Position numbers and translations under genes: made by a program. A model generated the notes under the pieces. It saw nothing but the letters and a program-made list of their open reading frames with translations. It ran no database searches and was not told where the DNA came from. Positions 1-64,000 of a DNA stretch of 64,000 bases are shown piece by piece (within the stretch, counting starts at the first letter, position 1; every line of letters starts with the position of its first letter). Location of the stretch: contig DASXUJ010000127.1 in assembly GCA_036504895.1 (NCBI GenBank), positions 1 to 64,000 on the forward strand, read 5' to 3'. The stretch comes from Syntrophorhabdaceae bacterium. GTDB lineage: Bacteria > Desulfobacterota > Syntrophorhabdia > Syntrophorhabdales > Syntrophorhabdaceae.

Positions 1-284
1 CGCACCTTCCCCTCGGGGTCCAGCCATGCAAAATAGGGCTCCGTCATGGAAGGGCCGAAGAAATGGCGGAATATCTCCGCCGCCTCGGGAGGCAGGTTCG
101 CTCCGGAATCGCTCCTGGTCCGATCGGCAAGGGCGACAGCCACGCTCTTTAAGGCCGAATCGGTCTCCTCATAGAGGGTATAGAAGACAATGGTGCACGC
201 GGCAAAGCCGAGGATGAGAAAGGTCACCGCGAAAAGGGCCGTGTACCAGAGGGTGATCCTCGTCCTGATGGACCGTATCCTCAC
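1..284 (-). CDS. sensor histidine kinase, N-terminal part (cut by window edge)
   Basis: Only about the first 94 codons are present and the kinase domains lie outside the window. The start is GTG at 284, overlapping the response-regulator stop as GTGA and preceded by a purine-rich AAGGAGGGG. The visible protein has a basic N-terminus (MRIRSIRTRIT), one hydrophobic segment at about residues 10-30 (WYTALFAVTFLILGF), then a soluble stretch that would be periplasmic. This layout and the 4-bp overlap with an OmpR-type regulator are typical of a membrane-bound class I histidine kinase. The signal it senses cannot be judged from this fragment. Confidence 0.8.
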   Translation of the reverse strand, partial: MRIRSIRTRITLWYTALFAVTFLILGFAACTIVFYTLYEETDSALKSVAVALADRTRSDSGANLPPEAAEIFRHFFGPSMTEPYFAWLDPEGKV

Positions 285-958
285 TCCTGCCCCTCCTTCA
301 GCACATAGCCCACACCCCGAACCGTATGGATGAGCTTCACGTCCCTGCCCGTGTCCACTTTTCGCCTCAGGTAATTTACGTATACGTCCACCACGTTGGT
401 TTCCGTATCGAAGTCATAGTTCCAGACCCGATCGATGATCGAGGTCCTCGTGAGGACCCTGCCGGGGTTACGCATGAGCAATTCGAGGAGGGCGAACTCT
501 TTCGTTGTAAGCTCTATGGCGCGGCCTCCTCTCGTCACGGTGCGACTCATCGGATCGAGGAGCAGATCGGCAACCTGCAGGGCCGGGGAGTTCTCGCTGC
601 CGCGGCGTCTGAGAAGGGCCCTCACCCGGGCGAGAAGCTCCTGGAAGATAAAGGGCTTGGTGAGGTAATCGTCCGCCCCGGAATCAAGACCCAGTACCTT
701 GTCCTCAATTGTGGCCCTCACCGTAAGGAGAAGGACGGGGACGGCCGATTTCTCCTGCCTAAGGGCAGTCAGCACCGCGAGACCGTCTTTTTTAGGCAGG
801 TAGATATCGAGAATAATGAGGTCGTAGGTGTCGTCGAGGGCCCGCGCAAGGCCTTCCTCACCGTCATGGACTGCATCCACCACGTACCCCTCTTCCTGAA
901 GGCCTTTCTTCACGAAATTGGCGACCTTTTTTTCATCCTCCACAACAAGTATCTTCAC
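281..958 (-). CDS. OmpR/PhoB-family response regulator
   Basis: DNA-binding response regulator of 225 aa. The receiver domain spans about residues 1-115, with acidic pocket E7/D8, phospho-acceptor D51 (LIILDIYLPKKDG), T79 and K101. A C-terminal winged helix follows at about 125-222 (TTKEFALLELL, HTVRGVGYVL). I chose the GTG start at 958 because the receiver domain begins directly after it and GGAGGGACAG precedes it; a longer open frame to 1078 adds low-complexity basic sequence unlike the family. It is translationally coupled to the kinase downstream. Sequence style is closest to CusR/MprA-like regulators, but the target genes are not evident. Confidence 0.92.
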   Translation of the reverse strand: MKILVVEDEKKVANFVKKGLQEEGYVVDAVHDGEEGLARALDDTYDLIILDIYLPKKDGLAVLTALRQEKSAVPVLLLTVRATIEDKVLGLDSGADDYLTKPFIFQELLARVRALLRRRGSENSPALQVADLLLDPMSRTVTRGGRAIELTTKEFALLELLMRNPGRVLTRTSIIDRVWNYDFDTETNVVDVYVNYLRRKVDTGRDVKLIHTVRGVGYVLKEGQE

Positions 959-1073
959 CCTGTCCCTCCGGTTCTTATTCCTTCCATCCCGGGAGCGAGG
1001 AAGTCCTCTATCCCGCCTCGCCCAATGATCGGGGCGTACCCTTCTCCTCAAAGGAATCCTTTCGTACACTCTT

Positions 1074-1101
1074 ATCATACCCCATATAGGGGCACAACCA
1101 A
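1074..1101 (-). promoter_or_regulatory. possible promoter of the two-component pair
   Basis: Reading the minus strand, TTGGTT (1101-1096) and TATGAT (1079-1074) are separated by 16 bp, and the spacer holds a small palindrome CCCC-ATATA-GGGG (1080-1092). The -35 element matches only weakly. The rest of the 305-bp gap (959-1263) shows no gene or other clear signal. Confidence 0.35.
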
Positions 1102-1263
1102 AATTAGAATGTTGATGGGGCTTTCACCCGGATCGGAAGAAAAAGAGATTCCTGATGCGGTGCCCGGCCATGGGCTGCACATACTTTCGCCGGGAACGCG
1201 GCCGTGGGACCGGATCCTTCCGGCGGCGGAGGGCGCGCCCTCTTCGCCACCGGGTTTTTGGGC

Positions 1264-2481
1264 CTATTGCCTGTAGTCTTCCAGGAAATCGGCCATCCGC
1301 TCGGCCACTGCCTTTATCTCCTCCACGGTAGGCAGAAAGACCACGCGGAAATGGTCGGGGGCATGCCAGTTGAATCCCGTCCCCTGTACCATGAGCACTT
1401 TCTTCTCGATGAGAAAATCGAGGAGAAATTTTTGATCGTCGTAAATGCCGAACTTCTCCACATCCACTTTAGGGAAAATATAGAGGGCGCCCATCGGTTT
1501 TACACACGTGATGCCGGGTATGGAGTTGAAAGACTCGTACGCGGCCTTCCTCTGCTCGAAAAGCCTGCCTCCCGGGGAGATGAGCTGCTTTAAGCTTTGG
1601 TAGCCGCCGAGGGCGGTCTGGATAATAAGCTGGGCCGCCATATTGCCGCACATCCTCATGTTCGAGAGCACGTCGAGGCCCTCCGTGATGTAATCCTGGG
1701 CATGGGTCTTCTTCCCGCTCACGATCATCCACCCTGCCCTCACTCCCGGAATACGATGGGATTTCGACAAGCCGTTGAAGGTCACGAAAAAGACGTCGTT
1801 GGAAAGGGAGGCGAGGGGCACGTGCTCGGCCCCGTCATAGAGGATCTGGTCGTATATTTCATCGGAAAAGATGATGAGGTCATGTCTTTCCGCCATCTCG
1901 ACGATCTTGAGCAGCAGTTCGGGCGGATAGACCGCGCCGGTGGGGTTATTCGGGTTGATGATGACGATGCCCCGGGTTTTCGGGGTAATCTTCGATTCCA
2001 TATCCTTGATATCGGGATACCAGTCGGACGATTCGTCGCACACGTAATGGACCGCAGTGCCGCCGGACAGGGTCACTGCCGCGGTCCAGAGGGGATAGTC
2101 CGGAGAAGGCACGAGCATTTCATCGCCATTATCGAGGAGGGCCTGCATGGCCATCATGATCATCTCCGAGACCCCGTTGCCCACGAAAATGTCCTCGATC
2201 CCCACGTCTTCAATCCCTCGCACCTGGCACTGCTGCATGATTGCCTTCCGTGCCGCAAAAAGGCCCTTCGAGTCCCCGTACGCCTGGGCAGACCGTATAT
2301 TGACCGTCAGATCGTGGATTATCTCATCCGGCGCATTGATCCCGAAGGCAGGGGGATTTCCGCTGTTGAGCTTTATAATCGTATACCCTTCATCCTCGAG
2401 CCGTTTCGCCTCTTTGAGAAGGGGTCCCCTGATCTCGTAACATATATTATCCATTTTATTAGATTTCACGATTTTCCGCAT
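1264..2481 (-). CDS. alaA: alanine aminotransferase (AlaA type)
   Basis: PLP-dependent class I/II aminotransferase of 405 aa, the usual length for AlaA, which interconverts pyruvate plus glutamate with alanine plus 2-oxoglutarate. The whole protein follows the AlaA pattern: MDNICYEIRGPLLKEAKRL near the start, YPLWTAAVTLSGG (129-141), the INPNNPTGAVY loop (175-185), and the Schiff-base lysine K240 in FNGLSKSHR, the same position as in the E. coli enzyme. GGYQSLKQLISPGGRL and FNWHAPDHFRVV further support it. The ATG at 2481 has AAGGAG just upstream. It is monocistronic, downstream of the mosaic repeat block. Confidence 0.93.
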   Translation of the reverse strand: MRKIVKSNKMDNICYEIRGPLLKEAKRLEDEGYTIIKLNSGNPPAFGINAPDEIIHDLTVNIRSAQAYGDSKGLFAARKAIMQQCQVRGIEDVGIEDIFVGNGVSEMIMMAMQALLDNGDEMLVPSPDYPLWTAAVTLSGGTAVHYVCDESSDWYPDIKDMESKITPKTRGIVIINPNNPTGAVYPPELLLKIVEMAERHDLIIFSDEIYDQILYDGAEHVPLASLSNDVFFVTFNGLSKSHRIPGVRAGWMIVSGKKTHAQDYITEGLDVLSNMRMCGNMAAQLIIQTALGGYQSLKQLISPGGRLFEQRKAAYESFNSIPGITCVKPMGALYIFPKVDVEKFGIYDDQKFLLDFLIEKKVLMVQGTGFNWHAPDHFRVVFLPTVEEIKAVAERMADFLEDYRQ

Positions 2482-2591
2482 AGGCTCCTTTACCCCCGGA
2501 GGGTATTCCGTACTGCTAAACCGGTTCCACTATTATTAAGAAAAGAGCGCCCCTTGTCAAGTGAAGGGGCTCACGTCGCCAACTGTTATGG

Positions 2592-2743
2592 GGGCTCACG
2601 TCGCCCCCTCGCCCGGCGAAGCCGGGTGAGCCTCCCCTTCTCGCTCGCTGGGCGAGCTAAAGGGACGCGGGAAGGGCCTTACTCTTAGTCCTTTCCGCAT
2701 CAACGCACGAACGCTTTACATGCATCCACCGTTTTAATTATAA
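2592..2743 (-). repeat. mosaic palindromic repeat, tandem copy 1 (152 bp)
   Basis: First of two adjacent near-identical units. In order it holds GGGCTCACGTCGCCCC (module C), a hairpin CCCGGCGAAGCCGGG (module B), CTCGCTCGCTGGGCGAGCT (module A hairpin), then about 90 bp of unique tail ending CCGTTTTAATTATAA. Stray C modules precede it at 2566-2580. The strand given is the reading direction A-B-C, which I use as reference for the family. No open frame is credible here. Confidence 0.85.
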
Positions 2744-2917
2744 GGGCTCACGTCGCCCCCTCGCCCGGCGAAGCCGGGTGAGCCTCCCCTCGCTTAAGGC
2801 GCCTACTTTTGGTCTCGCTCGCTGGGCGAGCTAAAGGGACGCGGGAAGGGCCTTACTCTTAGTCCTTTCCGCATCAACGCACGAACGCTTTACATGCATC
2901 CACCGTTTTAATTATAA
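2744..2917 (-). repeat. mosaic palindromic repeat, tandem copy 2 (174 bp, 22-bp insert)
   Basis: Repeats copy 1 essentially base for base, starting immediately at its end. The difference is an extra 22 bp between modules B and A containing GCTTAAGGCGCCTACTTTTG. That insert is itself a member of the family (module D, in inverse CAAAAGTAGGCGCCTTAAGC), seen on its own at 22245, 10662, 10583 and 59141. The tail again ends CCGTTTTAATTATAA. Confidence 0.85.
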
Positions 2918-3002
2918 GGGCTCACGTCGCCCCGCTTAAAGCGCGGCGTGAGGCACCTGCTGTTGGCTACTGGTCAGGCGGCAAAGCCGTCTGAGTCTCA
3001 CC
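2918..3002 (-). repeat. partial third copy of the mosaic repeat
   Basis: Begins with module C (GGGCTCACGTCGCCCC) directly after copy 2, followed by a D-like GCTTAAAGCG and a B-like hairpin GGCGGCAAAGCCGTCTGAG. It then decays into unique sequence. The remainder of the gap to 3185 contains no recognised feature except the ribosome-binding site of the next gene. Confidence 0.6.
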
Positions 3003-3185
3003 GCGCCCGCTCCCCGCATTTCCGGCTTCCTCGTTAAGAAATCTTTTGCGTGACCGAAAAAGATAATGTATGCTTGTGCGTCTTGATTAGTAAATTAATT
3101 CAGGTATGTACCGGCTGTCGAGGGCCTGCCCCGGAACAGCCGCGATATAAGACCTGTCTGTGCCCGGTATTAAGGAGAACTTTTC

Positions 3186-4259
3186 ATGAATAAAGAAAAA
3201 TTTATGCCCATCCCTCCCGGCGCCATCATACCAGGGAGTATGCCCCAATTTGAGATTTATGTCCTTTCGACTCAAGGGAATTTCGTCCTCTGGGCGCTTA
3301 AAGGCAAGGAGGTTACTCCCGAGCAGCTTGGCAAGCTCACCGAAAGCGGACCGCGGGAGGTCTTCATCTCCCTTGCGGAAGAGTTCAAGTACGAGCAATA
3401 CCTCGAGGGGCACCTTGGGAAGATTCTCGAAAACCATGCATTATCGGACGATCAGAAGGGGGAGATCTTCAGCAGGGTCTCGACCAATGTCCTCAAAGAA
3501 GCCTTTGAAAATGCCTTCGGCCTCGGAATCATGAGTGAAGACGCCTTTGAGAGGACCCAGGTCATGGTGAGAAATGCCCTCTGTTACGTGGCGGAATCAG
3601 GGTCCCTCCAGGCCCTGGCCAAGATGATCGGACACGACTACCAGACCTACACCCATGCAACAAAGGTGTTGTGGCTCACAGTGGCGTTTTTGAGGGAGAA
3701 CGTCCATATCCTCGAGACTATCGAGCCCAGTTACAAATCCGCGGATGAGGACCGGAAGATGGAAATCCTGAAGCAATGCGGTGTGGCGGCGCTCCTCCAC
3801 GACATCGGCAAGGCGTCCATCGCGCCGGAGATTCTCAATAAGGTAGATCCCTTAAGCTCGGGCGAGTGGGAGGACATCAAGCGTCACCCGGTGAACGGGG
3901 TATCCATGCTCCTCGATACCGATGTTCCTTCTTTCGTGAAGAGGGCGGTCCTCCACCACCATGAGGATTTCCATGGCGGAGGATACCCCATGGGGCTCGA
4001 AGGAAGCAATATCAGCATTCTCGCGCGGGTACTGCGGATTATCGACGTCTTCGATGCCATGACATCCCGCCGCCCCTATAAGGCGCCGATTTCTCCCGGA
4101 AAAGCCGTGAAGATTATGGTAGGCACCCCTCCCGACACAAAGAAGGAAGAGTCCGGGCCCGACAGGAAAAACCAGGACCTGGGTATGAGACGGTGCTTCG
4201 ACGAGGGACTGCTCCGCAAGTTTATACTCTTTCTCGGAAACGCCCGCCTCACCGACTGA
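3186..4259 (+). CDS. HD-GYP domain protein, probable cyclic-di-GMP phosphodiesterase
   Basis: 357 aa, with an N-terminal region of about 150 residues that I do not recognise (many HD-GYP proteins carry a small sensory domain here) and a C-terminal HD-GYP domain. The diagnostic residues are present: H156, the HD pair in LLHDIGKA (203-210), H234 in KRHPVNG, the signature HHHEDFHGGGYPMG (257-270), and RIIDVFDAMTSRRPYK (284-299). In characterised family members this domain hydrolyses c-di-GMP using a metal centre. The ATG at 3186 has AAGGAG with 8-nt spacing. It sits alone after the repeat block and next to motility and sensing genes. The last 45 residues after the domain are not conserved in any way I can see. 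Confidence 0.9.
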   Translation: MNKEKFMPIPPGAIIPGSMPQFEIYVLSTQGNFVLWALKGKEVTPEQLGKLTESGPREVFISLAEEFKYEQYLEGHLGKILENHALSDDQKGEIFSRVSTNVLKEAFENAFGLGIMSEDAFERTQVMVRNALCYVAESGSLQALAKMIGHDYQTYTHATKVLWLTVAFLRENVHILETIEPSYKSADEDRKMEILKQCGVAALLHDIGKASIAPEILNKVDPLSSGEWEDIKRHPVNGVSMLLDTDVPSFVKRAVLHHHEDFHGGGYPMGLEGSNISILARVLRIIDVFDAMTSRRPYKAPISPGKAVKIMVGTPPDTKKEESGPDRKNQDLGMRRCFDEGLLRKFILFLGNARLTD

Positions 4260-4474
4260 TTTCTTGGGTTTTCCTCTTGTAATTCCCAGGGCATATCATT
4301 AAAATGAGGAGAGATTAGTTTCCCTTTCCATGTGGGGTGGTCTCCGAAGACGCCGTAGAGCGGCAACGGCGAGTGTGTTCTCTACAGTCCTGTGTCTGCC
4401 CTCTAAAAAACAAAGGATATGATTTCAGTGAATAAGGCATTAACCTTTCTCCCCCGCTGTTCGAGGTGCCCTTC

Positions 4475-5362
4475 ATGCGTCTGTTGATCGTCACCGCCAC
4501 GATAATGACCTCTTTTCTGGCGGTCACCATGATCTTCTACAGGATGAGGTACAGGAGATACCCGGGCTTCGGGCAGTGGACCGCGGGTACCATAATAATA
4601 GCCGTCGCTCACCTCGCCCTTGCCCTGCGCGGCCTGATTCCGTTGAGCTGGTCCATCCTGGGAAGCAATATGAGTTTCGTCCTGGGCTTCGTCCTCTATC
4701 TCGACGGGATGCGCAGGTTTCTGAACCTTTCCCGCCTGCCCCTTATCTGGTATGCCCTGCCGGCGGCAGAGGGCGCATTCTGCGCCTACTTTTATTTTAT
4801 TCAGGATTCGACTGCTTTGCGTATTGTCGCTTTCTCAGCGGCCTTCGCGATCCCCCACATCACCACAATCGTGCTGGTCCTGCGCCACATGAATAAGGAG
4901 AAGCTTCTCTTTTATCCCATCATCGCGATCGAAATGGGCCTGGCGAACATCGCCATACTCGGCCGCGCCGCATGGGTAACGACCGTTCCCGGTTTCATCT
5001 TTTACATGGAATCCCCTGTACAGGACGCCTTTTTTATCGTGATCCTGGTAATGCTCATCGCGGTTACCCTTTCATTTATCATGCTCAATAACGAGCGCCT
5101 GGAAAAGGAGCTCTTTACCGCAGATAAGGACCTCAAGATAAAGGTGGGGGAACTGGAAAAGGCGATGTCGGAGGTCAAGGCCTTAGGCGGTCTCCTCCCC
5201 ATCTGCGCAAGCTGCAAGAAGATATGCGACGACAAGGGGAAATGGCACCAGATCGAAGCCTATATCAGCGAGCGTTCCGAAGCCGATTTCAGCCATGGCA
5301 TCTGCCCTGAATGTGCCCGAAAGCTCTATCCCGACTATTGGGACCGCAAAGGCAAGGCATAG
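4475..5362 (+). CDS. multi-TM membrane protein with C-terminal Cys-rich sensor-type tail
   Basis: About 295 aa. The N-terminal two thirds contain roughly seven hydrophobic segments, as in small integral-membrane sensors, followed by a short coiled stretch (LEKELFTADKDLKIKVGELEKAM). The tail reads GLLPICASCKKICDDKG, then CPECARKLYPDYW, two CxxC pairs that could bind zinc. The same tail is common at the end of PAS-domain and response-regulator proteins of Deltaproteobacteria, so the protein probably signals, but no kinase or cyclase domain is present. I prefer the ATG at 4475 (GAGG 9 nt upstream) over an in-frame GTG at 4466. The preceding 215-bp gap holds no clear feature. Confidence 0.7.
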   Translation: MRLLIVTATIMTSFLAVTMIFYRMRYRRYPGFGQWTAGTIIIAVAHLALALRGLIPLSWSILGSNMSFVLGFVLYLDGMRRFLNLSRLPLIWYALPAAEGAFCAYFYFIQDSTALRIVAFSAAFAIPHITTIVLVLRHMNKEKLLFYPIIAIEMGLANIAILGRAAWVTTVPGFIFYMESPVQDAFFIVILVMLIAVTLSFIMLNNERLEKELFTADKDLKIKVGELEKAMSEVKALGGLLPICASCKKICDDKGKWHQIEAYISERSEADFSHGICPECARKLYPDYWDRKGKA

Positions 5363-5416
5363 TACTTGTGATTTTCCCGTTTTAAATTTCGGACAATCTA
5401 TCTGTTGCCCTCCCCT

Positions 5417-5443
5417 TAAGAGATTTACCTGATCTGACGATAT
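5417..5443 (+). promoter_or_regulatory. candidate sigma-28 (FliA-type) promoter of the chemoreceptor gene
   Basis: TAAG (5417-5420), 15 bp, then GACGATAT (5436-5443) resembles the flagellar sigma-28 pattern TAAA-N15-GCCGATAA (9 of 12 positions). It lies about 60 bp upstream of a methyl-accepting chemotaxis gene, a class often under this sigma factor. Confidence 0.4.
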
Positions 5444-5505
5444 ACCTAGCACAGACCCGCTACGCTTGAGAGGCGGGCATGATAGAAAGACAGGAGAAAT
5501 ACCTC

Positions 5506-7146
5506 ATGCGCGCAATGTTCGAAAACCTTCGCATCAAGACCCAGCTCTTCCTTCTGGGAGGCATAATGATCGCGGGACTGGTCCTCTTCGGGGCCACCGC
5601 CTTCTACACCATTCAGGAAATAAAGGTAAACGGCCCGGTGTACACCCATATTGTCGAAGGAAAGGACCTCATCGCCGACATCCTTCCGCCCCCCGGGTAT
5701 ATTATCGAGTCATACCTTACCATAACACAGTTGGCGGAAGAGCAGGAGCAGGCGAAGCAGAAGAGTTTGATGGAGAAACTGAAAACTCTAAAAGGGGAGT
5801 ACGAGGAGAGGAACCAGTTTTGGAAGAAGGTCCTTGCCGAAGGGCCCATGAAAGAGATACTGGTGAAGAAAAGTTTCGAGCCTGCGAAGGAGTTCTATGA
5901 AAAGGCGGAAAGAGAGTTTTTTCCTGCAGTCCTGTCCGGAGATGCCGGAAAGGTCAAGGCAGTGAAGGCCGATCTGTCAAAGGTTTACGAAACCCACCGC
6001 CTCGCGATCGACGAACTGGTAAAAAAGGCGAACGAGCGGACCAAATCTGACGAGGCCGTTGCCTCCACGACAATTGCAAAGATGATCACCCTCCTCATCG
6101 TCATCGTCTGCCTCACTCTGGCAGCCGGTGTCACGGCCACCCTCTTCATTATCCGGAGCATTACGAAGCCCCTTGGCGAAGCGACCGCCGTGTCCGAAGA
6201 ACTGGCAGGCGGCAACCTGAGGGTCGAGATACGGGAAGGGGGCACGAATGAAACCGGCCGGCTCCTTGCATCGATGAAAAAGATGGTTGAGGGCACGAGA
6301 AGAATGATCACAGAGGTGAAGACGTCGGCAAGGAGCGTCACTTCAGCGAGTCACGGGTTAAGCGCCGGAGCCGAACAGTTGGCCAGGGGCGGGGTAGCCC
6401 AACTCGAACGGACAATCCAGGTTTCCGCCGCGTCAGAGGAGATGTCCCAGGCCTCTCTGGATATCGCAAAGAATGCGGGCAGCATCTCGGAATCAGCGAA
6501 CGCCATGGTGGACATTGCGGAAAACGGCAGCTCTATCGTAAATAGATCGGTGGCTGAGGTAAGGCAGATCGCGGAGACGGTCACGAAATCCTCCGAATTT
6601 GTAAAGGGTCTCGGAAGCCAATCGGAAAAGATAAGCGAAATAGTGCAGGTCATCAACGACATCGCCGATCAGACGAACCTGCTCGCCCTGAATGCCGCCA
6701 TCGAGGCGGCGCGGGCCGGAGAAGCGGGACGGGGATTTGCGGTGGTAGCCGACGAGGTGAAGAAACTCGCCGAGAGGACGAGCACGTCGACCCGGGAAAT
6801 AGGCGATATGATAGGCGGCATAAAATCCGGCGTGGGGAAGGCGGTAGAATCCATGGATGAGGCCGCCGAAAGTGTAAAGGCAGGCGTCGAGCTTTCGAAT
6901 GAAGCAGGGGCCGCATTGACGGAGATCGTGTCGAGCGCGTCGAGCCTGCAGGCCCTGGTGCAGCAGATTGCGGCTGCCATAGAGGAGATGAATTCCTCGA
7001 CAGAGCAGATTGCAAAAGACATGGAAGAAGTTGCAGGCGTGACAAAGGAATCTTCCCACACCGCGGACGAGGTTACCCGGGCTGCCCTCGATCTTCACAG
7101 CCTCTCCGAGACATTGGAGAACTCGGTGGCCGAATTCAGGATATAA
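5506..7146 (+). CDS. methyl-accepting chemotaxis protein
   Basis: Chemoreceptor of about 546 aa. A first membrane helix lies near residues 12-33 ([16 protein letters not shown]), then a periplasmic mostly helical region of about 160 residues of the four-helix-bundle type, a second membrane helix around 185-210 ([16 protein letters not shown]), a HAMP linker ([10 protein letters not shown]), and a long cytoplasmic signalling domain with the hairpin tip [20 protein letters not shown]. It would relay ligand binding to CheA/CheW, none of which is in the window. I use ATG 5506, which has AGGAG upstream, rather than the in-frame ATG at 5479. The 3' end overlaps the convergent gene by 11 bp. Confidence 0.92.
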
Positions 7147-8023
7147 GAAGGCCGGTGTGCCTGGAGGTGGATCCGGCGGGGGTGGCGATAAAGCCCTTGA
7201 CCACGGGATATTCCGTGCCCTGGACCATCCTGGTGCTCACGAAGTATCCCACGATGGTCTTTCCACTTACGCCATTGGCATAGGTAGCGCGGGCACCGGG
7301 GAAGTCAAGGGCGGTAAACGAGACCCCGTCGTAGAGGAAACCATGGTCGATCTTCCGGGCATCACGATAGGTTCCCACGATATTGTTGCCGCTTATGCCG
7401 TTTGCCTCACTTGACAGGGCTCCGGGGAAATCGATGGTCATGAAAGTGGCGCCGTCATAGAGAAAGCCGTGTTTCCCGTAGCGGCCGTCCCAGTAGGTAC
7501 CCACGATCTTATTCCCGCTTATGCCATGGGCCTCGGTAAAAATCGCGCCGGGGAAATCGAAGGCGGTGAATTTGGCGCCGTCATAGAGAAACGCACGGGC
7601 CGTCCCGGCGTTTCCATCGTAGATAGAGCCCACAATCTTCTCCCCATCGATGCCGCTAAGAGTGGTCAGGTATTTCGTATCGGGATAGTTGAAGGTGGTG
7701 AAATTAACGCCGTCATATATGAATCCACCGTTGTAACGGCCCTGGGACGACCCCACAATTTTTTTCCCGCTTATCCCTCCCACAAAAGTGCAGGGGAAGA
7801 CGTCCGGATAGTAGAACGAGCTGAAGCGCGAGCCGTCGTAGAGAAAACCGAAGGTAGCTCCACCGTGGGATCCCACGATCCTGGCGCCGTCCACTGCCTG
7901 TGGCAGCGTATCGACGCTGTCCGGATTTTCGAGTATGGTATAAGTATACCCGGCACACGCACCTCCCGGAAAGGCAACCATCGCTCCCACCAGGAGAAGC
8001 ATTGCAAAAAGTACCGACCTCAT
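7136..8023 (-). CDS. secreted HAF-like repeat protein
   Basis: 295 aa with a clear signal peptide (hydrophobic core [13 protein letters not shown], cleavage after GGACA). The mature part is built of about six repeats of 35-45 residues with the theme [11 protein letters not shown]...GFLYDG..F...DFPGA. This resembles the HAF extracellular repeat family, probably a beta-rich propeller-like fold, but I could not test that. Start ATG 8023 follows AAGGGAATC; a longer frame to 8089 adds charged residues before the signal peptide. The next gene on the strand shares the repeat, so the two are paralogues. The function is unknown; a surface or secreted binding role is only inference. Confidence 0.75.
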
Positions 8024-8249
8024 GATAAGATTCCCTTTGTATTTCAAGCCCTTTAGACCGTCCTTCTCTTCGTGTGCCCTCTTTGGCAATATCCATAATA
8101 CCCCGGGTGAATGGTCCTTTCCATCGCTGAACCACTAATTGTTACATAATCGTTTGAATGACATCCGATACTATATGGGAAGAAAGCGGTTCCAATCCGG
8201 TTGGATGGGTCCGGTTAATTCTCTGTTCCTTCTCCCGGTATGTGTTGCC

Positions 8250-8286
8250 GGAGGAGGGTCCTTATTCTGCCGACAAACCCTCCTCC
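8250..8286 (-). terminator. possible terminator hairpin after the 657-aa secreted protein gene
   Basis: A perfect 10-bp inverted repeat (GGAGGAGGGT / ACCCTCCTCC) with a 17-nt loop lies 12 bp beyond the stop of the minus-strand gene. There is no T-run on that strand, so it is a weak terminator call. Confidence 0.4.
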
Positions 8287-8297
8287 CCCACTCTCGG

Positions 8298-10271
8298 CTA
8301 TCTCTTCAGATAGGTCCCCCCGCCGAAGTCATCGATGGCGGCAACCGTGCCCTGCACGTCGACTCCCAAATATCCTGCCCCTGTATAGGTGCTGTCAGTC
8401 ACCGTTGCAAGGTTCACCCATCCCTGTCCCTGGGGGTTATACCAGACGGTCAGCTTATCCCCCACCATCCTCGCGCCGATCTTATCGCCGGCGTTAGGCA
8501 TGAAAACCGTAATATCCTTTCCCAGCTGAGTCCACGTGAAGTTGTCGATCCTGAAGACCTGAACGCCCGTCCCGATTTTAAAGCCGACCTGGTACCCGGA
8601 AAGTCCGGTGGGAGAGAGGCGAAGCCCTAAGGCGATCTGCTCCCCGTCTGCAGGAAGGGAAGTCATGGTAGCAAATACTTCAGCGTCGGGACCAAAGAAG
8701 GAGCCGGTATAAAACCCGATATTGGCAGGACCTCCATCGGTGCCCATGCACTGGTTATTGGAGACCTTGAGCCCCCCTTCATATTTATTCGTCCATTTCC
8801 GGGAAGGGGGCCCCTGGGTGTCCCTGCGGTTGAAGGTATCAAGTACACCTGTCGAGGGGAAAGGTACGACATAAGTCCCTCCGCCGAAGTCATCGATAGC
8901 CCCGGTCGTGCCTTGCACGTCGGCGCCTACATATCCTGTCCCTTTATACCTGTTGTCCGTGACGGTGAGGAGGTCCGTCCATCCTGTCCCATTGTCATAC
9001 CAGAGGGTGAGCTTGTTCCCTACCATCCGTGCGCCGATCCTGTCTCCTGCTTTAGGGGTAATACGGATAGTCCTTCCCAGCTGGACAAACCCGTTCTCGT
9101 CCATGCGCTGTATGCGAATACCTGTGCCCATACGGAACCCTACGAGGTATCCCGTAAGGTCAGGCGAGAGCCTCAGTCCCAGGGTAATCTCCTCGCCCCT
9201 TGCGGGCAAGGCGGCGATAGTCGCATAGACTTCCGATTCGGGACCGAAGGTGGCGCCCGTCCAGTAAGCAGCGTTCCAGGGACCGGTGCCGGTGCCCATG
9301 CACTGGTTATTTACGATCTTAAGGCCGCCGTACTGCGGGGTCCAGTCATCGGAAGGAGGGCCCTGGGTGTCGGCGCGGTTGAAGCCGTCGAGGAGGGCGG
9401 TAGAAGGGAAGGTGTCGGGGGTGGCGATGAAGCCGTGGGTACCGCCCCATGCGGTATGCACGTCCCGAACTGCGAATGGAAGGCTGACCCACCCCACAAT
9501 GGTGCTTCCACTTATCCCCGTGGGATTCATGTATGATGAGCCCGGAAAGGCGAGGGTGGTAAAAGTAGCGCCGTCATAGACAAAACTTTGCCCGCATTTT
9601 CCCAGGATCTTATTCCCGCTTATGCTGTACAATGCGGTGGATGTGGCGCCGGGGCAATCGAGGGTGGTAAAGGCGGCGCCGTCATAAATGAAACCATGGT
9701 CCACCCCACTTGAATCTTCATAAGTGCCCGCGATCTTGTTCCCGCTTATGCCCTCGGGCGAAGTGGTGCGGGCGCCAGGGTAATTGAGGGCGGTGAAGGT
9801 GGCTCCGTTATAGAAAAAGCCACGGTAGACCCCGGCGTCGTAGTACGATCCCACAATCTTCTCGCCCTCGATGCCTACAGGATATGATGTATACCCCGGA
9901 ACGCTGAAGGGGATATAATTGACGCCATCATAAATGAAACCTCCCTCATGACCCCCTAAACAGTTTATTCCATCACATGAACCCACTATCTTCTTCCCGC
10001 TCACACCCATAAACCAGGTATCCATAGCGCCCGGCGCCTGGATGGCCCTCTTGAAATCGGTTCCGTCGTAGAAGAAACTAAAGGTATCAATAAAGTGAGT
10101 TCCCACGATCTTTGTCCCCTCAATTGCCGTGGGCCATGTGTCGGTCTCGGTGGGGAAGCCGAAGTCGGGATTAGGTACGTCAAATATGCGGTACGTGTAC
10201 TCCCCCTGAGCGAGTCCCACAAAACCGATAAGCACCCCGATTAAACATAGTGACAAAAACATCCTTCTCAT
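8298..10271 (-). CDS. secreted HAF-like repeat protein with two C-terminal jelly-roll-type domains
   Basis: 657 aa. Signal peptide at 1-23 (MFLSLCLIGVLIGFVGLAQG). Residues about 25-310 carry seven or so repeats of the same [11 protein letters not shown]...FIYDGATFTTL type as the neighbouring gene. Residues about 315-657 contain two tandem domains of roughly 165 residues, each starting near FNRADTQGPPSDDW or FNRRDTQGPPSRKW and ending AIDDFGGGTY. The FNRA...W opening is typical of concanavalin-like carbohydrate-binding jelly rolls, so glycan binding is plausible but unproven. Start ATG 10271 has GGAGGT 6 nt upstream, and an upstream frame to 10442 is rejected. No sorting signal is seen at the C-terminus. 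Confidence 0.78.
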   Translation of the reverse strand: MRRMFLSLCLIGVLIGFVGLAQGEYTYRIFDVPNPDFGFPTETDTWPTAIEGTKIVGTHFIDTFSFFYDGTDFKRAIQAPGAMDTWFMGVSGKKIVGSCDGINCLGGHEGGFIYDGVNYIPFSVPGYTSYPVGIEGEKIVGSYYDAGVYRGFFYNGATFTALNYPGARTTSPEGISGNKIAGTYEDSSGVDHGFIYDGAAFTTLDCPGATSTALYSISGNKILGKCGQSFVYDGATFTTLAFPGSSYMNPTGISGSTIVGWVSLPFAVRDVHTAWGGTHGFIATPDTFPSTALLDGFNRADTQGPPSDDWTPQYGGLKIVNNQCMGTGTGPWNAAYWTGATFGPESEVYATIAALPARGEEITLGLRLSPDLTGYLVGFRMGTGIRIQRMDENGFVQLGRTIRITPKAGDRIGARMVGNKLTLWYDNGTGWTDLLTVTDNRYKGTGYVGADVQGTTGAIDDFGGGTYVVPFPSTGVLDTFNRRDTQGPPSRKWTNKYEGGLKVSNNQCMGTDGGPANIGFYTGSFFGPDAEVFATMTSLPADGEQIALGLRLSPTGLSGYQVGFKIGTGVQVFRIDNFTWTQLGKDITVFMPNAGDKIGARMVGDKLTVWYNPQGQGWVNLATVTDSTYTGAGYLGVDVQGTVAAIDDFGGGTYLKR

Positions 10272-10530
10272 GTCGTACCTCCGTTGTTGATAACCCAGGG
10301 ATGCAGTGCCGTCAGGAAGAATGATACGGATGCGAGGATAGACCCCTACCGATTCAAAATGGGCTAAAAAACTCAAAATGGTATACTGTGAAATTTTGTC
10401 ATATTCTGTTTTTACAGGTACGACTTGATAATAAGCGCACAAAAAAGCTTTTTAAGTCGTCGGATTGCCAATTTTCAAGTAATTGGTTTATGCAGGAAAC
10501 GGGAAAGGATCCAGTGGAGGGAATTGGAAT

Positions 10531-10763
10531 AGCTCGCACCGCGAGCGAGAGGGGAAGGCTACGCGGGCTGTGCCCGTGGACCAGAAGTGGGTGCCTGAAG
10601 CGGGGGGCGACGTGAGCCCCATTAATTGCACGTCAAGGAGAGTGACGACGCAGCCAAAAGTAGGTGCTTCAAGCAGCAACGAAGCTGGGCAGAAGAAGAA
10701 ATGGACTTCAAGGCGCTGAATTCTTTCGCAGATCGAGGCGGCGACGAGGAACCGACGCAGGCG
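10531..10763 (+). repeat. mosaic palindromic repeat, long form copy 1 (233 bp)
   Basis: Module A hairpin AGCTCGCACCGCGAGCGAG, B-like CGGGCTGTGCCCGTGG, a D-like insert ACCAGAAGTGGGTGCCTGAAGC, module C GGGGGGCGACGTGAGCCCC, then a tail containing CACGTCAAGGAGAGTGACG and a second D module CAAAAGTAGGTGCTTCAAGC. It is nearly identical to the copy at 10839 apart from the D-like insert. Confidence 0.85.
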
Positions 10764-10838
10764 TGCTAAAAGTCGGCGTCTCCGTCATTTTTGACAAAGT
10801 TAATCCTAAACGCGCATGATCGTTAAAGTTAAGTGAGT

Positions 10839-11048
10839 AGCTCGCACCGCGAGCGAGAGGGGAAGGCTCCGCAGGCTTTGCCCGTGGAGGGGGCGACGTG
10901 AGCCCCATTAATTGCACGTCAAGGAAAGTGACGACGCAGCCAAAAGTAGGTGCTTCAAGCAGCAACGAAGCTGGGCGGAAGAAAAAATGGATTCAAGGCG
11001 CTGAATTCTTTCGCAGATCGAGGCGGCGACGAGGAACCGACGCAGGCG
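10839..11048 (+). repeat. mosaic palindromic repeat, long form copy 2 (210 bp)
   Basis: Same order as the unit at 10531, but without the 22-23 bp insert between B and C. The shared tail, from CACGTCAAGGA to GAGGAACCGACGCAGGCG, differs at only a few bases. A further partial tail (ACGTCAAGGAGAGTGACGA) follows at 11059-11104. Between the two copies lie about 75 bp of unique sequence. Together these elements fill the 845-bp gap from 10272 to 11116, which has no credible gene. Confidence 0.85.
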
Positions 11049-11116
11049 TAATCTGAGTACGTCAAGGAGAGTGACGAGGAGCCAACGAAGAGCTGCGGAA
11101 GAAGGCAGCGCCTTGG

Positions 11117-12199
11117 TTAGCGGTCGAAGAGGTTTTTGAACTTCTCCTTAAACCCCTTCCGTGTAGCCCCCGTATAAGCCCCGAACTCCGTTGCAAGCTC
11201 TTCCATCAACTCCCGCTGTTTCTCGGTGAGGGTTGAAGGTATGACGATATTCAGATAGACGAGCTCATCGCCCCTGCCATAGGCGTTCGTTTTCGCGACG
11301 CCAAGGTTCTTGAGCCTGAATATTTTTCCCGGTTGGGTGCCTGCCGGGACATCTATGTCCGCATCTCCATCGAGGGTCGGGATTTTTATCCTGCCCCCGA
11401 GGGCGAGAAGGGGAAACGTCACGTCCACCTGGACGATGATATTATCACCCTGCCGCTCGAAGACGGCATGCTCTTTTACATTGATCACTATATAGAGGTC
11501 GCCGGGGATCGTGTCTCCGGGCCTCTTCATCCCTTCTCCCCGCACCTTCAGGCGAGCGCCCGTATCAACGCCGGGAGGGATCTTGATGTTCAGTTTTTTT
11601 GAGCCCCGCACGACACCCCGGCCGTTACAGGCTTTGCAGGGATGTCTTATCACCTGTCCTTCGCCGCCGCACATTTCGCAGGTCCGGTTGATGGTGAAAA
11701 AGCCGTGGGTATCCCTCACCTGGCCGCGGCCGCCGCAATGACGGCATGTGACGGGCTGATGGCCCGGCTCCGTCCTGGACCCGTGACAGGTGGGACATCT
11801 CTCCTCCCTCGGCAGCTCGAGTTCCTTCTCCACGCCGAAGACGGCTTCTTCGAATTCTATATCGAGGTTATACCTCAGGTCATCGCCCTTGGTCTCCCTC
11901 TGCCTTTGACCGCCGAAGAAATCGCTGAAAAGGTCGTTGAAGATGTTATCGAAATTTCCCTGAAATCCGAAATCGAAAACCGATCCTTCTTCGCCGTACC
12001 GTTCGTACTTGGTCCTCTTTTCATGATCGCTCAGGATCGCATAGGCTTCACTGATCTCTTTGAACTTCTCTTCTGCTTCCTTGTTTCCGGGATTCCTGTC
12101 GGGATGAAACTGGAGGGCGAGCTTCCGGTACGCCTTCTTGATCTCCTCGTTAGTCGCATCCCGCGACACGTTAAGTATTGAATGATAATCTCTTCTCAT
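11117..12199 (-). CDS. dnaJ: chaperone DnaJ (Hsp40)
   Basis: 360-aa type I J-protein co-chaperone that stimulates DnaK ATPase and delivers unfolded clients. A J domain occupies residues 1-65 with HPD at 32-34, then a short phenylalanine-rich linker ([17 protein letters not shown]). Four zinc motifs follow ([32 protein letters not shown]), then the C-terminal substrate-binding domains ([16 protein letters not shown]). It is the last gene of hrcA-grpE-dnaJ on the minus strand, 18 bp after grpE. dnaK, which usually lies between grpE and dnaJ, is missing here. Confidence 0.96.
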
Positions 12200-12217
12200 A
12201 TAATAAACGACTGGGTC

Positions 12218-12814
12218 CTATTGAATTTCCGGTTTTTTTGAAACGGAGACGCGTGAAGGCCGCACGACCCTGCCATTCAGCACATATCCTTTCTGCACTT
12301 CCGATACCACCATATCGCCATCCACATCCTCCCGCTCCTCCTGGTACAGTGCTTCGTGAAGATTGGGGTCGAATTTTTTGCCCATTGCCTCGATCTTTTC
12401 GACACCTGATTTTTCGAGGACTTTAAAGAACTGGTTGGCCGTGAGCTTCACGCCTTCCGCGATAACCTTGGCATCGTTGGAGTGTGATGCATGCTCTATG
12501 GCCATCTCCAGATTGTCGAGGACGGGGATCATCTCGAAGATCAATTGCTCGTTGCCGTATTTCAGGGTCTCCTGCTTTTCCTTCAACTTGAGCTTTTTGA
12601 AATTTTCGAACTCGGCGTGGAGGTAGAGAATCTTCGCCTGCAGATCCTTTATTGTCGCCTCTTTCTCCTCGACCTCTTTGAGAAGCTCTTCTAACTGCTC
12701 ATCCTTCTTCTTATTCTTCTTCTTATGCTCCTCGTGAGCATCGCCCTTCTCGCGTTTCTCCTGATTTTTCGAGTTCTCCTCTTTCTGCCGTTCTTCTCCC
12801 TCTCTCTCTTCCAT
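12218..12814 (-). CDS. grpE: nucleotide exchange factor GrpE
   Basis: 198 aa. A charged, lysine/glutamate-rich N-terminus (about 1-50) leads into a long coiled coil, then the GrpE core with NLEMAIEHAS, a hinge around FFKVLEKSGVEKIEAMGKKFDPNLHEAL, and the C-terminal beta domain (VLNGRVVRPSRVSVSK). GrpE releases ADP from DnaK. It starts at ATG 12814 with GAGGGG upstream, 9 bp after the hrcA stop, so the two are co-transcribed. Confidence 0.95.
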   Translation of the reverse strand: MEEREGEERQKEENSKNQEKREKGDAHEEHKKKNKKKDEQLEELLKEVEEKEATIKDLQAKILYLHAEFENFKKLKLKEKQETLKYGNEQLIFEMIPVLDNLEMAIEHASHSNDAKVIAEGVKLTANQFFKVLEKSGVEKIEAMGKKFDPNLHEALYQEEREDVDGDMVVSEVQKGYVLNGRVVRPSRVSVSKKPEIQ

Positions 12815-12823
12815 ATTCCCCTC

Positions 12824-13855
12824 TTACATAGTCGACAGGATGTCTGTCAGCGTTTTTGCAGTATAGTTCACGATCGGTATGATCCTCGAATAATCCATTC
12901 TTATGGGACCAATTACACCGAGGACCCCATAGCTTTTCTCGCCGATACGATAGGTGGAGGTAATGATGCTCAAATCTCTCATCTCCTTCACATCGCTTTC
13001 CGTACCCATGATCACGTGAATCCCCTCCTCTTTGAGACAACCGTCCAGGAGGCGGAGAAGTTTTTCTTTTTTTTCAAGGGTATGGAAAAGCTCCTTCAGC
13101 CGCGCAAGGTCGGAGAATTCGGGCATATCGATCATTTTCGATGTGCCTTCGATATAGACCTCCCGCTGGTCTTCCTCTTCCATTATGTTTTCGAGCGTAT
13201 CCTTGATCTTCGAGAGGAGCAGGCGGTAATTCTCCTTGTCCTTTTCCACGTCTTCGAGCATACCCTCTTTGAGGGTGTAAAAGGGGACGCCGCTGAACCG
13301 CTCGTTCATATAACGCTTCATGCGGTTGAGGAGGTCCATGCTGAGGTTTTCATCCGCGTCCACGATGCGGGTGTGGACGATGCCGGCCGAAGTGACGAAC
13401 ACAATCAGGATCGTCCGCTTCGACAGCTTCACGAATTCGATCTCTTTAAAAAGCATGGTATTGACCCGCGGCTCTACCACGATGCTGGTAAACTTCGAGA
13501 TCGACGCGAGCACTTTCGAGGTGTCTCCCATGACCCCTTCCACCTGGGCATACCGTGGCTTGAGAAGGCTGTCGAGGACCTGGAGCTCCTTTTTTCCCGG
13601 GTTCTTGAAAATAAGCATGGTGTTGACGTAATACCGGAAAGCCTTGTACGTAGGGATCCGTCCCGCCACCACATGTGGCTTATAGAGAAACCCCTGCTCC
13701 TCCAGGTCTGCCATAATATTCCGTATGGTCGCAGAGCTGAGCCGGTTCCGCATGCTCTTCGCCAACGTAGTGGAGCCGATGGCCTCCGCCGAGTTGATAT
13801 AGCTGTCCATTATGAGCTCGAGAACTTTTCTTTCTCTATCTGTCAGGACTTCCAT
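12824..13855 (-). CDS. hrcA: heat-inducible transcription repressor HrcA
   Basis: 343 aa. N-terminal winged helix (MEVLTDRERKVLELI, SSATIRNIMADLEEQGFL, HVVAGRIPTYKAFRYYV), then a central GAF-like dimerisation region and the C-terminal YGVLGVIGPIRMDYSRIIP signature. HrcA normally represses chaperone genes by binding the CIRCE inverted repeat. No CIRCE sequence is visible upstream of this operon, so HrcA may act elsewhere (for example on a distant dnaK or groESL), or autoregulation may use a divergent site. AAGGA precedes the ATG. Confidence 0.96.
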   Translation of the reverse strand: MEVLTDRERKVLELIMDSYINSAEAIGSTTLAKSMRNRLSSATIRNIMADLEEQGFLYKPHVVAGRIPTYKAFRYYVNTMLIFKNPGKKELQVLDSLLKPRYAQVEGVMGDTSKVLASISKFTSIVVEPRVNTMLFKEIEFVKLSKRTILIVFVTSAGIVHTRIVDADENLSMDLLNRMKRYMNERFSGVPFYTLKEGMLEDVEKDKENYRLLLSKIKDTLENIMEEEDQREVYIEGTSKMIDMPEFSDLARLKELFHTLEKKEKLLRLLDGCLKEEGIHVIMGTESDVKEMRDLSIITSTYRIGEKSYGVLGVIGPIRMDYSRIIPIVNYTAKTLTDILSTM

Positions 13856-13874
13856 ATATCCTTCTCAACTTTAT

Positions 13875-13903
13875 AAATTAATGACATCCAAAATCATTGT
13901 CAA
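13875..13903 (-). promoter_or_regulatory. sigma-70-type promoter of hrcA-grpE-dnaJ
   Basis: On the minus strand TTGACA (13903-13898) and TAATTT (13880-13875) are separated by exactly 17 bp, ending 19 bp before the hrcA ATG. The element contains a short dyad TGACA-N11-TGTCA, but nothing like the CIRCE arms. Confidence 0.7.
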
Positions 13904-14000
13904 GAAATGAGCGTCTTCCGAAATACTCCGATCAGATCAATATTATACACGGAATAGAGGTGGGTTGCAAGGTGGATTGGCAATTGTGGGGAGCAACTAT

Positions 14001-14096
14001 GGGGGCTCGCGTCGCGCAACACTATCGGGGCTCACGTCGCCCCCTCACCCGGCAAAAGCCGGCTGAGCCTCCCCCTCTCGCTCGCTGTGCGAGCTA
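14001..14096 (-). repeat. mosaic palindromic repeat, short form
   Basis: A degenerate C module (GGGGGCTCGCGTCGC) is followed by a full C-B-A unit from 14027: GGGGCTCACGTCGCCCC, hairpin CCGGCAAAAGCCGG, CTCGCTCGCTGTGCGAGCT. Its inverse matches the element at 22447 almost completely. It lies between the hrcA promoter and the MoaD-like gene; nothing else is seen in this 349-bp gap. Confidence 0.8.
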
Positions 14097-14204
14097 CATC
14101 ACGCGGCAAAGCTGGGGGTTTTAACTTAGCGTGACCGACGCTTGACCGACCTCGGGGACGAGCTTACTCTATTTCGCTCTTTTAATCGTCTACTGCAGCC
14201 TTGC

Positions 14205-14483
14205 TCAGCCGCCGCCTATCAGTATCAGGGCGAGGGTGAGCTTGTCTTGGTCCTTCAGCATCGTTTCGAGGCCGTCGGGAAGGGCGTGGTAGGGTGTATC
14301 ATTGAGGGATACGAGAAAGAGCCCGTCCAGGGAAAGCTCCCCTGTCGCGGGGTCCACAATCTCCTTCACAAAATAGGAGTTACGGAACAGCCTCTCCAAA
14401 AGGTCCCGCAAGCTCCCCCCTTCGATCTCCACCTCACCAGGCACTTCAGGGATATGAATAGTAGTCTTGATCTGTATCTTCAT
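14205..14483 (-). CDS. MoaD/ThiS-family ubiquitin-like protein
   Basis: 92 aa ending in IGGG. The exposed C-terminal Gly-Gly is where MoaD and ThiS proteins carry a thiocarboxylate during molybdopterin or thiazole synthesis. The chain has the alternating hydrophobic pattern of a beta-grasp fold (IKTTIHIPEVPG, LRDLLERLF, KLTLALILIGG). It follows, on the same strand, the three subunits of a molybdenum hydroxylase, which suggests a role in supplying or modifying the Mo cofactor. That link is inferred from position. It is larger than E. coli MoaD (81 aa) and no MoeB/MoaE partner is nearby. Confidence 0.7.
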   Translation of the reverse strand: MKIQIKTTIHIPEVPGEVEIEGGSLRDLLERLFRNSYFVKEIVDPATGELSLDGLFLVSLNDTPYHALPDGLETMLKDQDKLTLALILIGGG

Positions 14484-14547
14484 AAATCACCCAACCACTC
14501 CGGAAGCAGGTTACCCCGCTCCCGGAGCAGCTTTTTCACTATATACC

Positions 14548-14582
14548 ATATACTAACGACTATCGACTAGAGACTAGCGACT
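14548..14582 (-). repeat. short heptanucleotide array (five AGTCNNT-type units)
   Basis: Read on the minus strand: AGTCGCT, AGTCTCT, AGTCGAT, AGTCGTT, AGTATAT in unbroken 7-bp register, just beyond the stop of the molybdopterin subunit gene. The unit is the same as in the 18-copy array at 22112. Confidence 0.75.
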
Positions 14583-14587
14583 TGTCT

Positions 14588-16900
14588 CTATTTCATCCAC
14601 TTCCCCGCATCTTTCAACGCCTTCACTATCTTCTCCGGTGTGACGGGAAGCTCCTTGAACCAAATGCCGGTCGCGTCGTGGAGGGCGTCCACCACCGAGG
14701 GAGGTGCGCTTACGTGGCTGCCTTCCGAGGCTTCCTTTGCACCGAAGGGACCGTCGGGGTCATCGGTGATGATGTCTATCACCTTGATCCTGGGCGCGTC
14801 CGTCGACCGGGGCATTTTATAGTCGAGGAAGGTGCTGTTGTGAGTCCTGCCGTTTTCCATGATGAAGCCCTCGTAGATCGCCTGGCTGAGGCCCTGCACC
14901 GCGCCGCCTTCGTTCTGGCCTTCCACGCTCACCGGGTGGAGGGGCACGCCCGCATCGTGGGCGATGGTGAAATCGGTGACGTCGATCTTCCCTGTCTCCA
15001 TGTCTACCCCGAGACGCGTGGTCTGGGTGGTGAAGCTGAAGGAGGTCCCCCCATTCCCCGTGCCTGTACTGAAGTCGAGCTCCTCTACCCCGTAGGAGGA
15101 ATAGCCCGTACCGAGGATAACCGCTCCCGCCCCTTCATAGCTCGCGATCTTTGCGAGTTTTTCGAAAGACATTCTTTTCTCGGGTTTATCTTTGAGGAAT
15201 GCGAACCCTTCCCTGATGTCGATCTCCTCCGGCTTCACGTTCCACGCCTTACCCGCTGCCTCAAGGAGCTGCCTCTTTGCGTCCCGCGATGCCCGCTCCA
15301 CTGCCTGGCCCGCGAACACCGTGACCCTGCTCCCGTAGCTTCCCGGGTCCACCGGGGTGTACGCCGTGTCGACCCTCTTGAAGGAGATGTCCTCATACTT
15401 TGCGCCGAGTACTTCCGCGGCGATCATGGCGAGAACCGTATCCGAACCCTGGCCGCAGTCCGTGGCGCCTGTGATGAGGTTTATCGTCCCGTCCTCACAG
15501 ATCCTTACGATTGCGCCGCAGGACTGGTGCCCGAGCTGGCGCGCCCCTCCCTGGTACGTGGTGCCCGTGATGCCGACTCCATAGGAGACCGGCCCTTCCT
15601 GCTTAACCATTTTATCCCTGTCAGCCCAGAGGGGATCCTCCGTTGCCGCCTTTATGGTCTCCATGAGACCGCAGGTCTTGAATTTAATGCCGTTTATGGT
15701 GCTGTAGCCGTCTGCGGGCTTCGGGTTGTCGATGGCATTCCGTATCCTCATCTCCACAGGGTCGATGCCCAGCTCCTCGGCGATCATGTGCATCTGGATA
15801 TCGCAGGCGAACCTCGTGTGGGTGAAGCCGTGGCCCCTCATGGCGGCGGAGACGGGGTTATTCGTGAATACCCGCCACGCATCGTAGCGGTAATTGGGGA
15901 GCTTGTAGGGGAGCGTCGTGGCGTAGCCCGTGAGGAACATGGTCAGGGGACCGATGGCCGTATAGCCTCCGCCATTGCCGATCACCCGGCTCTCGATCGC
16001 GGTGAGTATGCCGTCTTTGGTCATGCCCATTTTGTTGTAGATGATCATGTTGTGACGCCTGCGGCAGGTGGTGAGCACCTCCTCCATGGTATAGACGTAT
16101 TTCACGGGTCTGCCCGTCTTCTTGGAGAGCATGACCACGCAGAAATCTCCCGCCACGGAGTCGTTCTTCGTACCCCCGAAGCCTCCGCCGATGAAAGGCT
16201 GGATAATGCGTATCTTCGACAGGGGAAGACCGAAACAACCTGCGAGGTGCCGGTAATGGAAATAAGGGCTCTGCTTCGCCGCCCAGACCGTGATATTACC
16301 TGAGGGATCGTAATAGGCGAGCGATGCGGGGGGCTCCAAAAATCCGGTGACCACCTTTCCCGTCTCGAACCTGTCTTCCCGGACGATGTAGGAGTCGGCG
16401 AAGGCCTTGTCCACGTCCCCGAAATCCCAGTGGTACTCGACGCTCACGTTGTTCGCCCTGTAGGCGTGGATGACCGGGGCCCCTTCTTTTATCGCCTCTT
16501 CGGGATCGAAGACGCCGGGGAGCTCTTCATAATCGACTTTGATAAGGCTGCAGGCCTCTTCAGCGGTCTCTTCATCGACGGCAGCAACTGCGGCGACCCC
16601 TTCATACATGTACCGTACCTTATCGACGGCCAGAGGCGACTCGTCCCGGGTGGTGGCCATAAAGCCCCACGTCCAGCCGTTGAAGTCCTTCCCCGTTATG
16701 ACCGCTTTTACGCCGGGGAGTTTTTCCGCTTTACTCGTATCTATATTGAGTATCTTTGCGTGGGCATAGGGCGATCGCGCCACCTTGGCCCAGAGCATGC
16801 CGGGCAGTGAATAGTCCGCGGCATACTTCGCCTCGCCCATGACCTTCTCTTTTGCGTCGATGCGGGGTACCCGTTTTCCAATAACGCTATATTCTTCCAT
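14588..16900 (-). CDS. molybdenum hydroxylase large subunit (4-hydroxybenzoyl-CoA reductase alpha-like)
   Basis: 770 aa, within one residue of the 769 aa of HcrA. It binds molybdopterin cytosine dinucleotide and holds the active site. Visible features are the N-terminal RVPRIDAKEKVMGEAKYAAD, a QPFIGGGFGGTKND Mo-cofactor loop, AAMRGHGFTHTRFACD, QGSDTVLAMIAAEVLG, and near the C-terminus PFGAKEASEGS, whose glutamate corresponds to the catalytic base of the xanthine oxidase family. It is last of three subunits and starts 4 bp after the [2Fe-2S] gene. Reductive removal of the hydroxyl group from 4-hydroxybenzoyl-CoA is likely by context, but an aldehyde or N-heterocycle hydroxylase is possible. 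Confidence 0.82.
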   Translation of the reverse strand: MEEYSVIGKRVPRIDAKEKVMGEAKYAADYSLPGMLWAKVARSPYAHAKILNIDTSKAEKLPGVKAVITGKDFNGWTWGFMATTRDESPLAVDKVRYMYEGVAAVAAVDEETAEEACSLIKVDYEELPGVFDPEEAIKEGAPVIHAYRANNVSVEYHWDFGDVDKAFADSYIVREDRFETGKVVTGFLEPPASLAYYDPSGNITVWAAKQSPYFHYRHLAGCFGLPLSKIRIIQPFIGGGFGGTKNDSVAGDFCVVMLSKKTGRPVKYVYTMEEVLTTCRRRHNMIIYNKMGMTKDGILTAIESRVIGNGGGYTAIGPLTMFLTGYATTLPYKLPNYRYDAWRVFTNNPVSAAMRGHGFTHTRFACDIQMHMIAEELGIDPVEMRIRNAIDNPKPADGYSTINGIKFKTCGLMETIKAATEDPLWADRDKMVKQEGPVSYGVGITGTTYQGGARQLGHQSCGAIVRICEDGTINLITGATDCGQGSDTVLAMIAAEVLGAKYEDISFKRVDTAYTPVDPGSYGSRVTVFAGQAVERASRDAKRQLLEAAGKAWNVKPEEIDIREGFAFLKDKPEKRMSFEKLAKIASYEGAGAVILGTGYSSYGVEELDFSTGTGNGGTSFSFTTQTTRLGVDMETGKIDVTDFTIAHDAGVPLHPVSVEGQNEGGAVQGLSQAIYEGFIMENGRTHNSTFLDYKMPRSTDAPRIKVIDIITDDPDGPFGAKEASEGSHVSAPPSVVDALHDATGIWFKELPVTPEKIVKALKDAGKWMK

Positions 16901-16904
16901 CTCG

Positions 16905-17369
16905 TCACCCCCTGACCTTGTCGGCCGCGACCTTCACCGACTCTATGATTTTGGTGTACCCCGTGCAGCGGCAGAAATTACCCTCGAGACCTTTCTTGAT
17001 CTCCTCTTCCGTGGGATTGGGGTTATCGTCGAGGAGCACCTTGGTGGAGAGGACCATCCCGGGGGTGCAGAAACCGCACTGGAGGCCGCCTATCTCGACG
17101 AAGGCCTCCTGGATGGGGTGGAGTGTTCCTTCACGGGCGAGACCTTCGATGGTGAGGATCTCTTTTCCCTCTGCCTCGGCAGCGAGGACAATGCAGGCAT
17201 TTACCGCTTTCCCGTCCATGATGACGGTACAGGCACCGCATTCCCCTTCACCGCACCCTTCCTTTGCGCCGGTGAGACCGAGCTCTTCCCGCAGGAGATC
17301 GAGAAGTGTCATGTGGGGCTTTATTTCAAGGTCATACTCTTTTTCATTTACTCTACAATGTAAATTCAT
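16905..17369 (-). CDS. molybdenum hydroxylase [2Fe-2S] small subunit
   Basis: 154 aa, the standard size. The N-terminal plant-type ferredoxin domain has the motif GCGEGECGACTV plus a later Cys (NACIVLA), and the C-terminal four-helix domain has GLQCGFCTPGMVL and GNFCRCTGY, so both clusters are intact. It moves electrons between the Mo site and FAD. The ATG at 17369 has GGAGGT upstream and overlaps the FAD-subunit stop as ATGA, so the longer frame to 17471 is not used. Family: XdhC/CoxS/HcrC. Confidence 0.93.
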   Translation of the reverse strand: MNLHCRVNEKEYDLEIKPHMTLLDLLREELGLTGAKEGCGEGECGACTVIMDGKAVNACIVLAAEAEGKEILTIEGLAREGTLHPIQEAFVEIGGLQCGFCTPGMVLSTKVLLDDNPNPTEEEIKKGLEGNFCRCTGYTKIIESVKVAADKVRG

Positions 17370-18250
17370 CGCGTACCTCCGAATATCCGGGTGAGGGCTC
17401 TCCGGGTCATGGCGTAGACCATGTCGCACCGGTATTCCCGTGAGGCCCGGTGATCGTCTATGGGATTGCACTGGGTGAGAGCGTTTCGCGCTGCCTCGTC
17501 TATGAGCTCCGGGGTCGGCCTGTTGCCCCTGAGGAGCGCTTCCGCCATGGGGGCCCGTATGGGAGTCGGGGCGACTGCGCCGAGGGCGATCTTTACCTCT
17601 TTGCAGATGCCATTCTCCATGGTCCCCATTACCGCGACGCCGACCACTGCCAAATCCATGGAATGGCGGGGCGAGAGCTTCAGGTAGACTCCCCGGCTGC
17701 CGGGCTCCTGGGCAGGGACGATGATCTCCGTTAAGAGCTCGTCTTCCTTAATGACCGTGGTGCGGGGTCCTGTGAAAAACTGGTCCAGGGGAACTCTTCG
17801 GGCGCCGCGCCGGCTTTCGAGTTTCACTTCGGCGCCCAGTGCGAGAAGGGCGGGTGCGCTGTCCGCGGAAGGAACGGCGTTACAGATGTTGCCTGCAATC
17901 GTACCCCTGTTTCTCACCTGGGGCGATGCCATCTGGAGGGCTGCCTGGGAGAGGGGGGCAAATCTTTCGTTGATCACAGGATCGGCACCAACCGCCTGGA
18001 TCGTGGCGAGGGCGCCTATGGAGAGGCCATTGTGGTGATGGGTTATGTTGCCGAGACCGGGGATACTTTTCATATCCAGGACAAAGGCGGGAACCGGGAC
18101 CTCTCGCTTTTTCACTTGGGGGATAAGGTCCGTGCCTCCTGCGAGAAGCTTTACAGAACCCTCTTTCCCGGAGATCAGGGCAAGGGCCTCTTCCATGCTT
18201 CCGGGCCGAAGGTACTCGAACTTCGGGAGCCTGCGGTAGAATGTTTTCAA
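17366..18250 (-). CDS. molybdenum hydroxylase FAD subunit
   Basis: 294 aa, CoxM/HcrB family. FAD-binding motifs are KLLAGGTDLIP (about 34-44) and the second flavin motif VRNRGTIAGNICNAVPSADS (111-130), followed by the C-terminal CO-dehydrogenase flavoprotein domain. The start is TTG at 18250 with a strong AAGGAGGT six bases away. HcrB of Thauera is longer (about 324 aa) because of an inserted loop holding an extra [4Fe-4S] cluster. Here the few cysteines are scattered and that loop is absent. The enzyme may therefore not be a canonical 4-hydroxybenzoyl-CoA reductase. First gene of the operon, directly behind a palindromic operator. Confidence 0.9.
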   Translation of the reverse strand: MKTFYRRLPKFEYLRPGSMEEALALISGKEGSVKLLAGGTDLIPQVKKREVPVPAFVLDMKSIPGLGNITHHHNGLSIGALATIQAVGADPVINERFAPLSQAALQMASPQVRNRGTIAGNICNAVPSADSAPALLALGAEVKLESRRGARRVPLDQFFTGPRTTVIKEDELLTEIIVPAQEPGSRGVYLKLSPRHSMDLAVVGVAVMGTMENGICKEVKIALGAVAPTPIRAPMAEALLRGNRPTPELIDEAARNALTQCNPIDDHRASREYRCDMVYAMTRRALTRIFGGTR

Positions 18251-18278
18251 GGGAAACCTCCTTTCGGTGCATTGCTTT

Positions 18279-18298
18279 TATATACCGACCGGTATATA
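18279..18298. promoter_or_regulatory. TetR-type palindromic operator
   Basis: TATATACC-GACC-GGTATATA, an exact 8-bp inverted repeat with a 4-bp centre, located 28 bp upstream of the FAD-subunit start. Palindromes with ACCGACCGGT cores are typical targets of TetR-family repressors. It overlaps the -10 element of the predicted promoter, so binding would block transcription. No tetR gene is in the window. Confidence 0.7.
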
Positions 18299-18324
18299 TA
18301 ATCAAAATACGAAGAGGTTGTCAA
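18295..18324 (-). promoter_or_regulatory. promoter of the molybdenum hydroxylase operon
   Basis: Minus strand TTGACA (18324-18319), 18-bp spacer, TATATA (18300-18295). The -10 box lies inside the palindromic operator, consistent with simple repression relieved by an inducer. Confidence 0.65.
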
Positions 18325-18417
18325 GAATTATCGGCAGCCGCTCATAGGGAACCTTATCAGGAAGTATCAACTCGTGCCGCGGGATTGGTCCGGGCCGTGC
18401 GCCTGGAGAAAGGAGGG

Positions 18418-18882
18418 CTACGTGATATTGACTATTTCGTAGGTTCTTTGTCCGCCCGGAGCGGAGAAATTCACTTCATCGCCCACTGATTTGCCCATGA
18501 GCGCCCGCCCCAGCGGCGAGGCCATGGAGATCATCCCTTTTTGTATGTCCGACTCATAGGGTCCGACGATCCGGTAGATCACTTCCTCCTCGGTATCGAG
18601 GTTTTTGAGCGCCACGTGACATCCGAACTCGACCGATTCCCCGTCCCCCTGCTTCACGTCCACTATTTCGGAATTCTTGATCATCTCTTCGATTTCCGCA
18701 ACTTTCTTCTGGAGGAACTGGTATTCCTCCCTTGCCGCGTCATATTCGGCATTCTCCGAAAGGTCGCCGTGGGCTCTCGCCTCTTCGATGGCTTTCAGGA
18801 TTTTCGGCCGCTTGTTGTTCAGCAGGAACTCGTGATCTTTCTTGAGGTTTTCGTATCCTTCTCTCGTGATAGGAATTTTCAT
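18418..18882 (-). CDS. greA: transcription elongation factor GreA
   Basis: 154 aa. N-terminal coiled-coil hairpin (residues 1-75) with the tip acidic motif ARAHGDLSENAEYDAAREE (about 35-53), then the FKBP-like C-terminal domain ending SPLGRALMGKSVGDEVNF. GreA rescues backtracked RNA polymerase by stimulating transcript cleavage, and the acidic tip residues needed for this are intact. It is divergent from the dehydratase genes; the shared 175-bp region carries the promoter for the plus strand and probably one for greA. Confidence 0.95.
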   Translation of the reverse strand: MKIPITREGYENLKKDHEFLLNNKRPKILKAIEEARAHGDLSENAEYDAAREEYQFLQKKVAEIEEMIKNSEIVDVKQGDGESVEFGCHVALKNLDTEEEVIYRIVGPYESDIQKGMISMASPLGRALMGKSVGDEVNFSAPGGQRTYEIVNIT

Positions 18883-18983
18883 CTCTTCTCCTATACCTTT
18901 CTCTTATAAAAATACTATGTTTTCACGCCGGAATTCAAGATTTTTGTCCTTTCAAAATAATCTCTCTCTTTTCAAACAGTTTC

Positions 18984-19012
18984 TTGACAAAAAGAAAGCA
19001 TCTTTTTATAAT
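18984..19012 (+). promoter_or_regulatory. perfect-consensus sigma-70 promoter of the dehydratase pair
   Basis: TTGACA (18984-18989), 17-bp spacer, TATAAT (19007-19012), an exact match to consensus in both boxes and spacing. The transcript would start near 19019, giving a leader of about 40 nt before the ATG at 19058. Confidence 0.88.
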
Positions 19013-19032
19013 TGCCCTAAGCTCATATCGAT

Positions 19033-19040
19033 TGTATACA
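19033..19040. promoter_or_regulatory. possible GntR-type operator in the leader
   Basis: ATTGTATACATT with a perfect TGTATACA core lies about 15-20 bp downstream of the predicted transcription start. TTGTATACAA-like palindromes are used by FCD-type GntR regulators. An 8-bp palindrome can occur by chance. Confidence 0.35.
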
Positions 19041-19057
19041 TTCAAAGTGGAGGCACT

Positions 19058-20191
19058 ATGTGGGAGAACCTGAGTCTCAAAGAAGTGACGGAATGCGCTA
19101 AAGACCCTTATCCCTCGATTCGCCGTTGGAAAGAGCAGACAAAAAAGGCAGTTATCGGAAGTACGATCGCCGACGTGCCCGAGGAGGTAATCTATGCCTT
19201 TGGATTTCTTCCCGTCGCGTTGCTGGGGACCAGCAAACCTCTGAAGAAAGCGCCCAGCCTCCTGCCCGACAATGCCTGCTCTCTCGCCCGGAGTAATCTG
19301 GAGCTTGCTCTCAGTTATGAAGGCGATCTCTTCGATGGATTCGTGCTCCCCCAGGTGTGCGACACCACGCAGCACTTATCCGACATTTGGAGGATAAACT
19401 TTCCGGGACGATATGTGGAGTGTTTCCTCGCCCCCCGTCAGGTCGATAGGCCCAGTGCGAAATATTGGGTCAAGGAAGAGACGGAGCGGATGATCAATTC
19501 CTTGCACACCCGGTTCGGCAAAACCGTGAGCGACGACGACCTCAGAAAGTCATTCGCCCTTCATAATGAAAACAAGGAGCTTCTGAAGGACATTTATGAG
19601 GTGAAAAGGAAATATCCCGCGTCCATCACGAACAAGGAGTTCTTCTCCCTTATCAAGCTTTCCATGCAGGTCGACAAGGCGGAATTCAACGAGACCCTGA
19701 AAAAAGTGAAGGACGGCCTCGTCAAAACAGAGGTGGAAGGTTACATAGATGTAATTCTGGCGGGGATCACCTGTGACCCTCCCGAGATATTCGATCTCCT
19801 GGACGAGATTAAGCTCAATGTGGTCGCCGACACGCTCGTCACGGGATCGCGGTACCTCCAGGGTACGATCGGCAACGGCATGAGCCCCATCGATGCCCTT
19901 ACGGAGAGACACTTCAAAAGGGGCTTCTATTCTCCCATCCACGATAATGTCTATAAGGGTTTCAATGAGCTGAAGGCCCTTTGCGATAAATATAAACCGA
20001 GAGCGGTGGTCTATATCCATATCGAATTCTGTGAATCGGAGGAATACGACCTTCCGGATCTCAAGAGCATGATGAGGAAGGAGGGCATCCCCATGCACGT
20101 CCTCTCCACGGAGTTCCAGACCCTCTCACTTTCCCACGTGCGCACCCGGCTCCAGGCATTTTTTGAATCTCTTACAGGAGGCTCCTTATGA
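19058..20191 (+). CDS. 2-hydroxyacyl-CoA dehydratase family subunit, BcrC-like
   Basis: 377 aa, close to BcrC of class I benzoyl-CoA reductase (about 387 aa) and to HgdB-type subunits. The N-terminal half has FGFLPVALLGTSKPL and DNACSLARSNLELAL; the C-terminal half has the TGSRYLQG and IHIEFCESEEYDLPDL patterns. Cys74, Cys101 and Cys325 are well placed to bind a [4Fe-4S] cluster as in this family. ATG 19058 follows GGAGG; the upstream frame from 18842 runs through the promoter and is not real. The next gene overlaps by 4 bp, so the two form one enzyme. The ATP-driven electron activator (BcrA/D or HgdC type) is not nearby. Confidence 0.88.
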   Translation: MWENLSLKEVTECAKDPYPSIRRWKEQTKKAVIGSTIADVPEEVIYAFGFLPVALLGTSKPLKKAPSLLPDNACSLARSNLELALSYEGDLFDGFVLPQVCDTTQHLSDIWRINFPGRYVECFLAPRQVDRPSAKYWVKEETERMINSLHTRFGKTVSDDDLRKSFALHNENKELLKDIYEVKRKYPASITNKEFFSLIKLSMQVDKAEFNETLKKVKDGLVKTEVEGYIDVILAGITCDPPEIFDLLDEIKLNVVADTLVTGSRYLQGTIGNGMSPIDALTERHFKRGFYSPIHDNVYKGFNELKALCDKYKPRAVVYIHIEFCESEEYDLPDLKSMMRKEGIPMHVLSTEFQTLSLSHVRTRLQAFFESLTGGSL

Positions 20192-21408
20192 GCGAAAAAT
20201 TAAGCTCAAAAGCACTTTCAAAGAAGATTACCGATGAATATATGGACGAGGCCTTCAGGGCCCATGAGCTGGGCAAGCTCGTGGGGTACACGACCGCCAT
20301 ATCCCCTGTGGAGCTTTTCGTTGCCCACGACATCGTTCCCATCTATCCGGAAAACCACGCGGTGGCGAACCTCACCGCCAAGAAAGGCGCGGAGATATGC
20401 TCCATTACGGAGAACCTCGGATATACGAGCCACCTGTGTGCGTACGCCCGGACCGACCTCGGCTACAGGGAGTCGGGCAAGACCATCACCAAGGGTATAC
20501 CCGAGCCCGATATCTTCCTGGCCTGTAATGCCCAGTGTTTTACCCTCACCAAGTGGTTTCAGGTCCTCGCCCGCAGGGGAGACCTTCCCGTCTTCGTCTT
20601 TGACACGCCCGAATACGTGATGGATAAGACGGCAAGGCAGGAGATCGTCAAATATTGCGTGCTCCAGCTCAAGGAGGTTATTGCCTGGCTCGAGCAGATC
20701 ACGAAGAAGAAATTCAATTACGACCGGTTGCAGGAGGTCCTCTACTATTCGGCCAAATCGAGCATTCTTTACAAGAAGTTTCTCGACATGGCCCAGTACA
20801 AGCCATCGCCCATCAGCATTTTCGATGCCCTCATAGGCATGGCTATTGCCGTCTACCGGAGAGGCACCCCCGAATGTGTCGAATACTACCAGACCCTCTG
20901 CGATGAGATCGAGGAGAAGGTCGCCAAAGGCATCGGGGTGGTGCAGAACGAAAAGTACCGGCTCTACTGGGAGAACCTTCCCGTATGGTTCAAGTTCAGC
21001 GACCATGCGAAACTCCTCGCTTCCTATGGAGCCGTAATCCTCACCTCCCTCTATGTCCATGCCTGGAGCCTCGATTTCGATCTTACAAAAGACCCTCTCG
21101 AGACCCTTGCACAGAATTATGTGGACCGCTTCTCCAACTCCACCATTGAAGACAGGGCGGCCATGGCCATGGACCTCTTCAAGCGCTATGATATGAACGG
21201 GATGATCATGTTCATGAACCGGAGCTGCAAGGCCGTTTCTTTCGCGGTCCCCACCCTCAAGGACATCCTGGTAAAAAAGACCGGCATCCCCGCATTGGTA
21301 TTCGAAAGCGATATGGGGGACCAGCGTTTCTACTCGGAAACCCAGATCAGGACGAGAATCGAGGCTTATTTCGAGACCCTCGACCAGCTTCATCGGAAAA
21401 CCGCGTGA
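20188..21408 (+). CDS. 2-hydroxyacyl-CoA dehydratase family subunit, BcrB-like
   Basis: 406 aa, similar in size to BcrB (about 430 aa). It overlaps the BcrC-like gene as ATGA. Family features are GKLVGYTTAISPVELFVAHD, a Cys-rich region (C71, C84, then ACNAQC with C113 and C117), PVFVFDTPEY, and NRSCKAVSFAVPTLKD followed by PALVFESDMGDQRFYSETQ near the end. In relatives these subunits form the heterodimer that binds the aryl- or hydroxyacyl-CoA and receives low-potential electrons. Whether this pair reduces an aromatic ring or dehydrates a 2-hydroxyacyl-CoA cannot be settled from sequence alone. Confidence 0.88.
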   Translation: MSEKLSSKALSKKITDEYMDEAFRAHELGKLVGYTTAISPVELFVAHDIVPIYPENHAVANLTAKKGAEICSITENLGYTSHLCAYARTDLGYRESGKTITKGIPEPDIFLACNAQCFTLTKWFQVLARRGDLPVFVFDTPEYVMDKTARQEIVKYCVLQLKEVIAWLEQITKKKFNYDRLQEVLYYSAKSSILYKKFLDMAQYKPSPISIFDALIGMAIAVYRRGTPECVEYYQTLCDEIEEKVAKGIGVVQNEKYRLYWENLPVWFKFSDHAKLLASYGAVILTSLYVHAWSLDFDLTKDPLETLAQNYVDRFSNSTIEDRAAMAMDLFKRYDMNGMIMFMNRSCKAVSFAVPTLKDILVKKTGIPALVFESDMGDQRFYSETQIRTRIEAYFETLDQLHRKTA

Positions 21409-21515
21409 GGCGGAACCGCTAGAAAGGAAGAGGAAATAGATCAGGAAAAAACGCGATAGCAGACCGGTAAAAAAACGCGATCGGTCAAAGAACCGTGGTT
21501 TTACGCAATAGGCCC

Positions 21516-21544
21516 TTGACAAATGGCATTTCGCACAGTAATAT
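21516..21544 (+). promoter_or_regulatory. sigma-70-type promoter of the 37-residue-repeat protein gene
   Basis: TTGACA (21516-21521), 17 bp, TAATAT (21539-21544). Predicted leader is about 65 nt, ending with AACAGGAGGG upstream of the ATG at 21618. Confidence 0.7.
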
Positions 21545-21617
21545 TAACGTGGACCGCACTCGCAGGAGAAATTTAGAGGCGGTAAACAATTAACAAATTT
21601 AACAGGAGGGTTCGAGG

Positions 21618-22025
21618 ATGAAGAAGGACAAAAAGGTCTTGGTTTTCTTAATGGCAGCATTTTTTATGTTCAGCTTCTGCATAGTCTCCGGGGCAATCGC
21701 TCAGAAGACAGTCCCTGGTGGAAAGGATGTCAAGCAGGACATCGGTGAAGGCGTAGCCGAGGCTACGGGCGAGAAGACGACCGTAAAGGGCGGCCCGAAG
21801 ACAAAGGCAAGAATGGAAAAATCCGCAAAGAAGAAAAACACGAGCCAGGACATCGGTGAAGGCGTAGCCGAGGCTACCGCCGAGAAAACGACCGTAAAGG
21901 GCGGCCCGAAGACAAAGGCAAGAATGGAAAAATCCGCGAAACAGCCGAACGTGAGCCAGGATATCGGTGAAGGCGTATCCGAGGCTACGAGCGAGAAGAC
22001 GACAAAGCCCGCACCCAAGAAGTAG
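21618..22025 (+). CDS. exported protein of three 37-residue tandem repeats
   Basis: 135 aa with a signal peptide (KVLVFLMAAFFMFSF, cleavage after GAIA). The mature protein consists of three tandem repeats beginning at 21735, 21846 and 21957, exactly 111 bp apart: QDIGEGVAEATGEKTTVKGG, PKTKARMEKSAK and so on. The third repeat is truncated and ends in TTKPAPKK. The repeats are nearly identical in DNA as well as protein, implying recent expansion or conversion. It is lysine-rich and hydrophilic with no hydrophobic core, so probably disordered. It has its own promoter and terminator. I do not recognise the family; the function is unknown. Confidence 0.8.
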   Translation: MKKDKKVLVFLMAAFFMFSFCIVSGAIAQKTVPGGKDVKQDIGEGVAEATGEKTTVKGGPKTKARMEKSAKKKNTSQDIGEGVAEATAEKTTVKGGPKTKARMEKSAKQPNVSQDIGEGVSEATSEKTTKPAPKK

Positions 22026-22047
22026 CAGAATTCAGACAGAAGCCAGC

Positions 22048-22078
22048 AGGGCGTCTCTTCAGGGGACGCCCTTTTTTT
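22048..22078 (+). terminator. intrinsic terminator after the repeat-protein gene
   Basis: Stem AGGGCGTCTC / GGGACGCCCT with a 5-nt loop and one G-T wobble, followed by seven T residues, 22 bp beyond the stop codon. Confidence 0.9.
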
Positions 22079-22111
22079 GCGCCCGGAAAGATAGTCAGAA
22101 AGCAGAGAGGC

Positions 22112-22237
22112 AGTCTCTAGTCTCTAGTCTCTAGTCTCTAGTCTCTAGTCTCTAGTCTCTAGTCTCTAGTCTCTAGTCTCTAGTCTCTAGTCTCTAGTCG
22201 ATAGTCGATAGTCGATAGTCGATAGTCGATAGTCGAC
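22112..22237 (+). repeat. heptanucleotide tandem array, 18 units in two blocks
   Basis: Twelve perfect copies of AGTCTCT (22112-22195) are followed without a break in register by five AGTCGAT and one AGTCGAC (22196-22237). It starts about 35 bp after the terminator, in non-coding sequence. The same unit occurs as a degenerate five-copy run at 14548. Confidence 0.95.
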
Positions 22238-22244
22238 AACACCA

Positions 22245-22515
22245 GTCAAAAGTAGGTGCCTTAAACAGCGCGTTACAAAGGGACGCCGTGAGCCCGTTAA
22301 ATTGTTCAGGTCACAACCGAAGAATTATCGTTTTAAATATTGATGCAGTGACCTGCCAAAGGAGAGACAAAAAGTGAGCTGGTCCCGAGGCCAATCAGGC
22401 GTCGATCACGACAGAAGAATTACCCGGTAATTGTCCTGCGTGATGTAGCTCGCACGGCGAGCGAGAGGGGGAGGCTCAGCCGGCTTTGCCGGCCGAGGGG
22501 GCGACGTGAGCCCCT
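22245..22515 (+). repeat. mosaic palindromic repeat, dispersed modules plus a short form
   Basis: A lone D module CAAAAGTAGGTGCCTTAAAC with a C-like GGACGCCGTGAGCCCG (22245-22296) is followed after about 150 bp by a complete A-B-C unit at 22447-22515: AGCTCGCACGGCGAGCGAG, GGCTCAGCCGGCTTTGCCGG, GGGGGCGACGTGAGCCCC. The intervening sequence shows no gene. With the heptamer array this accounts for the 551-bp gap 22026-22576. Confidence 0.8.
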
Positions 22516-22576
22516 CTAATTGTCTGCACGGCGTAAACGCGTAAATTACCGTCCAATAAAAAACAAACGACAGTGG

Positions 22577-25558
22577 TTAACTAAAATTTACCTTAAACGG
22601 CTTCTCCCATGCCGCGCGCAGGTCTTCTATTCCTGTATCGATGAGGGTGGTGCCGTTTATTCCTTTTATCAGAAATTTTTCGTCCTTTCTCACTTTGCCT
22701 ACTACCGCCGAAGGCACGCCTTTCAGTAATGTGGCCAGGAGCGGATAATCGGCTTCCCTGACTGAGAGGACGAACCTGCTCTGGGATTCCGAAAAGAGGA
22801 GAAAGTCATCCCTGAAAATGCCCGCGAAGGGCGCGAGCTTGAGGTCCGCATCGATTCCCAGGCCGCCTGCAAATGCACTTTCCGCCAGGGCACAGGCGAG
22901 GCCGCCGTCGGATACGTCGTGACAGGACCTGACGATTCCCGCATGGATTGCCTTCTCCATGGCCTTATATGTTTTCTTCGCCATGGCGCCCCTTACTTTC
23001 GGCGGGATATTTCCGTAGAGAGCCGAGGCGGCGAGGTATTCGGAGCCTCCCAGCTCGGGATAGGTCTTCCCCACTATGACGATAAGATCTCCCGGCTCCT
23101 TGAAATCCATGGTCACTATCTTCTCGATATCCTCGATTACCGAAATCGCGGAAACGAGCAGGGTCTGGGGCACCGATATCTTGATATCCCCATAGATGTA
23201 ATCGTTCTTCATGCTGTCTTTGCCCGATATGCAGGGGGTACCGAAGAGGGTCGTGTAATCGTAAAGGGCCATGTTCGCCCTCACCAATTGGGCCAGCTTG
23301 TACGGGCCTTCAGGGTTTCTCTCCGAAACCACCGGATCGGACCAGCAGAAATTATCGAGAAGGGCCATTCTGCGGAGCGACCCGCCTGTAGCGATATTGT
23401 TTCTTATGGCCTCATCTATGGCGCATGCCGCCATATGGTACGTATCGATCTCACTGTACTTCGGGCATATCCCGTGGCTCACCACGACCCCTTCTTTAGA
23501 GGAGAGGTCGGGCCGCACCACCCCCGCATCGCTGGGGCCGTTATTAGCCTTGCCGGTTAAAGGCTTCACTACGCTTCCACCCTGGACCTCGTGGTCGTAC
23601 TGGCGCACCACGTATTCTTTGCTGCACACGTTCCAACGGGAGAGTAGGTCTTTTAAAGTATGGACGTAGTTCTTCGGTTCCTTTACGGGCGGCTCATCCT
23701 TGATCTTCCGCTCCCATTTTGCGGGCAGCTTCATTTTGGGGAGCCCGTTATGGAGAAACTCCATGTCGAGATAGGCCACCGTCTTGCCTTTATAGAAGAC
23801 ATGGAGTTTTCCTGTATCGGTAAATTCGCCGAGGATGGTGGAGGTGACGTTCATTTTCTCGGACAGGGCCATGAATTCATCGAGTTTATCCGGCCTCACC
23901 GCCACGTTCATCCGTTCCTGCGCCTCCGAAAGGAGTATCTCCCAGGGAGAGAGGCCCGGATATTTGAGGGGCGCCCTGTCGATGTGGACGATGCATCCGT
24001 TCGTATCGGTTGCCATCTCGCCTATGGAGGAAGAAAGGCCTCCTGCGCCGTTATCCGTAATCGATGTGTAGAGGTCCCGGTCCCGTGCCACGAGCAGGAA
24101 ATCGGTCATCCTCTTCTGGGTGATCGGATCGCCTATCTGAACGGCGCTCGTGGGGGAAACCTCCGACAGTTCCTCCGATGAAAAAGTCGCGCCGTGAATA
24201 CCGTCGATGCCTATACGGCCGCCCACCATGACGATCGCATCCCCTATTCCTGCTTCTTTAATATGGGTGGGCACGCCTTTTATCGTGCGGGGCATGATGC
24301 CGCAGGTGCCGCAGAAGACGAGGGGTTTACCCAGATAACCCCGGTCGAATACAAGGGAGCCGTTCACGGTGGGTATCCCGCTTTTGTTGCCTCCATGCTC
24401 CACCCCTTCCCTCACCCCGTTCAATACCCGTTTCGGATGGAGAAGGCGGGGAGGCACCTCCCCTTTGTAATCGGGGTCGGCAAAACAAAAGATGTCGGTA
24501 TTGAATATGAGCTTTGCCCCTTTCCCTGTGCCGAAGGGGTCGCGGTTTACCCCGACGATTCCGGTAAGGGCCCCGCCGTACGGATCGAGGGCCGATGGAG
24601 TATTGTGGGTTTCCACCTTATAGGCGAGGTTATGGGTGCGATTGAACCGGATAATACCGGCATTATCCTTAAACACGGAGAGGCAGAAATCGGCTCTGCC
24701 TTTTTGGCTGCGTATCTTTTCGGTGGAGCCCACGATGCAGGTCTTAAAAAGGCTTTCGATAGTGCGGCTCACGCCGTCTTCTTCATACTCTATGGTGGCG
24801 TTGAAGATTTTATGCTTGCAGTGCTCAGACCAGGTCTGGGCCAGCACCTCAATTTCTACGTCCGTGGGGGACGGGCCGAGACCCACCTTCGATCTCTCTT
24901 CGCTCACCTCGCTACGCAGGAAATGGTGCTGAATGGCGATCAGCTCATCCCTCGAAAGGGCCCACGTCCTCTCCCGGTTCATCTTCATAAGCTCTTCAAT
25001 GGTCATGGTGAGGGGAAAAGTCTCCACTACCGGCTCATGATGAAAGGCGACCTTCGGCACATAGACGCCCATGCCCCTTTCTTTCCGGTATGCCTCCACG
25101 GTTTTATACGCATACCGGTTGATAAGGGTATTGGCGAGCATGCCCTCCGCAATCCTTATCACATCCTTCTCCTCGAGCCTGCCCTTGAGGAGGTACATTC
25201 TCGAAGTATATACTCCTTCGTCCTCTTTAAGCTTTCGGCCGGAAAGGGCCTCGAGCACTTCGCGCCCGGTCCTGCCCACATTATCCGTCACCCCCGGTTT
25301 AAAGCCCACCTCGACGATCCAATCCGCATCCGCAGGGACAGGGGTGCCCACGTACGCGACCTGGGTCACGGGATCGATAAAGGCATCGGCGGCAAGGATA
25401 CGGATGGTCCCCTCGTCCACTTTTGAATCGACGGTGTATACGTCCACCACGCGGACGGTCACGTTCAATCCGAAATCTCCCTTGATTCTTCTCTTCAGCT
25501 TTTCCCCTGGCGCATCTTTGATCTTTTCCTTATAAGCTACTTCGATTCTGTGGGCCAT
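22577..25558 (-). CDS. purL: phosphoribosylformylglycinamidine synthase with PurS-like N-terminus
   Basis: 993 aa enzyme of purine synthesis that converts FGAR to FGAM with ATP and ammonia. Residues about 1-165 look like PurS-type domains (a clear PurS-like stretch is VEVGFKPGVTDNVGRTGREV). The PurL core follows: LAQTWSEHCKHKIFNA, a KVETHNTPSALDPYGGA nucleotide loop, GVNRDPFGTGKGAKL, and the second half with SCHDVSDGGLACALAE. The E. coli enzyme is about 1295 aa because it also carries a glutaminase domain. That domain is missing here, so a separate PurQ must supply ammonia. It starts at ATG 25558 immediately after the stop of the TIM-barrel gene. Confidence 0.94.
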   Translation of the reverse strand: MAHRIEVAYKEKIKDAPGEKLKRRIKGDFGLNVTVRVVDVYTVDSKVDEGTIRILAADAFIDPVTQVAYVGTPVPADADWIVEVGFKPGVTDNVGRTGREVLEALSGRKLKEDEGVYTSRMYLLKGRLEEKDVIRIAEGMLANTLINRYAYKTVEAYRKERGMGVYVPKVAFHHEPVVETFPLTMTIEELMKMNRERTWALSRDELIAIQHHFLRSEVSEERSKVGLGPSPTDVEIEVLAQTWSEHCKHKIFNATIEYEEDGVSRTIESLFKTCIVGSTEKIRSQKGRADFCLSVFKDNAGIIRFNRTHNLAYKVETHNTPSALDPYGGALTGIVGVNRDPFGTGKGAKLIFNTDIFCFADPDYKGEVPPRLLHPKRVLNGVREGVEHGGNKSGIPTVNGSLVFDRGYLGKPLVFCGTCGIMPRTIKGVPTHIKEAGIGDAIVMVGGRIGIDGIHGATFSSEELSEVSPTSAVQIGDPITQKRMTDFLLVARDRDLYTSITDNGAGGLSSSIGEMATDTNGCIVHIDRAPLKYPGLSPWEILLSEAQERMNVAVRPDKLDEFMALSEKMNVTSTILGEFTDTGKLHVFYKGKTVAYLDMEFLHNGLPKMKLPAKWERKIKDEPPVKEPKNYVHTLKDLLSRWNVCSKEYVVRQYDHEVQGGSVVKPLTGKANNGPSDAGVVRPDLSSKEGVVVSHGICPKYSEIDTYHMAACAIDEAIRNNIATGGSLRRMALLDNFCWSDPVVSERNPEGPYKLAQLVRANMALYDYTTLFGTPCISGKDSMKNDYIYGDIKISVPQTLLVSAISVIEDIEKIVTMDFKEPGDLIVIVGKTYPELGGSEYLAASALYGNIPPKVRGAMAKKTYKAMEKAIHAGIVRSCHDVSDGGLACALAESAFAGGLGIDADLKLAPFAGIFRDDFLLFSESQSRFVLSVREADYPLLATLLKGVPSAVVGKVRKDEKFLIKGINGTTLIDTGIEDLRAAWEKPFKVNFS

Positions 25559-26320
25559 TTATGATAGAAACTCCTTTAATTTTTTTATACTTTCATTTGC
25601 GCGGCTCTCCCCGTGCACCTCGGCGGTGAAAATCATCGACTCTTGTGCGGACAGAAAGGTCTTCAGCTCGCGGAAAGGAAAGGTACCCTCCCCCACGGGA
25701 AGATGTTCGTCGGACCTGCCGTGGTTGTCATGAAGGTGCATCTCCCTCACCAGGCTTCTTATGGGAGTAAGCCATTTATCCACGGGAACCGTGGAGAAGA
25801 GATTGAAATGGCCGGAGTCGAAACAGAAGAAGAGGTCCTCTTCCCTGAAACGGTCGAAAAGGGCAATCAGCGTGGAAGGCTCCTCTTCGAAGATATTCTC
25901 CACCATGACGATTGGTCCCCCTTTCGCCTCGGCGATTACTTCTGTCCACGTATCGACGCTCCCTTCCAGCCAGAGTTCCTCATTCCCCCCGAACCGCCAT
26001 TTGTCATAGCCCGGGTGGCAGACCAGGCCTTTCGCGTGGAGTAGCCCGGCCAGGCCCGCCGCCTTCTTCAGTTTTTCTTTCGTGATTCTCCGCACGCTCC
26101 TGTCAAAGCCGCCGGGACTCAGATCCATGTAAGGTGCATGAACGGTCACGGCAATGCCGTGGCCCGCAAGCCGGTTTCCCAGTTCCCGAACTTCCCGGTC
26201 ACCTGCCTCTTCAACGAGGTGATTATCGATATAGATTTCTATGCCGGTGCCGAGACTGAGAATCCTGGCCAGGTTTTCCTCAACCCTCCTGTACGGCACA
26301 TTTATGAACAGGGGCTTCAT
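25559..26320 (-). CDS. sugar phosphate isomerase/epimerase-like TIM barrel protein
   Basis: 253 aa of the xylose-isomerase-like / AP-endonuclease 2 superfamily. Predicted metal ligands occur in the usual order: H-containing VHAPYMDLSP, GLVCHPGYD, MVENIFEEEP, FCFDSGHFN, and EMHLHDNHGRSDEHLPVGEG near the C-terminus. Such proteins isomerise or epimerise sugars, or cleave abasic DNA; substrate cannot be told from sequence. Its stop TAA touches the purL ATG, so it is the first gene of a two-gene unit with purL, although no metabolic link is obvious. Confidence 0.8.
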   Translation of the reverse strand: MKPLFINVPYRRVEENLARILSLGTGIEIYIDNHLVEEAGDREVRELGNRLAGHGIAVTVHAPYMDLSPGGFDRSVRRITKEKLKKAAGLAGLLHAKGLVCHPGYDKWRFGGNEELWLEGSVDTWTEVIAEAKGGPIVMVENIFEEEPSTLIALFDRFREEDLFFCFDSGHFNLFSTVPVDKWLTPIRSLVREMHLHDNHGRSDEHLPVGEGTFPFRELKTFLSAQESMIFTAEVHGESRANESIKKLKEFLS

Positions 26321-26484
26321 CTATTCCACCAACTCTTTAAAATTAACAGGCTTAGGGGCAATAAAGCAAGGAAAAAGGGGGCAACCGTCAGCTACGGGAG
26401 TGAGGGCGACGGAAGGAGCCAGGATATGGAGAGATAAAAGGGATTGCCCACTGAGGGGGGGAAGGAGTTTGGAATATAAGGAAA

Positions 26485-26509
26485 GACCACGGCCGTTTCG
26501 GCCGTGGTC
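26485..26509 (-). terminator. intrinsic terminator downstream of the second chemoreceptor
   Basis: GACCACGGCCG-TTT-CGGCCGTGGTC, an 11-bp perfect stem with a 3-nt loop, followed on the minus strand by TTTCCTTAT. It lies about 30 bp beyond the chemoreceptor stop. Confidence 0.8.
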
Positions 26510-26538
26510 CGTTTGGTAACCCTTTATATGGATCTCTT

Positions 26539-28170
26539 TTATATCTTGAACTGGCCTACCATGTGCTGGAGGTCTCTTGAGAGGTTGGCGAGCTGGGCTG
26601 AGGCGCCGGCGTTGTCCTGAATTCTCTGGGCCGTCTCCTGCATCACCATCGAGATCTGCTGGATACTCACGGCGATCTCGTTTGTCGTTGCCGTCTCCTG
26701 CTCGGAGGCTACGGCGATCTGGTTTATCTCCGAGGTCACCTTGTTGATCTGGCGCAGGATCTCCTGCAGGGCTTCCCCTGATTTGCCTGCTTCCAGGGTA
26801 CCGTGACCCACCTCGTTCACCCCGTCTTCCATGGAAGTTACGGCCTTCTTCGTCTCTGTCTGCATCGCCCTTATGGTATCGCCGATCTCTTTCGTGGCTT
26901 CGCTCGTTCTTTCGGCAAGCTTACGGACCTCATCTGCAACCACTGCAAAACCTCTGCCGTGCTCGCCCGCTCTTGCGGCTTCGATTGCCGCATTCAGGGC
27001 CAGAAGGTTGGTCTGGTCGGCCACGTCGTTAATGAGGCCGACTATCTGTCCGATCTGATCGGAACGGGTGCCGAGGCTCTTGATCACGTCGGACGACTCT
27101 TTAACTCTCTCGCTTATGCGGTTCATGACCTTTATGGTTTCCTGTATGATGGTTTCGCCCGTGCCTGCCGATTCATTCGCCCTCTCGGAGCTTTTTGCGG
27201 CGGTCATACAATTCTGCGCGATCTCGGACGAGGTTTTCGACATCTCCTCGCTGGCAGTAGCCACCGAATTTACCTGCATGGCCGCTTCTTCCACGCCCGT
27301 GGCCATATGCTCGGTCGCGGCATCAAGGGTGTTGGCCGCGGAGGAGACTTCGTCGCTGCTCTTCGCCACCTGCCTGATGGTATCGTGGAGTTTTTCGACA
27401 AAGGAGTTGAAGTGTTTTGCCATCTCTCCTATCTCATCCTCGGACGATACATCGATGCGCTTGGTGAGGTCGCCCTGGGCTACGCTCTCTATTGCTTCAA
27501 CGGTCTTCGTAATGGGGGCGAGGATGATTGCCCGCATGAGCATGGTAAGCCCAAAGGGCAGGATCACTGCCGCAAGCAGCACGATCGCGGAAACAATGAG
27601 CACGAGACGGAAGGTTACGGTCGATGACTCGTATTGAGTTTTACTCAACTTATTCTCGAGGACCAGGAGCTCATCGAGGTTTTTACTGATCGTTTGAAAA
27701 ATATCATCAGCCTGGGTCATAAGCATGGATGCCGTGGCCGCATCGAGTCCCGCGATCTGGCGTAGCGCTTCCTGATATTTTCCTAATTGATCGAATGTCT
27801 TCTGAAAGAGATCTTTTTCGGCCTTCGTCAGATTGGCGGCCTTAGTCTTTTCGCTTACCTCCGCCCCGACCTTCTTGAGGGTCGCAAACTGCTCTTCCGC
27901 GAAGGAATCGATGCGGGACTTCTCGTAATTCGAGCCTATCCATGAGAGGAGCTTATAGATGTTCCCATGTACCTCTTTAAGGCCTATGATTACGCCCGCA
28001 GTGGATTGATATACCTTGAACCGGGTATTAAAGATGTCTTCAAGGGCAGCCTTCTGCCTGAAGAAGCCGGCATAAGAGACCAAGCCGAATATAAGGAGAA
28101 AGAGAATTGCCGTGAATGGAGAAACCAGAAGTTTCTTCGTCATTTTCAGGTTGCTGAGCCATGCTTTCAT
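26539..28170 (-). CDS. methyl-accepting chemotaxis protein
   Basis: About 543 aa. First membrane helix at about 18-38 ([17 protein letters not shown]), a periplasmic helical domain of about 150 residues of four-helix-bundle type, second helix around 190-215 ([19 protein letters not shown]), HAMP ([18 protein letters not shown]), and a signalling domain with tip [23 protein letters not shown] 28170 follows a GGGGG tract; the upstream frame to 28239 is not used. A secreted Cache-like protein lies 83 bp upstream on the same strand, suggesting that a soluble ligand-binding partner feeds this receptor (inference). Confidence 0.92.
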
Positions 28171-28253
28171 CTTTAAAATCCCCCTTTGATATATGGTTTT
28201 CTCACGTGCCGCCGGAGGCATCCGCCTTGCCGGCAGCACGTTCGATTCACGAC

Positions 28254-28712
28254 TTACTGAAATACTCCCGACATCGTGTACATATCCGTTCCCTCAACCC
28301 TCTGAACCCACGCCTTTTTGGCCTGGATCTTCTTGGTTGCAGGGTTCGTCCACGAGTAGGTTACCCAGCCGCTGCCTTTTGTTTTGGCAACTTCGATATT
28401 TTCCTTGATGAACGTCTTGCCCGTGGCGTCTTTCAATTCCAGATGGTTCTGGCCGTGCAGCTTCGGGTTCATCGGATTGGCGAGTGCGATGCCGTTGAAA
28501 TCCTGGAGGGTCACGTAAAGGTCGCCCTTCACGAACTGCCCCTTGGGGTTAGCTATCTCTGCAATGCCTTTTTCTTTACCGTTTGCCTTTACGTACGCCG
28601 CCGACTTCTCCGCGAGTGTTTTCGCGTCATCTAAGGGCGCTGCCTGAACCACATATGCCGCTCCGAAAACAACCGCCAAGACTACTACCATGCTCCATAC
28701 TGCCTTTTTCAT
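28254..28712 (-). CDS. secreted single-Cache-domain-like protein
   Basis: 152 aa. Signal peptide [20 protein letters not shown]...VQA, then about 125 residues with the pattern [71 protein letters not shown] and KKAWVQRV. This is the small single-Cache layout (PAS-like sensor fold, usually extracytoplasmic). There is no membrane anchor beyond the signal peptide. AGGAGG lies 8 nt before the ATG. It sits directly before a chemoreceptor gene and has a close paralogue at 29107. Ligand unknown. Confidence 0.82.
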
Positions 28713-29028
28713 TGTAAAGCCTCCTTTGTTGCGCGAGCATTAGGAATATGTGAAGCTAACAGTATATCGGCATGAATAAATTTTACTTAAATCGGCTTTA
28801 TGAAAATGATTATAATCGACCTGTTCATCCGATGCGCAACCGGCCTTCAGATGGGCGTTGCTCATTATTTTGACCCGCCCGCACCCACTCCGGCTGTTGT
28901 GTCGATTTTTTATGTCTCTATTCTTCTTCACGTAAAAGCGTCTCTCCCTTGCATGATCGATATCTATTTGCATGATGGGATAACAGGGATGTCGAACTAC
29001 TGGGTATATCGGAAGGTCGGTTATTTTC

Positions 29029-29083
29029 TTAAGCGAGGGGACGATCCACAAAGATCTCCATGTCCGCGAGCCCCCTCGCTTAA
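29029..29083. repeat. 12-bp perfect inverted repeat
   Basis: TTAAGCGAGGGG (29029-29040) and CCCCTCGCTTAA (29072-29083) enclose 31 nt. It is 24 bp after the minus-strand Cache-like gene at 29107, so may end that transcript, but no T-run follows. The rest of the 394-bp gap 28713-29106 shows no convincing gene. Confidence 0.55.
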
Positions 29084-29106
29084 TAAGAACGCAGATAATA
29101 AAGATA

Positions 29107-29571
29107 TTATTTATATACGCCGCATCCCACGAAGCAGTCGGCGCCTTCTACCCTTTGGACCCAGGCGACCTTCGCCTGTACCTTCTTGGTCGCCGGATTC
29201 GTCCAGCTATAGTTGATCCATCCGCTGCCCTTGGTCTTTGCAGTCTCTACCATTTCTTTCATAAAGTATTTATCGGTCGCATCTTTGAGCCCAAGGTGAT
29301 TTTGACCTGTGAGCTTCGGATTTCCGCCGTTTGCCTGACATACTCCGTTAAAATCATTCGCAAAAATGTAAAGGTCCCCCTTACTGAACTGGCCTTTTGG
29401 GTTATTGAACTCCGCCATGGCCTTCTCCTTCCCGTTCGCTTTCACGTAGGCTGCCGCTTTCTCCGCCAGGGCCTTCGCATCGTCCTGAGGAGCTGCCTGG
29501 ACGTACGAAAACAGACAGAACAGAGCCATTACCACTATTGCCGTGAGCATTCCAAGAACAGATCTTTTCAC
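29107..29571 (-). CDS. secreted single-Cache-domain-like protein, paralogue
   Basis: 154 aa, about two thirds identical by eye to the protein at 28254, including [20 protein letters not shown] and AWVQRVEG. Signal peptide MLTAIVVMALFCLFSYVQA. Unlike its paralogue the mature part has three cysteines (NGVCQANGG, ADCFVGCGVYK), which could form a disulfide. The start is GTG 29571 with GGGAGG 8 nt upstream. The pair arose by duplication; the cysteines suggest a shifted ligand or stability. Function otherwise unknown. Confidence 0.82.
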   Translation of the reverse strand: MKRSVLGMLTAIVVMALFCLFSYVQAAPQDDAKALAEKAAAYVKANGKEKAMAEFNNPKGQFSKGDLYIFANDFNGVCQANGGNPKLTGQNHLGLKDATDKYFMKEMVETAKTKGSGWINYSWTNPATKKVQAKVAWVQRVEGADCFVGCGVYK

Positions 29572-29702
29572 AATAAGCCTCCCATGTCTATCATATTTAG
29601 TCTAAGATCTTTTGTGGATCGCTCTTTTTATCGGAGACGCGGGCAATGACTTAAGCGCCTTTTTTCACAAACTCGCCGGGTGAGGTAAAAGCTCGTGAAT
29701 GC

Positions 29703-29736
29703 ACAAGGGGCGCCCCTTTCCAGGGGCGCCCCTTGT
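29703..29736 (-). terminator. strong hairpin between CoA ligase and Cache-like gene
   Basis: ACAAGGGGCGCCCCT / AGGGGCGCCCCTTGT, a 15-bp perfect stem with loop TTCC. It lies 39 bp past the ligase stop. No T-run follows on the minus strand, so termination efficiency is uncertain. Confidence 0.6.
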
Positions 29737-29774
29737 AGGGCCCTCACAAGCCCCGCAATTCTATATCGCCAATC

Positions 29775-31355
29775 TTAGCGTAGTTTATATCTCTGGATCT
29801 TTCCGGTGGTGCTTTTCGGAAGCTCTTTTACGAATTCTACCCATCTCGGGTACTTGTATTTTGCCATGCGGTCGAGCACCCACTGCTTCACTTCTTTTTC
29901 GAGCTCGTTGCTCGGTGCGACACTCTCCTTCAGCACTACGAATGCCTTCGGCTTTACGAGGCCTTTCGGGTCCATGTGTCCCACTACCGCGGCTTCGAGT
30001 ACGGACGGGTGTTCGATGATGCAATTCTCCACTTCGACCGGTGAGACCCAGATGCCGCCGACTTTCAGCATATCGTCGCCTCTTCCCGCGCACCAGTAAT
30101 ATCCTTCTTCGTCCATATAATACTTATCGCCCGTGTTGATCCATTCGCCCTGCATGGTAAGACGGGTCTTCTCCCTCTTTCTCCAGTACTGCTGTGCCGC
30201 ACTTGCACCCTTGACGAGCAGCGTCCCGATCTCGCCCGTGGGCACGTCGCGCCCTTCGTCATCGACAAGTCTGCATTCGTAACCGGGAACAGGTTTTCCG
30301 GTTGAGCCCGGTTTTACTTCGCCCGAACGGTTGGAGATAAAAATGTGGAGCATTTCGGTCGAGCCTATGCCATCGAGTATTTCGATGCCGAACCGCTGTT
30401 TCCAGCGAAGATAGATGTCGGGCGGCAGCGCTTCGCCTGCGGACGTGCAAATACGGACTGACGAGAACTCATGATTTGCGTTGGGGTCGGGAGTCTTGAT
30501 CCCCGCATCTTTGTCGCGCTTCTCGAGAAACTCGAGCAATTGGCCGTAAAGCGTGGGTATACCGAAGAAGACAGTAGGTCGGAAACGCTCCAGATAGTGA
30601 AATATACTCTCCGGATTGGGCGCCCCTGGGTTGAGTACTACCGATGCGCCAACGGACAGAGGGAAGTAACATGCGTTCCCGAGCCCGTATGCAAAGAAAA
30701 GTCTTGCTGCGGAAAATAGAATGTCGTCCTCGGTAAGTCCCAACACGCCCTGACCAAACGCTTCAGCCGCTGCCACCATGTCATACTGGGAATGGATCGC
30801 ACCCTTAGGCGCACCCGTTGAGCCTGAGCTGTAAAGCCAGAACCCGACATCGTCTTTCGTGGTGAACTCGGTTTTTATTGTCTCCGGTGCATGTCTGAAC
30901 TTCTGCTTGAAAGGAATTCTCGCGCCCTCGGTCTCGGAGATGATGATGAGGTCGCGGAGATATCTTAAATCACCCTGAATTTTTACTACCGTGGGGACGA
31001 GCTGATCGGAGACGACCAGCACCCTTGCGCGGCTGTCATTCAGGTAATACTCGTAATCTTCGGGGGTAAGCATGGTATTCACGGGAATGGGCACCGCGCC
31101 TATCTTGATGGCGCCCCAGAATATGGCGTAGAACTGGGGAACGTCCAGCATGAGAAGGACGACCCGGTCGTCTACGCGCACACCCAGCTCGCGTAAGGCG
31201 TTCGCGGTCTTGTTGACCATCTTCTGAATGTCATTGTAAGTATAATTACGTTTTTCGGTATATACGGCAACCTTGTGTCCCCGCCCCTGGCGTATATTTC
31301 TGTCAATGAAGTAATCCGCTGCGTTAAAAAATTCTGCTGATGCCCCGTGAATCAT
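29775..31355 (-). CDS. benzoate-CoA ligase family protein
   Basis: 526 aa, the usual length for benzoate/4-hydroxybenzoate-CoA ligases (BadA/BclA type). These enzymes form an aryl-adenylate then the CoA thioester. The P-loop-like motif YSSGSTGAPKGAIHSQYD, the core motif GIGSTEMLHIFISN, the hinge GRGDDMLKVGGIWVSPVEVE and the C-terminal catalytic lysine in PKSTTGKIQRYKLR are all present. The A5 region IGSTEMLHIF matches benzoate-type enzymes. ATG 31355 has AGGAGG upstream; a longer frame to 31397 is less likely. It is transcribed alone behind a 577-bp region. It probably activates benzoate or 4-hydroxybenzoate from the Ppc pathway. Confidence 0.88.
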   Translation of the reverse strand: MIHGASAEFFNAADYFIDRNIRQGRGHKVAVYTEKRNYTYNDIQKMVNKTANALRELGVRVDDRVVLLMLDVPQFYAIFWGAIKIGAVPIPVNTMLTPEDYEYYLNDSRARVLVVSDQLVPTVVKIQGDLRYLRDLIIISETEGARIPFKQKFRHAPETIKTEFTTKDDVGFWLYSSGSTGAPKGAIHSQYDMVAAAEAFGQGVLGLTEDDILFSAARLFFAYGLGNACYFPLSVGASVVLNPGAPNPESIFHYLERFRPTVFFGIPTLYGQLLEFLEKRDKDAGIKTPDPNANHEFSSVRICTSAGEALPPDIYLRWKQRFGIEILDGIGSTEMLHIFISNRSGEVKPGSTGKPVPGYECRLVDDEGRDVPTGEIGTLLVKGASAAQQYWRKREKTRLTMQGEWINTGDKYYMDEEGYYWCAGRGDDMLKVGGIWVSPVEVENCIIEHPSVLEAAVVGHMDPKGLVKPKAFVVLKESVAPSNELEKEVKQWVLDRMAKYKYPRWVEFVKELPKSTTGKIQRYKLR

Positions 31356-31595
31356 ATGTTCCTCCTTTTGATCTCTCTTACATGTCCGCCCCTTCAAAAG
31401 AACGACATGGGAGCGACACGCAACAGGTTTATGTTAGTTCATAGCGCTACGGCTATCGGTCTTCGCCCGGAATTTTTCCCACCGGGGACTCCGGCGCCGA
31501 CGACTACTGCCGGCCTCTCAACCCGGGATCACCGGGAGGAGATAAATGATAAGAATACGAAACCACCTGTTAACCGTTGACATATCATTGTATAG

Positions 31596-31624
31596 AATAT
31601 AATACAGGCAAATATAGAAATCAA
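31596..31624 (-). promoter_or_regulatory. candidate promoter of the CoA ligase, with dyad
   Basis: Minus strand TTGATT (31624-31619), 17 bp, TATATT (31601-31596). The -10 region is embedded in a dyad TGTAT-N8-ATACA (about 31589-31606) that could be an operator. The rest of the gap 31356-31932 is AT-richer than average and shows no credible gene; a plus-strand TTGACA/TATAAT-like pair at 31577 has only 15-bp spacing. Confidence 0.5.
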
Positions 31625-31932
31625 CTAAAAAATCACGTTCTTGTCGAAAGGGTTAAATTTGCCGAACTTGTTGCCATATGAAATATTTCACATCCACCAT
31701 CTATCGGTTTGTATTTAATCAAGTACATTAATTTCCCTGCCCATTACAAGTCTGTCGCGTAAGTGGAAAATTCCTTCTCTTTCAAATGGTTCAATATCAA
31801 AACAGTAAGGTTAAGGGGAGGGAAGGCAAGGCTGTTCTGTATCCACAACTTTCGAGGTACCCCTTTCCACACAAATGGCCTAAGTGGATACAATCCGAGG
31901 GTCATCTGCCGGGAGTTTTCCCAAAGAGACCT

Positions 31933-33528
31933 TTACCCCTCTGCCCCCTCTCCGAAATCTCCGATGATCTTCCTATGGGCGAGGGTATCTCTGGCGGCGA
32001 TAATGGAGGGAAGAGTAAAGGCAAAAGGCGCGTCCTCAATGGAGAGACTTCCCTCCCCGGAGTCCTTTCTTCCGGTAAAGGGCATCACATCCGGGCTCCT
32101 CTGGCACTGACAATTAATATTGACTCTGGAGACGTGGTGCATAAGATGGCCGGCGAGGCGCGAAAGTACCTCCGGATCGGCGCCGAAAAGGGATGCTTGC
32201 TGTCCGTAATTTGATTGAGCCCCATACCTCAACACCTCTTCCAGGTCATTATAAGGCACCACCGGAATAAGAGGGCCGAATTGCTCTTCATGATAGAGCC
32301 TCATGGAGGGACTCACCGGGTAAAGAAGGGCGGGCGAGAAAAAGGTACCCGAAGAACTACCGCCGCCGGAGTTCATGATTTCCGCTCCGCGAGAGATGGC
32401 GTCTCCCATGAGACCGGCGAGATAGGCCGGCTTTCCGGGTTCCACGAGGGGCGTCACGAGGATATTTTCTTGCCAGGGCATACCGGACCGCACTGCGGCA
32501 AGGGCTGCCGAGAATTTTGCGAGAAAGAGTTCCGCCCTGTGTTTCGGTACAAAGAAGAGTTTCAGGGCCGCGCACCGTTGGCCGTTAAAGGAAAGGGCGC
32601 CGGTAATGCACTCCTTGACCGTCAAATCCAGGTCCGCGTCGGGAAGAATGATGGCGGGGTTCTTGGCCTCCAGTCCCAGCACGCATCGAAGCCTCTGGGT
32701 CCTCGGATGGAGACCCCTCAGGTACGCGGCTACGGTGCTCGTGCCGATAAAAGCGAGACCGTCGATCATTCCGGAGGAAAGAAGGGGGGGAATCACTTCT
32801 TTTCCCTCGCCAGAAATCTCATTCACCACCCCGGCAGGAAAAGAGTCGCGAAAGATCTCGAGAAGGGGCTGATAAAGGAGTGTCCCGAACCTTGGAGTCT
32901 TGAAAATTACGGTATTACCGGAGATCAACGCAGGGATAAGGCCGGTGAAGGTCTCAAAAAGAGGGTAATTGAAGGGTCCCATGCAGAGCACCACGCCAAG
33001 GGGCATCCGTTCTATCCGTCCTACTATGCCGTGCCCGGTTATGGGTTCCCGGGTCGAGGTGCAGACCTTCCTGAATGCCTCTATCACACCTTTCGCATAA
33101 TCGACGGTACGGTCGAATTCGAGCTGCGAATCTTTATAGGTCTTACCTATCTCCCACATGAGAATACGGCTTATAAGGTCCTTCGAGGGCATCATCTTTG
33201 AGATGAAGCCTTCCACCTTTTCTATTCTCCGGGTAAGGGCCATTGACGGCCACTCTCCCCTTCCATGGTCGAAGGCTTCCCGCGCCGAGCGAAGTATATG
33301 GAGAGACTCTTTTCCCGTCATGAGGGGATACCTGCCGACCGGCATGCCCGAGAGGCCGGACGAGGTACGGACGCATACGGGGGAACGGACCTCCCGAAAC
33401 GGCCCGTCCCATTTATGGAGCACTCCTCCGCTCAGGTAATGATCGAGGGAAAGGGGAAGCACTCCGGCAAATTCGCGGGGTATCTCCTCCGGGAGAGGAA
33501 AAAAATTATCTTCGAAAAAAGGTTCCAT
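31933..33528 (-). CDS. aldehyde dehydrogenase, GapN-like
   Basis: 531 aa of the aldehyde dehydrogenase superfamily. The C-terminal pattern VNINCQCQRSPDVMPFTGRK and DSGEGSLSIEDA resembles non-phosphorylating NADP-dependent glyceraldehyde-3-phosphate dehydrogenase. Other landmarks are CMGPFNYPLFETFTGLIPAL, FIGTSTVAAYL, the general base region LGLEAKNPAIILPDADLD and the catalytic cysteine in FNGQRCAALKLFFVP. The N-terminal 90 residues are longer than in most ALDHs. I use ATG 33528 (a TTG precedes it in frame). It could supply NADPH or oxidise another aldehyde; the substrate is not certain. It is divergent from the thioesterase gene. Confidence 0.82.
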   Translation of the reverse strand: MEPFFEDNFFPLPEEIPREFAGVLPLSLDHYLSGGVLHKWDGPFREVRSPVCVRTSSGLSGMPVGRYPLMTGKESLHILRSAREAFDHGRGEWPSMALTRRIEKVEGFISKMMPSKDLISRILMWEIGKTYKDSQLEFDRTVDYAKGVIEAFRKVCTSTREPITGHGIVGRIERMPLGVVLCMGPFNYPLFETFTGLIPALISGNTVIFKTPRFGTLLYQPLLEIFRDSFPAGVVNEISGEGKEVIPPLLSSGMIDGLAFIGTSTVAAYLRGLHPRTQRLRCVLGLEAKNPAIILPDADLDLTVKECITGALSFNGQRCAALKLFFVPKHRAELFLAKFSAALAAVRSGMPWQENILVTPLVEPGKPAYLAGLMGDAISRGAEIMNSGGGSSSGTFFSPALLYPVSPSMRLYHEEQFGPLIPVVPYNDLEEVLRYGAQSNYGQQASLFGADPEVLSRLAGHLMHHVSRVNINCQCQRSPDVMPFTGRKDSGEGSLSIEDAPFAFTLPSIIAARDTLAHRKIIGDFGEGAEG

Positions 33529-33745
33529 CAATAGCCGTCAACTTTTTGCCTTTCCCGCTTCACGCAGGGAGAAGGAATATTATGGGATAAATATCAGGGA
33601 TGCCGCGACCCGCGCCCGTAGGGAAAAGTATCATCCCCGGTGCGGCCGGTCAAATAAAATAAAACCATGCCTATGTTTGACACAGCTCCCGCCGAAGTGA
33701 TAGAGAAAATGGGAAGCCACGCCAGAAACTCCGGAGGTGACCGTC

Positions 33746-34201
33746 ATGACCCGAATAAGATTGGTCGAACAGAAGGCATATGAATTTCAACATCCCCTTA
33801 CGCTTGAGCCGCGGGACATCAATTATGGCGGTCACCTGGGCCACGATTCTCTCATATCGCTTTTGGGCGCCGCGCGGGTCCATATGCTTTCCCGGCTGGG
33901 ATTGACCGAACTCGACCTCGGCGACACACGCTCCGGGCTCATCATGTCCGACCTTGTGGTAAATTACAGGGCGGAGGCCTTTATGCTCGATCGTCTCATC
34001 ATTGCCATACACGCGGATGAATTTACCCGGACCGCCTTTCGCCTCTTTTATCGCGTCTCAAAGGAGCAGACCCTGATCGCCCTTGCTGAAACGGGCATGG
34101 TGACCTTCGATTACAGGTCACGCAAGGCCGTGCCTGTGCCCCGTGCCCTTATGGAAGGCCTCACGTCGAAAGAGTTACCGGTCTCCACTCCTCCCGGCTG
34201 A
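33746..34201 (+). CDS. 4HBT-family (hot-dog) acyl-CoA thioesterase
   Basis: 151 aa single hot-dog domain. Typical features are the N-terminal EPRDINYGGHLGHDSLISLLGAARVHML helix region and ADEFTRTAFRLFYRVS..TLIALAETGMVTFDY in the strand region. Members hydrolyse acyl- or aryl-CoA thioesters, including 4-hydroxybenzoyl-CoA. The motif D-x-N-Y-G-G-H-x-G-H is like the acyl-CoA thioesterase YbgC/FadM group. ATG 33746 has GGAGG 8 nt upstream; a GTG at 33737 overlaps the ribosome-binding site. The neighbourhood suggests a housekeeping role in CoA recycling, but the substrate is unknown. Confidence 0.82.
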   Translation: MTRIRLVEQKAYEFQHPLTLEPRDINYGGHLGHDSLISLLGAARVHMLSRLGLTELDLGDTRSGLIMSDLVVNYRAEAFMLDRLIIAIHADEFTRTAFRLFYRVSKEQTLIALAETGMVTFDYRSRKAVPVPRALMEGLTSKELPVSTPPG

Positions 34202-34215
34202 AAGCGCCGGTCCCG

Positions 34216-34803
34216 TTACGGCGTTTCGACGGCCACTGCCAGGGCGTCCGTGATCCTTACCACCAGCTCGTCCCCGGGCTTTATCGCCATAAACCTCTTC
34301 ACCCTCCTGTCGACCGTAAAGGTTCCCGATTGCCCTTCAGGCCCCTTGAGGGTCACCATCCGGTTCTTATAATCGATCGCCTCCACCTTCGCGGTGATCT
34401 CGGAGATGTCGGCGACCATTATTCCGGGCTTGGCGCCTTTCGGAGCCACTCTCACGGTCCCAACCTCCGTCTCCACGGGCGGTTCATCAGATTTCCTGAC
34501 GAACACGGCAACCGACTCGTAATATGTGGTCTTCAGCTGGTCGCCCGCCTTTATGCGATCGAAATTTATTACTTCCTTGCCTACCTTTACGGTTTTTTTC
34601 GTCCCGTCAGGGAGCTTCAATGTCAGGGTGCGCTTCGCCTGGTCTATTGCTTCGACCGATGCCGTCACGCTCATTACTTCCGCGAGCACCGCGCCCGGTT
34701 TCCCGTTCTCTTTCTTCTTCGGACCCTCGGCAACGGCCGGCGCGAGGCCGAGCCACATCACCAACAAAGCAGACGCCAGTACAGCGCTCCATAATTTCTT
34801 CAT
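34216..34803 (-). CDS. exported protein with two repeated beta domains
   Basis: 195 aa with a signal peptide (LWSAVLASALLVMWLGLAPAVA). The mature part contains two copies of a roughly 65-residue unit: ASVEAIDQAKRTLTLKLPDG...IKAGDQLKTTYYESVAVFV and AKVEAIDYKNRMVTLKGPEG...IKPGDELVVRITDALAVAV. The pattern resembles small OB-fold periplasmic proteins such as CusF, but the metal-binding Met/His/Trp of CusF are absent. ATG 34803 follows GGAGG. It lies 26 bp after a DUF3313 gene on the same strand, so the two are likely co-transcribed. Function unknown. Confidence 0.75.
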   Translation of the reverse strand: MKKLWSAVLASALLVMWLGLAPAVAEGPKKKENGKPGAVLAEVMSVTASVEAIDQAKRTLTLKLPDGTKKTVKVGKEVINFDRIKAGDQLKTTYYESVAVFVRKSDEPPVETEVGTVRVAPKGAKPGIMVADISEITAKVEAIDYKNRMVTLKGPEGQSGTFTVDRRVKRFMAIKPGDELVVRITDALAVAVETP

Positions 34804-34829
34804 TTCTCTTTCTTCCTCCATTCCCGATA

Positions 34830-35507
34830 TTATTCCTTCGGTTCTATCCCATTGACCTTATCGAGAACCGTCCTTAGGCGTTGTGCCCAAAACTCGAAGG
34901 CCTCTTTGGCGGAGCCCCATTTGGTGAAACTTGACGTTTTACCTCCGGGCCTCTCATCGACCGCGGCGGCGATCCGCTCATTTGACAGGGAATCGAGCGC
35001 CTCCATTTCCATGCCCGTTTTACCGGCGCCCGTCCATGAGCCTGTGGCGGCTTTCTTCACCACGCTGATGGCAATGCCCACGGGAATTACCGAAGAGATT
35101 ACGCTTCTTCCGGGGCTCGAAGATTCGAGTTTGGTAATCGCCACTCTTAACCGGAGCACATCGGGACCGGCCTCGGCCACTAAGGGATAGGCGTCGCCCA
35201 GGGCCTTCGCCGCGGCCTGATTGAACTGGTCGGAAAGGTCCTTAAGCTCTGTGGGGTCGATTCCTTTATATTTGGAATCTTCGGCAAAAAAGAAGACCAC
35301 GCCGTCGAGCATAACCTTCTTATACTTTGTAAAATCGACACCGGGTTTGACGTAACGATATTTGGCCCCTTCTTTGGGACCGGGACCAAGCTGACTGTAG
35401 TCATTCAGAAATCCGGAGAACTCCTTCTCCGCCCCGTGGCCGGGCGATACCGCACATAAGGCAAAAACAAAGGATGCCAGAATAACGCTCATTATCGGCT
35501 TTTTCAT
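34830..35507 (-). CDS. DUF3313-family exported protein
   Basis: 225 aa. Signal peptide MKKPIMSVILASFVFALCAVSPGHGA, then the DUF3313 pattern FSGFLNDYSQL, YRYVKPGVDFTKYKKVMLDGV, VEAGPDVLRLRVAIT, SFTKWGSAKEAFEFWAQRLRTVLD. Many members are lipoproteins, but there is no lipobox cysteine at the cleavage site here. Role unknown; the family is thought to sit in the periplasm or outer membrane. It is first of a two-gene unit with the double-repeat protein. Confidence 0.82.
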   Translation of the reverse strand: MKKPIMSVILASFVFALCAVSPGHGAEKEFSGFLNDYSQLGPGPKEGAKYRYVKPGVDFTKYKKVMLDGVVFFFAEDSKYKGIDPTELKDLSDQFNQAAAKALGDAYPLVAEAGPDVLRLRVAITKLESSSPGRSVISSVIPVGIAISVVKKAATGSWTGAGKTGMEMEALDSLSNERIAAAVDERPGGKTSSFTKWGSAKEAFEFWAQRLRTVLDKVNGIEPKE

Positions 35508-35692
35508 ATATGCTCTCTCCTTGAAAAATTCCTTTAATTGCGGGTCAGGGAATCTTATCAGTCGGTTCCTCCCCCATTTTCGAAGGACCGATACCCAAAG
35601 AATTTATATCCCGAATAGCCGGGTCCCGTCAACGAATTCCCGGAGGCGGGAAGTAAAAGAGCACCCTTCCACGGCCGGCAATCACGAAATAC

Positions 35693-35721
35693 TTGCCATG
35701 TAAGATTTTAAATTCTATAAT
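35693..35721 (+). promoter_or_regulatory. promoter of the xseB-rpoZ operon
   Basis: TTGCCA (35693-35698), 17 bp, TATAAT (35716-35721). The expected start point, about 35728, falls on or just before the candidate ATG codons at 35726 and 35732, so the transcript would have almost no leader. Confidence 0.75.
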
Positions 35722-35725
35722 AAAA

Positions 35726-35953
35726 ATGTCCATGAAATTTGAAGATGGGCTCAAGAAGCTCGAAAACATAGTGAAAAGCCTTGACAACGGCAATATCCCT
35801 CTTGACGAGGCCCTCGGCCTGTTCAAGGAAGGACTCTCCCTCACCAAAGAACTCTCCAAAAGACTTGATGAGATAGAGAAAAAGGTCGAGGTGCTGATCA
35901 AAAAAGAGGACGGCTCGATAGATAAAGGGGCCTTCGACAGGGAAGATACGTGA
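35726..35953 (+). CDS. xseB: exodeoxyribonuclease VII small subunit
   Basis: 75 aa (or 73 from ATG 35732). Typical XseB: MKFEDGLKKLENIVKSLDNG, NIPLDEALGLFKEG and SLTKELSKRLDEIEKKVEVL. It forms the stalk of the exonuclease VII complex with XseA, which is not in the window. First gene of an eight-gene run. No ribosome-binding site precedes either ATG and the promoter lies just upstream, so the message may be leaderless. It overlaps ispA as GTGA. Confidence 0.92.
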   Translation: MSMKFEDGLKKLENIVKSLDNGNIPLDEALGLFKEGLSLTKELSKRLDEIEKKVEVLIKKEDGSIDKGAFDREDT

Positions 35954-36837
35954 CCGATCTGGCAAGCTATTTGCGAGAGAAACAGATAATCGTCGAGAAC
36001 AGTCTTAAAGACCTGTTCTCTTCACTGAAGACGCCTCCTTCCGTTCTTAGAGATTCCATGGGATATATGCTTTTTTCTCATGGGAAGAGAATAAGGCCGA
36101 TTCTGGCAATAGCTGCATGCGAGGCCCAGGGGAAAAGCTCGGACGATCTGCTGCCTTTTGCCTGTGCCATCGAGATGATCCATACATATTCCCTGATCCA
36201 CGACGACCTCCCGAGCCTCGACAACGATGACCTGAGAAGGGGAAAACCTACGTGCCACAAAGTGTACGGCGAGGCGATCGCCCTTCTGGCGGGCGACGGG
36301 CTCCTTACCGAAGCCTTCAGGTTAATGGCGGATAACCGGCATGGAGAGCGTATAAACCCCAGGATCGTGCGGGATGTCATCTTTGAAGTAGCCTCCGCGG
36401 CAGGGGCCGAGGGCATGGTCGCCGGTCAGGTGATGGATGTCCTCTATGACGGGAAGGAAGGCACCAAGAATATCCTTCATTACATCCACTCCCGAAAGAC
36501 CACGGCCCTTATCAGGGCTTCAGTACGGGTAGGAGCGATTATGGGAGGAGCAAAGACGCGGGCCCTTGCAAAATTCACCCGCTACGGAGAGGCGCTCGGT
36601 CTCGCTTTTCAGATCATGGACGATCTTCTCGATGTGGAGGGAGACGAGGAAATAGTGGGCAAGCGCCTGAAGAAGGATACGAATAAACAGACCTACGTAA
36701 GACATTACGGCGTGGTTGCGTCCAAGATCAAGCTGGAACAGCTCACCGAAGAAGCGGTAAAATCCGTCCAGTTTTTAGGCGATAATTCCGCCATCCTCGC
36801 CGAATTGGCTCAGTTTATCGGCAGTCGGGTCTCTTAA
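35950..36837 (+). CDS. ispA: farnesyl/geranylgeranyl diphosphate synthase
   Basis: 295-aa short-chain polyprenyl diphosphate synthase that condenses DMAPP/GPP with IPP. The first aspartate-rich motif is HDDLPSLDNDDLRRGKPT (about 82-99) and the second is FQIMDDLLDVEGD (about 219-231). MGYMLFSHGKRIRPIL near the N-terminus binds IPP. The residues before the first motif cannot fix chain length with confidence. GTG start at 35950 overlaps the xseB stop by 4 bp. Its partner dxs follows with a one-base overlap, the common xseB-ispA-dxs arrangement. Confidence 0.93.
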   Translation: MTDLASYLREKQIIVENSLKDLFSSLKTPPSVLRDSMGYMLFSHGKRIRPILAIAACEAQGKSSDDLLPFACAIEMIHTYSLIHDDLPSLDNDDLRRGKPTCHKVYGEAIALLAGDGLLTEAFRLMADNRHGERINPRIVRDVIFEVASAAGAEGMVAGQVMDVLYDGKEGTKNILHYIHSRKTTALIRASVRVGAIMGGAKTRALAKFTRYGEALGLAFQIMDDLLDVEGDEEIVGKRLKKDTNKQTYVRHYGVVASKIKLEQLTEEAVKSVQFLGDNSAILAELAQFIGSRVS

Positions 36838-38705
36838 TGTTTCTCGAGAGAATAGAGGGCCCCGGAGACTTAAAGAAGCTGGACGCGGGTGAGCTCTCCC
36901 AGCTCGCCGAAGAAGTGCGCCGGTGCATCATCGACACGGTCTCTCACACGGGAGGGCACCTTTCCTCCAACCTGGGCGTGGTGGAGTTGACCCTCGCCCT
37001 CCATTGCGTCTTCGACTCACCGCAGGATAAGATTATTTGGGATGTGGGCCATCAGAGCTATACCCATAAACTGGTAACCGGCAGAAAAGGCCGGTTCGCC
37101 ACCTTGCGTCAGAATGGCGGCATAAGCGGCTTTCCCTCACGCAAAGAAAGCGTCTACGACGTCTTTGACACCGGTCATGCGAGCAATTCCATCTCTGTGG
37201 CGGTGGGCCTCGCCGAAGCGCGCAATAAAACGGGCAAGAACCATAAGATAGTTGCGGTTATCGGCGACGGCTCGCTTACGGGAGGCATGTCTTTCGAGGC
37301 ACTCAACCACGCCGGCCACTTAAGAAGCGATATTATCGTCATTCTCAATGACAATGAGATGTCCATCTCCAAAAACATCGGCGCCCTTTCGTCATATCTC
37401 AATAAGATCATGACAGGGGAGTTCATGAGCAACTTGCGCGAAGAGGTCAAGTCAAGGCTCAGGAAGCTGCCCCAACCGGTAGGCGATACCGTGTACAAGG
37501 TGGCGCGCCACGTGGAAGAGACCATAAAGGCCCTGGTTACGCCGGGCATGCTCTTCGAAGCCCTCGGTTTCCAGTATGTGGGGCCTGTAGACGGTCACAA
37601 TCTCGGCCATCTCCTCGATAACCTCCAGAACGTGAAGCGCCTGAGGGGTCCTGTGCTCCTCCACGTGATCACGAAAAAGGGGAAGGGTTATGTCCATGCG
37701 GAGGACGATCCCGAGAGGTTTCACGGCATCTCCACCTTCGAGCTCGAAACAGGCGCCTCCACCTCCAAAGGGGTAAAGACTTATACCGACATATTCGGTC
37801 AGACAATGATCGAGCTTGCCGAAAAAGATGAGAGGATTGTGGCGATCACCGCGGCCATGGGCCTGGGCACAGGACTCGACCGGTTTTCCCAGCTTTTTCC
37901 CGAACGGTTTTATGATATCGGTATTGCGGAGCAGCATGGCGTCACCTTCGCCGGCGCCCTCGCCCTCGGGGGATTGAGGCCTTTCATCGCCATTTATTCT
38001 ACGTTCCTCCAAAGGGCCTACGATCAGATCATCCTTGACGTCTGTCTCCAGGACCTCCCGGTGGTCTTCGCCGTCGATCGAGGCGGCATCGTGGGACAGG
38101 ACGGACCTACCCATCACGGCGCCTTCGATCTCACCTATTTCCGCTCCATCCCGAACCTCATCCTCATGACCCCTAAGGACGAAAATGAGCTGAGGCAGAT
38201 GCTCTATTCCGCGTACTGCTATGGAAAACCCGTTGCCGTCAGGTATCCCCGGGGTGAAGCGCTGGGGGTTGCCATGGCCCCCGAATTCGAGGAAATTCCG
38301 CTGGGCTCATGGGAGCTTTTGAGGACCGGCACCGACGTGGCGATTATCGCCTGCGGGAGCCCTGTCCACCCTGCCCTTCTGGCCGCCGCCGATCTCGCGG
38401 AGGCCGGCATTCATTGCGCTGTGATAAACGGGCGGTTCGTAAAGCCCATGGACTGCGAGATGCTTTCCCGTGTGGCAGCCAATTCCGCACGAATCCTGAC
38501 CGTCGAAGAAAATACCCTCATGGGAGGCTTCGGAAGCGGGGTCTCGGAAATGCTGGCTGAACAGGGCATCCTGGTGCCTGTCAGAAATATCGGCCTGCCG
38601 GACGCATTCCTGCCCCACGGGTCCCAGTCGAGTCTGAGGCGCAAAATAGGACTCGATCGGGAAGGGATCGTAAAGGCAGTGAAGGATTGGCTAAAGAGCG
38701 CATAG
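36837..38705 (+). CDS. dxs: 1-deoxy-D-xylulose-5-phosphate synthase
   Basis: 622 aa thiamine-diphosphate enzyme, first step of the MEP isoprenoid pathway (pyruvate plus glyceraldehyde 3-phosphate). GGHLSSNLGVVELTLALH, WDVGHQSYTHKLVTGR, the ThDP/Mg motif GDGSLTGGMSFEALNHAG, DIGIAEQHGVTFAGALA in the pyrimidine domain, and VDRGGIVGQDGPTHHGAFD are all present. ATG 36837 shares one base with the ispA stop (TAATG). Confidence 0.97.
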   Translation: MFLERIEGPGDLKKLDAGELSQLAEEVRRCIIDTVSHTGGHLSSNLGVVELTLALHCVFDSPQDKIIWDVGHQSYTHKLVTGRKGRFATLRQNGGISGFPSRKESVYDVFDTGHASNSISVAVGLAEARNKTGKNHKIVAVIGDGSLTGGMSFEALNHAGHLRSDIIVILNDNEMSISKNIGALSSYLNKIMTGEFMSNLREEVKSRLRKLPQPVGDTVYKVARHVEETIKALVTPGMLFEALGFQYVGPVDGHNLGHLLDNLQNVKRLRGPVLLHVITKKGKGYVHAEDDPERFHGISTFELETGASTSKGVKTYTDIFGQTMIELAEKDERIVAITAAMGLGTGLDRFSQLFPERFYDIGIAEQHGVTFAGALALGGLRPFIAIYSTFLQRAYDQIILDVCLQDLPVVFAVDRGGIVGQDGPTHHGAFDLTYFRSIPNLILMTPKDENELRQMLYSAYCYGKPVAVRYPRGEALGVAMAPEFEEIPLGSWELLRTGTDVAIIACGSPVHPALLAAADLAEAGIHCAVINGRFVKPMDCEMLSRVAANSARILTVEENTLMGGFGSGVSEMLAEQGILVPVRNIGLPDAFLPHGSQSSLRRKIGLDREGIVKAVKDWLKSA

Positions 38706-39436
38706 ATACCATCCTGGCCAGACTGGGCCTTGCCCCCTCCAGAGAGAAGGCAAGGGTCCTGATCATGGCGGGTGAGGTATATATCGGAAGCGAGCGGGTG
38801 ACAAAACCCGACATGAAAGTAGCCGGCGACGCCCCCATCGAGGTAAGGGGAGACCCCATCCCATACGTGAGCTACGGGGGGATCAAGCTCGAAGCGGCGC
38901 TCGATAGATTCGGCATCGACGTCACGGGGTTTACGGCCCTGGATGTGGGTTCGTCCACGGGGGGCTTTGTAGACTGTCTTCTCGCCCATGGAGTGCGGAA
39001 AGTCCACGCCATCGACGTAGGCACCCATCAACTCCACGAGAAGCTGAGAAAGGACGAGAGGGTCGTCCTCCGGGAAAACCTGAACGCCCGGACCCTCACG
39101 CTTGAAGACATAGGCGAGCTGGTGGACGTGGTGACTATAGACGTATCCTTCATCTCCCTGAGGAAGATACTGCCGCCCGTGGTCTCCTTGATCAAGCCCG
39201 GGGGATGTATTATGTCTCTTTTTAAGCCTCAGTTCGAGGTGGGTCGGTTTGAAGTAGGCAAAGGCGGGATTGTGAAGGACCAGGAGAAGATCTCCCGAGT
39301 GATGGAGGAGATAAAGGCCTTCGGTCTCTCGATCGGGGTAGAGGCAAAAGATTCGATAGAGGTCCCCCGGGACAGGAAGAAAAAAAACAAGGAATATTTC
39401 ATATTATGGGAAATCCGCACATCCCCAAATCAGTGA
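38687..39436 (+). CDS. tlyA: TlyA-family 2'-O-ribose RNA methyltransferase
   Basis: 249 aa. S4 RNA-binding domain at about 3-62 (RIDTILARLGLAPSREKARV), then a class I methyltransferase with the SAM motif ALDVGSSTGGFVDCLLAHG and the catalytic region DVSFISLRKILPP, SLFKPQFEVGR. TlyA methylates 16S and 23S rRNA in some species; in others it is called a hemolysin without good reason. Start is TTG 38687, overlapping dxs by 19 bp with GAAGGA upstream. Part of the same operon. Confidence 0.9.
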   Translation: MAKERIDTILARLGLAPSREKARVLIMAGEVYIGSERVTKPDMKVAGDAPIEVRGDPIPYVSYGGIKLEAALDRFGIDVTGFTALDVGSSTGGFVDCLLAHGVRKVHAIDVGTHQLHEKLRKDERVVLRENLNARTLTLEDIGELVDVVTIDVSFISLRKILPPVVSLIKPGGCIMSLFKPQFEVGRFEVGKGGIVKDQEKISRVMEEIKAFGLSIGVEAKDSIEVPRDRKKKNKEYFILWEIRTSPNQ

Positions 39437-39930
39437 AGTACTTCGCGAGCCTGATGTTCGCCACCGAGATATCCCTTCATAAAGCGGAGGGGGAACTGGT
39501 GAGCTACATCGGGAAGATAGAGCAGACCACGGGGCTTATCCCGTTTATCCACAGCACCTACTACGATAAGGAGATGGGAGGAAATATCATGAGGGTCTTC
39601 CTCCTTTTCGAGCCCTTGCTCCACAGAGACCTCCTGCCGGAGATAAAGCTCCAGACCAACGAGATAGAGAGGCAGCTCAAGGTACAGGGAAAGAGAACCG
39701 TCAACATCGATCCCGGCTATATCGCCCTTGAGCACATTATACTCGCCACCACAAAAGGGTATTCCCACAGGGTTTACCTCAGTAAGGGCATCTACGCCGA
39801 CCTGACCCTCATGTTCCAGAACGGGACATACCGGCCCCTCGAATGGACCTATCCCGATTACCGCGAAAAAGAGACCATATTTATCATGAACCAATGGAGA
39901 GAGATCTATAAGGGGATGCTGAAACCATGA
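39406..39930 (+). CDS. DUF4416 family protein
   Basis: 174 aa, uniform cytoplasmic protein without membrane segments. Conserved-looking blocks are KYFASLMFATEISLHKAE, PFIHSTYYDKEMG, FLLFEPLLHRDLLPEIKL, RTVNIDPGYIALEHIILATTK and RPLEWTYPDYREKETIFI. The ATG lies inside the tlyA 3' end (31-bp overlap) and the yicC ATG overlaps its stop. Proteins of this family are often found in this gene neighbourhood in Deltaproteobacteria. No function is established to my knowledge. Confidence 0.85.
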   Translation: MGNPHIPKSVKYFASLMFATEISLHKAEGELVSYIGKIEQTTGLIPFIHSTYYDKEMGGNIMRVFLLFEPLLHRDLLPEIKLQTNEIERQLKVQGKRTVNIDPGYIALEHIILATTKGYSHRVYLSKGIYADLTLMFQNGTYRPLEWTYPDYREKETIFIMNQWREIYKGMLKP

Positions 39931-40793
39931 AGAGTATGACAGGATTTGCCAAAGTGGAGGTAGAAAGCGCCGAAGGGAAGCTTTACGGTGAAGCGAGGTC
40001 CTTAAACAGTCGCTACCTTGAAGTCAGCATAAAGCTCTCGCGGGCCGATTCCGGCTACGAACAGAAGCTGAGAGAGATGGCAAAACAAAGCGTGAAACGG
40101 GGTAAACTTGACCTCGTGGTCAGGTGGGAGCGCTCGTCGGGACAACCGGCCCCATTTAAAGTGAACGAGGGTACGGTAAAGCAGTATGTGGAGATGGCAC
40201 GGAGCCTGAAGGAAGAATACGGGATCAAAGGGGATCTCACCCTGGAAACCTTGTTCAACCAGCGGGAGATCATCACCTTTGAGGAGAGTAACGGGATACC
40301 GGAAGAGATCCTCCTTCCCGCGTTCCACTCCCTTCTTACGAAACTGAATGAAGAGAAGGCCCGGGAAGGGGCCCTTATACTGAGCGACCTCTTCGGTCGG
40401 CTGGAGTCGATATCCGGCTATCTCAAAGAGATCGAGGAGCGATGGCCTTCGGTTATCGAGGCCCATGGAGAAAAGCTGCGCGAGAGGGTGACGGAGGCGA
40501 CAAAAGGAATCCCTGTCGACGAGGGGAGGATATTGCAGGAGCTTGCGATCTACATGGAGCGTCTCGATATCGCCGAGGAACTCGTGAGGCTCAGGGGCCA
40601 CATAGGTAATTTCCAGGATACGGTCGCGTCCGATGAATCGATAGGAAGAAAGCTCGATTTCATTATTCAGGAGATGGTGAGAGAGGCCAACACCATCGGG
40701 AGCAAGTCGAACGACCTCTATGTGAACGAACGGGTTATCCAGATAAAAGTTGAGATAGAGAAACTGAGGGAGCAGGCTCAGAATGTCGAATAA
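39927..40793 (+). CDS. yicC: YicC/YloC-family endoribonuclease
   Basis: 288 aa. N-terminal MKSMTGFAKVEVESAEGKLYGEARSLNSRYLE-type signature (given here in pieces: MTGFAKVE, SLNSRYLE), central helical region, and C-terminal DUF1732-like block with FIIQEMVREANTIGSKSND. Members are RNases that act on small RNAs or mRNAs. It overlaps the upstream gene as ATGA and gmk by 11 bp. Gene order yicC-gmk-rpoZ is widely conserved, supporting the call. Confidence 0.92.
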   Translation: MKSMTGFAKVEVESAEGKLYGEARSLNSRYLEVSIKLSRADSGYEQKLREMAKQSVKRGKLDLVVRWERSSGQPAPFKVNEGTVKQYVEMARSLKEEYGIKGDLTLETLFNQREIITFEESNGIPEEILLPAFHSLLTKLNEEKAREGALILSDLFGRLESISGYLKEIEERWPSVIEAHGEKLRERVTEATKGIPVDEGRILQELAIYMERLDIAEELVRLRGHIGNFQDTVASDESIGRKLDFIIQEMVREANTIGSKSNDLYVNERVIQIKVEIEKLREQAQNVE

Positions 40794-41349
40794 AGGGAAA
40801 AAAGGACGGCTTTTTGTCGTGTCCGGGCCGTCCGGGGCGGGAAAGAGCTCGATTATAGAACGTTTCCTGAAAGAAGACGCACGTTCCCACTTCTCCATCT
40901 CCTATACGACGAGGCAGAAGAGGCCCCGCGAGGAGGACGGAAAAGATTACTACTTTATCGATCAGGCCCTTTTCCGGAAGATGGTTGAAGAAGAGTCTTT
41001 TCTTGAATGGGAGCAGGTGCATAGCCATTCCTACGGCACCCCGGCAAAAGAGGTGGGCGATACGCTCCGGCAGGGGCTCGACATGATTCTCGATATAGAC
41101 GTAAAAGGCGCTCTCCGGATCAAAGAGAAATGTCCTGAAGCATGCCTCGTCTTTGTGGAGCCCCCGTCAAAAGAAGAGCTGGTCAAGCGTTTATCCCTGC
41201 GGGGAGAGAAGGAACTGGAACTCAGGATGAAGAGGGTCGAAGAAGAGCTTGCACAAAAGCGATTCTTCCAATATACTATTGTTAATGATACCCTGGAGAA
41301 GGCTTACGAAGATTTCGTGGCCATCGTGGATGCAATGAGGAGGATGTAA
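40783..41349 (+). CDS. gmk: guanylate kinase
   Basis: 188 aa enzyme that phosphorylates GMP to GDP. P-loop GPSGAGKSS (14-22), GMP-binding TTRQKRPREEDGKDYYFI, EWEQVHSHSYGTPAKEV and DIDVKGALRIKEK. Full length. The stop TAA shares its last base with the rpoZ ATG. Confidence 0.96.
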   Translation: MSNKGKKGRLFVVSGPSGAGKSSIIERFLKEDARSHFSISYTTRQKRPREEDGKDYYFIDQALFRKMVEEESFLEWEQVHSHSYGTPAKEVGDTLRQGLDMILDIDVKGALRIKEKCPEACLVFVEPPSKEELVKRLSLRGEKELELRMKRVEEELAQKRFFQYTIVNDTLEKAYEDFVAIVDAMRRM

Positions 41350-41588
41350 TGGCGAGGATAACGGTTGAAGATTGCATGGAAACGGTGGAGAACAGGTTCG
41401 AGCTGGTCCACCTGTCTGCGAGACGGGCGAAACAACTGCTGAAGGGCGCCACGCCACTGGCAAAATCTTCAAACAAAGAAATAGTGACTGCCTTAAGGGA
41501 GATTGCCGACCACGCGGTCTACTTCGAGAAGAAAGAGTCTCTCGAGACGAAAGAAATACCTTATCAGCTTTCCAACTTTACCCCTTGA
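41349..41588 (+). CDS. rpoZ: RNA polymerase omega subunit
   Basis: 79 aa. MARITVEDCMETVENRFELV, ARRAKQLLKGA and KEIVTALREIA form the omega signature. Omega aids assembly of RNA polymerase by binding the beta' subunit and affects ppGpp response. Last gene of the operon. No strong terminator follows within 60 bp. Confidence 0.95.
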   Translation: MARITVEDCMETVENRFELVHLSARRAKQLLKGATPLAKSSNKEIVTALREIADHAVYFEKKESLETKEIPYQLSNFTP

Positions 41589-41670
41589 GCAACTGTATAC
41601 CATGCGGTCCCCTTCGGCGAGAACGAAAACGGCGTCGATCGGCCCCAGTCGCGGGGTAAAAAGTTTTCTC

Positions 41671-41699
41671 TTGTAATGCTTCACGTTATAGAGGATAAT
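41671..41699 (+). promoter_or_regulatory. candidate promoter upstream of the nitronate-monooxygenase-like gene
   Basis: TTGTAA (41671-41676), 17 bp, GATAAT (41694-41699). The resulting leader would be about 80-90 nt and would include AAGGAG at 41782-41787. Confidence 0.45.
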
Positions 41700-41786
41700 A
41701 TGGTGATTAATATTAACGCTATTCTCGTAAACCTGATCAGAGAACTACCCATCACTGGTCGTTTTATAGAAGAGTCAATTTAAGGA

Positions 41787-42917
41787 GTGTTCCCGCTGTC
41801 CGAATCCAAGAACCTGTTGCCGCCCCTTATAATAAAGGGGAAACGTATTAACTTACCTATCATTCAAGGAGGGATGGGGGTCGGTGTATCCCTGCACCCT
41901 CTCGCGTCAGCCGTAGCACGTGAAGGCGGAGTGGGCATCGTCTCCAGTGCAGCCCTCGACCGGATCGTCTCAAAAAGAACCGGTAAGAAACTATCCGTTT
42001 ATGACGCCGTCATGGAAGAGATGTCCCTTGCCCAGGCCGAAGGAGGCGTGACGGGCATCAATATCATGGTAGCCCTCGGAAGAGACTATAAAGACACCGT
42101 AATCGCGGCGATCGATGCCAAGGCGGATGTAATCATATCGGGCGGTGGATTGCCCATGAACCTGCCCGCCATCAAAGAGCCGAACGGCACCGCCCTTATT
42201 CCCATCGTCTCCTCGCCCAGGGCCCTGGAGTTGATTATCCGGAAATGGGAAAAGGCGTCGTACAGGCCTGATGCAGTGGTCCTGGAAGGACCTCTTGCGG
42301 GCGGCCACCTGGGTTTCAAATTCGAGCAGATAGACCTGGAATCGAACAAGCTCGAGAACCTGCTGCCCCCTGTAAAGGAAATTGCCTTAAAACATGGTGA
42401 TTTTCCCGTGATCGTGGCAGGAGGCATATTCACCCATGCAGACATCGTGAGATTCCTCCGTCTGGGCGCGGACGGGGTACAGATGGGGACCAAATTTCTC
42501 ACCACCGAGGAGTCGAGCGCGACCGACGAGTATAAACAGGCGGTCATCGATTCGGAAGAGGGGGATATCCTGGTGGCAAACCAGCCCGGGTCGCCATGCG
42601 GACTGCCCTTCAGGGTCCTCAAGGCTTCACCCATGTTCGTATCCTCCCTCGCACGAAGCAGAAAACCGAAATGCGATAAGGGATACGTGCTTTTCAAGGA
42701 CGCACAGGGCGTCTACAACCAATGTACCGCAAAAGAGGACAATGAGCTCTCCTTCTGCATCTGCAACGGCCTTCTTTCATCCGGCGGATACAATACGGAT
42801 ACCGAGGAGCCTCTCTACACCGCCGGCGCGATCGCGTGGAGGGTAAAGAAGAGGACGACCGCGAGGGCCGTCATGAGGGAGCTTGCCGGCTTCCCCGAAG
42901 AGGAAGAGAAGACCTAG
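41787..42917 (+). CDS. nitronate monooxygenase / FabK-like flavoprotein
   Basis: 376 aa FMN-binding TIM barrel. LPIIQGGMGVGVSLHPLASAVAREGGVGIVSS is seen as the N-terminal family block (in pieces PIIQGGMG, GGVGIVSS), then INIMVALG, VVLEGPLAGGHLGFK, VIVAGGIFTHADIVRFLRLG and GVQMGTKFLTTEES. A C-terminal tail with six cysteines (KPKCDKGYVLF, NQCTAKED, FCICNGLL) is present in a subset of the family and may bind metal. The start is uncertain: GTG 41787 lies inside AAGGAG, whereas CTG 41796 is at normal spacing. It ends in CTAG, shared with the convergent RND gene stop. The substrate is unknown; in anaerobes it may not oxidise nitronates. Confidence 0.82.
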   Translation: MFPLSESKNLLPPLIIKGKRINLPIIQGGMGVGVSLHPLASAVAREGGVGIVSSAALDRIVSKRTGKKLSVYDAVMEEMSLAQAEGGVTGINIMVALGRDYKDTVIAAIDAKADVIISGGGLPMNLPAIKEPNGTALIPIVSSPRALELIIRKWEKASYRPDAVVLEGPLAGGHLGFKFEQIDLESNKLENLLPPVKEIALKHGDFPVIVAGGIFTHADIVRFLRLGADGVQMGTKFLTTEESSATDEYKQAVIDSEEGDILVANQPGSPCGLPFRVLKASPMFVSSLARSRKPKCDKGYVLFKDAQGVYNQCTAKEDNELSFCICNGLLSSGGYNTDTEEPLYTAGAIAWRVKKRTTARAVMRELAGFPEEEEKT

Positions 42918-45900
42918 GCCTCTTTTTTCTTTCTGCCCACCCTTTCGCTCAACCTTTGTGTCGCCACGTAAAATACCGGGACAAAGGGGATCGCCAATAC
43001 CGTAGATGCAATCATACCCCCAAAGACTACAGTGCCTATCGCCTGCTGCCCCGCGGCTCCTGCACCGCTTGCGAACAGGAGAGGCACAACCCCCAGGATA
43101 AATGCAATGGAGGTCATCACAATAGGACGGAACCTCCGGCTCGTCGCTTCTATGGCGGCTTCCGCTGCCGACATGCCCTCTTTATGCAGGTCCCGTGCAA
43201 ATTCCACGATCAGAATAGCATTCTTGCTGGCAAGGGCGATCATGAGCACGAGCCCGATCTGGGTATAGAGATTGTTGTCAAACCCACGGACCATGAGCGC
43301 TATCAGGACGCCCACGAGGGCCATGGGCACGACGAGGATCACCGCAGCGGGCGAAGTCCAGCTTTCGTAGAGTGCGGCAAGCACCATAAACACGAGAGTG
43401 ACCGACAAGGCATAGATGAAGTACGCCTGGTTTCCCACCCTCTTCTCCTGGTAACTGGTGGCGGTCCAATCGAATCCGATGCCCCGGGCCACGGTCTCGG
43501 AGAGCCTGCGCTCCATGAGGCCGAGGGCCTCGCCGGAGCTGACGCCGGGCGCCGCATTTCCGAATATGGGAGCCGCGGGATAGAGGTTATATCGGGTGAT
43601 GAGCTCGGGTCCTGTGGTAAACTTTACATCGAGGAGGCTTCCGAGAGGGACCATATCGCCCTGGCTGTTTCTCGTGTAGAGACCCTTGATGTCCTCGGAC
43701 CTGATGCGATGCACGTCGCTCGCCTGAATATAGACCTGGTATACCTGATTAAATTTATTGAAAAGGTTGGCAAAAGATGAGCCGAGGTAGCCCCGCAGGG
43801 TTTCAAAGACATTGGTCAGGGGGACCTGAAGGGACCGTGTCTTTACGCGGTCTATGTCGAGAAAAAGTTGAGGACTCCTGGTATTGAAGGTGGAGGCGAT
43901 ACCCTGCAGGCTCGCCTCGGAGTTCGCCCTTTGGACCACGGCGTCCACCGCCTTCTGCAGCTCTTCGAGTCCCAGGTTTTTTCTGTCCTCCAGCATCATC
44001 TGGAAACCTCCCGATTGTCCGAGCCCGCGGATCGGAGGAGGGACGACCACAAACACGTCCGCCTCCTGAATTTTCGAGAGGTCACGGTTAAGGCCCGCGA
44101 TCAGCTTCTCCTGACTGAGCGCCCGGCCCCGCTTGGACCAGTCGTCATAAATAATGAAGGTGCTGTTGATGGTTGAGACATTGGCCGCATCCAGAAAAGA
44201 GTACCCTCCAATTGTAACCCAGCTTTTTATGCCGGGCGTATTCCCAAGTACTTTGCCTATCTTTTCCGCGACCTCACGGGATCTCGGCTGAGACGCGCCG
44301 TCAGGGAGGCGGGCGAAGAGGATGGCGTACCCCTGGTCTTCGGACGGTAAAAAACCCGTGGGCCGCGAGACGAACTGCCATCCTGCGATCGCAATGATAA
44401 TGAAGAAGACGATGACCATGATATTGCTCCTCATTACCATCCACCGGACGAGACTCATATACGGTTGCTTCGCTTTGTCATAGATCCTGTTAAACCCCCG
44501 GTAAAACCTGTTCGGCTCCTTCGTCCGGGGTTTGAGCCACAGGGCGCACTGGGTCGGTTTCAAGGTGAGGGCATTCATTGCGCTGATTATCGAAGTGGCG
44601 GCGATCACCAGGGCAAATTGGCGGAAGATGAGACCCGTAATGCCGGGCAGAAATGCCGCGGGCAGGAAGACCGCGGTAAGGGCCGCGGTGATGCCCATGA
44701 CCGGCCCCGTCAGTTCGCTCATCGCCTTTATCGCAGCCTCCTTGGGCGTCAATCCTTTGTCGATATAATAGGCGCTGTTCTCGACGATTACGATGGCATC
44801 GTCGACCACGATGCCTATGGAGAGGACCAGGGCAAAAAGGGTCATGAGGTTGATGGTGAAACCGAGGGCGACCATGGCCCCGAAGGCCCCAATGATCGTG
44901 ACGGGAACCGTGGTGGCGGGAACGAGGAGGGCGCGGAAGCTCTGGAGAAAGACCATGATGACCAGGAGCACGAGAACGGCTGCGATGAACAGGGTTTCAT
45001 AAACCTTGGAGATGGACTCCCGCACGAATGTGGTGGTGTCGTAGCGGATCGTGTACTTGAGGCCCTCCGGGAATTCCTTGCTCATTTCCGCCACCGCCTT
45101 GTATACCTGGTCGGCCACTGCAATGGAATTCGCATCGGGCAGGGCAAATACGACTACCTGGGCGGAGCGCAGCGGCCCTATGTTCGCAAAATTCGAGAAA
45201 GACTGCTGGCTGAGGTCAATACGGGATACGTCCTTGAGCCTCACTACGCGAGCCGCCTGATCGGCGTCGCTTTTCAGCACGATATTCTCGAATTGAGTCA
45301 CATCGGAAAGGCGTCCCAAGCTGTTGATCGTGAACTGGTGGGCCTGACCCTGGGGTACGGGAGGCGCGCCGAGCTGTCCCGTCACGACCTGCACGTTCTG
45401 ATCCCTGATCACTGCCAGCACGTCAGTGGTGGTAAGGCCGAACTCTTTAAGCCTGTTCGGGTCAAGCCATACGCGCATACTGTAGGGACCCGCGCCGAAG
45501 ACCCGCGCCTGGCCCACTCCGGGTAGCCGGGCGAGGGGATATTGCATATTGATGATCCCGTAATTCGAGAGAAAGGCTTCGTCAAAACGGTTATCATCTG
45601 AATAGAGGCTTACCACAAGGAGAATATTGGTCGAAACTTTCCTCACCGTGACCCCCTGGGTAGTAGCGTCGCCGGGAAGCTGCGCCAGGGCCCCGTTCAC
45701 CTGGTTCTGAACCAGGGCAAGGGATTTATCGAGATCGGTGCCCACGTCGAATGTAATGGTCAGGGCATAAGAGCCGTCGCTCCCGCTGGTGGAAGACATG
45801 TAAATGGATCGCTCGACGCCGTTTACCGCCTGTTCTATGGGTACGCCTATCGTATCGGCCACCACCGAGGCAGCAGCCCCGGGATATCGGGAGATTACCT

Positions 45901-46033
45901 GGATGGTGGGAGGCACGATGGGGGGATACTGTTCCACGGCCAGGTAATAATAGCTCACCAGACCCACGATCACCGTCACCGCGGCGAGGACATTCGCAAG
46001 AATCGGACGCTCGATAAAGAAAGTGGAGATCAT
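42914..46033 (-). CDS. RND multidrug efflux pump, inner-membrane transporter
   Basis: 1039 aa of the HAE1 (AcrB/MexF) family. MISTFFIERPILANVLAAVTV starts the first membrane helix (about 10-30). The two large periplasmic loops follow TM1 and TM7, and the proton-relay aspartates appear in GIVVDDAIVIVEN in TM4. Further motifs are FLPAAFLPGITGLIFRQF and the C-terminal LVLMIALASKNAILIVEFA and PIVMTSIAFILGVVPLL. It exports hydrophobic or amphiphilic drugs using the proton gradient. ATG 46033 overlaps the membrane-fusion gene as ATGA. An upstream frame to 46120 adds 29 unlikely residues. Confidence 0.95.
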   Translation of the reverse strand: MISTFFIERPILANVLAAVTVIVGLVSYYYLAVEQYPPIVPPTIQVISRYPGAAASVVADTIGVPIEQAVNGVERSIYMSSTSGSDGSYALTITFDVGTDLDKSLALVQNQVNGALAQLPGDATTQGVTVRKVSTNILLVVSLYSDDNRFDEAFLSNYGIINMQYPLARLPGVGQARVFGAGPYSMRVWLDPNRLKEFGLTTTDVLAVIRDQNVQVVTGQLGAPPVPQGQAHQFTINSLGRLSDVTQFENIVLKSDADQAARVVRLKDVSRIDLSQQSFSNFANIGPLRSAQVVVFALPDANSIAVADQVYKAVAEMSKEFPEGLKYTIRYDTTTFVRESISKVYETLFIAAVLVLLVIMVFLQSFRALLVPATTVPVTIIGAFGAMVALGFTINLMTLFALVLSIGIVVDDAIVIVENSAYYIDKGLTPKEAAIKAMSELTGPVMGITAALTAVFLPAAFLPGITGLIFRQFALVIAATSIISAMNALTLKPTQCALWLKPRTKEPNRFYRGFNRIYDKAKQPYMSLVRWMVMRSNIMVIVFFIIIAIAGWQFVSRPTGFLPSEDQGYAILFARLPDGASQPRSREVAEKIGKVLGNTPGIKSWVTIGGYSFLDAANVSTINSTFIIYDDWSKRGRALSQEKLIAGLNRDLSKIQEADVFVVVPPPIRGLGQSGGFQMMLEDRKNLGLEELQKAVDAVVQRANSEASLQGIASTFNTRSPQLFLDIDRVKTRSLQVPLTNVFETLRGYLGSSFANLFNKFNQVYQVYIQASDVHRIRSEDIKGLYTRNSQGDMVPLGSLLDVKFTTGPELITRYNLYPAAPIFGNAAPGVSSGEALGLMERRLSETVARGIGFDWTATSYQEKRVGNQAYFIYALSVTLVFMVLAALYESWTSPAAVILVVPMALVGVLIALMVRGFDNNLYTQIGLVLMIALASKNAILIVEFARDLHKEGMSAAEAAIEATSRRFRPIVMTSIAFILGVVPLLFASGAGAAGQQAIGTVVFGGMIASTVLAIPFVPVFYVATQRLSERVGRKKKEA

Positions 46034-47202
46034 GAAGAAGCCTTTTGCCCGGAATCCGTCTGCTCGGGGGTCACATGCCTTCCGGGGATCGCCTTTTGAG
46101 TGCCTCTCACCACCACCCATTCTTTCCCGGAGAGGCCCTGTTCCACCACCCGCATTGTGCCCACGGCAGGACCTCTTTTGACTGCCACGCGATTCACCAC
46201 GTTCCGGGCCCCCACCACAAGCACAAAGGCGCCCTGCTGGTCATTCCCCATTGCTTCTTCGGGCACGAGCAAGGCGTCGATCTCCCTGACCGGTATTTTG
46301 AGACGGCCATAGAGACCGGGTAGTATTTGCGCGCTCTTGTTTCCGAAAACGGCCCGCAGCAATAAGGTCCCGCTCGTAGGCGTAAGGCTGATCGACGCAA
46401 AGTCAAGCCTCCCCTCGTGGGGATAGCCCGTCTCCTCCGGAAGGCCCAGGTATACGGGCCACGTTCTTGAGCGGGTCTGCCCCGGAGACCAGCGGGCCTC
46501 CCTCATAAGCTTCGCAAGGTTCCCATCGCTAATGGTAAAGTAGGCATACATGGGGTCTGTCTGATTAAGGGCGGCAAGCACGGTATTTTCTCCGGCGCCT
46601 ACAAGGTTGCCCGGGTCTTTGAGCCTCCTGTCGACGCGCCCGTCAAAGGGGGCCCTCACCTCCGTGTATGCGAGATCGAGCCTCGCCAGGTCCCGTTTTG
46701 CCTCGGCTGCGATAAGATTTGCCCTGGCCAGGTCCCGTTGGTAACGCCAGTTGTCCACGTCCTGCTGGGAAGCGCCTTTTTCCAAAAACAATGCGGAATA
46801 GCGGAGAAACTGGCTCTCCCCGTATTCAAGCTGGGCCCTGTACTGGAGGATCGCGGCCTCTGCCTGTTCCAGGTTCGCCCGGTACGTATTCTGCTGGATA
46901 AGGAAGAGGAGCTGATTCTTCTTCACCGGTTGCCCGTCCTGGAAGAATACCTTCTCCAGATATCCGGCCACCCGCGCCTGAAGTTGTACGGTCATCACCG
47001 CCTGGGTGGTGCCCGTAAGCTCCAGATAATCGGTGACCCGCCTCTTTTCGGGGAGGGCCACGCTCACGCTGGGCGGGGGAGGCGGCGGTGGCGCCTTCTT
47101 CCGACACCCGGGGAGGGAAGGTATGAAAAGAATAGATGCAATAATCCAGATGAGGGTCAATCTTGCGTGGGACCAGGGGGACTTTGGGTATGTCATGGTC
47201 AT
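46030..47202 (-). CDS. RND efflux periplasmic adaptor (membrane fusion protein)
   Basis: 390 aa. Lipoprotein signal with lipobox LPGC at about 30-33, followed by a run of seven prolines. Then come the lipoyl half (LQARVAGYLEKVFFQDGQPVKKNQLLF), coiled-coil hairpin (EAAILQYRAQLEYG...), second lipoyl half (YTEVRAPFDGRVDRR) and beta-barrel/MPD domains (PGLYGRLKIPVREIDALLVP). It bridges the pump and the outer-membrane channel. Encoded between the channel and pump genes in one operon. Confidence 0.94.
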   Translation of the reverse strand: MTMTYPKSPWSHARLTLIWIIASILFIPSLPGCRKKAPPPPPPPSVSVALPEKRRVTDYLELTGTTQAVMTVQLQARVAGYLEKVFFQDGQPVKKNQLLFLIQQNTYRANLEQAEAAILQYRAQLEYGESQFLRYSALFLEKGASQQDVDNWRYQRDLARANLIAAEAKRDLARLDLAYTEVRAPFDGRVDRRLKDPGNLVGAGENTVLAALNQTDPMYAYFTISDGNLAKLMREARWSPGQTRSRTWPVYLGLPEETGYPHEGRLDFASISLTPTSGTLLLRAVFGNKSAQILPGLYGRLKIPVREIDALLVPEEAMGNDQQGAFVLVVGARNVVNRVAVKRGPAVGTMRVVEQGLSGKEWVVVRGTQKAIPGRHVTPEQTDSGQKASS

Positions 47203-47238
47203 ATATCCGCTCTCTCTCTTTTCCAGCCGGTTGTCTTT

Positions 47239-48810
47239 TTACCAGTCAGGTGCGCGGATGAGGCGCCGCTTCTCTTCCCCCGTCCCGGGAATATGGGCCG
47301 GGGGGTCGAGGAGATTACCCCAGTTCGTACGCTGCGCCATAGCCCTCTTTATTTCGTCCGGGACAAGGTCCCGCTCTTCCCTTATCTCCCAGCCTCCCCC
47401 CAGTGCCCGATAGACAGACACCAGGCCGGTGGCGATGTTGCCTACGGTGACGGCAAGGTTATCCTGCTCCGTGAGAAGGTTCTGCTCCGCCACCAGCACC
47501 ACGGTAAAATCGACGGTACCGGCGACGTACTGTGCCTTTGCAAGCTGAAAGGACCGTTTTCCTGCCTGGACGCTCTCGGATAAAAGGACGGCCCTGTCCT
47601 GAGACCGGAGAAAGACTGCCAGTCCGTCCTCGACTTCCTGCTGGGCTTTAAGGACCGCTGCCTGATACGAGATCAGAAGCTGTTGGAGTCTCGCATCCTG
47701 TACCCGCACCTGGTTGCTGATCCTGCCGTAATTGAGTACGTTCCAGGAGAAGGCGGGACCTGCCGTGTATTCCCGGCTTCCCAACCTGAATATATTCCTT
47801 AGCTGCGAATCTCCGACATCCGTTGAAAGAAACCCGAAGAAGCCGGTCAGGGAAAAGGAGGGATAGAGGTCCCCCTTTGCTGCGCCGATTAATGCAGATT
47901 GCGATCTCGCCTGAAACTCCGCGCTTCTTATGTCGGGGCGGCGGCGAAGGAGGTCGGCAGGTATGCCCACCGCCACCCTGGCAGGAGGCGCGGGAATCCC
48001 GGACTCACCGGAAAGCATCTCCCTAAGGGGGTTCGGAGGAATCCCCAGGAGCACGCTCAGGCCATTCTTGGTCTGCCTGAGCAGGCTTTCGAGAGGAGGT
48101 ACGGTCGCCTTCGTGTCGGTGAGAAATGCCCTCGCCTGCTCCACGTCTCTCGCGGAGGCGGTGCCCAGCCTGAAGCGGGCCTCCGCAATTTTTAGAATTT
48201 CAGCCTGGGCTTCCACATTCTGCCGTGCGATGAGAATTCTTTTTTCCAGGGTGCGGATAAGGATGTAGCTATTCGCCACGTCGGCAGTAAGGCTCACCAG
48301 GGCATTGTCATAATCGGCGACGGTCGCGATCCACGCCGCGTCGGCCGATTCTATGTACCTCCTGAGCCTCCCCCAGAAATCGAGCTCCCAGCTCACCGCG
48401 AGAGTGCTCTCCGCCTGATCGTACCTCAGGGTATTCACGATCCCCCCGGCTATGGAATTCTCACTTACCCGGTTATGCTGGACATAGCCTGAGATCGTTT
48501 GGCTCTGAGGATAAAGGCCCCCCACCGCGATACCCAACCGGGCGCGCGCCTCCAGCACCCTGACCCCCGCAATCGCGAGAGAAGGGTTCTGCCGGTATGC
48601 GGCTTCAATCAGCCGCTCAAGGACGGGGTCGTTAAACCCGCGCCACCACATGAGGAAGCCTTGGTCGCCGGTCGTCACGCGCGTATCGCCCGACTCGATC
48701 CAGCCCGTTGACAGCTGAACCTCGGGCCGCACGAAATCGGGGCCCACTTTCGCGCATCCCAAGGTCATACCCGTAATAAAGGTCAGAAGGATGAGGATCA
48801 CGTATGCCAC
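47239..48810 (-). CDS. RND efflux outer-membrane channel (NodT/OprM family lipoprotein)
   Basis: 523 aa. Lipobox TLGC around residues 16-19, then KVGPDFVRPEV, two outer-membrane-efflux domains with long helices (AYRQNPSLAIAGVRVLEAR; VPLESLLRQTKNGLSVLLG), GIPADLLRRRPDIRSAEFQAR and a second helical repeat. GTG start at 48810 with GGGAG upstream. Gene order channel-adaptor-pump on the minus strand. The upstream 269 bp are shared with the divergent hcp control region. Confidence 0.93.
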   Translation of the reverse strand: MAYVILILLTFITGMTLGCAKVGPDFVRPEVQLSTGWIESGDTRVTTGDQGFLMWWRGFNDPVLERLIEAAYRQNPSLAIAGVRVLEARARLGIAVGGLYPQSQTISGYVQHNRVSENSIAGGIVNTLRYDQAESTLAVSWELDFWGRLRRYIESADAAWIATVADYDNALVSLTADVANSYILIRTLEKRILIARQNVEAQAEILKIAEARFRLGTASARDVEQARAFLTDTKATVPPLESLLRQTKNGLSVLLGIPPNPLREMLSGESGIPAPPARVAVGIPADLLRRRPDIRSAEFQARSQSALIGAAKGDLYPSFSLTGFFGFLSTDVGDSQLRNIFRLGSREYTAGPAFSWNVLNYGRISNQVRVQDARLQQLLISYQAAVLKAQQEVEDGLAVFLRSQDRAVLLSESVQAGKRSFQLAKAQYVAGTVDFTVVLVAEQNLLTEQDNLAVTVGNIATGLVSVYRALGGGWEIREERDLVPDEIKRAMAQRTNWGNLLDPPAHIPGTGEEKRRLIRAPDW

Positions 48811-48986
48811 ACCGAAAGTCTCCCATGGCCGGTTTCGCGGCTCCGATTCATGAATTCCGTGCTTATGCGGGGCCCATGAATTATATATAGGAACAGCCTT
48901 TCAAGGTGTCAACCGAGAGGAAAGGCCCTTTGGAAGCCCATGGGTGACGGATTGGCGGGACGGAACATGTTTTTATTCCGCTTTTT

Positions 48987-49000
48987 TTGATCTAAGTCAA
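48987..49000. promoter_or_regulatory. HcpR/FNR-type operator upstream of hcp
   Basis: TTGATCTAAGTCAA matches the Crp/FNR-family pattern TTGA(C/T)-N4-GTCAA. Its centre lies about 41 bp before the start point implied by TATTAT at 49025-49030, the usual place for activation. In Deltaproteobacteria hcp is commonly controlled by HcpR through such sites. Confidence 0.75.
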
Positions 49001-49079
49001 AGAAACACGTACGTACCATGGTTATATTATCTTCATAGCAACTGATTGAAAGACCACAACCTATCCCAAGGAGGAGACT

Positions 49080-50702
49080 ATGTTTTGTTATCAATGTGAG
49101 CAAACGGCAAAAGGCGAAGGATGCACCAAGATAGGGGTATGCGGCAAACAGCCGGAAGTGTCGGACATGCAGGACCTTCTCGCCTACGCACTTAAGGAGC
49201 TGGCCTTTTTCGCAAAGGAAGGAAGGAAGGTGGGGGTAAACGACCGGAGGGTAAACGTATTTACCGTTGAGGCCCTTTTCTCCACCCTCACCAATGTGGA
49301 TTTCGATCCTCAAAGGTTTGTCGATTTAATCCATCAGTGCGTGAAGATGAGGGACGCCCTCAAGGACGAGGTGAAGGCGAAAGGAGGCAATACGGACTTT
49401 CCCGGCGCCCTCCTCATTCCCGAGGCAACGGTGGAAGGCCTTCAGAGGCAGTCATGGCCCGTGGGACTCAAATCGAATACGGGGATCAATCCCGATATCC
49501 TCTCCCTCCAGCATACGGCGCTCTTCGGTCTGAAAGGCGTTTCCGCCTATGCATTCCATGCCCAGATCCTGGGTCAGGAAGACGAAAAGGTGTACGCCTT
49601 TGTGCACGAAGCACTCGTGGAGCTTCTCTTGAACCGCCTCGATCTCGGTGAATGGCTCGCCCTCGTGCTCAAGTGCGGGGAGATAAACCTGAGGGCCATG
49701 GAGCTCCTCGATGCGGGCAATACCGGGACCTACGGTCATCCCGCGCCTACGGAAGTGCCCCTCGGCTGGAAGAAGGGAAAGGCCATCGCCGTTTCGGGCC
49801 ACGACCTTAAGGACCTCGAAGAGCTGCTCAAGCAGACCGAAGGGAAAGGTATTTACGTCTATACCCATGGCGAGATGCTTCCGACCCACGGCTACCCCGA
49901 ACTGAAGAAATATCCCCATTTCTACGGTCATTTCGGTACGGCCTGGCAGAACCAGCACAAGGAATTCCCCCTCTTTCCGGGACCCATTCTCATGACTACC
50001 AACTGTATTCAGCGACCCCAGGATGTATACAAGGAAAATATCTTTACTACCGGCACCGTTGGTTTTCCGGGCGTCGCCCACGTGAAAGACCACAATTTCG
50101 GACCCGTGATCGAGAAGGCCCTTGCCATGCCCGGTTACACCGAAGACCTCGACCGGGGCTCGGTCATGACGGGTTTTGCGAGAGACGCCATTCTGGGCGT
50201 GGCGGGTAAGGTCGTGGAAGCGGTGAAGAACAAACAGATCCGCCACTTCTTCCTCGTTGCCGGCTGCGACGGTGCGAAACCGGGGAGGAACTACTATACC
50301 GAATTTGTGGAGAAGCTCCCCTCCGATACGATTGTGCTCACCCTCGCCTGCGGCAAGTTCCGCTTCTTCGATAAGAAACTGGGCGACATCGGCGGCATCC
50401 CCCGCCTGCTCGACGTGGGGCAGTGTAACGATGCCTATTCGGCGATCCAGGTTGCCGTTGCCCTGGCCAATGCGTTCGGGGTGGGTGTAAACGAGCTCCC
50501 CCTCTCCCTCGTCCTCTCATGGTACGAGCAGAAGGCGGTTGCCATTCTCCTTACCCTGCTTTATCTCGGAATCAAGAACATGCGTCTGGGCCCGTCCCTG
50601 CCCGCGTTTCTGACCCCCGCGGTGCTTGACGTGCTGGTGAAAAATTATGACATCAAACCGATTACCACACCGGACGAGGATATAAGAGCCATCCTCGGTT
50701 AA
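49080..50702 (+). CDS. hcp: hybrid-cluster protein (hydroxylamine reductase / NO-detoxifying)
   Basis: 540 aa. Class I N-terminus with C3, C6, C15 and C21 (CYQCEQTAKGEGCTKIGVCG) binding a cubane [4Fe-4S] cluster. C-terminal ligands for the 4Fe-2S-2O hybrid cluster are seen at TNCIQRP, FLVAGCDGAKPG, TLACGKFRF and VGQCNDAYSA. Hcp acts against nitrosative stress as an NO or hydroxylamine reductase. Good AAGGAGG site before the ATG. It stands downstream of an HcpR-type box and before a hemerythrin gene, a common stress pairing. Confidence 0.97.
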   Translation: MFCYQCEQTAKGEGCTKIGVCGKQPEVSDMQDLLAYALKELAFFAKEGRKVGVNDRRVNVFTVEALFSTLTNVDFDPQRFVDLIHQCVKMRDALKDEVKAKGGNTDFPGALLIPEATVEGLQRQSWPVGLKSNTGINPDILSLQHTALFGLKGVSAYAFHAQILGQEDEKVYAFVHEALVELLLNRLDLGEWLALVLKCGEINLRAMELLDAGNTGTYGHPAPTEVPLGWKKGKAIAVSGHDLKDLEELLKQTEGKGIYVYTHGEMLPTHGYPELKKYPHFYGHFGTAWQNQHKEFPLFPGPILMTTNCIQRPQDVYKENIFTTGTVGFPGVAHVKDHNFGPVIEKALAMPGYTEDLDRGSVMTGFARDAILGVAGKVVEAVKNKQIRHFFLVAGCDGAKPGRNYYTEFVEKLPSDTIVLTLACGKFRFFDKKLGDIGGIPRLLDVGQCNDAYSAIQVAVALANAFGVGVNELPLSLVLSWYEQKAVAILLTLLYLGIKNMRLGPSLPAFLTPAVLDVLVKNYDIKPITTPDEDIRAILG

Positions 50703-50736
50703 GTAAGAGCTAAGGGTTTTACGGGTTATTGAAATG

Positions 50737-50762
50737 GCGGAGGAGGGAAATACCTCCTCCGC
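50737..50762 (+). terminator. 10-bp hairpin between hcp and the hemerythrin gene
   Basis: GCGGAGGAGG-GAAATA-CCTCCTCCGC, perfect stem, 6-nt loop, 35 bp after the hcp stop. There is no T-run, so it may be a partial terminator or mRNA-stability element rather than a full stop. Confidence 0.5.
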
Positions 50763-50790
50763 TCACATCATTTCCGCGAGGTGATCGATC

Positions 50791-51339
50791 ATGCTGCCCA
50801 TAGCCCCTTTAATGATAGAGCACAGGCTTATCGAGAGGATGATCGCCCTCATATCGAAGGAGACGGAGAGGATTTCCGGAGGCGGAGAGCCCGATCCCGC
50901 ATTCATCGACGAGGCGGTCGATTTCATTCGCACTTACGCGGACCGCTGCCACCACGGCAAGGAAGAGGACATTCTCTTCCGGACGCTCGACAAGAAAGAG
51001 CTCTCTTCCTTCGACAGGCTGATAATGGAGGAGCTTCTGGAAGATCACAGGAAGGGCCGGGAGAACGTGGTGAGGCTCACTGCCTCGAAGGACCGGTATA
51101 TCAAGGGAGCCAGGGACGAAGTGGCGGTTATCCTGGAAGAGCTCAGATTTTTTATCGATTTTTATCCCAACCACATAGAAAGAGAGGACCGGCACTTCTT
51201 CATGCCCTCCATGTCCTATTTGAGTCCCGACGAGAAGGACGCCATGCTCAACGAAGAGCATGCGTTCGACCGGGACCTCATCCACCGCCTTTATAAAGAG
51301 AAGGTGTTCCTCGAGGAAAAGCGCCGCTTCCGACCGTGA
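50791..51339 (+). CDS. hemerythrin HHE-domain protein
   Basis: 182 aa. Histidine/glutamate di-iron ligands are spaced as in hemerythrin-like proteins: MIEHRLIERM, ADRCHHGKEEDILF, LLEDHRKGRE and YPNHIEREDRHFF near residue 130. Such proteins bind O2, NO or iron; next to hcp a role in nitrosative or oxidative defence is likely (inference). ATG 50791 has GAGGTGATC upstream. The 3' end overlaps the convergent SDR gene by 49 bp. Confidence 0.85.
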   Translation: MLPIAPLMIEHRLIERMIALISKETERISGGGEPDPAFIDEAVDFIRTYADRCHHGKEEDILFRTLDKKELSSFDRLIMEELLEDHRKGRENVVRLTASKDRYIKGARDEVAVILEELRFFIDFYPNHIEREDRHFFMPSMSYLSPDEKDAMLNEEHAFDRDLIHRLYKEKVFLEEKRRFRP

Positions 51340-52265
51340 ACGGGACTCTGCTTTTGAGTATTGACCAGATCCGCGAGCGCCTCTTTCAATGCGGGAAAAC
51401 GGAAGGAAAAACCTTCCTTTTGAAGCACCCCCGGAACGGCTCTCTGGCCTTTCAGAAAGACCGTCGAAAATTCTCCGAAAGACAACCTGATGAGCGGGCC
51501 CGGTATGGACGGCACATAAGGCTTTTTTCCGACCACTTCATTCATGAAACCCATCAATTCCCGGTTGGTGACAGGAAAGGGCGACGTGAAATTCACGGGG
51601 CCCTTCAGATCCGTACGCTCGAAGAGAAACAAGAGAATTCGGACGCAGTCTTCTTCATGGATCCAGGAGAACCATTGCGTGCCCTTGCCCCAGGGAGAGC
51701 CGAGATGGAGTTTTACGAGGGGATGGATCCTCGTGAACGCGCCGCCATTCCTGCCGAGCACGATTCCGAGGCGGCAGAGAACGACCCGTGCGCCCCCTTC
51801 CGTAGCCCTCATGGCCTCGGTCTCCCACTGTTTCGCAAGGTCCGCGAGAAAGGTATTTCCCTTCGGACTCTTTTCATCCACTGACGCATCTCCGCTAAAC
51901 CCGTAATATCCAACTCCTGAGGCATTGAAGAGGTGAGCGGTGCGACCGGAAGAGCCTTTCACGGCCTCCGCGATATTCCGGGTAGAGCTGATCCTGCTCT
52001 GCCTTATCTCTCTCCTCGCTTTTTTTGTCCACCTCTGAAAGATCGAGGCCCCGGCAAGATTGACCACCGCCTCGTGCGTTGCGAGGTCTTCCTGCCATCG
52101 GCCCAATTCAGCCGGGTCCCCCTCCACGATACGGACACCGGAAAGCGCGAAGCCCTTCTCTTCCCCCGGCCGGACCAGGAGGGTGATTTCATGGCCCCCA
52201 CGTATGAAGGCGGGGATAAGACGGCTCCCGATGAAACCCGTCCCTCCCGCCATAAATATCTTCAT
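51291..52265 (-). CDS. TIGR01777-type NAD-dependent epimerase (YfcH-like)
   Basis: 324 aa extended short-chain dehydrogenase. Rossmann motif GGTGFIGSRLIPAFIRGGH (about 7-25), active-site-like SGVGYYGFSGD, RLGIVLGRNGGAF, SWIHEEDCVRILLF, and the C-terminal DUF1731-like block PLIRLSFGEFSTVFLKGQRAVP. Function of this family is not well defined; it may act on nucleotide sugars. The last 22 residues are basic and poorly conserved, and lie in the overlap with the hemerythrin gene. Confidence 0.9.
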   Translation of the reverse strand: MKIFMAGGTGFIGSRLIPAFIRGGHEITLLVRPGEEKGFALSGVRIVEGDPAELGRWQEDLATHEAVVNLAGASIFQRWTKKARREIRQSRISSTRNIAEAVKGSSGRTAHLFNASGVGYYGFSGDASVDEKSPKGNTFLADLAKQWETEAMRATEGGARVVLCRLGIVLGRNGGAFTRIHPLVKLHLGSPWGKGTQWFSWIHEEDCVRILLFLFERTDLKGPVNFTSPFPVTNRELMGFMNEVVGKKPYVPSIPGPLIRLSFGEFSTVFLKGQRAVPGVLQKEGFSFRFPALKEALADLVNTQKQSPVHGRKRRFSSRNTFSL

Positions 52266-52327
52266 CCTCTTACTCTCTTATGAAGGATCCTGCCGGAAAG
52301 CCCGATATGTATTATAATCGAGTGACT

Positions 52328-53062
52328 ATGAATATTATCCCTCCCTTCAACGTAAAGATGGAGTTGCACGACCTCCTTTACCTCTCCTATCTGGTGCCGG
52401 AGGAACGGCTCAGGCCCTATGTCCCTCGCCAAATCGCCTTCGCCTTCACCGGCGAGGGCAGGACGGTCCTCTCCTTCGTCATTTTTCATTGCAGGAATGT
52501 GGGCATCTCCTTCCTCCCCATTGCCCGTTTCGCCTACGATCAGGTGAATATTCGCACCTATGTGATCGACCCCCTCACAGGAACGCCCGCAGTCCTCTTC
52601 CTGAAAAGCGGCATCACTTCCCGCTTCGTCTCCATGGCAACGAATATTCTCGGCATTCCCTGGCATTTTGTCTCCCTGGCCATCGTTGCCGGATATGACG
52701 GAAACGGACTCACCCGCTACAATGCGGAAGGCCGCTGGGAAAGGGATTTCCGCGTGAATTTGGAGGCAGGGGCGGAACCGGTGGTGAAAGGCCCGTTTGT
52801 GAGCTCCCATGAAGCCGCCCGGTCACTCATGGGTCCCCAAACAGGTTTCTTCATCATTCCTTCCGGCCTTGCCCGCATCGAAGTGAAACACCCCGAGGCC
52901 GAGCCGTTCTTTGCAAGAATTTCTCATATGGAGTTTCCTTTGTCCCTTCGCCTGGGGCTCCTGTCCGAGGACGATCTGACCACGCCCTTCAACGCGATCG
53001 TCGTGGCGAAAGCCCATTTTGTCGTCTCCATGCCGCCCATTATCTTGCACCCGGGTGATTGA
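52328..53062 (+). CDS. DUF2071 / acetoacetate-decarboxylase-like fold protein
   Basis: About 244 aa. MELHDLLYLSYLVPEERLRP, AFTGEGRTVLSFVIFHCRNVG and YNAEGRWERDFRVNLEAG follow the DUF2071 layout; the fold is related to acetoacetate decarboxylase, but no catalytic lysine motif is evident. I chose the ATG 52328 because the earlier in-frame ATG 52307 has no better ribosome-binding site; neither is strong. It is followed 11 bp later by a membrane protein gene. Function unknown. Confidence 0.75.
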   Translation: MNIIPPFNVKMELHDLLYLSYLVPEERLRPYVPRQIAFAFTGEGRTVLSFVIFHCRNVGISFLPIARFAYDQVNIRTYVIDPLTGTPAVLFLKSGITSRFVSMATNILGIPWHFVSLAIVAGYDGNGLTRYNAEGRWERDFRVNLEAGAEPVVKGPFVSSHEAARSLMGPQTGFFIIPSGLARIEVKHPEAEPFFARISHMEFPLSLRLGLLSEDDLTTPFNAIVVAKAHFVVSMPPIILHPGD

Positions 53063-53073
53063 AAGGAGGAGTC

Positions 53074-53526
53074 ATGCATCCAGTCGCCGCCGGCTTTACC
53101 TCAGGCGCCCTCGCGGGGGTTATCATGGGGTTTCTCTCCCATATCCTCTTTACCCTGAGAATATTCAAATCAAGCCTCATTCTCGTGGACGGCTCTTTTC
53201 TCGTAAAAAGTCTCAAGCTCAAGTCCGGCTTTGGATTTCTCTTTTGTGCGGGCCTCGTCGTTCATCTGCTGACGAGCGGGATCTTCGGGGCCCTCTATTT
53301 CATTGCAACCGCCTTTTTCGGCGTGCCCGGCGGGGAAGCCATACGGTTTGGCTGGATAAGCGTCTATGTTGCCCTTCTCTGGCTCTCCATGCTCTTCATT
53401 GCCCTTCCCCTTGCAGGGGAAGGCATTCTCGGAAGGAGATCGGGCAAATTTTCATGGCTCGAGCAACTCCTCCTCCACATAGTGTTTTACCTTCTTTACT
53501 GTCTCTTCCTTTATGCCTTCTTATGA
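53074..53526 (+). CDS. small four-helix membrane protein
   Basis: 150 aa with about four predicted membrane segments: VAAGFTSGALAGVIMGFLSH, GFGFLFCAGLVVHLLTSGIFG, YVALLWLSMLFIALPLAGEG and LLLHIVFYLLYCLFLYAFL. Start ATG 53074 has AAAGGAGG 6 nt upstream; the frame from TTG 53059 covers the ribosome-binding site. It resembles uncharacterised membrane proteins, and its position directly after the DUF2071 gene suggests co-expression. No function known. Confidence 0.75.
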   Translation: MHPVAAGFTSGALAGVIMGFLSHILFTLRIFKSSLILVDGSFLVKSLKLKSGFGFLFCAGLVVHLLTSGIFGALYFIATAFFGVPGGEAIRFGWISVYVALLWLSMLFIALPLAGEGILGRRSGKFSWLEQLLLHIVFYLLYCLFLYAFL

Positions 53527-53570
53527 TCCCGAATTCAGTCCCGCCGACCGGCAGGTCCTTCGTCGCTCTG

Positions 53571-53705
53571 TCAGCATCCGGGCTCGCCATGGTGGCCGCA
53601 GCAACTCCTCAGGAAGAGGATCTTCTTCATGTTGTTTCTCACGAGGAGCCATATCTTTCGCGTGAGCGGCATCTCCACGTGGAGGTTCGTAAGAAATTTC
53701 GCCAT
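53571..53705 (-). CDS. small Cys-rich protein ending CCGHHGEPGC
   Basis: 44 aa, too short to stand out in a standard gene scan. It ends MKKILFLRSCCGHHGEPGC after PLTRKIWLLVRNN. I recall this tail from small proteins of Deltaproteobacteria, where CCG(H/N)xGEPGC recurs, suggesting a metal- or redox-active tail; this could not be searched here. The most likely start is ATG 53705 or the internal ATG 53672 (33 aa). No strong ribosome-binding site is visible. It lies 38 bp after the PNPOx gene on the same strand, probably co-transcribed. Function unknown. Confidence 0.6.
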   Translation of the reverse strand: MAKFLTNLHVEMPLTRKIWLLVRNNMKKILFLRSCCGHHGEPGC

Positions 53706-53742
53706 ATCAGGACGGTTATGGGGGTGAGGGTGGTCGTGCACG

Positions 53743-54129
53743 CTATTGGCCCGCACCGATAAGGTTGAGCACCTTCTCGATCTTGAAGAAGACGACGAAC
53801 CTCTTCTCTCCCTTTTGTTCTTCGGGAATCACATAGGTCTTCCTCCATCTCATCTTGTCTATAATTTCCGGATCGGTCTCCTCCTTTAGTTTCTTGAGAT
53901 AAAGCCGTTTGCCCTCGAATTTCGCTCCCGATTCAATAAAGATGTAGGCTCCGTAAGGGTTCGACTGGAGATTTTCGTGGGTGAGCCGGTCGGTCATGAT
54001 ATAAGCAACCGTCTCCTCATCGATAAAATGGGGTCGGGAATAGACCGCCACATCCACCCTGCCCTCAGGCCCCGAGGTGGCGAGAACGCCCCTTCCCGTC
54101 GCGTTCTCAAAATACTCGCTCAAATTCAT
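53743..54129 (-). CDS. pyridoxamine 5'-phosphate oxidase-like flavoprotein
   Basis: 128 aa split-barrel protein. GVLATSGPEGRVDVAVYSRPHFIDEE (as VLATSGPEGRVDVAVYSRP), AYIMTDRLTHENLQSNPYGAYIFIE and the C-terminal KRFVVFFKIEKVLNLIGAGQ fit the PNPOx-like FMN-binding family. These are often FMN- or F420-dependent reductases of unknown substrate. ATG 54129 has AAAGGAGG upstream. It stands upstream of the small Cys-rich gene. Confidence 0.82.
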   Translation of the reverse strand: MNLSEYFENATGRGVLATSGPEGRVDVAVYSRPHFIDEETVAYIMTDRLTHENLQSNPYGAYIFIESGAKFEGKRLYLKKLKEETDPEIIDKMRWRKTYVIPEEQKGEKRFVVFFKIEKVLNLIGAGQ

Positions 54130-54301
54130 AATGTGCCTCCTTTAGGCGTTGTGTGGACCGGGCTCATTTTACACTCATCACTTTTATTTTTATCATTTGT
54201 GGAGAAGAGGTCAAGGCCGAAAGGGCCCGCCTCGTCGATCGTAGGGCACGCCGTACCCTTGCAAGGCTCCCGGCATGGCCCCCTTGAAGAGGGGGAAGCC
54301 T

Positions 54302-56713
54302 TTACACTGTCTCCGCCCCGTAAGGAACACGGTCGAGGACGTTCCGCACCCGGAGCAAAAGCTCGTCGGGCGCCACGGGTTTTGAAATGAAATCGGCGGT
54401 CCTTCCGGGGACCCCTTTCTCGAGGACCACGTCGCCCGTATACCCACTCACAAAAAGGGCTTTGATATCCGGCCTGATCTCCGCAATCTCCTCATATACC
54501 TGTTTGCCGTTCTTTTTAGGCATAACCACGTCGAGAATGATAAGCGCTATGGCCTCCCGGTTCTCCGCGAATTTCCTGACTGCATCTTCCCCATCCACCG
54601 CCTCTATGACCCCATAGCCTGCCTGCTTGAGGATTTCTCTGGTCAGGTATCGGACCTCCCTGTCGTCCTCCGCCACAAGCACGGTTTCGTTTCCCGCCGC
54701 AATTTGGCGCAATCCCTGTTGCCCCTCCTCGGCCTGGGTCTCGACCACGGGAAGGTAAATATAAAAAGTCGATCCTTTTGCGGGTTTACTCGAAACTGTG
54801 ATATATCCGTTATGCTGCTTCACAATTCCGTATACGATCGAGAGACCGAGGCCCGTTCCCCTGCCCGCTGCTTTGGTGGTAAAAAAGGGCTCGAAGATCT
54901 TCTCTTTCGTCTTTCCGTCCATGCCGATGCCGGTATCCGTCAGCGATATCACCCCATACCTACCCGGTTTCCTGAGGCCGAGGGCATTCGCGGTTTTCCG
55001 GTTCACTTCAGTCTCTTTCACCTCAATCCTCAGTTTTCCTCCCTCCGGCATCGCGTCCTGGGCATTGGTGGTGAGGTTGAGGAGCACCTGCTCGATCTGG
55101 GTGGTATCGGCGAGGACGGATACGGATTTTTCGGGAAGTCGGACCACAAGCTCCACATCCTCCCGAAGCAGCCTGAGGAGCAGGTCCTGAACACCCGATA
55201 TCAGGGTATTTATCTTTTGTGGTTTAAGCTCGATTGTTTGTTTTCTGCTGAAAACGAGAAGGCTTTGGGTGAGGTTCACCGCCCTCTCCGAGGTTACCCG
55301 TATCTGATCTACATACCGCCTCAGGGGGTCATCCTCTTTCATCTTCATCTGCAGGAGATTGCTGAATCCGATCAGTACGGTGAGGATGTTATTGAAATCA
55401 TGGGCAATGCCGCCGGCGAGCTGGCCCACCGCCTCCATCTTCTGGGATTGGCGGAGCTCGGCTTCAAGTCTCGCCCTGTCTTCTTCCGCTTGCCTGCGCA
55501 GGGTATTGTCCTGGAACATACTGACCGTCTTGCCGTCGGGAAGCCTAAAGCTCCTGAATTCGAGCTCCCTTGTCTCACCGTCTTTGCAGCATGCATTGAA
55601 GGTGCCGTCGAAGGTGTTCTCCTTCACGCTTCTGTGCCACTTCTCGAGGATCTCGTTCCTGTATGCTTCATCGGGGTATGCCAAAGTAAACCAGTCCGTG
55701 CCCGTGGGGATGTCGGCCATCGTATATCCGGTAATCGCCGTCGCCTGAGGGTTTACGAAAAGCGTGGCCCCTTTGCTTCCATGGAGGAATATTCCATAGG
55801 GTGCGTTCTGGAGGACGGAGAAAAAGGTTTCCCGCTCCTGGTCCAATTGAAGCTCCGATTTCTTCCTGTCTGTAATATCCCTCAAATAGGCGAGAGTGGT
55901 AGGCTCCCCGAGGTACGCCGTCTCCGACACCGATGCCTCCAGGTAAATAGCAGCTCCGTCCTGACGGATGCCCTTAAACTCGTAGCGTGACGGCGCATAG
56001 GAGCCTCTCTGCCTGTCCCCGTGGAATTTTACCACCATCCCCCGGTCGTCGGGATGAAGGGTTCTTTCTATCGATTTTCCTATGATATCTTCGGGCCGCG
56101 AATATCCGAAAATGTCCATAAATTTCTGGTTTACATAGATATGGCGGCCGTCTCTCACGAGCGAGACCCCGTCATTGGAACGTTCGATCGCAATACGGTA
56201 GCGCTCCTCCGATTGCCCGTCTCTCACCTCAGGATCTTTCTCCATCTCTCCATTCCGGTAACTGACGGAAGAGGACCCAATATTCCCGTTATTGCCTGTT
56301 TCCCGTTTACGGTTCTCGGGCAGGGCCTGATAAAAATCACTGAAGCTGCATACCGTCCGGCTGAGGCAGAGATTGAGATTCTCTAAAACTTGAATCGTCA
56401 CGGGATAGTCGAGCTCCTTCAAAAGGATAGGAGTTACTACCGACCTATAGACGTCAAAAGCCTTCTGCACGTCCGACAAGGGGAAGGACTGGTCCGCCCG
56501 CATCCTTCCGATCTTTCGAACCACGCCGTCGATCGTAGTAAAGTCATGGTTTACCAGCGCGCTGAAATAGGCATCGGCAGTTTCGGAGACCGTGGCGAAA
56601 AGCTCCTCGAGGGGTCTCGCCGAGTAGAAAGGGCTTATCTCTTTGTGGACCCGGCGAACCCACCTATCGACAATTGTCTCGCGATACAGACTGAGTGTTT
56701 CTGCAATGTCCAA
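54302..56713 (-). CDS. hybrid sensor histidine kinase with two PAS domains and a receiver
   Basis: 803 aa, no membrane segments, so probably cytoplasmic. An N-terminal RsbRD-like helical domain (1-130) is followed by PAS 1 (about 168-285, [17 protein letters not shown]), PAS 2 (about 295-420, [19 protein letters not shown]), HisKA with the H box [20 protein letters not shown], HATPase with [19 protein letters not shown] and [20 protein letters not shown], and a C-terminal receiver with [19 protein letters not shown] and KPVAPDEL. The start is TTG 56713: an in-frame TGA lies just upstream, and no ATG is available. The receiver's output partner is not in the window. Confidence 0.9.
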
Positions 56714-56813
56714 TGGGGGACCTTGGGATTTTTCATATCACAAATCGAACTTTAAATCCAGAAAAGATCCCAAAAATATAATAATATCGTTACCGAAAGA
56801 GATCGGGTCGGCG

Positions 56814-57374
56814 CTATTCTGTTTCTCTTCGCGTGAAGTCCGCCGGGACGACCCTGAATCCTCCAAGGCACCTCTGGAATTCCATGCCTAATTGGCTGCA
56901 CTCAGCAGTAAACTGCCGGAGCGATTCGTCCTGACCGAGGCTGCAATCGAAAAAGAGACTTCCCGCCAGCCGTGTCACCCAATTTCCGTGGGGAGTGACT
57001 GTGATGGTCTTCGCCATGGATGAAAGGTTTATCTCCATCCTCGCCTCCGAGAGGAGGACTTCCCGGCACCCGAGAAGACGATAAGTCTTCACCGCCCTAT
57101 CATGATAAAGGCCGAAATGCTTCATAAAGATCATATCCACAGCGTACCAGAGGATGACAAGGAAGAACAGGGTCCCGAAAACCCGGGAGAGGACGGTCAC
57201 AAACCGCGGCATGCTGCCGGGCGCCCAGATAAAGACGACGATAAACCAGAGCAGGCCCGCGAACAACGTGGGAAAAAGAAGCCGCATCAGCACTCTTCTC
57301 AGCTCATACTTCAACACGATCAGGGCCCCGTCCACTTCGGCCTTACCTCCCCCCAGGACCCCTCGTTCATCCAT
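56814..57374 (-). CDS. YcxB-like membrane-anchored protein
   Basis: 186 aa. Two membrane helices at about 34-55 (LLFPTLFAGLLWFIVVFIW) and 65-85 (VLSRVFGTLFFLVILWYAV), then a C-terminal soluble domain of about 100 residues (YHDRAVKTYRLLGCREVLLS, FFDCSLGQDESLRQFTAEC) resembling YcxB-like proteins. ATG 57374 has AGGAG upstream. Role unknown. The 270-bp gap behind it (57375-57644) contains no clear feature. Confidence 0.7.
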   Translation of the reverse strand: MDERGVLGGGKAEVDGALIVLKYELRRVLMRLLFPTLFAGLLWFIVVFIWAPGSMPRFVTVLSRVFGTLFFLVILWYAVDMIFMKHFGLYHDRAVKTYRLLGCREVLLSEARMEINLSSMAKTITVTPHGNWVTRLAGSLFFDCSLGQDESLRQFTAECSQLGMEFQRCLGGFRVVPADFTRRETE

Positions 57375-57644
57375 ACCGTCTCTCCTGAACGCGCGCGGGG
57401 AAATACCCACGAGCGGGTCTATGCTCTTTTACATCTGTCCCGTTAGCCGACAGTTAAATGATCAATGATTTACCATCAAAGAGACTTCGCCCTCAGTGAC
57501 GGAGATCACATTTCGGCCGAAGATCGCAGGCTTTGAGCTTCCTTTTGGATTTGTATCGGGATATTAAAGTAAATTGTGCTCAGTAGTGACGGACAGGCGT
57601 TCACGCGTGTGCGGTCAAAGGCGAAACACGCGTACTTGCAGCGA

Positions 57645-58973
57645 TTAACTGCCTCGCGATTGCCCTATTGCCCATCCCGAATAACGTATTTTTGCCTTAA
57701 CGTGAAGGGGCCTCGCGGCCAGGGCCTGTCGGTATGCGTCCGCCACTGCCGCGGCAAAGGCCCGGCTGTTTATCTCCTCGTCTACTTCCGTTACCACAAT
57801 GCGACGGTCGAGGCTCTTTTTCAGAGTCTCTATGAATGCAGTATCACTCTCCGGGTCGTGGAGCGCGCCGCCTTTCACACTCAGCGCGGAAAATCCCTTT
57901 CCGGGAATTACGAATTTCACCATTTCCTTGTACTTGTATTTGTCGAGTTTATGCGCGACGGCAATGGCGATGAGCTCCATCTCCTCCGGGCTCGTCCGTG
58001 CCTGTACCCTTACCGAATCCTGAAGGAAAAGCTTTCTCTCCTGAAGCCTGCGCGATACCCAGAGGAGGTCCCCCTTATCTTTTCTCTCGAAGGGGCCGCA
58101 ACTTATCATGTCGAAGCCGCAGGGGGAAAGGACATAGGGGATGGGGAGGTCCGCGGCCCCGTCCAGACGGTCCGGACCCGTAGCCCTGTTCCCCCCGAGA
58201 AGGTATTCGCCAAAGCCCGCGGGCACGAGATCGATAAAACCTTCGAAAAAACCCTGTTTTACGAAATCGACGGCTGCCCTGTCACCCAGGCCCTGGGCAT
58301 GAAAGGAGACCACGTCATACTCGCCCTCCAGGATCTCCCGGACATAGTGGGCCCCTTCATCGCAAAAATCGAATTCCGTGATAGCCACTGAGGGCCTGCC
58401 GCTCGCAGGGAGGACCCCGCCCGATTCGACCATACCCGAGATGGCATTGGCCCCGTTCAAGGCCAGAGTCCTGACGAGGGGATTCATGCCCACCGTATCG
58501 ACCACCGTGTTCATGACCGTGATATCCCTGAGCCCCAGGTGCTCGGCAATCCAATTTGCATATGCAGGCATGGCGACGACGCTCGAAATGAGTAATTTCG
58601 GGACTCCGAAGGGCAGCACGTTCATGGCGGTAAGGGAAAGAAAGGTCCCGGTCATGCCTGCAATGGCAATAACACCCTTGAGATCGCCCGATTTATGAAG
58701 GGCGAGGAGTTTTTGGGTGAGACCCTTTGCCATGACGGCAATGGCCTTGTCCCTCTCGGTAGCCATCATCCCCCTCACCTCTTCCACCGTCCCGCCCACC
58801 GGTTCGAGTATCTCCCGGCAGGTCACATCCGGCGCGAGGGAGGGCACGATCCCCCCTATCCCCACGCTGATATCGATAAGAAGGGTCTTATGCCCCCGCT
58901 TCTCGATCTGCCGCTTCACGATCGCAAGGACCCCTTCCCTCTCATCCAGCATCCCCATAATCACCACCGCCAT
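57645..58973 (-). CDS. Tm-1-like ATP-binding protein (UPF0261 family)
   Basis: 442 aa. The N-terminal half shows the Tm-1-like Rossmann pattern (LLIDISVGIGG, GVIAIAGMTGT, LLISSVVAMPAYANWIAEHLG) and the C-terminal half the UPF0261 domain (DFCDEGAHYVREIL, VSFHAQGLGDRAAVDFVK, GNRATGPDRLDGAADL, VLSPCGFDMISCGP). The family name comes from tomato Tm-1; the bacterial reaction is unproven. It follows the Ppc/UbiD gene run on the same strand, separated by a mosaic repeat, so a role in aromatic metabolism is possible but not shown. Confidence 0.82.
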   Translation of the reverse strand: MAVVIMGMLDEREGVLAIVKRQIEKRGHKTLLIDISVGIGGIVPSLAPDVTCREILEPVGGTVEEVRGMMATERDKAIAVMAKGLTQKLLALHKSGDLKGVIAIAGMTGTFLSLTAMNVLPFGVPKLLISSVVAMPAYANWIAEHLGLRDITVMNTVVDTVGMNPLVRTLALNGANAISGMVESGGVLPASGRPSVAITEFDFCDEGAHYVREILEGEYDVVSFHAQGLGDRAAVDFVKQGFFEGFIDLVPAGFGEYLLGGNRATGPDRLDGAADLPIPYVLSPCGFDMISCGPFERKDKGDLLWVSRRLQERKLFLQDSVRVQARTSPEEMELIAIAVAHKLDKYKYKEMVKFVIPGKGFSALSVKGGALHDPESDTAFIETLKKSLDRRIVVTEVDEEINSRAFAAAVADAYRQALAARPLHVKAKIRYSGWAIGQSRGS

Positions 58974-59110
58974 TCAGCACCTTCCCCGGTTTACAAGAAT
59001 CACCGCAGCGTCAGGAGACCTTATCTGTCAGTCTAAGCGTCTGAAACCCAGTTTGTAGATTAAAAGGGGTCAATGAAAAGCGGTCACCCGGAATTATGCC
59101 CGTGTAATGT

Positions 59111-59191
59111 AGCTCGCACCGCGAGCGAGACCAACAGTAATCAGAAGTAGGCGCCTTAAGCAGCGCCTTAGGCGGGGGACAACGTGAGCTC
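59111..59191 (+). repeat. mosaic palindromic repeat, A-D-C form
   Basis: Module A AGCTCGCACCGCGAGCGAG, then D TCAGAAGTAGGCGCCTTAAG, then a C-like GCGGGGGACAACGTGAGCTC; module B is absent. It ends 3 bp before the stop of the LpdD-like gene, between that gene and UPF0261. Confidence 0.75.
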
Positions 59192-59193
59192 TA

Positions 59194-59619
59194 TTAATCT
59201 AAGGCCGGTCTCACCACCCCCACGATCTTGTGTGTAAGATCTTCACACAACCTCCTGATCGTTTCGATGCCGCCTTCGGTGAGATTATCCCAGTGGATGC
59301 CTGCCACCACTACCGTATTTCGCCCGAGTATCCTGGTGAGGTCCTCGGACAGGGCTTTGGCGACCACATCCTCCTTATGGCCTACATAAGTGTAGACGGA
59401 GCTCGTGGCTGAGATCTTTTCGGGGTCCCTGAGGCTCGGCCTCACCTGCCCCATGCCTATTGCGCCTATGTGGGGCCTTGTCCCGCCGTAAAGGATGACG
59501 AGACAGTCAACTCCCAGTTCGTAGACGAGGGCAATGACCCGAAGGTCACCCGCGGCTGCGGATAGCTCGTGGAGCCGGACCTCGACCGGTTCTGTTCCGC
59601 CATCATCATGGGCCGTCAT
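59194..59619 (-). CDS. LpdD-like small protein of the UbiD cluster
   Basis: 141 aa. VRLHELSAAAGDLRVIALVYELGVDCLVILYG, TRPHIGAIGMGQVRPS and TVVVAGIHWDNLTEGGIETI (quoted in pieces: LRVIALVYELGVDC, RPHIGAIGMGQ, VAGIHWDNL) resemble the small D protein of gallate/hydroxyarylic decarboxylase operons, recently described as a prenyl-FMN chaperone. I rely on memory of that family. It is last in the run ubiD-ubiX-ribK-this gene, 6 bp after ribK. If correct it would help load the cofactor on the UbiD enzymes. Confidence 0.6.
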   Translation of the reverse strand: MTAHDDGGTEPVEVRLHELSAAAGDLRVIALVYELGVDCLVILYGGTRPHIGAIGMGQVRPSLRDPEKISATSSVYTYVGHKEDVVAKALSEDLTRILGRNTVVVAGIHWDNLTEGGIETIRRLCEDLTHKIVGVVRPALD

Positions 59620-59625
59620 CTTCTT

Positions 59626-60027
59626 TCATTCTCCCTTGTTCATAACCTGATTTATCTCCAGCTCCAAGGATACCATGTCGCCGTCGTTGATGTGAAGGGT
59701 CTCTTTCAGATGCACGGGCGCCACCACTTCGAGGAGCCGCCGGTCATAATTCTCCACGAGGGGGATGACGACCCCGCACTCGTATTTACCGTTGAGCATT
59801 CCCCTGACAAGGATTGCGTCGCAGAACCCCTCGGTCCTGTGGGCGAGCCTGATCGGCCCTTTTTCCTTCAGAACAGCCTGTATGTCCGGATCATCGAGGG
59901 TGATGTTGAGAGTGCCGGGAAAGGGGACGAACCGGAAGGCCTCGGTGAGGGCCTCGGCCACCCAGCCTATGGAGAGAAAGCCCTTGGATTCCCCCACGCC
60001 TTTTACGATCCTGCCCTCGATCCGCAT
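59626..60027 (-). CDS. ribK: CTP-dependent riboflavin kinase, archaeal type (DUF120)
   Basis: 133 aa. The archaeal RibK pattern is clear: IEGRIVKGVGESKGFLSIGW at the start, FRFVPFPGTLNITLDDPD at about 31-48 (the PFPGTLN strand), VVIPLVENYDRRLLEVVAPV around 86-105, and LHINDGDMVSLEL at 111-123. This enzyme makes FMN from riboflavin with CTP, and is not related to the usual bacterial RibF. Encoded right after ubiX, it would supply FMN for prenyl-FMN synthesis. That link is an inference from position. ATG 60027 has GGGGAT upstream. Confidence 0.85.
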   Translation of the reverse strand: MRIEGRIVKGVGESKGFLSIGWVAEALTEAFRFVPFPGTLNITLDDPDIQAVLKEKGPIRLAHRTEGFCDAILVRGMLNGKYECGVVIPLVENYDRRLLEVVAPVHLKETLHINDGDMVSLELEINQVMNKGE

Positions 60028-60037
60028 TTTATCCCCG

Positions 60038-60628
60038 TCACTTCTGGCTGTTAACTATCCTCATCTCTTCCGGGGTTCCCCACCTTCTGAAGAGTTTCCC
60101 GTCAATACAAAAGAGGTCGAGGGCTTTCCCTACGCTCTGGTCGATAAGGTCGTCTATTGTCTGGGGCATGTGGTAGAAGGCAGGGATCGGGGGCATGATC
60201 ACGCCGCCCATCCTCGTCACTTTCATCATGAGCTCGAGGTGACCCTCATGAAAAGGCGTCTCCCGCACCATGAGCACGAGCCTTCGTCTCTCCTTCAGGC
60301 TCACGTCGGCAGCACGGATGAGAAGGTTGTAATTAAAGGAGTTGGCAATAGCCGAAAGGGTCTTTATCGAGCAGGGGGCCACCACCATGCCGTCCATCTT
60401 AAAGGAGCCGCTCGCAATCGCCGCCCCCACGTCGTCAATGTCATAAATTCGTGATGCATACGGGGTAATATCGGCCATCGTGTAGTTCGTCTCGATCTGC
60501 ATGTTCTTCATACCCGACTGGGTAATCACGAGGTGGGTCTCCACCCCGCACTCACACAGGGCCCTGAGCATCCTCACCCCGTATACCACCCCTGTGGCGC
60601 CCGATATTCCCACCACAATCTTAGTCAT
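60038..60628 (-). CDS. ubiX: flavin prenyltransferase UbiX
   Basis: 196 aa. KIVVGISGATGVVYGVRMLR (3-22), VVAPCSIKTLSAIANSFNYNLLIRAADV around 82-110, RRLVLMVRETPFHEGHLELM, MPPIPAFYH and IDDLIDQSVGKALDLF follow UbiX/Pad1 closely. It attaches a dimethylallyl group to FMN to make prenyl-FMN, the cofactor of UbiD-type (de)carboxylases, two of which precede it in the cluster. ATG overlaps the ubiD stop by 4 bp. Confidence 0.95.
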   Translation of the reverse strand: MTKIVVGISGATGVVYGVRMLRALCECGVETHLVITQSGMKNMQIETNYTMADITPYASRIYDIDDVGAAIASGSFKMDGMVVAPCSIKTLSAIANSFNYNLLIRAADVSLKERRRLVLMVRETPFHEGHLELMMKVTRMGGVIMPPIPAFYHMPQTIDDLIDQSVGKALDLFCIDGKLFRRWGTPEEMRIVNSQK

Positions 60629-61962
60629 ACCGCACCTCCCATGGATTCCAATATCCCTTGAACCCTTTCCCTGTCCCCGGGTGAAACAAAGGCCCTCTCC
60701 TCAATATTCTTGCCCGCCGTGGTGGCATTTATTCCTATCTTTGTGACGCCGTACACCTCCTGCGCCGTAGGATCGATTGGTTGCCCCTGAAGAGGGCCGA
60801 GGACCATCATATCCTCGCCGGCCCTGCACCTCGTGATAACGGCCCATTCCACGTCTCTTAAGTCTTTCGGGTTCACGTCTTCATCCACTATCACCACCTT
60901 CTTTACCATAGGGAAAGAGAGGAGAAAGAGCATGAAGTTGCGCACTTTGAATTTTTCGCCCCTTCGGACGGTGACCACGAGGGAGGAGCCGAAGGTCTTC
61001 TCGATGAACGTGAGGTCGATGACAAATGGGAAAAGCCTCTTGGCGTGCTCTTCGATGTGGGCCCGGCTTACGAAGGTGAGGTACATGTCCGCTTCCGGGC
61101 TCGTGGGAAGGAGCGCATGATAGATCGGCTCCTTACGGAAAGAGAGCCTCTCTACAACTACGGTAGGCGTCTTTTCGAGAGACAGGTAATAGCCGCTTAT
61201 CTCACCGAGGGGTCCATCCTTTTGGCTTCGGCTCTCATCCACCCATCCCTCCAGCAGAAACTCCCCGCACGCGGGCACCTCTATGGAGGAATCGAAGGAG
61301 GGGATCACCTTCACGCCCGTGCCCTTCAACCCGCCGGCCGTCTCCAATTTATCACGGCCCGCCGAAGGTTTCAGGGCCATGGAGATAAAAAGCCCCGGGT
61401 CAACGCCGATGGTGATGCTCACCGGCATCTTCCCGCCGACGGCCAGGTACTTCTGGTGAATCGTAGTGAGGGGCGGGTTGAGGAGACTCACCCCCAGCCT
61501 GTTCCCTCCTCGGTATTCCATCCGGTGCACGCCCCGGCCGCACTCCCCTGTCTCCGGGTCGAGGGCCGAGACAATGGCGCTCGTGATGTAGGGCGCCGAA
61601 TCCAATTGATAATGCTTGAGGATGGGGAGCAAGTCGATGAGGTCCTTCCCCTCCATCCCGATAGTCTCAAGCTCCCTCTCCTCTACCCGTACCGTCTTTT
61701 CCGTCTTCTGAATATTCTTTGCGAAATAGTCGTAAGGGTTTTCGGAGCCGAAGATCTCGTTAAAAATGTCATGATCCGGCGCGATGTTCGCCGCGACGCG
61801 GCACTTGTAACCTTCCACTGTTTCGAACAAGAGGGCCTTCCGGGCCGGAGAGAGGCGCTCGACCAGCTCAGGGATATCATCCCTGCGGACCGTCTCCCTG
61901 ATGGTAAGGAGCCTGCCCGCCCCCTCCATCACCGTAAGGTAGTCCCTCAAAGAATCGATCAT
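60625..61962 (-). CDS. ubiD: UbiD-family (de)carboxylase
   Basis: 445 aa, slightly shorter than E. coli UbiD (497). NRLGVSLLNPPLTTIHQ, GWVDESRSQKDGPLGEISGYY (as DGPLGEISGYY, with the family's catalytic glutamate) and LTFIEKTFGSSLVVTVRRGE, and the C-terminal KIGINATTAGKN fit. It uses prenyl-FMN. It could be a second carboxylase subunit (PpcB-like) or an independent hydroxyarylic acid decarboxylase; its divergence from the 481-aa UbiD protein favours a distinct role. ATG 61962 is 1 bp after the ppcC stop. Confidence 0.9.
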   Translation of the reverse strand: MIDSLRDYLTVMEGAGRLLTIRETVRRDDIPELVERLSPARKALLFETVEGYKCRVAANIAPDHDIFNEIFGSENPYDYFAKNIQKTEKTVRVEERELETIGMEGKDLIDLLPILKHYQLDSAPYITSAIVSALDPETGECGRGVHRMEYRGGNRLGVSLLNPPLTTIHQKYLAVGGKMPVSITIGVDPGLFISMALKPSAGRDKLETAGGLKGTGVKVIPSFDSSIEVPACGEFLLEGWVDESRSQKDGPLGEISGYYLSLEKTPTVVVERLSFRKEPIYHALLPTSPEADMYLTFVSRAHIEEHAKRLFPFVIDLTFIEKTFGSSLVVTVRRGEKFKVRNFMLFLLSFPMVKKVVIVDEDVNPKDLRDVEWAVITRCRAGEDMMVLGPLQGQPIDPTAQEVYGVTKIGINATTAGKNIEERAFVSPGDRERVQGILESMGGAV

Positions 61963-61963
61963 C

Positions 61964-62218
61964 TCAGAGGCCCTTCGGTATGACGTTGAAGGTCTCGATC
62001 ACCTCTATGGAACAGGGTGTATCAACGAGCTGTCCCCTGCCCAGGCGCACCTGGAGCTTGTCCTTATATTTATCGGCGGTTTTCGATACCATGAAACGCG
62101 CGTAGGTGGAGCGGTATTTCCTCCTGCCGGGCGCGAGGTCCCGTATGACGCCGGTCAGCTCCACGTCTTCCTTCAGGTCTGCAAAATCGGTATTTATGTA
62201 GGTATCATATTCAGCCAT
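61964..62218 (-). CDS. ppcC: phenylphosphate carboxylase gamma-like subunit
   Basis: 84 aa. TDFADLKEDVELTGVIRDLA, APGRRKYRSTYARFMVS and the C-terminal DTPCSIEVIETFNVIPKGL match what I recall of the small gamma subunit of the anaerobic phenylphosphate carboxylase (about 10 kDa). In Thauera the enzyme has alpha, beta, gamma and delta subunits. It lies between two UbiD genes with GGAGG before the ATG, 9 bp after the 481-aa UbiD gene. Confidence 0.7.
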   Translation of the reverse strand: MAEYDTYINTDFADLKEDVELTGVIRDLAPGRRKYRSTYARFMVSKTADKYKDKLQVRLGRGQLVDTPCSIEVIETFNVIPKGL

Positions 62219-62227
62219 GGCCGCCTC

Positions 62228-63673
62228 CTAGTCTTCGAACCCGTATTGGTGCCACTTGGAGATTACCTTCTCCTGTATGTGTTTCGGATATACATTGTCG
62301 AAAGAGACCTTTATGGGTATCATCGACGCGGGCCACTCGGGCGGGAAAAGGCAGTCGAAAACGACTTTTCCACCCCTGCCGTACTGCCGCTCCTCCGGCC
62401 AGGCATAGGGGTTGAGGGGTGTCCCCACTCCGTTCGGCGTCACTGTAATGCCTTTTGTCGGATGGCAGCGGGTGCACAGGGCATGGATGACCTCGTCCTT
62501 ATTGTAAATGTCCGTCTTGTCATCTACCACAATGCACATGTGGAACCAGGGCCCGAGTTTACTTCCGAAGACGATCTGTCCTATCTGGGTGGCGATATTC
62601 GCATAGCTCGGCTTTACCCCCACTACCACCAGGTGATGGGTCGATTCGGGCAACATGTAGACCCCTGTGATGGGGATACCCTGCTCCTTCAAAAGCTTAT
62701 CCATCTCGAGGGCAAGGGAGAAGGAGCGCAGGAGCTGTCCCTCATCCGTGGGCACGCCCATATTCGAGACCGACATAATGGGGTTCTTTCTCATGGTGAT
62801 CGCCTTCACGCGGTAGACGGTCCGTTTTTCCCTGGGGCTCGTCCTGTACCCCGTATACTCGCCGAAAGGCGCTTCCTCGATCATCACGTTCGGCACCACT
62901 ACGCCTTCGATGATGATCTCCGCGTGGGCCGGCACGTAGAGGTCGCTGGTCTCGCATTTGACCACCTCTACCGGCTCGCCCATGAGCATGCTCGTGAACT
63001 GGTCTTCAGGCAGAGACGTGGGCGCGCAGCTCGCGATTGCCGCGAGAGGATCGGGGCTTATGACGGTGGCGAAGGGCATGGGGATGTTCCGGGGCGCATA
63101 CTTGTTGTGGAACATCTTGCCCATATCGGAAAAGGGCAGGACCGGTCCCACCATGGTCTTCTCGTCGAAGAGCATCTGCCGGTACATACCCCAGTTGACA
63201 AAAGGCGTATCGAGGTCCTTGGCTACGACGAAGTGCCAGGTGCAGATGTACCTGCCCCCGTCGCCGTCATGGACCATGGGCGCGGGGAGGTTCATGATGT
63301 CCGCGTCGTCGCCCAAGAGCACCACCTCTTTGCAGGGCGCCTCCTTTTTATCGATGATCCTCGGCATGATAGGCGCCGTGGCCGCCCTTCTCAGGTATTC
63401 GGCCGCGATCCCCGGTACCGGCGTCTCGGGCTCGAGACCCATGGCGATGGCAAGCTTCCTGTAATTGGCGATGGGCGCGCCCAGAGCCTCGAATCCGGGG
63501 TAATCCTTTATATTCTTGAAATAGGGGGAAGGTCCTTTCCTCTCACAGATCCGGCGCACGATGGCGCCCAGCTCCATGTCCCAATCCACCTCTTCGTTCA
63601 CCACTACCGCGTCGCCCGTCTGCAGGAGTGCGTTTATGTATGCCCTGTTGTCTTTGTAGTATTTGTAAGCCAT
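62228..63673 (-). CDS. phenylphosphate carboxylase alpha/beta-type UbiD subunit
   Basis: 481 aa, the size of the PpcA/PpcB subunits (about 470-485). MAYKYYKDNRAYINALL, ICTWHFVVAKDLDTPFVNWG, LVVVGVKPSYANIATQ, and the active-site block EEAPFGEYTGYRTS with its catalytic glutamates. Start ATG 63673 has GGAGG about 10 nt upstream; the in-frame ATG 63682 is too near the site. The enzyme would carboxylate the phenol ring of phenylphosphate at C4 using prenyl-FMN. PpcA-like and PpcB-like proteins cannot be told apart without alignment. Confidence 0.88.
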   Translation of the reverse strand: MAYKYYKDNRAYINALLQTGDAVVVNEEVDWDMELGAIVRRICERKGPSPYFKNIKDYPGFEALGAPIANYRKLAIAMGLEPETPVPGIAAEYLRRAATAPIMPRIIDKKEAPCKEVVLLGDDADIMNLPAPMVHDGDGGRYICTWHFVVAKDLDTPFVNWGMYRQMLFDEKTMVGPVLPFSDMGKMFHNKYAPRNIPMPFATVISPDPLAAIASCAPTSLPEDQFTSMLMGEPVEVVKCETSDLYVPAHAEIIIEGVVVPNVMIEEAPFGEYTGYRTSPREKRTVYRVKAITMRKNPIMSVSNMGVPTDEGQLLRSFSLALEMDKLLKEQGIPITGVYMLPESTHHLVVVGVKPSYANIATQIGQIVFGSKLGPWFHMCIVVDDKTDIYNKDEVIHALCTRCHPTKGITVTPNGVGTPLNPYAWPEERQYGRGGKVVFDCLFPPEWPASMIPIKVSFDNVYPKHIQEKVISKWHQYGFED

Positions 63674-63692
63674 ATCAGACATTCCTCCCTTA

Positions 63693-64000
63693 TTATTTAA
63701 ATTTCTCCATGAAGGCGTCCCATCTGCCCTGGGCCTCGAGGATATACTGGGCAAGCTCCCTGACTACTCCCCTGCCTCCGCCTGCCTTCGTCACGTAATC
63801 GGCCACGGATCTCGCCTCGAGGGAGCCATCCGAGGGGGCCGCGGAAAAACCGGCACGCCCCATGATCCCGAGGTCGATCATCTCGTCTCCCACGTAACAG
63901 ATGTCCTCATCCTTGTAGCCCGACGCCTGCTCGAACTCATCGAGCCTCGCCATCTTCGCCCCCGAGCTCCAGAGCATCTCGGGAGGGATTCCGTAGATCT
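63693..64000 (-). CDS. ppcD: HAD-family phenylphosphate carboxylase delta-like subunit (5' end cut by window edge)
   Basis: About the last 102 residues only; the N-terminal nucleophile Asp motif lies beyond 64000. KdsC-like C-terminal HAD motifs are ICYVGDEMIDLGIMGRAGFS and YVTKAGGGRGVVRELAQYIL, followed by AQGRW. In Thauera the delta subunit PpcD is a HAD-type phosphatase that releases phosphate from phenylphosphate during carboxylation. Same strand and adjacent to the UbiD subunit, 19 bp apart. The open frame continues to the edge, so the start is unknown. Confidence 0.75.
   Translation of the reverse strand, partial: IYGIPPEMLWSSGAKMARLDEFEQASGYKDEDICYVGDEMIDLGIMGRAGFSAAPSDGSLEARSVADYVTKAGGGRGVVRELAQYILEAQGRWDAFMEKFK

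Follow-up and report, generated by a model that had tools for sequence, protein, structure and literature searches.

An archaeal-type riboflavin kinase gene next to ubiX in a phenol carboxylase cluster of a Syntrophorhabdaceae bacterium

UbiD enzymes require prenyl-FMN (prFMN), which UbiX makes from FMN. Two families of FMN-making enzymes are of interest here: RibF (PF01687), which is ATP-dependent by family and continues to FAD, and RibK (DUF120), which forms FMN from riboflavin with CTP and is best known from archaea. The reference enzyme for the latter is MJ0056, the CTP-dependent riboflavin kinase of Methanocaldococcus jannaschii (structures 2vbu, 2vbv and 2p3m).

A DUF120 gene is also found in the RefSeq record of plasmid pAZKH from Azoarcus sp. 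KH32C, a member of another phylum, where the gene order is ppsABC-ppcB-ppcD-ppcA-ppcC-ubiD-ubiX-DUF120-NUDIX. This operon has a single PpcD and a PpsC (CBS), and its DUF120 gene is followed by a NUDIX gene. We take it to be of the same type as the operon of Thauera aromatica K172, in which ORF9 presumably lies between the UbiX-like ORF8 and the MutT-like ORF10; should ORF9 correspond to DUF120, the existence of the gene, though not what it does, was reportedly published already in 2000. As regards the delivery of the cofactor, LpdD of the gallate decarboxylase system binds prFMNH2 and aids the activation of apo-UbiD (PMC10865409).

This work deals with a cluster at one end of a stretch of 64,000 nucleotides, called here the window (positions 1 to 64,000 of contig DASXUJ010000127.1, assembly GCA_036504895.1, Syntrophorhabdaceae bacterium). 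The reading that we favour, with a probability of roughly 0.7, is that RibK makes FMN locally for UbiX and that the resulting prFMN feeds the carboxylase, perhaps helped by LpdD.

Layout of the gene cluster

Between positions 59194 and 64000 seven genes follow one another on the minus strand, from a PpcD-like gene to an LpdD-like gene (Table 1). A sequence-only reading of this DNA had already proposed this gene set, its order and its single strand, and gene coordinates together with profile matches bear it out. The intergenic gaps are +13, +9, +1, -4, +10 and +6 bp, so that the lower end of the spacing given in that reading (-4 to +19 bp) stands, whereas the upper end is +13 bp here, the value of +19 bp being slightly too high or due to another choice of start codon.

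Table 1. Genes of the cluster and of the adjoining part of the contig, with their profile and sequence matches
Feature	Positions	Strand	Evidence
UPF0261 (Tm-1-like), possible downstream member, 220 bp gap	57645..58973	-	PF06792 + PF23189
LpdD-like protein, prFMNH2-binding chaperone family	59194..59619	-	PF21758, 107 bits (cut-off 27)
RibK, archaeal-type DUF120 riboflavin kinase family, 133 aa	59626..60027	-	PF01982, 88.6 bits (cut-off 25)
UbiX flavin prenyltransferase	60038..60628	-	TIGR00421, 246.7 bits (cut-off 108.9)
Second UbiD-family protein	60625..61962	-	PF01977, 143 bits; 214 bits to the KH32C protein
PpcC-like gamma subunit, 84 aa	61964..62218	-	PF09662, 59.6 bits (cut-off 25)
PpcA, phenylphosphate carboxylase alpha subunit, UbiD family, 483 aa	62228..63679	-	TIGR02723, 688 bits (cut-off 564.6); 59% identity to KH32C PpcA
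PpcD-like HAD phosphatase	63693..64000 (full gene 63693-64223, beyond the window edge)	-	TIGR02726, 72 bits (partial protein); full 176-aa protein, 110 bits to Azoarcus PpcD
Second PpcD-like gene (past the window edge)	64233-64790	-	109 bits to KH32C PpcD
PpcB (past the window edge)	64804-66219	-	61% identity to KH32C PpcB over 472 aa
PpsB (same contig)	~68826-69908	-	39% identity (tblastn)
PpsA (same contig)	69956-71899	-	56% identity (tblastn)

The PpcC-like protein stays below the equivalog cut-off of TIGR02725 (58 bits vs 135.55), and the second UbiD is, by position and sequence, the counterpart of the UbiD found 3' of ppcC in KH32C. The UbiX of the operon is the sole full, above-cut-off UbiX in the genome, and a fourth UbiD is located elsewhere. 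Homologues of the UPF0261 protein adjoin similar clusters at three other loci.

Past the window edge the same run of genes continues with a second PpcD-like gene and PpcB, and PpsB and PpsA lie further off on the same strand. Because the contig adds these genes, the cluster is, as judged by homology, a phenol-degradation (phenylphosphate synthase/carboxylase) gene set of a Syntrophorhabdales-type bacterium. A benzene or naphthalene carboxylase cluster is less likely, since PpcA passes the phenylphosphate equivalog and PpsA and PpsB are encoded on the same contig.

The KH32C operon shares PpsA, PpsB, PpcB, PpcD, PpcA, PpcC, UbiD and UbiX with this locus, as well as the position of the DUF120 gene directly 3' of UbiX. 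In contrast to it, the cluster described here has a second PpcD-like gene and, 3' of RibK, an LpdD-like gene, and its Pps genes lie on a separate stretch; tblastn searches for PpsC and NUDIX gave no match in the window or the remaining contig. The two RibK proteins are only 32% identical.

The LpdD-like protein matches the LpdD structures 8p4w and 8pzh with an E value of 1e-8. Both belong to family PF21758, and the metal ligands His35 and His61 of LpdD correspond to H50 and H81, whereas Asp63 is replaced by Glu83 and the protein described here is linked to a phenol carboxylase cluster. From these likenesses, it may act as a prFMN chaperone.

The RibK protein and the flavin supply of the genome

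RibK, the only DUF120 protein in the genome, is by its profile match a member of the DUF120/PF01982 superfamily, and is not filed as an archaeal RibK equivalog: it obtains 62 bits vs a cut-off of 168 for NF040694 and 63.9 vs 279 for NF010762, so that neither is reached. Its match to the MJ0056 sequence of 2p3m has an E value of 1e-11, at about 27% identity, and it is predicted to fold like MJ0056, as its AlphaFold model (pLDDT 84.9) has 2vbu as best PDB match (E 1e-9, TM 0.79-0.80) and also matches 2vbv. T39, N41, P89 and E100 are the same in all 50 DUF120 domains that were aligned, among them those of MJ0056 and Thermoplasma RbkR; from the MJ0056 structures we take T39 and N41 (Mg2+) and E100 to be active-site residues. 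The loss of such residues, named in the sequence-only reading as a point that would count against it, was not found: all four are kept, and the protein is predicted to adopt the kinase fold.

RibK differs from MJ0056 in its operon context, in its nucleotide loop (GVGESK vs GLGEGR in MJ0056, and more divergent in other UbiX-linked members) and in residues that characterise the bacterial group and are absent from the two archaeal reference sequences (W22, V23, and C69 in 47 of 50). Because the loop departs from the archaeal one, the phosphate donor or the substrate could differ from those of the archaeal enzyme. In relatives, RibK is under purifying selection: its dN/dS values (0.16 and 0.04 in two pairs) fall within the range of UbiX (0.085 and 0.059) and the neighbouring subunits.

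The genome also contains a RibF with FAD_syn and Flavokinase domains, which lies outside the operon (contig C97, 41398-41763); the sequence-only reading had asked for this check. A lumazine synthase was found as well. Riboflavin supply and basal FMN formation are thus accounted for, and RibK would be an extra FMN maker that is not needed for basal flavin. That RibK substitutes for a missing RibF was rejected, as a Flavokinase match occurs in 39 of 44 RibK genomes and in 31 of the 32 most complete.

FMN being already made by a conventional RibF, it could be argued that riboflavin kinase activity has been lost from the DUF120 protein, or is not its main function any more, and that it serves as a flavin or prFMN accessory (maturation, binding or delivery, like LpdD or PhdC) or as a kinase of another flavin. 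The drifted nucleotide loop and the group-specific W22, V23 and C69 are consistent with such a change, and UbiD operons carry diverse accessory proteins (PMC10865409; PhdC, PMC13040415). However, the putative Mg2+ and catalytic residues invariant in all 50 domains would be superfluous in a pure binding protein, and the predicted fold is the kinase fold; this explanation is considered unlikely.

Distribution of RibK among relatives and other bacteria

In 395 genomes of the phylum, RibK was present in 22 of the 24 with PpcC and in 17 of the 371 without it (Fisher p = 2e-23), a linkage far beyond chance that persists when genomes are collapsed by genus (p = 1.4e-12) or restricted to those bearing UbiX (22/24 vs 15/260; p = 6e-21). 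RibK as a general partner of UbiX was rejected, because UbiX occurs in 284 of the 395 genomes and RibK in 39. What RibK goes with is the pps-ppc gene set, not ubiX at large. The idea that DUF120 genes associate with ubiX elsewhere thus stands as regards adjacency, which recurs in other genomes and in Azoarcus, but UbiX alone does not predict RibK.

At the level of single genes, 23 of 46 RibK genes have a UbiX gene on their own strand no more than 300 bp away, and most of the genomes concerned contain a single UbiX; within the order each non-fused RibK sits directly downstream of UbiX. Where RibK is away from UbiX in PpcC genomes (six cases) it adjoins PpsA/PpsB, and four RibK genes distant from UbiX either form a fusion with a HAD phosphatase or have one as neighbour. 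Two genomes have PpcC and UbiX without RibK, which is therefore not essential. Among the genomes examined, only the source genome has the LpdD-like gene directly 3' of RibK.

RibK might instead be there for further enzymes that depend on FMN, in the pathway or in the organism at large, and be near UbiX merely as a fellow flavin gene. An FMN-dependent dehydrogenase (PF01070) adjoins RibK, as does UbiX, in two genomes and is near RibK in two others, but the present cluster showed none, and RibK tracks PpcC and not UbiX or flavoproteins generally, which makes this explanation very unlikely. Hardly credible is the view of RibK as a passenger, an archaeal gene from horizontal transfer functionally unlinked to the carboxylase: most relatives in the order do lack it (present in 13 of 46) and PF01982 occurred in archaea only among 14 control genomes, but this view is largely refuted by recurrence, the separate, well-supported lineages being all tied to UbiX or Pps/Ppc and the position in the Azoarcus operon being identical, and purifying selection also speaks against it.

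In 72,556 plasmids, no bacterial RibK and no close PpcA turned up apart from those of the KH32C plasmid. A scan of genome contigs with the single RibK protein gave no match, and a 10-sequence RibK alignment retrieved from the same contigs only seven loci, which were in-group members or labelled Deltaproteobacteria; beyond this search, other phyla were sampled through plasmids only. Viral contigs gave no RibK match. Rfam families, including riboswitches, had no match at the gathering threshold in ten loci outside the window, among them the stretch upstream of the operon. No description of a link between RibK and phenol carboxylase was found in the openly searchable literature.

Possible role of RibK in the supply of prenyl-FMN

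The favoured reading, local FMN production for UbiX, would involve three steps: RibK would phosphorylate riboflavin to FMN, with CTP as donor by homology; UbiX would prenylate this locally supplied FMN to prFMN; and PpcA, PpcB and the further UbiD may receive the reduced prFMN from the LpdD-like protein. The likely use of RibK would be to raise FMN, with no onward step to FAD, once operon expression creates a large pool of carboxylase to be loaded. That the FMN supply may be dedicated to the carboxylase has to be stated with care, because the UbiX of the operon is the genome's only one and the fourth UbiD lies elsewhere. The recurrence of the RibK-UbiX pairing in relatives, across families, and in the unrelated Azoarcus suggests that operons of the pps-ppc type bring their own cofactor supply line.

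A bolder extension, possible but doubtful, is that phenol-carboxylase operons form a near-complete prFMN factory, in which a distinct bacterial RibK subfamily supplies UbiX with FMN, perhaps by direct hand-over, and LpdD takes care of delivery. In some operons a phosphatase or hydrolase, namely the NUDIX protein in Azoarcus or the RibK-fused HAD protein elsewhere, could make dimethylallyl phosphate, also needed by UbiX.

UbiD enzymes depend on prFMN, and the active holo-enzyme is hard to get for some of them (PMC10865409). A co-inherited FMN kinase tied to phenol-carboxylase genes in two phyla offers a possible reason why such carboxylases may resist reconstitution, and makes RibK a candidate gene for co-expression with them. 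Besides, the association suggests a function for a gene of a well-known operon type that RefSeq labels only as 'DUF120 domain-containing protein', an archaeal-type enzyme that bacteria keep beside their own RibF. If the factory reading were true, these bacteria would run a flavin route reserved for a single enzyme system, parallel to the house-keeping RibF.

Gene order and pathway of the cluster

The seven genes that the sequence-only reading had placed in order on one strand were all found on the minus strand, and their order was borne out: 5' to 3' they encode a PpcD-like HAD protein, PpcA, a PpcC-like protein, a further UbiD, UbiX, RibK (a DUF120 protein) and an LpdD-like protein, with gaps, from the gene coordinates, of +13, +9, +1, -4, +10 and +6 bp. 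The contig (C127) extends past the window to position 78632, and the cluster begins there with PpcB, followed by a second PpcD-like HAD gene. As these two genes, PpsB and PpsA lie past the window edge, the seven genes make up the downstream portion of a cluster for phenylphosphate synthase and carboxylase, the pathway of anaerobic phenol degradation. Public genomes of close relatives carry the names Syntrophorhabdus, Syntrophorhabdaceae or uncultured Deltaproteobacteria; Syntrophorhabdus is a syntrophic phenol degrader with Pps-Ppc operons including UbiD- and UbiX-like genes (PMC5946492). The tandem pair of PpcD-like HAD genes, instead of one, recurs among relatives within the order and in the f10/f35 clusters. 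UPF0261 genes also adjoin UbiX/RibK clusters in other families.

Coordinates of features in the window, on contig C127 and in compared loci (L handles)
Feature	Position	Strand	Remark
UPF0261 (Tm-1-like)	57645-58973	-	220 bp beyond LpdD-like
RibK (DUF120), 133 aa	59626-60027	-	
First PpcD-like HAD	63693-64000 in window, gene to 64223	-	
Second PpcD-like HAD	C127:64233-64790		
PpcB	C127:64804-66219		same run as the window's genes
LysR regulator	at 66576 on C127		divergent
PpsB and PpsA	about 68826-71899 on C127	same as cluster	
106-123 aa protein	L098:10582-10902 (C127:74582-74902); L071:5159-5479; L072:3477-3812; L020:6392-6763		
UPF0261, other families	L073:6513-7802; L079:3402-4619; L087:7232-8533		
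NUDIX, Azoarcus	L099:10401-10946		directly 3' of DUF120
UbiX, RibK, PF01070	L030:1196-6911; L081:3714-5863		UbiD also in L030

The LpdD-like protein has a match in LpdD itself, a protein of solved structure that binds reduced prFMN and aids activation of apo-UbiD (PMC10865409); ligands His35 and His61 are kept, and Asp63 is replaced by Glu. The family is frequent in the order (36/46 genomes). Its gene and UbiX share a strand and are 15-54 bp apart in the RibK-less relatives that could be checked; in four RibK genomes the distance between the two is 6.6-6.9 kb, with the gene towards the side of PpcB. Directly after RibK it was found only here among the genomes examined.

The RibK protein and the flavin genes

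RibK scores 88.6 bits against PF01982 (cut-off 25) and matches MJ0056, the riboflavin kinase of Methanocaldococcus jannaschii, with an E value of 1e-11. The best PDB matches of its predicted structure (mean pLDDT 84.9) include MJ0056 with CDP and with CDP plus FMN, at a TM of about 0.8. Loss of active-site residues would have spoken against a kinase; T39, N41, P89 and E100 are invariant across 50 aligned DUF120 domains, with T39 and N41 presumably binding Mg2+ and E100 presumably belonging to the active site, as in MJ0056. The nucleotide loop reads GVGESK instead of the GLGEGR of MJ0056 and the score falls below the archaeal RibK equivalog cut-offs, so that the protein is assigned to the superfamily only. 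W22, V23 and C69 are common to most bacterial members and absent from both archaeal reference sequences. RibK evolves under purifying selection: its dN/dS is 0.16 in one pair of relatives and 0.04 in another, within the range of neighbouring genes.

RibK is the only DUF120 gene of the genome, and a bifunctional RibF (FAD_syn and Flavokinase domains) is encoded on another contig; lumazine synthase is also present. A Flavokinase match was found in 39/44 RibK-bearing genomes, which rules out RibK as a substitute for RibF, and in 31/32 of those with at least 90% completeness and at most 5% contamination; RibK is therefore an addition, no replacement. The cluster's UbiX is the sole one above the family cut-off in the genome, and three of its four UbiD genes lie within the cluster.

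Distribution of RibK beside UbiX

RibK occurs in 13/46 genomes of the order, where all non-fused copies (ten in ppc-type operons or fragments thereof, and one in another genome, G041) lie directly downstream of UbiX. In a phylum sample of 395 genomes (RibK in 39, PpcC in 24, UbiX above cut-off in 284), RibK was present in 22/24 PpcC genomes versus 17/371 others (p = 2e-23), and among UbiX-bearing genomes alone in 22/24 versus 15/260 (p = 6e-21). Relatedness inflates these genome-level figures; the genus-level count, a partial correction, gives 12/14 with PpcC versus 11/232 without (p = 1.4e-12). The expected association with ubiX in other genomes was also recovered, 23/46 RibK genes having a same-strand UbiX within 300 bp. 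UbiX-linked copies fall into at least two separate well-supported groups of the DUF120 domain tree, plus single branches for Azoarcus and for genome G237; one origin and several fit alike, since the backbone is weak.

Among 72,556 plasmids, the sole bacterial RibK is that of Azoarcus sp. KH32C, annotated 'DUF120 domain-containing protein'; the remaining matches are haloarchaeal, and a close PpcA is absent from all other plasmids of this set. The Azoarcus operon reads ppsA-ppsB-ppsC-ppcB-ppcD-ppcA-ppcC-ubiD-ubiX-DUF120-NUDIX, with DUF120 directly after UbiX, as here. Its NUDIX protein could in principle be a source of dimethylallyl phosphate for UbiX; PMC5852087 refers to a polycistronic transcript in which UbiD and UbiX occur together with a NUDIX-like gene.

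In six further PpcC genomes a RibK that adjoins PpsA/PpsB forms a fusion or a tandem pair with a HAD_2 phosphatase (loci L068, L076, L077, L082, L088 and L090). Such fusions or tandem pairs also occur in L020, L026, L030, L072, L080, L086 and L089, and a kinase and a phosphatase combined in a single protein are an odd pairing. A conserved 106-123 aa protein (motif IYxFAAxxGAxEGYVY), which gave no Pfam match in the two members tested, precedes RibK-HAD in several genomes; the genome under study retains its gene beside a HAD gene, without RibK there. Loci in which UbiX, RibK and an FMN-dependent dehydrogenase (PF01070) are adjacent are a second type of RibK-UbiX locus.

Proposed cofactor route

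The sequence-only reading had suggested a cofactor supply dedicated to the carboxylase. In the most likely scheme, of which all but the gene identities is inferred, RibK would convert riboflavin to FMN and UbiX would convert FMN to prFMN; the LpdD-like protein may carry the prFMN to the UbiD-family subunits, which would use it to carboxylate phenolate set free from phenylphosphate. A kinase lacking FAD synthetase would boost FMN specifically. Because a full-text search, chiefly of openly available literature, found no paper describing a link of RibK/DUF120 to UbiX or UbiD, the cluster is rated as an operon of familiar type that carries a recurrent cofactor gene so far overlooked.
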